From a virus, in the IMG/VR virus record IMGVR_UViG_3300035698_018088, positions 1 to 26,255 of that record: 26,255 nt of DNA. One strand, 5' to 3'. The notes below the pieces were generated by a model. That model was not told the DNA's origin, did no database searches, and saw nothing but the letters and a program-made list of their open reading frames with translations. Below, piece by piece: positions 1 through 26,255 of the stretch (the first letter of the stretch is position 1; each line of letters starts with the position of its first letter). Made by a program: the position numbers and the translations under genes.

Positions 1-121
1 TATCAAATACATAAGCACCTGTACCAAAAGTGCCTGATTCTATTGTAGAGGCATTTTGATTATGTGCTGCTGGAGCATGTAAATCTGCTCCTGCTAAGTC
101 TTTATGATATTCATAAGCCAT
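1..121 (-). CDS. Unknown protein, 5' part of gene (runs off the window)
   Basis: The first 40 codons of a gene that leaves the window at position 1. It starts with ATG at 121, with an SD-like AGGAAA about 7 nt upstream. The visible peptide begins MAYEYHKDLAGADLHAPA and is followed by a Gly/Thr-rich stretch containing SGTFGTGAY. It lies downstream of the major capsid and zinc-ribbon genes, so a head-associated role (decoration or head fibre) is plausible. That is inference from position and composition; I recognise no family. The G-T-G motif resembles stretches in the capsid and tail proteins of this phage. Confidence 0.6.
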   Translation of the reverse strand, partial: MAYEYHKDLAGADLHAPAAHNQNASTIESGTFGTGAYVFD

Positions 122-153
122 GTTTTAATTTCCTATAATTTCTACTAAATATA

Positions 154-468
154 TCATCTATTTTTCCATTCTACCTTAGATTTACAAGATTTACAACAAC
201 TTTTATTTTGGATAGTTGTAGTAGACACTCTACTTTTACAATTTAAACAATAAGCATATTTACCATTACCTATACCACCATATAACATTATTTTACCTTT
301 ATTTTGATTTACTAAAAAAGTAGCTGCTTCTTTAGCTGCTTGATATGTACCTTTTTTACTATCCGCTTTACGTTTTTGAATATCTTCTGTAGCTTTTTTT
401 AATATTGCTTTTCCTGCTGGTTCTGCTTGTTCATATGGAGTTCTCATTCCTGTTACTGTTTGTTTCAT
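154..468 (-). CDS. Small zinc-ribbon protein
   Basis: Encodes 104 residues. The N-terminal half is Lys/Glu/Ala-rich and probably helical. The C-terminal third carries two CxxC knuckles (CLNC and, about 17 residues later, CKSC, preceded by a further Cys), the layout of a zinc ribbon. The start has AAAGGAAA about 6 nt upstream. It follows the capsid gene after an 85-bp gap containing a strong hairpin, so its expression may be separated from that of the capsid. Zinc ribbons in this setting may bind nucleic acid or stabilise a small structural protein. I cannot tell which, and no specific family is recognised. Confidence 0.75.
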   Translation of the reverse strand: MKQTVTGMRTPYEQAEPAGKAILKKATEDIQKRKADSKKGTYQAAKEAATFLVNQNKGKIMLYGGIGNGKYAYCLNCKSRVSTTTIQNKSCCKSCKSKVEWKNR

Positions 469-504
469 TACTTTTCCTTTAAATATTTAGTTTTTATGGA
501 AATG

Positions 505-528
505 AAAGGGAGTATTTCTACTCCCCTT
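505..528 (-). terminator. Hairpin downstream of the capsid gene
   Basis: On the minus strand this is a 10-bp stem with one G-U pair, closed by a GAAA (GNRA) tetraloop. The core arms are GGGAGTA and TACTCCC. It lies about 26 nt after the capsid stop codon. The tail downstream of the stem is only weakly U-rich (UUUCAUUU), so it may be a partial terminator or a 3'-end stabilising structure that raises the capsid message relative to downstream genes. Confidence 0.6.
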
Positions 529-553
529 CACGAATAAACTTAAATGTTAAATA

Positions 554-1762
554 TTAAGCAGTAGTTTTATTACTAAGTCTTCCCATTGTTTTAAACTTTT
601 TAGCAACTAATTGGAAGTAATACTTTAAAGTACCTTCCCAAATAGTTCTGTTACTTGAACTACGACCTAAAATTCCACCGTGAGCATCTGCTTCTAACCA
701 AGAAAATGGTGTACTCATTTCAGCAATTGTTAAAGAATCAAAATCAACAAACTGCATATAACCACTCCAAACATCAAAATCAAGCATAACTCCAACACCA
801 TCCATAAACTCTAATCCTTTCCAACCACCACTAAGAACTTCTGTTAAATTAGCAGTCTTTTTCATACTAGTTAACAACTGTCCATATCTAGAAAATAGAG
901 TAGCACCTGCAAATATAGTTTTATTTCCACCATATCTTTTACATTTTAAATACAAATCAATCATCTGTGCTTCTGTTAAACCAGTAGAGGTATCTTCAGT
1001 ATGAGCAACTGTCCAAGGATATGAGGCTCTTACAATATTTTGAACTGTAGATAAATTATCTCCATCATCAATAAGACCAGCTAGTCCCATAATTTCAACT
1101 GCTGACCCCGCTGTTCCAGGTGTAGTTGTACCAGTACCTTTACAAATAACTTCACCATCTGCCCAAGAATTTGAAGCAACAGTAAAAGTTGTAGAACTTG
1201 CAACACTTGAAATTGCAACAGCAGCACCAGTACCAATATGAATATACATACCATCAGTTAAATACTCTGTAGCATCTCCACCATTAGGGTTACCATCAAC
1301 TATTACTGTAGTACCCCCTGAACCTGTACCATTAGTTGTACAAAGAATACCAGTTCCTGAACCTTGCATCTGTCTATTTACATCCATTCTAATATCTTCT
1401 TTCAATGAAGTAATTTCTTCATTTAATATAGAAGCAATAGCTTTTACATCTCCATGTCCTTCATTTGTAGCAGCAATAGCTTGGTCTGTTAATTCCAAAG
1501 TACCAAACGCATATTTTAAATCAGTATAAGGATTTTCATACTTAGCTTTACCAGCATAAGGCTCATTTCCTTCAGCTACATTATATATACCACTATGTCT
1601 TCCTGTTTTTGTTGCAATATAAACATTATTATTAGAAATTGTTACACCACTATTCTTTTTAATTTTATCAAACAAAACACTATCTTTAGGAAGTTGGTTT
1701 TGAATAACAGGAATTATAATCTTTTTTAATACCGCACCTATATTACTTATTGTTAACGCCAT
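554..1762 (-). CDS. Major capsid protein (HK97-fold type)
   Basis: Encodes 402 residues, the normal size for an HK97-fold coat protein. The N-terminal part (about residues 10-110) has the opening helix and strand pattern of many tailed-phage coat proteins, including an ELTDQAIAATNEG segment and a helix with LKEDIRMDVNRQMQ. Residues about 133-215 form a Gly/Thr/Ser-rich insertion that is probably a surface beta domain. The C-terminal part reads like the A-domain and P-loop strands. It follows the scaffold gene, the usual order portal-scaffold-coat. The start has AGGAG 6 nt upstream. No cleavable propeptide is evident; the separate scaffold gene would provide that function. The family call rests on composition, length and gene order. 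Confidence 0.88.
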   Translation of the reverse strand: MALTISNIGAVLKKIIIPVIQNQLPKDSVLFDKIKKNSGVTISNNNVYIATKTGRHSGIYNVAEGNEPYAGKAKYENPYTDLKYAFGTLELTDQAIAATNEGHGDVKAIASILNEEITSLKEDIRMDVNRQMQGSGTGILCTTNGTGSGGTTVIVDGNPNGGDATEYLTDGMYIHIGTGAAVAISSVASSTTFTVASNSWADGEVICKGTGTTTPGTAGSAVEIMGLAGLIDDGDNLSTVQNIVRASYPWTVAHTEDTSTGLTEAQMIDLYLKCKRYGGNKTIFAGATLFSRYGQLLTSMKKTANLTEVLSGGWKGLEFMDGVGVMLDFDVWSGYMQFVDFDSLTIAEMSTPFSWLEADAHGGILGRSSSNRTIWEGTLKYYFQLVAKKFKTMGRLSNKTTA

Positions 1763-1810
1763 AATTTTCTCCTGTGTTACTTTTTATTATCTTTTTTTAT
1801 TTTTTATTAT

Positions 1811-2866
1811 CTATTCTTTATCTTGTGTGTCTTTTAATTCTTGTTCTAAAGCTTCTTGTAAATTTTCTATATCTATTGGTTTCTTTTTAACTGATGAGGG
1901 AGCAGCTCCTGCACCAATTTCAGGTACCTTACCATTATCACTTTTTGACTTTATATACTTGCTTACATGCTTCTCTCCAATATTCTGAATTTCAGCATAT
2001 ACCTTGTCTCCCAGCTTATTAAAGAACTCAGTAAATTGTTCTTCGTCCATATCTACATAGTCTTTAGGACTGTTGACTAAGTATGTTAAAGTTGACCTTT
2101 TCCAATACTCAGCTTCTTCTGTATCTGAAAACTTAAGGTCTTTTTGCTTTGAACCCAAGACTTTTGTTAAAGTTTGTTGGCATTCAGCATCAAGCTTACT
2201 TTGTTTATCAGTTTGCTGATTATTATCCAGTTGGTCTAATCTGGATTGTAACTGCTTATTTGTTTTCAAAGTTTCCTGAATTATTAACTTTTGACTCCTT
2301 AATGCTTTAGCATAAGGGTCATCATCAGGTAATTCTCCAAGTAACTTATCTATATTTAAAATTTCTGATTTTAAATCTACTGCTTCTTCTTTCTTTTCTT
2401 CTATTTTAGCATCTAAAATATTTACTATTTGTTCTGCTTTCTTTGGATTCTTTTTTAAATATTCTACAATATCTACTACTTCTTTAAGATTTGCTTTTTC
2501 TGCAGCTAATTCTTGTGTTTTTTTGGTATAATCAGCTTGCAACATACTTCCTTTTTGAAACTCAAGTATTTGACTCTTTTTAAACTTTAAAGATTGTTTT
2601 TTATCATCTAATCCTAAATCATATTCTGGGTCATCATCTACTACAACTTCTTCTTTCTTTTCTTCTTTTTCTTTTTTTCCTTTAGATTTAGTTACAACTT
2701 CTTCTTTCTCTTCTACTACTTCTTTCTTATCCTCAACTACTTCTTTCTCTACTTCTTCTACTTCATTAGTTTTAATTTCATCATTTAAAGCTTCTGCCAT
2801 CCCTTCAATTCCTTCTTGCATTTCACCCTTTTCTACTACTTCTTCTACTTCTTTTTCTTTTGTCAT
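1811..2866 (-). CDS. Capsid scaffold protein
   Basis: Encodes 351 residues, very rich in Glu and Lys. An N-terminal acidic, Val/Glu/Lys low-complexity region of about 80 residues is followed by long predicted coiled-coil helices and a basic C-terminus. This is the profile of an internal scaffold that directs coat assembly and then leaves the head. Its position between portal and coat supports this. I place the start at ATG 2866, with AAGGAG directly upstream. The frame stays open to a TTG at 2887, but that codon has no SD and the real SD would then lie inside the gene. A hairpin at 2882-2909 precedes the SD. Confidence 0.85.
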   Translation of the reverse strand: MTKEKEVEEVVEKGEMQEGIEGMAEALNDEIKTNEVEEVEKEVVEDKKEVVEEKEEVVTKSKGKKEKEEKKEEVVVDDDPEYDLGLDDKKQSLKFKKSQILEFQKGSMLQADYTKKTQELAAEKANLKEVVDIVEYLKKNPKKAEQIVNILDAKIEEKKEEAVDLKSEILNIDKLLGELPDDDPYAKALRSQKLIIQETLKTNKQLQSRLDQLDNNQQTDKQSKLDAECQQTLTKVLGSKQKDLKFSDTEEAEYWKRSTLTYLVNSPKDYVDMDEEQFTEFFNKLGDKVYAEIQNIGEKHVSKYIKSKSDNGKVPEIGAGAAPSSVKKKPIDIENLQEALEQELKDTQDKE

Positions 2867-2881
2867 TTTTTCTCCTTGGTT

Positions 2882-2909
2882 ATCCAACTGCTTTATAGCT
2901 TAGTTGGAT
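2882..2909 (-). promoter_or_regulatory. Hairpin ahead of the scaffold ribosome binding site
   Basis: An 8-bp perfect inverted repeat (ATCCAACT and AGTTGGAT) with a 12-nt loop. It ends four nt upstream of the AAGGAG of the scaffold gene and begins about 10 nt after the stop of the 58-codon ORF. No U-tract follows, so it is unlikely to be a terminator. It could be an mRNA-processing or stability element that adjusts scaffold output relative to portal. Confidence 0.45.
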
Positions 2910-2918
2910 TTTGTTTTA

Positions 2919-3095
2919 TTATTTTCTTATTTTACTATCGTTAGTTTGTCTATTGGTAATTTTACCTAATATTTTAATAAATCCCAAAAGTATATTATAA
3001 GGAAACTTATCAGGTAATGTTGGACAAAACTTTACTATAGCTGTTAATGTAGCATATAATACTGCTACTACTTCTAATATCTTTACTGTATCTAT
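2919..3095 (-). CDS. Candidate 58-residue membrane-type protein starting at AUA
   Basis: An open frame of 58 codons lies directly after the portal stop and in the same frame. It contains no ATG or GTG, and the only TTG is deep inside. The first codon after the portal TAA is ATA, with AGGAG 8 nt upstream, the arrangement other genes here use with ATG straight after a TAA. The peptide has a hydrophobic N-terminal segment (KILEVVAVLYATLTAIVKF), a Pro/Phe-containing middle, a second short hydrophobic stretch and a basic Asn/Lys-rich tail. Codon choice resembles its neighbours. It could be a small membrane protein such as a holin-like factor, a portal extension made by stop readthrough, or a gene whose ATG mutated to ATA. 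Function is unknown. Confidence 0.5.
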   Translation of the reverse strand: MDTVKILEVVAVLYATLTAIVKFCPTLPDKFPYNILLGFIKILGKITNRQTNDSKIRK

Positions 3096-5036
3096 TTATT
3101 CTTCTCCTATAGGTGCTTGTGCTTGTTGTGGTGATGCTTGTTGTCTATTAGCATCTCCTGCACCAGGTTGCATATTTGAGGCAGTCATCATCTCAGCTCT
3201 TAATGCTTGTTGATGAACTGCTCGGTGTTTTAATAATAATTGTTGTATTTGTGGTTCTAATTTTCTAAACTGTTCTCCTTTAATAAACTTCTCTAATACT
3301 CTAATATGTGCTTGATGATAATCCCACTCATTAGGTTCTACAATTACTCCATCAAGAATCTTAGATATTTCCATCTTTTGTGCTTGTTCATCAATAGAAT
3401 TATATAATCCACTTAAATCTCCAAATTCCATTAACTCTAATGCTTTAGCTTTATCAATATATCCTTTATCAGCTAATGTCATAATCATTACTTGTTTATC
3501 AGATTTATTTAAAGGCATTCCAGTACCTATATTAACTTTTACTCTTCTATTTCCTGCTACATCCTTACCTTTAAATGTTTTAACATCTGCTACTTCTTGG
3601 TCTCCTGTAATACCTAATAAACGTGGTTCAGTATATTTTGCTTCAGCTATATCTAAAACTGTTTCTGCAAAGAAAGAGAGTTTTTGTTCAATATTTATTA
3701 ATATTGGACTTAAAGCATTATTATCTAAATCATCTAAATTCTCTATAGCTTTACCACTTCTTATATCTTTTTGTTGAAATTTAGTAGCATCGTGTACAGC
3801 AGAAATATCTTCCATATCTCTTCTAATTCTATCTAATTCTTTATAAAGATATGTTGGAGCACCAGGTGCTGCTTCAAAGTGAGGTTCTTGTCCTTGTTCA
3901 TAAAATACTATTTGTCCTACTTCTTCATCATATTTACTAGATAATTTAGCTCCATTAGGTACTTTAAGCTTACCATTCATAGCTTTCTTATAAGAATGTA
4001 TTTTAGTTAAAGTAAAGTTATACTCTTCTTGTAAACTTATTAATTGCTCTATCATTCCTTGTGGAAATGATGATAACATTAAATCTAAGTAATTTATGTC
4101 AAAAAGAGGTATCTTGTTCTTATACTCACTTGGTATTATACTATCTAACAATGTTTCTTTTGAAGTTACTATTACTAATCTTCCTTGAGGATATTTTTTA
4201 CTTGGAGTTTCCCAATACTCATAAATTCTACAAGATTTCTCAAATTTAATACCTTCTGTAGCATTACCTTCAAGCATATTTATAAGTTGTTGTTCTACAT
4301 CAGAATGAACTACATTTTCTGCTTTTACTTTCTTATCATATTGTGCTTCAATATCATCAATATGCATTATACGTTGAACAATTTTATATTTACCAAGAGG
4401 GTCTTCAAATACATCAAATGAGTTCATTAAATAACACTCTACTTCTCCAATTGGTCCTTCACTTACTTCATTATTCATATAATACTTAGCATTAGTTTTT
4501 GAGTTAAAATAAGGATATAAATACCCTTTACCAGTAGCTAATGAATATCCTATTACTTTATTAAGTATTATAGGCATTCCAGAATACTTTTGTGATAATA
4601 ATGGATTATTCTTGTTTGCCATTTGCCAGAAATCTTCTAACACTTCAGAACCTACTCTTGCAGCAGATTTATCTTTATCATTGTTTGTAGTTGGTTCTAC
4701 AGAAGTATGAGACTTCATTAATAGCATTCTAGACAATAGAGAACGATAAAGAGGTAATATGTAATTAGCAGTTTTCTTAACTTTATTCTTTCTTTCTTCA
4801 GATTCAAGTTCCCAAACTATTCTTTCCTCTAATCCAGACCCTACTTTATTACTCTTAGCTATAAAATGTTGTTTACCATATAAAAAAGCTATATTACATA
4901 GCCATTGTCTCTCATAGACATTTCTACCCTTTTGAATCCTATTCTTCTTCTCTAATATAGATTTACTTAAATTTTTACTGTCTCTTTCTTCTTCTGTTTC
5001 TTTCATTTTTACTTTACTTAAAGTATTTTCTGTCAT
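3096..5036 (-). CDS. Portal protein
   Basis: Encodes 646 residues. Portal proteins form the dodecameric ring at one head vertex through which DNA enters and leaves, and this length fits the larger podovirus-type portals. The N-terminus is a charged helix. The middle has the mixed alpha/beta clip and stem pattern (EYWETPSKKYPQGRLVI). A helical region holding HDATKFQQ and AIENLDDLDNNALSP follows, typical of the crown-side helices of portal families. The tail is Gln/Ala-rich, as in P22-like barrels. It lies after the large terminase and one small gene and before the scaffold, the classic packaging order. The start has GAGGAG upstream. Its last codons contain an AGGAG that may serve the 58-codon ORF. 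Confidence 0.87.
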   Translation of the reverse strand: MTENTLSKVKMKETEEERDSKNLSKSILEKKNRIQKGRNVYERQWLCNIAFLYGKQHFIAKSNKVGSGLEERIVWELESEERKNKVKKTANYILPLYRSLLSRMLLMKSHTSVEPTTNNDKDKSAARVGSEVLEDFWQMANKNNPLLSQKYSGMPIILNKVIGYSLATGKGYLYPYFNSKTNAKYYMNNEVSEGPIGEVECYLMNSFDVFEDPLGKYKIVQRIMHIDDIEAQYDKKVKAENVVHSDVEQQLINMLEGNATEGIKFEKSCRIYEYWETPSKKYPQGRLVIVTSKETLLDSIIPSEYKNKIPLFDINYLDLMLSSFPQGMIEQLISLQEEYNFTLTKIHSYKKAMNGKLKVPNGAKLSSKYDEEVGQIVFYEQGQEPHFEAAPGAPTYLYKELDRIRRDMEDISAVHDATKFQQKDIRSGKAIENLDDLDNNALSPILINIEQKLSFFAETVLDIAEAKYTEPRLLGITGDQEVADVKTFKGKDVAGNRRVKVNIGTGMPLNKSDKQVMIMTLADKGYIDKAKALELMEFGDLSGLYNSIDEQAQKMEISKILDGVIVEPNEWDYHQAHIRVLEKFIKGEQFRKLEPQIQQLLLKHRAVHQQALRAEMMTASNMQPGAGDANRQQASPQQAQAPIGEE

Positions 5037-5047
5037 ATTTAATCTCC

Positions 5048-5254
5048 TCAGTCTCCATAACGTATAGCTCCACTTTCTATTAGAGCACGTTCTTTCTTAG
5101 TATCTTCTGTATCTTCTTGAATTAATGAATCACTTACTACTAATTTATCTATTTGTATAATAAGCTTATGTATTACTAATTCCATTTCTTCTATTCTATT
5201 TAATAACACTTTTAAACTGAGTCTAGGTTTTTTAATTTGTTTCTCTTCTGTCAT
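5048..5254 (-). CDS. Small coiled-coil protein between terminase and portal
   Basis: Encodes 68 residues. Residues about 12-42 form a heptad-like helix (LLNRIEEMELVIHKLIIQIDKL), followed by an acidic hydrophilic tail ending in YGD. The GGAG of its ribosome site overlaps the stop codon of the large terminase gene, so the two are translationally linked. Small coiled-coil ORFs in this position occur in many phages and may be packaging or connector accessories. The family is not recognised. Confidence 0.75.
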   Translation of the reverse strand: MTEEKQIKKPRLSLKVLLNRIEEMELVIHKLIIQIDKLVVSDSLIQEDTEDTKKERALIESGAIRYGD

Positions 5255-5262
5255 AATTTCTC

Positions 5263-6711
5263 CTATATTGTAATTGCTTCATCACTAGCTGATATTTCAC
5301 GTACATCCTTATCTTGTTGTGAATACTTTCGTTTGTCTCTTTCCACTCGGTCCCATAAGATGCTTGCTCTTGTTATTTCTGCTGGAGGTACATAATCTTC
5401 AGCATATATCCATAATCCCCAAGTTGCTAAAGCTAAAGAAATAACGCAGTCATCGTGCTTGCCCACAGGTGCATTATAAGTATACTTTCTTGATGGTTGC
5501 ATAATACATTCAAAGTTTCTTAACTCATCTATCATTATCTCATATTGAGGTATTGTTATTAACCCTTGTTCTATAGATACTTGTAACTTCTCTATAATTT
5601 GTTCTTTATTAGTAGCATTAAACTTTACTCCAGGAGTAGTTATTTCAGAGTTTTTCTTTTGTGTATAGAATATTCTAACTCCTGCTCTTTGTAAATCTTC
5701 TACTATAGGGTCACCAACACCAGTACTATCAGCTACCATTAAAGCATTATTATACTTTTTAGAGATTGCAGCAAATCTTTCTTGAGTTAAGTTCCAACTA
5801 GTATTATTCCATCTCTCTACATAATCTATATGTTTAGTTTGTCTATTCATTACTGTTGCTACATTAAAATCATGAGTTTTAGCAAAATCAGCACCAATTA
5901 TGTAATCAAACCCTGGTTGAGGGTCTATAAAACTACCAGCAATAATACTATCTATATTTCTAAAAACTCTACCTTCAACTTCAGCAGACCAGTCATTCAT
6001 ACAGTATCTGTTGTATATTTCAGGTTTCTTTACTTTTAAAGATTCTAGAGTGTCTTTATAATCTTGAACTAAGTTAATATAGTTATCTGCAGTTACTGCT
6101 TCTATTAATGGAAAGTCTTTATTCTCTAAACCTTCTTCTTTAGGGTCTTTCCAAAGCTGTTTTATCCAATTATTACCAGATACATTAGCTATTATTGTTC
6201 CAGTATGGTCTGCTAATCCTAAGCTTTTAAAGTAATTAGTAGGATTTACTTTACGTCTTAATCTTCCTTGTAATATAAAGAACTCTCTATCTGTAGGTAA
6301 TTCTTCAGCTTGTTCAATAAAGAAAGCACCTAAATTGATGTTCTGTAAGTTTTTACCAGCTTTATTAAGTTCTTCTATATGTCTAAACATTATTACAGAA
6401 CCATTAGGAAATGATACATTTCTGTTAGAACCAACAGTTAAACCAGTATATTGCTCAAAATCCTTTATAGTACTATCTTTTAAATCTACCCATTCTCTTC
6501 TTAATATATATATAAGATTGTTAGGAATTTCTTGAGCATATAATAAAGCTCTTAAAATCAAACACATTGACTTACCAGTAGCCCAAGCACCAACAAATGC
6601 AACCCATTTTTCAATATTATAAACAAAATCATATTGATAAGGTCTAAGAGTGATAGAAGTAGCTTCTGATACTTGATTATTCTTTGATAAGTCCGCTAAA
6701 TCTGGTTTCAT
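5263..6711 (-). CDS. terL: Terminase large subunit (packaging ATPase and nuclease)
   Basis: Encodes 482 residues. The N-terminal ATPase shows Walker A (GAWATGKS, residues 41-48) and Walker B (FFIEQAEE, residues 130-137, giving the catalytic acidic residues). The C-terminal RNase H-like nuclease shows IIGADF (Asp275), LMVADST (Asp328) and GKHDD (Asp420/421), the three metal-binding acids of the headful and cos nucleases. The enzyme drives DNA into the procapsid through the portal and cuts the concatemer. It follows the small-subunit candidate by 2 nt, with AGGA upstream, and precedes the portal. All key residues are present, so it should be active. Confidence 0.96.
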   Translation of the reverse strand: MKPDLADLSKNNQVSEATSITLRPYQYDFVYNIEKWVAFVGAWATGKSMCLILRALLYAQEIPNNLIYILRREWVDLKDSTIKDFEQYTGLTVGSNRNVSFPNGSVIMFRHIEELNKAGKNLQNINLGAFFIEQAEELPTDREFFILQGRLRRKVNPTNYFKSLGLADHTGTIIANVSGNNWIKQLWKDPKEEGLENKDFPLIEAVTADNYINLVQDYKDTLESLKVKKPEIYNRYCMNDWSAEVEGRVFRNIDSIIAGSFIDPQPGFDYIIGADFAKTHDFNVATVMNRQTKHIDYVERWNNTSWNLTQERFAAISKKYNNALMVADSTGVGDPIVEDLQRAGVRIFYTQKKNSEITTPGVKFNATNKEQIIEKLQVSIEQGLITIPQYEIMIDELRNFECIMQPSRKYTYNAPVGKHDDCVISLALATWGLWIYAEDYVPPAEITRASILWDRVERDKRKYSQQDKDVREISASDEAITI

Positions 6712-6713
6712 AG

Positions 6714-7103
6714 TTAATCCTGTTTAAAACTATCTAATCTCTTAGTGTAATTTGCTTGTCTTTCTTGAGGAACAACTACAATAATCTGTTGATTTCCAGC
6801 ATGTTCAATCTTAGTAGACCCTATTTTCTTATCATATAGCACTTCCCAGTCTAATACATCTTTCTTAGACTCTTTAGCTTTACGTATTTGTCTCTTAATT
6901 CTTTGTATTTGTTGAAAATTCTCATATTGTTTATCTATTTTCACTAAAGCTCTATTGACATAAATGATTTGCTCTACACGTCTTACAGTAATATCATCAT
7001 TTCGCATCTTATGTATCTCTCCACAAGAATATCCATCAAGATATAACTGTATAATCTCTAAATCTCTTTCTTTATTCTCTCCTATTACTTCATTCTTAGT
7101 CAT
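6714..7103 (-). CDS. Terminase small subunit-like HTH protein
   Basis: Encodes 129 residues. Residues about 15-50 form a helix-turn-helix (LYLDGYSCGEIHKM and a following recognition-like helix ending VEQIIYVN). A charged helical region (about 60-90) could oligomerise, and a short C-terminal beta/basic tail follows. Small terminase subunits recognise the packaging site with an HTH, form a ring through a central helical region and contact the large subunit with the C-terminus. Position immediately upstream of the large subunit fits this. Sequence alone would also allow a generic HTH regulator. SD AAGGAA lies upstream of the start. Confidence 0.72.
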   Translation of the reverse strand: MTKNEVIGENKERDLEIIQLYLDGYSCGEIHKMRNDDITVRRVEQIIYVNRALVKIDKQYENFQQIQRIKRQIRKAKESKKDVLDWEVLYDKKIGSTKIEHAGNQQIIVVVPQERQANYTKRLDSFKQD

Positions 7104-7112
7104 AATATTTCC

Positions 7113-7682
7113 TTATAGAGTATGTATTGTTTTTTTAATTGCTATCTTATGTTTATTCCAATAATTTTTAATTAAAGTTCCAGCACTACATTTCTTATTG
7201 TTATAACATGGTATTGTCCATTTTTTACCATATTCTAACTCTAAATATCTGTTTGTATCCCTTGGTATTAGGAATTTTCTTCCTAAAAAGTCTATTTCTT
7301 TCAAATCATCTAGTATTTTAGCATTATGTACTCTACAATAAGCTCCACCAGCACAAAATCTTACAGCATTAAAGAGTTTATAATCTATAATACATGCTTT
7401 TTCTCCATATTTAGTTACTTTTAAAGCTCTTGTATACTTATAAGGATAATCAACTTCTTCTATTTTAAAGTCATTTTTAGTAAATTCTTTTATAATAGAG
7501 GAGATTTTAGGAACAAAATCTTCATGTTTTATAGCTAAATCTATATCTTTATCATCTTTTATAAAGTTACCTTCTCTCCATGCACCTAAAGCAGTACCAT
7601 GAAAAAGAGAAAATTTTACATCTACTCTCTCTAATATATCTTGAATCTCAAATAATAGTTTTTTTGCATTTTCATTGTTCAT
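7113..7682 (-). CDS. LicD-like nucleotidyltransferase-fold transferase
   Basis: Encodes 189 residues. The N-terminus carries the LicD/fukutin-type nucleotidyltransferase signature: HGTALGAW (residues 28-35) followed by DDKDID (43-48), whose Asp residues would bind metal. The C-terminal half has a YLELEYGKKW segment like the LicD tail. Family members transfer phosphocholine or sugar-phosphate groups to surface polysaccharides. In a phage this could modify host glycans or virion sugars, alongside the glycosyltransferases upstream. The start at ATG 7682 abuts the 3' CCA of a tRNA-Thr with no spacer, so there is no normal SD. The frame continues upstream into the tRNA, but that extension is tRNA sequence, not protein. 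Confidence 0.85.
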   Translation of the reverse strand: MNNENAKKLLFEIQDILERVDVKFSLFHGTALGAWREGNFIKDDKDIDLAIKHEDFVPKISSIIKEFTKNDFKIEEVDYPYKYTRALKVTKYGEKACIIDYKLFNAVRFCAGGAYCRVHNAKILDDLKEIDFLGRKFLIPRDTNRYLELEYGKKWTIPCYNNKKCSAGTLIKNYWNKHKIAIKKTIHTL

Positions 7683-7758
7683 TGGAGCTGGCGGAGAGAT
7701 TTGCACTCCCGACATTCTGATTACAAAACAGATACTCTGCTATCTGAGTTACACCAGC
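7683..7758 (-). tRNA. tRNA-Thr (anticodon UGU), degenerate at conserved positions
   Basis: A full 76-nt cloverleaf with encoded CCA can be folded by eye. The acceptor stem is GCTGGTG/CGCCAGC (one G-U pair), the D stem ACTC/GAGT, and the anticodon stem TCTGT/TCAGA with a U-U mismatch at 31-39. The anticodon loop TTTGTAA gives UGU (Thr). The variable region is 5 nt and the T stem GGGAG/CTCTC. The T loop is TGCAAAT instead of TTCRANY, and the D loop AGATAGCA lacks the GG pair. These departures suggest a weakened tRNA or a tRNA-like element. The LicD-like start codon follows the CCA directly. Confidence 0.85.
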
Positions 7759-7825
7759 AAATAAAAACCAAGTAGCGTCCTAAAATCCTTTAATACATAT
7801 TATTACATTTCCTTTAAAGTTTTAT

Positions 7826-7933
7826 TTATTTCTTTTTATTTGGTTTGGGTTTTTGTTTAATCTTCTGTCCAACCCCTCTACCACTACCATCTTTACGTCT
7901 TTGTCCGCCACATGTTCCAAATCCTCTTGCCAT
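7826..7933 (-). CDS. 35-residue Gly- and Lys-rich basic peptide
   Basis: A short gene with a strong ribosome site (AAAGGAG, about 8 nt before ATG 7933). The peptide opens MARGFGTCGGQRRKDG, continues with a Gly/Arg segment and ends in an almost pure Lys/Pro/Asn tail. It contains one Cys. I recall similar short Gly-rich peptides with a GTCGG-like opening beside structural genes of other phages, but cannot verify this here. The basic tail suggests nucleic-acid binding. Function is unknown. Confidence 0.7.
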   Translation of the reverse strand: MARGFGTCGGQRRKDGSGRGVGQKIKQKPKPNKKK

Positions 7934-7946
7934 AATACTATCTCCT

Positions 7947-8177
7947 TTATAAGTTATTAGAATGATTATTTTCTATTTTAGTTTCTATTCTTACTAATCT
8001 TTGTATAATTTCACTATATTGAGTAGATGATGTATATATTATTGATTTATCTTCATTTGCTCTTATTCTATCATTAGCAATAACACCATTTGTAAGGCAA
8101 ACAAGCCAAATACCACATATTGCAGTTATGACCCAAAAAGCCAACTGCCACCTACTATTGCCATTGCCATTAACCAT
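7947..8177 (-). CDS. Small single-pass membrane protein
   Basis: Encodes 76 residues. A short polar N-terminus is followed by one hydrophobic segment at about residues 10-33 (LAFWVITAICGIWLVCL). A hydrophilic, probably helical C-terminal region contains RLVRIETKIE. This plan, a single membrane span plus an amphipathic helix, is common in small phage membrane proteins located near structural or lysis genes, including hemolysin XhlA-like and spanin- or holin-associated proteins. It is the best lysis-related candidate in the window, but that is inference only. Start 8177 has TAGGAA upstream. Confidence 0.7.
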   Translation of the reverse strand: MVNGNGNSRWQLAFWVITAICGIWLVCLTNGVIANDRIRANEDKSIIYTSSTQYSEIIQRLVRIETKIENNHSNNL

Positions 8178-8200
8178 AGTATTCCTATTTTTTATTACTT

Positions 8201-8284
8201 TTATTTATTATTAATTTTATCTGGTGTGAATAATGCAAGTAATTTCCTAATTTCTTTTAACATACTAGGAGTGTGTCTTACCAT
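8201..8284 (-). CDS. Possible 27-residue peptide
   Basis: An ATG-to-TAA frame of 27 codons in the gap between the cold-shock gene and the membrane-protein gene. The peptide has a helical centre (MLKEIRKLLALF) that could be amphipathic. There is no clear SD upstream; AGTAAGAT is the nearest purine-rich run. It may start at the internal ATG eight codons in. Listed only because the gap holds nothing else. Confidence 0.25.
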   Translation of the reverse strand: MVRHTPSMLKEIRKLLALFTPDKINNK

Positions 8285-8319
8285 ATCTTACTATTGTTAT
8301 TTTCTTTACTTGCATTACT

Positions 8320-8532
8320 TTAGACTTGCTTAATTACTTTTACTTTTGTTGCTTGAAGACCTTGAGGACCTTCTTCTATATCAAAAGTTACGTCATCTTC
8401 ATCTAATAGAGTTTTATATCCTTCCATATCAATATGTGAAAAATGAATAAAAAAATCTTTATCATCATCATTTCTAGTGACAAAGCCATAACCTTTTGCG
8501 TTATTGAACCACTTACACTTACCTTTGTTCAT
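8320..8532 (-). CDS. csp: Cold-shock domain protein (CspA type)
   Basis: Encodes 70 residues, a complete single cold-shock domain. RNP1 is KGYGFV (residues 13-18) and RNP2 is DFFIHFS (26-32), with the expected opening KGKCKWFNN. Such proteins bind single-stranded RNA and DNA and act as RNA chaperones or antiterminators. It is the first gene after the promoter at 8716-8744, with a leader of about 175 nt holding inverted repeats, reminiscent of the long regulatory leaders of bacterial csp genes. Start 8532 follows TAGGAA. As first gene of the late packaging/head operon it might help read through or melt structured messages; that role is inferred. Confidence 0.94.
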   Translation of the reverse strand: MNKGKCKWFNNAKGYGFVTRNDDDKDFFIHFSHIDMEGYKTLLDEDDVTFDIEEGPQGLQATKVKVIKQV

Positions 8533-8585
8533 ATGTTCCTATTTCCTTTGTTTTATATTTTTATAATATTATTTAAACTATCTAG

Positions 8586-8632
8586 AATGGAGCTACAGAT
8601 TCCATTTTTAACTATTAATTTTCTCTGTAGCT
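8586..8632 (-). promoter_or_regulatory. Cold-shock gene leader with two competing hairpins
   Basis: On the minus-strand RNA, AGCUACAGA (8632-8624) can pair perfectly with UCUGUAGCU (8599-8591). Alternatively AAUGGA (8606-8601) can pair with UCCAUU (8591-8586). The second stem places the 3' arm of the first in its loop, so the two exclude each other. The element lies about 55 nt upstream of the csp start codon. There is no U-tract, so any control would be on translation or stability. A temperature- or protein-sensitive switch is possible but unproven. Confidence 0.4.
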
Positions 8633-8687
8633 TATTCAGTCAACCTCTAGACCCCTCTAGTGTTTATTTTAAACCTTAATATTTTAA

Positions 8688-8706
8688 GATAGTAAAAAAT
8701 ACTATC
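8688..8706 (-). promoter_or_regulatory. 5'-terminal hairpin or operator at the csp promoter
   Basis: A perfect 7-bp inverted repeat (GATAGTA and TACTATC) with a 5-nt A/T spacer. It begins 9 nt after the -10 box of the promoter at 8716-8744, so it would be the first thing transcribed. The other promoter of this design has a different-sequence repeat at exactly the same offset, which favours an RNA hairpin protecting the 5' end over a protein operator. Confidence 0.6.
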
Positions 8707-8715
8707 CTTTACTAT

Positions 8716-8744
8716 AATATAGCCCAAGCTACCGGTTTTGTCAA
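8716..8744 (-). promoter_or_regulatory. Sigma70-type promoter for the csp/packaging/head operon
   Basis: A consensus TTGACA (-35, 8744-8739) and TATATT (-10, 8721-8716) are separated by exactly 17 bp on the minus strand. The -10 is preceded by GGGC, giving TGGGCTATATTA, a 12-mer shared with the promoter at 17349-17377. The -35 starts 3 nt after the stop codon of the 41-residue ORF. It faces the csp gene and everything down to the capsid genes. Confidence 0.8.
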
Positions 8745-8747
8745 TCA

Positions 8748-8873
8748 TTATTTTTTATTTTTAATCAATTTTAACATCTTTTTATAATTTTGTTTCATCT
8801 GAATCTCTATTTTCTTCCATAATACATTATTTTTATTAATAATACTAACCAACTTATCTGCTAAATTTTTCAT
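8748..8873 (-). CDS. 41-residue Lys/Asn-rich helical peptide
   Basis: A short gene with a strong ribosome site (AAAAGGAG, 6 nt before ATG 8873), 12 nt after the exonuclease stop. It looks like the last gene of the glycan operon. The peptide is strongly basic and predicted helical (LADKLVSIINKNNVLWKKIE, then a Lys-rich tail) with one Trp. No family is recognised. The clear SD and start make it a likely real gene. Confidence 0.65.
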   Translation of the reverse strand: MKNLADKLVSIINKNNVLWKKIEIQMKQNYKKMLKLIKNKK

Positions 8874-8885
8874 TTTTTACTCCTT

Positions 8886-9584
8886 TTAAATAGAAGATTT
8901 AATTCTTTTCATATATTTAGATACTAAAGTAAATAAAGCTTCTGTATCAATTACATCTTGTTTGCAATGTTTTCTTGATAAATTTATTGCCCAAGTCTCA
9001 CCTCTAAGACAACCATGTTTAATTGATAATGTTAATTTATCTTTATTAGTTTTTCCTACTAATTTTCTACAACCATTTTCTAAACTATTTCTACTAAGTT
9101 TAAATTTCTTTCTTAATATCATCCAAGTATCTGTTTGGAAAATAACTCCAAAAGTGGGAAAATCTATCTTATCTATTACTGCTCTAGTTCTTGTAAAAGG
9201 TATGTCATACCCAACATGATAATGTCCTACTACTCTTGTGTATTTACTCATCAAATCTATTAAACTCTTAACTATTCTACTATCTTCTTTTGGTTCTATA
9301 TCTCTTTTATGTGAACTATATTTTTTAATATCTTTTTTAGTTATATAATCTTCAAAATGTTTACCTTTATTATCTATTGCATACCAATTAAACATAATAG
9401 AATAATCTGCATTAAGACCTTCTGCTTCAATATCAAAATATAATATTTTTTCATCAAAATTTTTATTTTTATTATATTTTTTAAAACATCTAGGATGTTC
9501 CCAAGCATTACGTCCATGTGGACATCTAAACTTATCTCTAACAATTAACTCTGCTTTCTTCATTTTACTTGCTATTATACTCAT
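8886..9584 (-). CDS. DEDD-type 3'-5' exonuclease (YprB/RNase H-like)
   Basis: Encodes 232 residues. Motif I is FDIEAEG (Asp51 and Glu53), motif II is GHYHVGYDIPF (Asp127) and motif III is HCKQDVIDTEAL (Asp210). These are the four acids of a DEDD exonuclease, and the motif style matches the YprB-like RNase H branch and proofreading domains of family B polymerases. An N-terminal CPHG...HPRCF segment may bind zinc. It stands alone without a polymerase domain, so a repair, recombination or host-DNA degradation role is possible. Its start overlaps the end of the reductase gene by 4 bp, with AGGAGG just upstream. Confidence 0.87.
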   Translation of the reverse strand: MSIIASKMKKAELIVRDKFRCPHGRNAWEHPRCFKKYNKNKNFDEKILYFDIEAEGLNADYSIMFNWYAIDNKGKHFEDYITKKDIKKYSSHKRDIEPKEDSRIVKSLIDLMSKYTRVVGHYHVGYDIPFTRTRAVIDKIDFPTFGVIFQTDTWMILRKKFKLSRNSLENGCRKLVGKTNKDKLTLSIKHGCLRGETWAINLSRKHCKQDVIDTEALFTLVSKYMKRIKSSI

Positions 9585-10546
9585 ATTCCTCCTATATCTT
9601 CTACACTACAATAATCACTACTATTATTTCCCCAATTTTTAAAATCTTTTTTATTAAACTTATTGTCTCCAGCTAAAACAGCACTATTAAAAACAAACTC
9701 TAAAGAATAGTCTGCTAATGCTATTTCCCAATCTCTCATAGCTGATAAACCAGTAGATTTTAATTTATCTAAATTCATTGTCTCATTTTTAGTATATATT
9801 ACATGAAAGGGAAATTTTTTATGAAATTCATCAAAATTTACTGATTTTACTTTAACTTTTCTTGTTAATCCTAAATAATTAACAAATACTTTAGCTACAT
9901 CATATCTACTTGCTCTTTCTCCACCAATATTATAAATACCATAAGGAACCTTATTTTTAACTAAATTTTTAATTGTTTTAGCAAAATCTTTTTGATTAGT
10001 TGGACAACCAAAAACATCATTGATAGCAGGTAATTCTGTTACTCCTGTTCTAAGTACTTTATATATTTTACTTATAAATTTAGTATCTATTTCAGGTCCA
10101 CCACCCATTCCCCATCCACATCTAAAAATCCAATGTTTAGGATATGTTTGAACAACTAATTCTCCATAATACTTACTACGTCCATAATGATTAAGAGGAG
10201 TAGGTTGGTCAGTTTCTTTATAAGATTCTTTTTTTCCATCAAATATTCCACAAGTTCCAATATAAACAAAAGGTATATCTAACATTTTTGCTAATTCTAC
10301 CATATTTTGTGTACCAGTAAAATTAGTCATATAAGCATCTGAAGGATTAAATTCTGCTGCTATATGGTCAGTTTCTGCTGCAGCATGAAAAATTAAATCT
10401 ATCTTTTTATCTTTATAAGATAATACTTGTTTAATGTTACAAACATCTAACTCAACGGAACTTGTTCCTATAATTTCATCATCAATAAAAATTTCTTTAA
10501 TACAACTACCTAATTGTCCCTTTATCCCTGTGACTAAGATTCTCAT
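9581..10546 (-). CDS. RmlD-like NAD(P)-dependent sugar reductase/epimerase
   Basis: Encodes 321 residues of the extended short-chain dehydrogenase family. The Rossmann motif TGIKGQLGS (Gly7, Gly10, Gly13) and GQLG resemble dTDP-4-dehydrorhamnose reductase. The catalytic Tyr-Lys pair is YGRSK (Tyr121, Lys125), preceded by the YIGTCGIFDG strand. RmlD enzymes reduce 4-keto nucleotide sugars in rhamnose synthesis; related family members are epimerases. The exact substrate cannot be fixed, and no RmlA, B or C homologue is in the window, so host precursors would be needed. Its 5' end overlaps the preceding GT-C/TPR gene by 41 bp. An AGGAG within that gene is its SD. Confidence 0.87.
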   Translation of the reverse strand: MRILVTGIKGQLGSCIKEIFIDDEIIGTSSVELDVCNIKQVLSYKDKKIDLIFHAAAETDHIAAEFNPSDAYMTNFTGTQNMVELAKMLDIPFVYIGTCGIFDGKKESYKETDQPTPLNHYGRSKYYGELVVQTYPKHWIFRCGWGMGGGPEIDTKFISKIYKVLRTGVTELPAINDVFGCPTNQKDFAKTIKNLVKNKVPYGIYNIGGERASRYDVAKVFVNYLGLTRKVKVKSVNFDEFHKKFPFHVIYTKNETMNLDKLKSTGLSAMRDWEIALADYSLEFVFNSAVLAGDNKFNKKDFKNWGNNSSDYCSVEDIGGI

Positions 10547-11939
10547 ATTTACTATCTCCTGGTAAAATCAGATTACTTTTTGGTTTTTCTGATTTATTTT
10601 TTAATTTAAGAATATTATCTTTAGTATATGCTAAATATTTTTTTCCTGCTTCTTCTTGACCTTCAGGAAGATTTTCTCCAGCATATTTTAAGAATTCAAG
10701 AGCTTTATCAAACTGTTTAACTTCTGTTAATATTAAAGCTATATTATTATTTAATCTAAAATCATTCTTACGTAACTTCCATCCTTGAAACCATGATTCT
10801 AATGCAGTAAATAATTCTCCTTTATGTTTTTCTTCTTGTCCTTTCCAAGTCCAGAGTGCATGACATTCTGGAGAATTTACTAAATTATGTTCTATTTGAG
10901 AATGAATATTCTTATAACTAGGTATATGTAGATATAAACGAACTAAATAAGCTACTATAAAAACAGTTAATAATACTGCCTTTAATACTGGGTCTGGAAT
11001 TAAAAATATTAAATGAACTAAAGCATACATCATTCCTATTAAAGGTAAATAAAGATATCTTTCTGCTATTGCTTGTTGAATAGTTATTGGAAAATTACAC
11101 CATTGACTAATTAAAATAACAAACCATAATAATCCAAAAGTAACTGAACTTACTGGAAAACAAATTAAAGAATATAATAATGCAGAAATTATTCCAACTC
11201 CAAAGATAGTATATATATCAATTTTATACCATTTCTTATTCTCTTTTTTTGAAAGTCCATAAGTATATAACATATTATGATATACTCCTAATCTCTTAGG
11301 AAATATTGCCATTGCAACATAATAACCAAGACTCTTAAAATATACTATTAATCTTGCAAAAGAAATTTGTTTTTGTAATGCAGGTGTACATTTCCATTTA
11401 AACATAAATGAATTTATTAAAAATTTAAAACCTATTATAAGTCCTATAGGTATTATTAAACTCCAAAACCAAAACTTACTTCCAATAAATAATAAAGGAG
11501 AAAAAATAGGAGCAAAACATCCAAGAGATAATGCTGCAACAAAAAATATTGGTGCAAACATTTTAAAACTAAACATTAATAAAGTTAATCCAGTTGCTGC
11601 TGAATATCCTTTACCTGATAGCCATACTGAACCTTGAGTTGCTGCTGGATGTATTGAAAACAATAATGCTATAAAAAATGAAATAGTGTTACAACCAAAA
11701 GCATAATATATTAATAAAGTATTAGTTAAATGTAATAGGAAAGTTAATATATGTCCAAGTTTCGGATTTTTATAACAAGTTCCAATAAACGATTGCCATA
11801 CTTCTTTTAAGAAATTTTTAGGTTTCTTTACTTCAACTGAACGTTTTGCTACATCCCAATCATCTATTCCGTAGCCGTAACTAAGTGTTTTAGTAAACAT
11901 AAAAAAATAAACTGATATAAGAATTAATATATGATACAT
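10506..11939 (-). CDS. TMTC-like GT-C glycosyltransferase with TPR tail
   Basis: Encodes 477 residues with about 8-10 membrane segments and a soluble C-terminal tail. An acidic pair (GIDDWD, Asp26-Asp27) follows the first span, as in GT-C enzymes that use lipid-linked sugars. SIHPAATQGSVWLSGKG (about 95-111) matches the HPxxTExVAWxSGR-type motif of TMTC/DUF1736 proteins. The region FPKRLGVYHN fits DUF1736, and AERYLYLP (about 292-299) matches the family's ERYLYLP motif. Residues about 365-450 look like TPR-type helices. Members transfer sugars from polyprenyl-phosphate donors to proteins or glycans outside the membrane. A partner GtrB/ALG5-like gene at 15687-16403 could make the donor. Starts directly after the stop of the radical SAM gene, with AGGAG in its last codons. 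Confidence 0.8.
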   Translation of the reverse strand: MYHILILISVYFFMFTKTLSYGYGIDDWDVAKRSVEVKKPKNFLKEVWQSFIGTCYKNPKLGHILTFLLHLTNTLLIYYAFGCNTISFFIALLFSIHPAATQGSVWLSGKGYSAATGLTLLMFSFKMFAPIFFVAALSLGCFAPIFSPLLFIGSKFWFWSLIIPIGLIIGFKFLINSFMFKWKCTPALQKQISFARLIVYFKSLGYYVAMAIFPKRLGVYHNMLYTYGLSKKENKKWYKIDIYTIFGVGIISALLYSLICFPVSSVTFGLLWFVILISQWCNFPITIQQAIAERYLYLPLIGMMYALVHLIFLIPDPVLKAVLLTVFIVAYLVRLYLHIPSYKNIHSQIEHNLVNSPECHALWTWKGQEEKHKGELFTALESWFQGWKLRKNDFRLNNNIALILTEVKQFDKALEFLKYAGENLPEGQEEAGKKYLAYTKDNILKLKNKSEKPKSNLILPGDSKYENLSHRDKGTIR

Positions 11940-12929
11940 TTATTTTCTCCTTTTCAATAAACCTTTTAATCCAATATTTATACTTCTTCTTAAATAATCT
12001 AAGTCAGTTAGTGAATTAATATCTTTTATTTTATTATACCAAAATTCTAAATTAAATCCTACTTCATAAAATTTATTCACATATTTTCTGAATTCTTCAT
12101 TCCCTTGTTGTTGAAATTTAGGGGGGGTATAAAAGGACATTTGGGCGGTTTTAGCATACCCTTTAATAAGTAAATATTTAAATAAATCTATTGTTCTCAT
12201 AGTATCTTCTAATGTTTCCCAGGGATAACCTATCATTCCAGCAATATGTGGTTCAAGTCCAGCTTTTGATGCTTGTATTACATATTTATAAGCATCTTTA
12301 TTTACCCCTTTATTTATTTTATCTAACGTTTTTTGATTTGCACTCTCAAGACCAAATAACACCATACGAAAACCCGCTCTATACATGAGGCTATAATCCA
12401 CATCAACCATACGCATATTACAACTAAACTTAAGCCCACTAGAAATTGGGACAAGCTTAGTACAGAATTTGGATAACCACTGGCCCACTGGAAAAGTTCC
12501 ACTATCATCAAATACCTCCTTAAATCCAAGTGCTTTACATTCTTTTATTTCTTCAATTACATTATCAACTGGTCTTGCTTCATATTTAATACCTTTTTCA
12601 ACACAAAATTTACATTTACCATGCCAACAACCTGAAGCTGCCATAATATGAGTTCCTGGTAAATATTTATAATTACCACTAGTATATTCCTTAGCTCTTG
12701 TCCATACTCTGTCAGGAGCAGGTAAATCTAAAAAAGACAATCCTTCTGGTTTTGTAATAATTTTATCAAACTTATCAAAATCATAGTACAAATTCTCATC
12801 CCATGTAACATTATGTCCTTTTTTTCTATTATATTCAGCTTCCATAGCCATAAGTACTGGATAGATATTAGCTTTCTTTTCATGTTGTCTTTGTTGTGAA
12901 TATTCATTAGGAATATACAATAATTTCAT
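11940..12929 (-). CDS. Radical SAM protein (B12-binding subgroup-like)
   Basis: Encodes 329 residues. The [4Fe-4S]/SAM motif is ASGCWHGKCKFC, with Cys101, Cys106 and Cys109, that is Cx4Cx2C and not the commoner Cx3Cx2C. Typical barrel motifs follow: LGFKEVFDDSGTF, FRMVLFGLESANQKTLDKINKG and GYPWETLEDTMRTI. The first 95 residues take the place of a cobalamin domain but lack its DxHxxG signature, so it may be degenerate. Such enzymes in glycan clusters perform methylations, rearrangements or sugar modification; the reaction here cannot be assigned. It starts directly after the methyltransferase stop, with GGAG upstream, so both are probably co-translated. Confidence 0.87.
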   Translation of the reverse strand: MKLLYIPNEYSQQRQHEKKANIYPVLMAMEAEYNRKKGHNVTWDENLYYDFDKFDKIITKPEGLSFLDLPAPDRVWTRAKEYTSGNYKYLPGTHIMAASGCWHGKCKFCVEKGIKYEARPVDNVIEEIKECKALGFKEVFDDSGTFPVGQWLSKFCTKLVPISSGLKFSCNMRMVDVDYSLMYRAGFRMVLFGLESANQKTLDKINKGVNKDAYKYVIQASKAGLEPHIAGMIGYPWETLEDTMRTIDLFKYLLIKGYAKTAQMSFYTPPKFQQQGNEEFRKYVNKFYEVGFNLEFWYNKIKDINSLTDLDYLRRSINIGLKGLLKRRK

Positions 12930-13559
12930 TTAAATTTTCTCCGCAACCATGAAAAGACCCTTGGACATAATACCAAAATATCTTCCTCTATCTTCATGAT
13001 GAAGTACTTTATAACCTTTACTTATTAATAAATCTGAAAGAGTTTTTCTTGTAAAATATCTTATATGTGGGCTATAAGGATGAAAAAATGTATTCATAAA
13101 AAAAATACCAATTATAGCCATTTTAATAAAACCCATTTCATTAGTTGAAATCATAAGTCTTCCACCTTTTCTTAAATGAAGATTAAGAAAATCAAATACA
13201 TTATCAAAATCAAATATATGTTCAAACACATCTCCAGCAGTTATATTATCATATTTAATATTAGGCATTTTATCAAAAGTAAAATATTTTTCTTTAGGAT
13301 ACAATTTTTTAGCTAATTTAACTGCTTCTTCAGATATATCTACTCCAACTGAACTATGTGGATATTCTTTAGACATTAAATCTACTAAATGTCCTTCACC
13401 AGAACCAAAATCAAGAGTTTTTCCTGGTTTAAGCCATTTTTCTATTTTAGGAAGATTATCTACTGCATGTTGCCTGGTGGGATGGTCTCCGAAGAATTTT
13501 ATTTCAGGTAATTTATTCTTCCAATATTTTTCATAATATCCTTTTATTTCTTTTTGCAT
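12930..13559 (-). CDS. Class I SAM-dependent methyltransferase
   Basis: Encodes 209 residues. Motif I is TLDFGSGEGHL (about 48-58). The SAM ribose acid strand is VGVDIS, motif IV is ITAGDVFEHI and the post-IV motif is LRKGGRLMISTNEMG. This is the usual arrangement of small-molecule and sugar methyltransferases of the Methyltransf_11/23 type. In this cluster it probably methylates a sugar, nucleotide sugar or finished glycan. It lies between a GT2 gene and the radical SAM gene with 0-2 nt gaps. SD AAGGAG is formed by the last codons of the GT2 gene. Confidence 0.9.
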   Translation of the reverse strand: MQKEIKGYYEKYWKNKLPEIKFFGDHPTRQHAVDNLPKIEKWLKPGKTLDFGSGEGHLVDLMSKEYPHSSVGVDISEEAVKLAKKLYPKEKYFTFDKMPNIKYDNITAGDVFEHIFDFDNVFDFLNLHLRKGGRLMISTNEMGFIKMAIIGIFFMNTFFHPYSPHIRYFTRKTLSDLLISKGYKVLHHEDRGRYFGIMSKGLFMVAEKI

Positions 13560-13561
13560 AT

Positions 13562-14494
13562 TTATTTCTCCTTAGGTCTTTCTATAATTTTTACAAAATT
13601 TCTATTTATTCTATGTTTATACCAATTAGTAAAAGGTCTTAATATAAATTTAGGTGTTAATATAGCTATTAAACTAAACATCCAAAAATCTATTCTTAAT
13701 AAGTTTTTAGGTCTTAATTTAATAAATAACCATATCTCTCTAAATAAAATTTTATAGTTAGTCCAATTTTTTAATTGAATTAAACTTATAAACAATGTTA
13801 AAATAATATCTTGTTTACCTATAAGATTTGTCCAATTCATTGTTGGAGAAGTTTTATAGTAAACAGATTTTGTTGCTGTGTTACCACCTGGATGAATTCT
13901 TACAGCAATAGTATCATATTTAATCATATAATATTCCCAACCAGCGTCTAGAACTTGTTTAACTATACTAGGTGCTTCCATAAATGCATCATTAGAAACT
14001 TTTAATATTTTAAGTTTAGAAAAAGCTTCTCTGCGGAAAGCTATTCCACTAAAATTACAAGATGAAAACATAGGATTTAAAATACGATGAAGTCTTACTG
14101 CTCCATCATATTTATTTAAAAACTGATAATAAAAATGACCAATATGTCCTATTTTATCATTTGATTCAAAAATTCTAACCATATCACTTATTACTTTTGT
14201 ATTTGTAAATAAATCATCATGAGATATAAACACTATATATTGTCCTGTTGCTTTTTTAATACAGTTTTTTAAATTAGGTCCAATTCCCTGCTTAATTACA
14301 TATTTATACAAAATTATTTCTTCATACTCTTTAACAATATTAATAGTATTATCTGTTGAACCATTATCTGATACTATAATTTCAAAGTTAGGATAATCTT
14401 GTATAATACAAGATTCTATTGTTTCTCTAATTACTTTTTCTCCATTATATGAAGGTATGGCTATAGTTACTTTAGGTAGATTATCTATTGACAT
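13562..14494 (-). CDS. GT2 family glycosyltransferase
   Basis: Encodes 310 residues. The GT-A fold opens with VTIAIPSYNGEKVIRETIES and IIVSDNGSTDNT (about 8-50). The metal-binding acidic motif is FISHDD (Asp93-Asp94). FSGIAFRREAF and EAPSIVKQ follow in the acceptor half. The last 60 residues are basic with one or two hydrophobic stretches (FWMFSLIAILTPKFIL), suggesting membrane attachment. It would add a sugar from a nucleotide donor to a lipid-linked glycan. It overlaps the previous GT2 gene by 14 bp and has AAGGGG upstream. Confidence 0.92.
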   Translation of the reverse strand: MSIDNLPKVTIAIPSYNGEKVIRETIESCIIQDYPNFEIIVSDNGSTDNTINIVKEYEEIILYKYVIKQGIGPNLKNCIKKATGQYIVFISHDDLFTNTKVISDMVRIFESNDKIGHIGHFYYQFLNKYDGAVRLHRILNPMFSSCNFSGIAFRREAFSKLKILKVSNDAFMEAPSIVKQVLDAGWEYYMIKYDTIAVRIHPGGNTATKSVYYKTSPTMNWTNLIGKQDIILTLFISLIQLKNWTNYKILFREIWLFIKLRPKNLLRIDFWMFSLIAILTPKFILRPFTNWYKHRINRNFVKIIERPKEK

Positions 14495-15185
14495 TATATA
14501 TAATACCCCTTATTAAAATTATTCCCATTACACAAATAAATAAATGTGGTCTTCTAACTACTTTTAACCATTTACCTTTTTCTAAGAATACCCAAAAACA
14601 TCTATACCAAAAATTTAAACACTTATCATTTGGATTTTTAGCTGCAAATTTTTTCATACTTTTAGTATAATAAACTTTTTTATTAAAATAATCATAAGGA
14701 GTTATACTATCATCATGAAATAAATGATTTATAGATATTACTCTCTTACCTGGAACTCTTCTATCCCAATCACTATCTTCAGGACCACTCATAGTTAAAT
14801 CAAATTTTGGACATCCTTTTGCTCTAACAAAACGAACTACATCTACAACAGTCCCATTATAAAACTCTCTTTCCCATCTTCTTATTATAGCAAAAATACC
14901 ATCAGCCACTATTACTTCTGGTATATAAACAGCATCTGCTTTATTCATTAATTCAACACATTCTTCAATAAGTTTAGGAGATATAGATTGGTCACTATCT
15001 AACAACAATAAATAATCTCCTTTAGCTCTATCAATTCCTATATTTCTTTGTTCACTTCTCTCTTTATTTTCATCAACTATAATAATTTCTATATTATTAT
15101 AAGTAGATTTTTTTATTGAATCTATGGTTTTAGTTAAATCTCTGCCTCTATGGGTAGGTATTATTACTGATACTTTTAATTTCAT
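14481..15185 (-). CDS. GT2 family glycosyltransferase
   Basis: Encodes 234 residues. The fold opens with KVSVIIPTHRGRDLTKTIDSI, followed by IEIIIVDEN, and the catalytic DxD is LLDSDQ (residues 63-65). MSGPEDSDWDRRV resembles the ED motif of chain-elongating GT2 enzymes, and a C-terminal hydrophobic segment (FICVMGIILIRGIIY) probably anchors it to the membrane. It is shorter than average but has both donor and acceptor motifs. Its start overlaps the stop of the sigma-like gene by 4 bp, with an AAAGGAA site. Confidence 0.91.
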   Translation of the reverse strand: MKLKVSVIIPTHRGRDLTKTIDSIKKSTYNNIEIIIVDENKERSEQRNIGIDRAKGDYLLLLDSDQSISPKLIEECVELMNKADAVYIPEVIVADGIFAIIRRWEREFYNGTVVDVVRFVRAKGCPKFDLTMSGPEDSDWDRRVPGKRVISINHLFHDDSITPYDYFNKKVYYTKSMKKFAAKNPNDKCLNFWYRCFWVFLEKGKWLKVVRRPHLFICVMGIILIRGIIYNVNR

Positions 15186-15697
15186 TTATTATGGATTCCT
15201 TTCAATTTTTTTATTATTTTATGATATTTTCTATGCATTTTCTGTTTTGTCAACCCATATACTTCACCTAAAGCTTCAAAAGTATAACCATCAATTAATT
15301 TTTCTTCTAAAAGTACTATTTCTTCTAATGTACAATATGGATAAACTATTTTTATAAATAAATCTTTTTTATTTTTAACATCTGGAAACATTTCAATTAC
15401 ATTTTCTTTTGTTACTTCATTATTTTCTACTATATTAAATTTATTAGAAGTAAATTTAGCATCTCTAATTAAATCAAATATTTTCCAACTAATTCCATGA
15501 TGTATTAACTTAATAATTTCTTCATCAGATTTTTTTTGATATTTATTTATTGTTTCTAAAGCTCTAAGTAATAATTCTTGATTTATATCATCTACATCTA
15601 TTGCATCATTTTTAAACCATACAGGATAATTAAAAAAAGTTTTATTAGCACGTTTTTTTATTTTATTTATTTCTTCTGTATTTAGTTTATAAGTCAT
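15182..15697 (-). CDS. Sigma-70-like RNA polymerase sigma factor
   Basis: Encodes 171 residues. The N-terminal half resembles sigma region 2: DVDDINQELLLRALETINKY, then a segment ending IFDLIRDAKF, which would bind core polymerase and the -10 element. The C-terminal half is a region 4 HTH: TLEEIVLLEEKLIDGYTFEALGEVYGLTKQKMHRKYHKI. This is the compact plan of phage and ECF-type sigma factors. It sits inside a run of glycosyltransferase genes with overlaps on both sides (11 bp and 4 bp), which is unusual. It may direct host polymerase to phage promoters such as those at 8716 and 17349. SD AAGGAG precedes the start. Confidence 0.8.
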   Translation of the reverse strand: MTYKLNTEEINKIKKRANKTFFNYPVWFKNDAIDVDDINQELLLRALETINKYQKKSDEEIIKLIHHGISWKIFDLIRDAKFTSNKFNIVENNEVTKENVIEMFPDVKNKKDLFIKIVYPYCTLEEIVLLEEKLIDGYTFEALGEVYGLTKQKMHRKYHKIIKKLKGIHNK

Positions 15698-16403
15698 TCT
15701 TTCTCCTTAATATAAAATATAGTTTTATGGTATCTCTCCATATTTGCCAGGCTGTACCTAATCCTAACCTACCAAATCTTCTTTGCGGCTTTAACACTAT
15801 AGGAGCTTCTGCTATTTTATATCCTAAGTTATTTATATTTACTAATAATTCTAAATCATATGTGAATCCAACTTCTTTAATACTTACTTTTTTTAAAACT
15901 TCTTTTTTAAACAATTTTAATCCAGTTTGAGTATCATGTAAATTTAATTTAAAAAGAATTTTGATTATAAAATAATATCCTAAACTTAATATTCTTCTAC
16001 CTATTGGATATTCTATAACTGAACATTTATGCATTTTTGAACCAATTACTACATCAGCTTCTTCTATTTGCATAATATCTAATAATACTTTTATTTGTTC
16101 TGAAGAAATATCTAAATCAGCATCTATAAATACTATATAATCACCCATAGCTCTATCAATTCCAGCTCTTATTGCTGCTCCTTTACCTAAATTAGTCTCA
16201 TTATTGACTATTTTAAAATTTAATACTTTATCAAAATATTTATTTAATAATAATAAAGTACTATCTGTACTACCATCATCAACTATAATGATTTCTATAT
16301 TCATATTCATACTTAACAAAGTTTTATTTATTCTTAAAACAGTATTAATTATATTATTCTCTTCATTATATGCTGGTATTATTACTGATATAGTCTTTTT
16401 CAT
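15687..16403 (-). CDS. Polyprenyl-phosphate glycosyltransferase (ALG5/GtrB-like GT2)
   Basis: Encodes 238 residues. Motifs are ISVIIPAYNEENNI, IIIVDDGSTDST, the NLGKGAAIRAGIDRAMGD segment, and DADLD (catalytic, 94-98). Later DTQTGLKLFKKEV and FTYDLELLVNINNLGYKIAEAPI match dolichyl/undecaprenyl-phosphate glucosyltransferases. It would load a sugar onto the lipid carrier, giving the donor used by a GT-C enzyme such as the TMTC-like protein downstream. It lacks the C-terminal membrane spans of GtrB. ATG 16403 has no SD within reach; instead the 3' arm of a 9-bp hairpin lies 3 nt upstream. Confidence 0.92.
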   Translation of the reverse strand: MKKTISVIIPAYNEENNIINTVLRINKTLLSMNMNIEIIIVDDGSTDSTLLLLNKYFDKVLNFKIVNNETNLGKGAAIRAGIDRAMGDYIVFIDADLDISSEQIKVLLDIMQIEEADVVIGSKMHKCSVIEYPIGRRILSLGYYFIIKILFKLNLHDTQTGLKLFKKEVLKKVSIKEVGFTYDLELLVNINNLGYKIAEAPIVLKPQRRFGRLGLGTAWQIWRDTIKLYFILRRKNDL

Positions 16404-16406
16404 TGG

Positions 16407-16429
16407 AGAGGGATTATTTAAATCCCTCT
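16407..16429 (-). promoter_or_regulatory. Hairpin abutting a start codon that lacks an SD
   Basis: A perfect 9-bp inverted repeat (AGAGGGATT and AATCCCTCT) with a 5-nt loop lies between the 92-residue gene and the ALG5-like glycosyltransferase. It ends 3 nt before the ATG. The only SD-like sequence (AGAGGG) is the 5' arm of the stem. No U-tract follows, so a translation switch or mRNA-processing site fits better than a terminator. Confidence 0.5.
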
Positions 16430-16435
16430 TATTCT

Positions 16436-16714
16436 TTATGCAAATACAAATTCTGTTTGTTTACTTTTTAAAATTATCTTTTCTTCTTCATCAGGTAACC
16501 ATTCATAATAAGCTAATTTATATGTTGTACCTCTTCCAAATTTATCTTTAAATATTTTTTTAGTTAAAGCATTAGTATTTATCTCCATTGTTTTATTTTT
16601 ATATGATATGTGAGTGAATCCTGCTGATGATTTACAAGCTACTAAATCCATTCCTGCATATCTTGGTCCTATCTTAAATCCTTTAATTAATTTTCTTATT
16701 GTATATGTTTTCAT
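16436..16714 (-). CDS. Unknown 92-residue protein
   Basis: A small basic protein with no membrane segment. The centre alternates hydrophobic and polar residues like beta strands (FTHISYKNKTMEI), and the sequence contains KIGPRYAGMDLVACKS and YYEWLPDEEEK. It is the first gene after the terminator at 16761-16839, with a clear TAGGAG site. It is therefore read either by transcripts that pass the terminator or from a promoter I cannot see in the 46 bp between them. Placement at the head of the glycan operon would suit a regulator of it, but no family is recognised. Confidence 0.75.
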   Translation of the reverse strand: MKTYTIRKLIKGFKIGPRYAGMDLVACKSSAGFTHISYKNKTMEINTNALTKKIFKDKFGRGTTYKLAYYEWLPDEEEKIILKSKQTEFVFA

Positions 16715-16760
16715 TACTATACTCCTAAGTACAGTATTTTGAATCTACTCCTATCTTTTA

Positions 16761-16839
16761 AATAAAAAGAGCACCAACTCTTCCTGCTAGAGAAAAATAA
16801 CATAGAGAGATGTTTATGTTATTAAAAGAGTTGATGCTC
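16761..16839 (-). terminator. Large intrinsic terminator with internal stem and possible pseudoknot
   Basis: On minus-strand RNA, GAGCAUCAACUCUU pairs with AAGAGUUGGUGCUC over 14 bp with one G-U pair, followed by UUUUUAUU. The opposite strand would have a C-A mismatch at that place, so the structure belongs to the minus-strand transcript. The loop contains a second perfect 9-bp stem (AAUAACAUA/UAUGUUAUU). It also contains CUCUAGC, which is complementary to GCUAGAG just upstream of the terminator (16880-16874), so a pseudoknot could form. Confidence 0.85.
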
Positions 16840-17322
16840 CTTAAATTACTATAATAATTTTCTTTTTGATTTACTCTAGCATGTTGTTTCATTTTGTTAC
16901 ATTTCCTTTATTAATTATTTTTTATTAAAAAAACTATTAATTATCTTTTGTAATGACGACTAAACCCTCTTTCCCAATTCAATTCTCATTAAATTAAAGA
17001 TAAAAGGTTGTTTTTGTTACATTATCATAAAAATTTAAAGAAGAACTTGTATCAGGTAGCATTTTAGAGTTCTACAAGGAGTGCTATACTCCTATAGTTT
17101 TTCCCAAATGGTCGGAGCGGAATGGCTTGGTCGTCATTATTGCTTCCGGAACTTCTCCTCTAATAGTTTTAAGAGATACCAGCTCTTGTGTTAAAATCGG
17201 TCTATTGGTTTTTATAGAAGCAAATACACCGAAAGGAACGCTTCTTTGATACTTATTTAATAATTGATTATCTTACAGGATTACTTATATGAAATTGTTA
17301 CGAAGAACTTACATTTTTTAAA

Positions 17323-17339
17323 GAGTAATTTTTTTACTC
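17323..17339 (-). promoter_or_regulatory. 5'-terminal hairpin of the candidate ncRNA
   Basis: A perfect inverted repeat GAGTAA/TTACTC with a 5-nt spacer begins 9 nt after the -10 box. Offset and spacer length equal those at the csp promoter (8688-8706), while the arm sequences differ. It would form the first structure of the transcript. Confidence 0.6.
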
Positions 17340-17348
17340 CTCACTTGT

Positions 17349-17377
17349 AATATAGCCCATAAACCACCCCAAGTAAA
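17349..17377 (-). promoter_or_regulatory. Promoter of the candidate ncRNA/glycan operon
   Basis: TTTACT (-35, 17377-17372) and TATATT (-10, 17354-17349) with a 17-bp spacer on the minus strand. The 12-mer TGGGCTATATTA is shared with the csp promoter, which has the same spacing. The -35 is weaker than consensus, as would suit an activated or alternative-sigma promoter. Confidence 0.72.
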
Positions 17378-17631
17378 GGGTTATTTTAAAATAGTTTGTA
17401 GAGATTATCATAAGTATATAGAAAATAACAAGTTATGAAAAATTAAAAAATAACTAAAAAAGTGACATTTTTCAATATTTAACTATATTCTTACTTTTTA
17501 TATATTTTATTTTTACTATTATGTAGTTTATTTTAAATCTCTATAAATTCTATATCTATACTATCTGTATACCTGTTATTTAGCGTTCTTTACCGGGTAC
17601 ATTCAATGTTATATACTTTAGCTATAGAACA
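17378..17631. other. Very AT-rich gap, no gene seen
   Basis: About 250 bp between the end of the 905-residue gene and the ncRNA promoter. I see no start codon with an SD. It holds weaker promoter-like pairs on the minus strand (for example TTGTTA and GATAAT with 16 bp between them, near 17404-17432), which are expected by chance in such DNA. A 7-bp stem (17583-17589 with 17626-17632, one G-U pair) sits at the stop codon of the large gene without a U-tract. Confidence 0.5.
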
Positions 17632-20349
17632 CTATTCCTTTATCTTTTTCATCAATTCTCTATACTCAGCTAAAGTCTTTTTTATGCGTTCCATTTCTTT
17701 AGTTCTATCTTTTCTCTTTGCTCTAGCATAACCTCTTTGTAATTCAGTTGCTTTATCTCTAAGATGATATAAAGCTCTATTCTTTAACTCTTTATGACTC
17801 ACTTTGTATATAGAAGTTAAAGTTTTAGAAAGTATCTTTTCATCAGTAGTTAATTCTTCTTTTCCTTCTATCTTCTTTCTCACAAGTTTATTTAATTCAT
17901 TAAGCAATCTTGCTTGTGGAAGAATTGTTGTTAAAGCGTGTTTTATTTTTGGTGATATATCCTGACGCAAGAATTCTTGTGTTTCTTTATCATATTTTTG
18001 TATTTCAGAATCAAAATATAAACTTTTATTAAATATTTCTTCCATTATATACTTTAAACCAGGAGTTAACATTTCTACAAACATTTCCTGAGGATTAGTA
18101 GCTAATTTTGCTAAATCTCCACCTGGTAAAAGACCTTCTAGAGGAATATATGTAACTGTATCTGCTGTTCTTTTGTATTCAACTGGTAATCTATCATATA
18201 AATTAGGATTTGCATATTTAAGTTTCAATAAATCTTGTTCATTACGTGCCCTAAATGCAGGGGCTGCTTTCATAAATTTTTCTGGGTGTTGCCATAATTG
18301 TTCTAATTGTAAAGGAATATTTTTTCTTGTCCAAGTATAAAAAGGAAAAAATCTTTTCATTGTAGTTTTCTCAAATTGTGTTAAATCTCCATAATCAAAT
18401 AAAAACTTCTTAACAGATTTAGAAGCAGCAAAAACATCATCTCCTTTATTTAATCTATCTATAAAATGAGCCATACGAGCATTATTTTCAATAGTTGTTC
18501 CAAATGCCATCCCTTTTTCTATTATAATATCTCCACTAGTAATTTTACCTGCTTTTGTTTTTAATGATTTTCTTAAAAATCCTTTTCCTATTTCTTTCTT
18601 AATTCCTTCTTCAATATCAGCACCATACCAACCTTTTCCAACTACTCCTGTTTTTTCTGCTTGTACAATTATATCATCTGCAGCTTGTGTAGTAATTTTA
18701 TGTAATTTAAGATTTGATAAAGCCATATTCTGTCTTTTACCTGGAATAATTTTATATTTTCTCCACATTTGAATTGCTTGTGCTTTACTATAATTAACAG
18801 GTTCTACTCCAGCAAGATAATTATTCCATGTATTACCTACCATATTTCTTAAATGGTATTGAGGAAAAGGTGCAAGTGTCCATTTTTTCCACATAGTTTG
18901 TACTTTGTCAAATCCTTGCATAAATAAATTTACTTCTTTAGGATTAAAATATTCTGTAGTATATCTTGAAATTTCTGAAGCTATTTCAGGGTCAAATACT
19001 TTATCTTTTAATGAAGGATTTAATTTAATAGCAGCTTTTGATAATGGTTGATAAAAGTTTTTTCCTTGTTTAATAGCATCATCTGATGACATTCCAAAAG
19101 TTTTACCTGCATCATCTAAAAATTCTGTTGTAGTACTTGCTTTAATTGATTTTAAACCTTTTTCAACAACTTTATAAACTGGGTCTTTCATTAAAAATTG
19201 TTCTACAGATTCTCCACCTAAACCTTTAAGATTATGAGATGTTAAAAAACTATCAAACTCTTTAAGAGTAAAATCACCTGTTCTTTTATTTAAATTTTTT
19301 GCAATATTATAAGAATATACTTTTTTATTTCCAATCTTAGCTTGTTTAAGATAGGTTAGAGCTTCTTTTTTAGTAATTTTAGGCAAATTAAGTAATTCAG
19401 GTGCTCCTTTAGATAAATAAGATATTGGTACTCCTGCTTTCATTTCTCCTGTTGTTATTCTAGATAAAGTACTTCTCATAGTATTTGATAATACTCTTGT
19501 TTCATTAGCAACTTCAATATTTGCTTGTGGGTTAGTAATTAATGTAGATACTTGTTTTTCAATATCATCTATAGATTGACCAGTTTTCTTTGAAATATTT
19601 TGTATTACATTTCTTGCTTTAATACCATATTGCATTTGTTTTGCTTTTGTATATTCAATTTTAGAAAGATTTTTTTCTATTATTTCATCTAACTGATTTA
19701 TTCCAGTTTTTGTAATAAACATTTTTCTTAACTGTGAAGTAACAGGTTGAGCTAAGGTTTTTACTTTATCAATAGTTTTAGCAATAAGAGGAACTTTTTT
19801 TGCAGTTTTACTAGCAACACTAAGTCCTTTTCCAATTCCTTTTGTAATTGGTGCTGCAAGATATGTTAAAGGGTCAGTAGCAACTTCCATTGCAAAAGCT
19901 CCTGCAGGAACTCTTGCTCCAGACCTTCTCATCATAGTTGTAATATCTTTTCTTTCTTCTCCAGTAACTCCTTTTTTAAATGCTTTAGCTAATTCTTTAA
20001 TACTAAAAGGTTTTTCTGCTTCTTTATATCCTACAGGTTTCCATTTTTTAATGTCTTGCCATAACCATTTATCAGGGTCATGTTCATGAACAAGTTTTGG
20101 AGTTTGTTTTCTAAGTTCATCTATTGTTGATGTTACTCCATAACTTGGTCTACTTATTATATCTATAATTTTACCAAAGTTAGACCTCTCATCAAATTTG
20201 TTCTTTTCTTCTCCCCCTATTGACTTAAAATCAACTTGTGAAGTACTTGGAATAAAATCAATCTTTTTTTCTGTAGGTTTAAAGTCAATTTTATTCTTTG
20301 TAGGTGTAAAATTTATTTTCTTCTTTGTAGGTGTAAAGTCAATAGACAT
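17632..20349 (-). CDS. Large internal virion protein (DNA-ejection type)
   Basis: Encodes 905 residues, mostly helical. Residues 3-47 are five 9-residue repeats of the form I-D-F-x-P-T-x-K-K. A hydrophobic/Ala-Gly region lies near 150-190 (PAGAFAMEVATDPLTYLAAP). Near residues 640-690 it carries KFLFDYGDLTQFEKTTMKRF followed by FPFYTWTRKNIPLQ. This motif occurs in very large phage internal virion proteins, possibly the LPD38-type domain of polyvalent proteins. Such proteins ride inside the capsid and are ejected with DNA. No transglycosylase motif is evident. It is the last gene of the tail block. SD GGAG precedes the start. Confidence 0.78.
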   Translation of the reverse strand: MSIDFTPTKKKINFTPTKNKIDFKPTEKKIDFIPSTSQVDFKSIGGEEKNKFDERSNFGKIIDIISRPSYGVTSTIDELRKQTPKLVHEHDPDKWLWQDIKKWKPVGYKEAEKPFSIKELAKAFKKGVTGEERKDITTMMRRSGARVPAGAFAMEVATDPLTYLAAPITKGIGKGLSVASKTAKKVPLIAKTIDKVKTLAQPVTSQLRKMFITKTGINQLDEIIEKNLSKIEYTKAKQMQYGIKARNVIQNISKKTGQSIDDIEKQVSTLITNPQANIEVANETRVLSNTMRSTLSRITTGEMKAGVPISYLSKGAPELLNLPKITKKEALTYLKQAKIGNKKVYSYNIAKNLNKRTGDFTLKEFDSFLTSHNLKGLGGESVEQFLMKDPVYKVVEKGLKSIKASTTTEFLDDAGKTFGMSSDDAIKQGKNFYQPLSKAAIKLNPSLKDKVFDPEIASEISRYTTEYFNPKEVNLFMQGFDKVQTMWKKWTLAPFPQYHLRNMVGNTWNNYLAGVEPVNYSKAQAIQMWRKYKIIPGKRQNMALSNLKLHKITTQAADDIIVQAEKTGVVGKGWYGADIEEGIKKEIGKGFLRKSLKTKAGKITSGDIIIEKGMAFGTTIENNARMAHFIDRLNKGDDVFAASKSVKKFLFDYGDLTQFEKTTMKRFFPFYTWTRKNIPLQLEQLWQHPEKFMKAAPAFRARNEQDLLKLKYANPNLYDRLPVEYKRTADTVTYIPLEGLLPGGDLAKLATNPQEMFVEMLTPGLKYIMEEIFNKSLYFDSEIQKYDKETQEFLRQDISPKIKHALTTILPQARLLNELNKLVRKKIEGKEELTTDEKILSKTLTSIYKVSHKELKNRALYHLRDKATELQRGYARAKRKDRTKEMERIKKTLAEYRELMKKIKE
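20209..20343 (-). repeat. Five tandem 27-bp (9-codon) repeats at the start of the large virion gene
   Basis: The encoded units are IDFTPTKKK, INFTPTKNK, IDFKPTEKK, IDFIPSTSQ and VDFKSIGGE. The first copies are most alike and the last most diverged, so the array looks like stepwise duplication from the 5' end. It encodes short linear motifs, possibly docking sites for a partner in the virion. Confidence 0.85.
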
Positions 20350-20366
20350 TTAAATTCTCCTTTTAA

Positions 20367-21146
20367 TTATTTTACTTCTGTATATCCTTCTGCTATAGCA
20401 TCTTCTAATTGTAATCTAATAATAGTTCCTTCTTGTCCTTCTTTATTTATTACCTTTACTGGCTCATATAGTTTAAGTTCTTCTTTAAAATTAACAGGGT
20501 CTAATTGATTAAATTGTATTACTTTCATAGCATCTGCAAGAGTTTTAACAGGCATTTCTTCTAATGCTCCAAATTCTTTAATTACTGTACCAGTTCCTCT
20601 ATTTAATCCTGCTTTAACAGAAGCTATCTCTTGTGATTGTCCCCAGCTAGGTTTTTTTTCAGATAATCCTAAATATTTTCTTCTTGCCTCTTTTTCTGTA
20701 ACACCTGCAAGGTCTCTAAATATTTGAGGTATCTGATTAGTTCTATCAGGTTGTCCTTGTATTGTTTGACTTTCTAAAACAGGTTCTCCCAGGACAGAAG
20801 TTACTTGTTTATCAGGATTATATTTACTAATTTCTTCTTCTGTTAAAACATTTTCTGGACTTTCTTCTCCAGCCATCATTGCTATTATATTTTTTGGTCT
20901 ATTTGTTCTTTTTTTAGTTTCATTTGTAAAATTAGATTTCATTTTTTCCTGAACTAATTTTGATAATTCATCTCTTTGAAAATGACCTAAATCAGCTTCA
21001 TCAACTCCTAAAATTTTTGCTGCTGAAGAACGATATGCTTTATCTTGTTTACCTTGTGCTAAATATTGTCCTCCTTTTAATACTAAACCTAATAATTGTC
21101 CTATTGGTGATTCTGGTTCTTTATACGGCTCTCCAACTATTGGCAT
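20367..21146 (-). CDS. Unknown virion-block protein, 259 residues
   Basis: Soluble, with a helical N-terminal third (IGQLLGLVLKGGQYLAQG), a polar linker rich in Gln, Pro and Glu, and a C-terminal beta-like ending (VKVINKEGQEGTIIRLQLED) that recalls the SH3-like or GT-(V/I)-type tail found at the end of many phage structural proteins. It starts 1 nt after the stop of the Gly/Ser-rich gene, and its GGAGG lies in that gene's last codons, so the two are translationally coupled. An internal virion or scaffold-like role near the 905-residue protein is likely. No family recognised. Confidence 0.75.
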   Translation of the reverse strand: MPIVGEPYKEPESPIGQLLGLVLKGGQYLAQGKQDKAYRSSAAKILGVDEADLGHFQRDELSKLVQEKMKSNFTNETKKRTNRPKNIIAMMAGEESPENVLTEEEISKYNPDKQVTSVLGEPVLESQTIQGQPDRTNQIPQIFRDLAGVTEKEARRKYLGLSEKKPSWGQSQEIASVKAGLNRGTGTVIKEFGALEEMPVKTLADAMKVIQFNQLDPVNFKEELKLYEPVKVINKEGQEGTIIRLQLEDAIAEGYTEVK

Positions 21147-21147
21147 A

Positions 21148-21672
21148 TTAATTACCTCCTCTTTGGGCTTGTAACATTTGAGCTATTAAGGCCCCTATAT
21201 TTTGTTTATCTCTAAAAACAAGGGGGGCTAATTGATTAGCTCCTCCTCCTCCAATTGGAGGTATTGGTGCTATGGATGCTGATGATTCATCTTTTTTCTT
21301 ATTGCTTAACATAGCTTTAATAGCATTCCCTAATTTTGGTTTATTTAATGCTTTACTTAACTCTGGTGCTGTTTTACCTAAACTAGATGACATAGGACGT
21401 AATCCACTTCCTGTTTTACCTAAACTAGATGACATAGAACTTGAAGGAGATTTTCCTAATGATAACATATTACTTAGAGGACCTTTTAAAGAACTTCCAA
21501 ATTTACCTAAAGAAGAACCTATTCCACTTCCAAATTTACCTATAGAAGACCCTACAGTTCCTGCAGTTTTACCTAAACCAGCTAAAGCAGAACTTGCAGC
21601 TTTTGCTAGACCACTACCTACAGTACCTGCTGCAGAACCTACTGCTGTTAATACGGGTAATAAAAATGACAT
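21148..21672 (-). CDS. Gly/Ser/Ala-rich repeat virion protein
   Basis: Encodes 174 residues. The first 110 are Gly, Ser, Ala and Leu with repeated SSLGK-like units and a hydrophobic N-terminus (MSFLLPVLTAVGSAAGTVGS). The end is more ordinary (NIGALIAQMLQAQ). Two units are encoded by a 27-bp exact repeat (21369-21395 and 21411-21437, 42 bp apart). Small proteins of this composition occur among podovirus ejection proteins, where they may insert into the host membrane. That role is inferred. SD AAGGAG. Confidence 0.75.
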   Translation of the reverse strand: MSFLLPVLTAVGSAAGTVGSGLAKAASSALAGLGKTAGTVGSSIGKFGSGIGSSLGKFGSSLKGPLSNMLSLGKSPSSSMSSSLGKTGSGLRPMSSSLGKTAPELSKALNKPKLGNAIKAMLSNKKKDESSASIAPIPPIGGGGANQLAPLVFRDKQNIGALIAQMLQAQRGGN

Positions 21673-21689
21673 AATTATATTCTCCTTTT

Positions 21690-22472
21690 TTAAATATTTT
21701 TACTAACAGAAAAACTAGTTTTATCTGATATACCTTTTAATATTTTTTGCCAAGTAGAAGGGTCAGCTTGTTTAGCTGCATAATAAGGTTCTTTTTGCAT
21801 TCCTGCTCCTAATTGTGCTATCTGTAATGGATATTCTTGTGTAGCTCTTAACCACTCATTATATATTGCTTCATTTCTTGCTTGGTCTAATGTTCTTTCT
21901 AATCCACCAAACTGTTGTAATGCTTGAGCTTTATTTAAAGGTCTTTGTTCTTCATATTGACCTATTTGTGCTGCTAAAGGAGCTGCTTGTAATCTTCTTC
22001 CTCTTTCATCTTCTTGCATACCATAAAGTAATTTATTCATAGCTATTGCAGAATCAGTTGATGCATCTCCTTGCTCTGCTAAACGTGCTCCACTCCAATA
22101 TCTTCCACCCCCTGCTGCTTGGTCAGATATTTGTTGGTGTGATTGTGCTAAGTTTCTAGCTGATTCAGCTTTAACAGCTTGATAATAACCACTTGTAGTG
22201 GGGTCATATTGTTCTGTCAAAGTTTTTTTAAGTTCTTCGCCAGCTAAATTCATTCCTTCAGATGGTGCAGCTTCTGTATATTTTTTTAAATAATCTAATG
22301 ATTCTTTTTCTTGTTCTGTAGTTGGTGCAACATATTCTCCTGTATATTGGTCCGCAGATTTTCCCATTTGCCCTTTTAACCAATCTATAGTTGGTTCTCT
22401 TATTTCTTTGTAAGGGTCTGCAACCATACCATATTCAGGAGTTTTTGTTTTGCTTTTAAATATACTACTCAT
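21690..22472 (-). CDS. Unknown virion-block protein, 260 residues
   Basis: Start is set at ATG 22472 because AAAGGAG lies 9 nt upstream; the frame is open further 5' to 22499, but that ATG has no SD. The protein is helical and rich in Gln, Ala, Glu and Tyr (LDQARNEAIYNEWLRATQEY). It also has a Gly-rich loop (QAAGGGRYWSGARLAEQGDA). The pattern is like phage internal virion or head-completion proteins that form helical bundles. Its 5' end overlaps the GNAT-like gene by 8 bp, suggesting coupling. Confidence 0.75.
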   Translation of the reverse strand: MSSIFKSKTKTPEYGMVADPYKEIREPTIDWLKGQMGKSADQYTGEYVAPTTEQEKESLDYLKKYTEAAPSEGMNLAGEELKKTLTEQYDPTTSGYYQAVKAESARNLAQSHQQISDQAAGGGRYWSGARLAEQGDASTDSAIAMNKLLYGMQEDERGRRLQAAPLAAQIGQYEEQRPLNKAQALQQFGGLERTLDQARNEAIYNEWLRATQEYPLQIAQLGAGMQKEPYYAAKQADPSTWQKILKGISDKTSFSVSKNI

Positions 22473-22902
22473 TTTTATTTTCTCCTTTATTTTTTTCATT
22501 TAAATCAAGTTTTAGGATGGAGGAATAAAACTTAAAGTGATACTTTTTTATAAATGGTCCAATGTCTCTAGCTGTACTAAAATATATTTGAGTTATATTA
22601 TTCTCTTTAGCCCACAATTTTATTTTATTAAGCATATCAAACCCTATATATTTATCTTCTGCACACGGTTTGAGAACACAAAATTGGATGAACACACATT
22701 TTTCTCCATCAAATTCTTCTATAGTAGAATAAATGAAACCTTTTATAACTCCATCATGCATATCCATATAAGCTTTAGCATTTGGTCTATTTAAACTATT
22801 AAACATAAATTTCTTTAACTTATTAAGAGGAGTTCCTGGTACTTGTTCTGCCAATTTTATTAATTTTGGAATTAAAAGTGGGTTATCAAAAGTTAGTACC
22901 AT
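22465..22902 (-). CDS. GNAT-like acetyltransferase
   Basis: Encodes 145 residues. The fold pattern fits GNAT: an N-terminal helical part, strand KAYMDMHDGVIKGFIYSTIEE, strand CVFIQFCVLKP, helix GFDMLNKIKLWAKENN, strand QIYFSTARD, helix IGPFIKKYHF and final strand FYSSILKLDL. The acetyl-CoA loop (Q/RxxGxG/A) is imperfect (CAEDKYIGFDM), so activity is uncertain. It lies inside the virion operon, so it could modify a particle protein or a host target. It starts 1 nt after the previous stop, with GAGGAG upstream. Confidence 0.7.
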   Translation of the reverse strand: MVLTFDNPLLIPKLIKLAEQVPGTPLNKLKKFMFNSLNRPNAKAYMDMHDGVIKGFIYSTIEEFDGEKCVFIQFCVLKPCAEDKYIGFDMLNKIKLWAKENNITQIYFSTARDIGPFIKKYHFKFYSSILKLDLNEKNKGENKNE

Positions 22903-22903
22903 T

Positions 22904-23218
22904 TTACTTCTCCTCTATATCTAATTGATTTTTAACTTCATCTTCTAAATCTTTTTCTTTATTTTCTACTCCTATTTTCATTATATCTAAAGATACTCTT
23001 TTATTTTTTCTTTTTGTATCTTCATCTACACCTTTACTTACTAGTTTACAAAGTATTTTTGCTTCAAAAGTTGCTCCAACTTCTTTCTTAAAAACTTCTT
23101 CAGGAACAGTATCATATAAACTAAAACTTGGGTAATGAACAACATTCTTTTCAGAACTTATTGGAACTTCACCTATTGTATTATCATTTTTTTTACCTAA
23201 GTCAATCATTTTACTCAT
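22904..23218 (-). CDS. Small virion-block protein, 104 residues
   Basis: Soluble. The N-terminal 45 residues hold a VVHYPSFSLYDTVPEEV segment, followed by short beta-like stretches (GATFEAKILCKLVSKG and KRVSLDIMKIGV) and an acidic helical tail. The YPS...L...P then beta layout resembles small phage proteins that sit near head or tail genes, but I cannot name it. SD AAAGGAG. Confidence 0.7.
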   Translation of the reverse strand: MSKMIDLGKKNDNTIGEVPISSEKNVVHYPSFSLYDTVPEEVFKKEVGATFEAKILCKLVSKGVDEDTKRKNKRVSLDIMKIGVENKEKDLEDEVKNQLDIEEK

Positions 23219-23230
23219 ATTAATTCTCCT

Positions 23231-23533
23231 TTATGTTAAAGCTATTTTTTTAAATGAATATCCAGAACTACCTGTATTTATTCCAAGATATAAGGTATCT
23301 GCTCCGTTTCCGGTTCCTTTTAAAAGTACTAATCTTCCTTGATATTCTGATGCAGCAGTTGGTAATGAAGCTACTGCATCTAAGTTTTTCATACTTATAA
23401 GGTCATCATATGTATCTCTATGTATTCTAATTAAACTTTCCCCTAAATTTTGGCAAAATTCTTTTATTATTTCATCCTTAATTTTACTATAATCAGGGAA
23501 AGGACTTAAAGTTCTTGTTTTTTGGATTCTCAT
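23231..23533 (-). CDS. Small structural protein with beta-rich C-terminus
   Basis: Encodes 100 residues. A helical N-terminal half (YSKIKDEIIKEFCQNLGESL) precedes a segment ASLPTAASEYQGRLVLLKGTG that leads into beta strands (ADTLYLGINT, YSFKKIALT). The PTAASEYQGR-type turn occurs in phage tail-fibre and collar-associated proteins. A Gly-Thr-Gly motif resembling those of other virion proteins here is present. SD AGGAAA is weaker than its neighbours'. Confidence 0.7.
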   Translation of the reverse strand: MRIQKTRTLSPFPDYSKIKDEIIKEFCQNLGESLIRIHRDTYDDLISMKNLDAVASLPTAASEYQGRLVLLKGTGNGADTLYLGINTGSSGYSFKKIALT

Positions 23534-23539
23534 TTTTTC

Positions 23540-25336
23540 CTACCTATTAGTATTTCCTTTTATATAAATATAATTCAACCATCCTAATATACTAAAATGA
23601 TTAGTTGCTTCTATTCTAGTTTTAAAATTTTCTCCATGTCTATTCCAAGTAATATTCTTTTTTATAATATCTCTGTTATTATCAATTAAAGATATACTAT
23701 TTGTATTAGCTCCATAAACTAATTTATCATCAGTTTTTAATGATACTTTTACTGACCCTGATATATCTGATTTAAGCCAGTGTTGTTGCTTATATAATCT
23801 TTTAATTAAATTAGGATATTTAAAATTTTGTCTAGTACTTTCAAATACTCTACTATAAGAAGTTCCATCATCAGTATATCCAATATCAGCATGTCTTAAA
23901 TAACCATCATCTCCACCATAAACTGGTATTGGTGCATTTTCTAAGAAATTTTTATCATTCCAAAATCCCTCTTGCTCATCTACATAATAATCACTCCAAT
24001 CTGAAGTATCTACATAACTATCTGTATAAAGAACATATTCTCCTATTGAATTACAAGCTTGTGCTTGTTCATATTCCCAAATATATATATTTTCATTTAA
24101 ATAATCCCAAACTATACAAGCATTCATATAATCAGTTAAACCATATGGAACAAACCATCTTATTTGATATTTACTTGCTAAATGAAAACTAAATATATTT
24201 TTTTCTTTATTAGAATCAAAATTATTAACATAAGAAGATATATAATAAGAAATATCATCTTCTGTAACTAAATTCCATGAATGAAATCTGTTATCAGCAC
24301 CATAATAATATATTTTATTAGAAGTAAAACTTATAGATTTAGATGCCTTTACTCCATTACAAGAATTATTAGATTCATAAGAAAATACAGAAGTTCCTCC
24401 TACCCATCTACCTACCATAGCATCTCCTTCTCTAAACACTATATGATAACCATTCCAAATTAAAGAACCTGTAATCCAATAACCACTTTCCATAAAATCA
24501 AGTAAATCTAAATCATCCCAGGATACACAATTAGCAACTCCACTCCAACGTTCACGCTGAGGTTGATTTCCAACTTCAATAGTATGTAAGAAAATAACTC
24601 TGTCTTTATAAACCTCTATATATTTTGCAGATACAAATCCAGTTGGTAAATTAATAAGGTCTATTACTTGGTCAGAACCTCCATAACGTACAGGAGTATC
24701 TACTCCATTAGTAGCTATCCATTGTTCTCCTAAATTAGTATCTTGAAAAGTAACTGCATTCCATTTATCAGATGATGTTCCAGCAAAACATTTTCTAATT
24801 GTATATTGAGAAGTAGAAACTTCAGTAGCTGCAGATGTTAAATTAAGTTCTGTTGAACTGTTACCAGTTCCAATTTCATACCAAGTAGCATCTGTATTAA
24901 GATTCCCAGTACCTATTTTTATATAATCTCCTTCTTTTATTCCTTCAGTAGTAAAATTACAATTTACACCAGTAACTACAGTAGCTGCTGTACCTGTTCC
25001 TATACTTATAGAATTATTTCCAGTTCCTATTGATATTGGAGTAATTATTTCATAATATTCAGAATCAAAATCATATTTATATATATCTTTAGTTGTACAA
25101 ATTATAAAATTTAAAGTAGCATCATATTTCCAAAATTGGTCTTCTAAAAGTATAGGACCAGAAAGAACTGCACTATCAAATTTAAGTAAACCTAATCTAC
25201 CAGATAATTCTTCATTAATATTTTCCATATTTCTTGATTTGTCTGTAGAATAATTATTTAATAAAAATTCTTCAGGCTTATTAAGCACTATAGATTTATT
25301 AGGTAAAAAAGTAGGTATTTCTTGTAATTTTGACAT
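23540..25336 (-). CDS. Tail hub/nozzle protein, beta-propeller-like
   Basis: Encodes 598 residues, strongly beta. Repeated blade-like pieces include DQFWKYDATLNFIICTTKDIYKY (first part shown), KYIEVYKDRVIFLHTIEVG, GYWITGSLIWNGYHIVFREG and SFTSNKIYYYGADNRFHSW. Trp/Tyr-rich ends recur, as in P22 gp10-like or related podovirus tail hubs that seal the tail below the portal ring. Residues about 100-175 are an inserted region full of IGTG motifs. It precedes the small virion genes and follows the fibre-like gene. SD AGGAG is 10 nt from the ATG. Confidence 0.75.
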   Translation of the reverse strand: MSKLQEIPTFLPNKSIVLNKPEEFLLNNYSTDKSRNMENINEELSGRLGLLKFDSAVLSGPILLEDQFWKYDATLNFIICTTKDIYKYDFDSEYYEIITPISIGTGNNSISIGTGTAATVVTGVNCNFTTEGIKEGDYIKIGTGNLNTDATWYEIGTGNSSTELNLTSAATEVSTSQYTIRKCFAGTSSDKWNAVTFQDTNLGEQWIATNGVDTPVRYGGSDQVIDLINLPTGFVSAKYIEVYKDRVIFLHTIEVGNQPQRERWSGVANCVSWDDLDLLDFMESGYWITGSLIWNGYHIVFREGDAMVGRWVGGTSVFSYESNNSCNGVKASKSISFTSNKIYYYGADNRFHSWNLVTEDDISYYISSYVNNFDSNKEKNIFSFHLASKYQIRWFVPYGLTDYMNACIVWDYLNENIYIWEYEQAQACNSIGEYVLYTDSYVDTSDWSDYYVDEQEGFWNDKNFLENAPIPVYGGDDGYLRHADIGYTDDGTSYSRVFESTRQNFKYPNLIKRLYKQQHWLKSDISGSVKVSLKTDDKLVYGANTNSISLIDNNRDIIKKNITWNRHGENFKTRIEATNHFSILGWLNYIYIKGNTNR

Positions 25337-25351
25337 AATTAATTATCTCCT

Positions 25352-26140
25352 TTAAACAGTTCTAGTCCAAAAATATACTACAAGATAAGGTTGTATGTTA
25401 TTATGAGCACCATCTCCACCTGTTGAACTTGATGTTTTAGCTCCAGAATTACCACCAGAACTTCCATCACCAGCAGCACCTGTATTACAGGTAACCGTAT
25501 GTGTATGGGCAGGCATTTCAGCAGTTAACAAAGTATGAGTTTCTGCTCCACCTGTTCCTGCAGCAGTCATAAATGTTCCTGAAGTATCTTTTCCTACTAA
25601 TACTCTTCCTGCTCCAAATGAAATCCATGTTCCAAATCCAAATACAGTTCCTGGATTAGTTGCTACAGTAGTTGTGTAAACACAACCAACTGGATATATA
25701 GTAGATAAAGAAAAAGTACTTCCTAATTCAATTGAATTACCAGTATTTATTTTTATAATATTTACATTAGCTCCAGTTCCTACTGCATTACCTTGTAACC
25801 AAGTATCATTAGGAAGAAAAGCTCCTTTAGATGTTAATTGCATTTCATTTCCATCAGCATCAATTATAATAGCTTCTGTTTTACCTCCAAAAGTTTTACC
25901 TTCTATATTTATAGAAGCTTGTACCCCAGTACCTGTAGGAATAGTTCCATCTCCAGTTCCTATTGATATTAATTCTAATTTCTTAAAACCAGTATATGTT
26001 TCTCCTGTAGCAAAACCATACATAAAACTTGTTATACGTTCACCTATATCATCCATTAACCCTCTGACATAACTAGGTTGTGTCTTAAATTTGGAATGGT
26101 CAAGAATCCAAGATGAAAGCCAATTTCTTGTAAAAGACAT
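25352..26140 (-). CDS. Tail fibre/collar-domain protein
   Basis: Encodes 262 residues. The N-terminal 60 residues (FTRNWLSSWILDHSKF and GFATGETY) look like a particle-attachment part. The centre is beta-rich with Gly-Thr-Gly motifs. From about residue 150 the C-terminal domain follows the phage collar/microcystin-dependent-protein pattern: YPVGCVYTT, NPGTVFGFGTWISFGAGRVLVG, GGAETHTLLTAEMPAHTHTV, a Gly/Ser-rich loop and NNIQPYLVVYFWTRTV. The HTHT residues bind metal in relatives. It is likely a receptor-binding or fibre-tip protein. SD AAAGGAG. Confidence 0.85.
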   Translation of the reverse strand: MSFTRNWLSSWILDHSKFKTQPSYVRGLMDDIGERITSFMYGFATGETYTGFKKLELISIGTGDGTIPTGTGVQASINIEGKTFGGKTEAIIIDADGNEMQLTSKGAFLPNDTWLQGNAVGTGANVNIIKINTGNSIELGSTFSLSTIYPVGCVYTTTVATNPGTVFGFGTWISFGAGRVLVGKDTSGTFMTAAGTGGAETHTLLTAEMPAHTHTVTCNTGAAGDGSSGGNSGAKTSSSTGGDGAHNNIQPYLVVYFWTRTV

Positions 26141-26177
26141 ATTATTTCTCCTTTTTAAATTTATTTATTATTTTTTA

Positions 26178-26255
26178 CTATCTTGTTGTCCATGTATTTG
26201 ATGTATATTCTTGAATACTCCATCCTAAAGAACTAAAACTTGAAGAACTACTAAA
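26178..26255 (-). CDS. C-terminal end of an upstream virion protein (partial)
   Basis: The last 25 codons and TAG stop of a gene that enters from the right edge. The peptide is Ser/Thr-rich with two Trp residues (SSLGWSIQEYTSNTWTTR), consistent with the beta end of a tail or fibre protein. The downstream fibre gene starts 37 nt later. Too short to classify. Confidence 0.55.
   Translation of the reverse strand, partial: FSSSSSFSSLGWSIQEYTSNTWTTR

Follow-up and report, generated by a model that had tools for sequence, protein, structure and literature searches.

Gene layout around the 917-bp gap

We analysed the window, a viral contig of 26,255 bp from IMG/VR (IMGVR_UViG_3300035698_018088, positions 1-26,255), which derives from a tailed phage encoding a P22-type portal, a terminase and an SU10-like capsid protein. 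All its major genes lie on the minus strand. The tail module is closed by a 905-aa gene (17632-20349, minus), which is separated by a 917-bp gap (16715-17631) from a 92-aa gene. The latter opens a same-strand series that runs through a glycosyltransferase, an ECF-like sigma factor and more glycosyltransferases on to the terminase. No replication genes are recognisable across positions 1-26255, although in one relative (G010) small genes fill about 11 kb ahead of the surface-modification genes; the contig is probably incomplete. Features of the gap and the associated genes are collected in Table 1.

Table 1 Features in and around the gap, with positions in the window
Feature	Positions	Strand	Observation
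Predicted untranslated transcript, about 580 nt (leader or candidate RNA)	16761-17342	-	promoter and terminator, no credible ORF
Promoter TTTACT-N17-TATATT	17349-17377	-	GGGCTATATTA at 17348-17358; shares this 11-mer and spacing with its twin
Twin promoter TTGACA-N17-TATATT	8716-8744	-	5' hairpin; upstream of cold-shock gene 8320-8532
Hairpin GAGGAGTAAAAAAATTACTCTTT, predicted 5' end	17319-17342	-	-8.8 kcal/mol, top 0.7% of 32-mers on the strand
62-codon open frame, possible gene remnant	17087-17272	-	no start codon
GC-rich core	17053-17202	.	GC 0.42 over 150 nt, mean 0.286
Domain closed by long-range helix 17139-17124/16966-16951	16951-17139	-	189 nt
44-aa ORF, possible leader peptide	16758-16892	-	Shine-Dalgarno AAAGGA; overlaps the whole terminator
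Anti-terminator-like helix 16881-16870/16796-16785	16785-16881	-	mutually exclusive with terminator
Intrinsic terminator, then TTTTTATTT	16766-16842	-	-29.4 kcal/mol
92-aa gene	16436-16714	-	first gene past terminator; homologues G026, L072 and L075 at 35-42% identity
ECF-like sigma factor, phage-encoded	15182-15697	-	NCBIfam sigma-70 family, E 3.4e-7

The 92-aa gene belongs to a family of small proteins, common to unrelated phages, with a conserved DKF...YKLxYYEW pattern. Its relatives, one in G026 (20023-20292) and two in contigs of a different type of phage (L072, 2380-2661; L075, 4885-5166), lie among small genes of early appearance.

Elsewhere in the window, an Rfam match of 56 bits marks a tRNA (7686-7758, minus) that ARAGORN missed, with an anticodon read by eye as UGU (Thr). 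ORF 7113-7715, as listed, overlaps this tRNA at its start, so the true start of the ORF probably lies further in. Two ORFs of 41 and 35 aa (8748-8873 and 7826-7933, both minus) fall below the usual length cut-off, have good Shine-Dalgarno sites and are probably real genes.

Promoter class, terminator and predicted transcript

A preliminary description of this DNA had placed in the gap a discrete untranslated unit of about 580 nt with its own promoter and terminator, a proposal that the sequence supports well. Its boundaries, 16761 and 17342, stand; its strand had gone unstated and is the minus strand, with the 5' end near 17342 and the 3' end near 16761. The unit is likely to be a real and orderly unit of transcription, as judged from the signals described below.

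By consensus score the promoter is weak (9/12), and a generic promoter scan of this AT-rich stretch, which returned 17 hits against 8.5 expected, is by itself no proof of a promoter. The proposed promoter is nevertheless credible because it has a single twin in the window with the same spacing, the same GGGCTATATTA and a start-site hairpin. The pattern TTKACW-N16..18-TATATT occurs on the minus strand at these two sites only (shuffles: mean 0.2, maximum 1), both copies having a 17-nt spacer and ending in GGGCTATATTA, and each is directly followed by a hairpin that ranks in the top 0.7% of the strand. From the twin, a structured leader of about 180 nt (8714-8533) is predicted ahead of the cold-shock gene. 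This two-member promoter class may be read by the ECF-like sigma factor that the phage encodes.

The strong terminator reported at the expected end of the unit was recovered: across the 26-kb contig, no other minus-strand hairpin followed by a U-tract falls below -15 kcal/mol. From the end of its stem to the start codon of the 92-aa gene there are 51 nt, in which the promoter scan found no good promoter; the sole promoter-like site there scores 9/12 and overlaps the start codon. Promoter class, 5' hairpin, terminator, gene order and the lack of a second good promoter ahead of the 92-aa gene can all be read directly from the DNA. A resemblance of the terminator to the plastid psbA 3'UTR hairpin in Rfam fell below the family cut-off and was rejected.

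Strong terminators also directly precede same-strand genes in relatives, in G003 (25517-25464), in G004 (26265-26211 and 16079-16025) and, just past the capsid gene, in G015 and G019. The G003 terminator and the first of the two in G004, at -39 kcal/mol, are conserved between both contigs and lie about 30 nt before a gene start.

A further helix, the anti-terminator-like pairing in Table 1, is the minimum free energy conformer while the nascent RNA reaches no further than 16784, before the last terminator arm, and its duplex reaches p 0.012 against shuffles in a post hoc comparison. The completed terminator is more stable. Because the helix was spotted after the fact, an anti-terminator switch is offered as a proposal only.

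Fold, homology and coding potential of the gap

We considered whether the product could be a stand-alone phage non-coding RNA of about 580 nt, acting in trans through its folded core and with the terminator as its 3' end, and we regard this as unlikely. Its own promoter, its strong terminator and the absence of a convincing ORF are consistent with such an RNA, as is part of the fold. The long-range helix of 16 positions that had been described is present, with 15 of the 16 positions paired (-22.8 kcal/mol, pair probability about 0.93); because 1-3 of 120 shuffles match or beat it, roughly the 1% level, the helix is suggestive and no more. The domain that it encloses folds with z -3.9, a value obtained for a domain picked for its helix.

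The rest of the fold argues against a free-standing structured RNA. No shuffle folds as well as the 582-nt RNA (z -3.2 to -3.8), but this signal is almost wholly the terminator's: leaving out the terminator brings z to -1.3, a value equalled or bettered by 11 of 120 shuffles, and leaving out the 5' hairpin too brings it to -0.6. The 371 nt around the core give z -1.2, sliding 150-nt windows fall below -2.1 at the terminator only, and the plus strand of the core folds about as well. The GC enrichment of the core noted earlier is genuine, as among 150-nt windows the core ranks in the highest 1%, but several coding stretches of the same phage equal or exceed it. Likewise, the stem said to cross the long-range helix (17118-17122/17144-17148) exists as CGGAA/TTCCG, but a 5-bp match of this kind is expected by chance. 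An 11-nt repeat, TAGGAGTATAG (17084-17094 and 16717-16727; three copies with at most one mismatch), was discarded as a special element, being mostly Shine-Dalgarno sequence and reaching this copy number in 5 of 100 shuffles.

Searches of the collections yielded no homologue, and hence no covariation. Rfam at gathering and permissive thresholds gave no match outside the terminator beyond chance, and the covariance models of ROOL (RF03087) and GOLLD (RF02032) gave none in the window at E <= 10. The ROOL search is weak alone because its control genomes gave no match either, yet it agrees with the permissive cmscan; for GOLLD, five control genomes gave weak matches, none over the cut-off. In 31 related viral contigs, collected through their capsid, terminase and tail proteins, no homologue of the RNA was detected with BLAST, with nhmmer or with a covariance model built from the one sequence, and short matches in G010, G026 and G029 were rejected as not collinear or inside genes. 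No such RNA was found upstream of the relatives of the 92-aa gene, in G026 or in the two contigs of the other phage type. DNA searches of the gap in phages and plasmids returned short chance matches or nothing, and an exact 19-mer scan of IMG/VR with a sequence from the core returned no match. Judged by capsid, the nearest relative (81%) is a fragment of 8 kb that stops short of the region; IMG/VR searches with the 905-aa gene and with the sigma factor recovered no relative, nor did GTDB genomes yield one for the capsid or the 92-aa protein. Given that no close relative spans the region, the absence of a homologue is weak evidence.

The position of the unit directly ahead of an operon also counts against a stand-alone RNA. 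With a near-chance fold outside the terminator, no homologue and no match to Rfam, ROOL or GOLLD, the earlier assignment to the large ornate RNAs of the GOLLD/ROOL type is not supported. That the product is a large, structured phage RNA of a new class, transcribed from a dedicated promoter, with a hairpin at its start, a helix-closed domain of about 190 nt and a trans-acting role during infection, seems quite improbable. More generally, a promoter, a terminator, a gap and GC enrichment are insufficient by themselves for recognising an ornate RNA.

Another explanation for the gap, which we consider rather doubtful, is gene decay or rearrangement at the junction of the tail module with the next operon, which would make the core a gene remnant and the promoter and terminator ordinary flanking signals. 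The view that the 917 bp hold no credible gene stands in so far as no ORF of annotated quality was found in 16715-17631, but two frames qualify it. Within the GC-rich core, the 62-codon minus-strand frame has a codon score of p 0.004 against the null and a GC content by codon position of 0.44/0.39/0.27 (genes, 0.40/0.34/0.13), and after two nearby TAG codons it stays open for 25 further codons. Against this, the frame has no start codon, its codon score lies below those of nearly all real genes and many frames were inspected; neither it nor the 44-aa ORF has a homologue in Pfam, PHROGs, NCBIfam, phages, plasmids or the relatives. Matches of the core frame to the Pfam porphobilinogen deaminase C-terminal domain (E 0.12) and, through repetitive sequence, to a C-type lectin in the PDB were judged to be chance.

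The second frame is the 44-aa ORF (16892-16758), the longest start-codon ORF on the transcribed strand in the gap, and that it encodes a genuine small protein or leader peptide, with the region as its 5' untranslated part, seems very improbable: its Shine-Dalgarno site (AAAGGAAAT-N8-ATG; duplex -6.0 kcal/mol) is arranged as in the cold-shock gene and the phage has other small genes of 35-41 aa with good sites, but such a length is expected by chance in DNA of this kind, its codon score falls between null and real genes at the 90th percentile of the null, and its sequence is forced through the terminator palindrome.

A candidate terminated leader and its known counterparts

The best explanation, in which we place about half of our confidence, is that the feature is an untranslated 5' leader with an in-line terminator, tuning the minus-strand phage operon. 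Its location directly ahead of the operon favours this reading. The downstream genes all run in the same direction, terminators in relatives likewise directly precede same-strand genes, and the twin promoter, too, yields a predicted leader, before the cold-shock gene.

In such a leader, RNA polymerase would start near 17342, at a promoter class that the phage uses at least twice, and would produce a partly folded RNA capped by the 5' hairpin. Most polymerases would stop at 16842-16766, releasing the untranslated RNA of about 580 nt, and a minor fraction would read through into the 92-aa gene, the glycosyltransferases, the sigma factor and further genes; by stopping most but not all transcription, the terminator would set or time expression of the operon. 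A switch might be provided by the anti-terminator helix (16881-16870/16796-16785) competing with the terminator, or by translation of the 44-aa ORF through it. Transcription itself, read-through and any regulated switch are what we infer from this arrangement. Against a leader, the RNA would be long for an attenuator and read-through is assumed; alternatively, transcription entering from the tail genes upstream could serve the operon, or a promoter that escaped recognition could, such as one read by the phage's own sigma factor. If confirmed, the terminated leader would mean that this uncultured phage group combines a promoter class marked by start-site hairpins with a terminator embedded in a long leader to control its operon of cell-surface and sigma-factor genes.

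Among known large RNAs, ROOL is an untranslated RNA encoded by phages and prophages, with an example of 659 nt (PMC12286853), and the RNA predicted here is also phage-encoded, untranslated and of similar length. ROOL, however, sits in a tRNA island, whereas the one tRNA in this contig (7686-7758) is 9 kb off, and ROOL has a multi-pseudoknot fold, whereas the predicted RNA has no homologue found for covariation. GOLLD resembles it as a large phage-encoded untranslated RNA but is larger, with many members over 800 nt, and lies near tRNAs. Size and phage origin are the only traits that the predicted RNA shares with ROOL and GOLLD.

In attenuators of the trp type, a leader-peptide ORF overlaps the terminator before an operon, and a competing helix forms. 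The candidate leader likewise has a short ORF lying across a terminator ahead of an operon, and could form a competing helix; it differs in that no stalling codons were recognised, the ORF may be due to chance and the switch is putative. Lambdoid phages have terminators ahead of most early genes, and HK022 passes them by means of leader RNAs (PMC9378689). The put RNAs of HK022 are about 70 nt long with two stem-loops and bind the zinc-binding domain of RNA polymerase, whereas the RNA predicted here is about 580 nt and is likened to them by layout alone: a phage promoter yields a nascent RNA that is folded and untranslated, and an intrinsic terminator lies before a phage operon (PMC9378689). 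The arrangement found at this locus is that of a terminated leader or attenuator, in which a promoter, an untranslated leader and an intrinsic terminator precede a same-strand operon.
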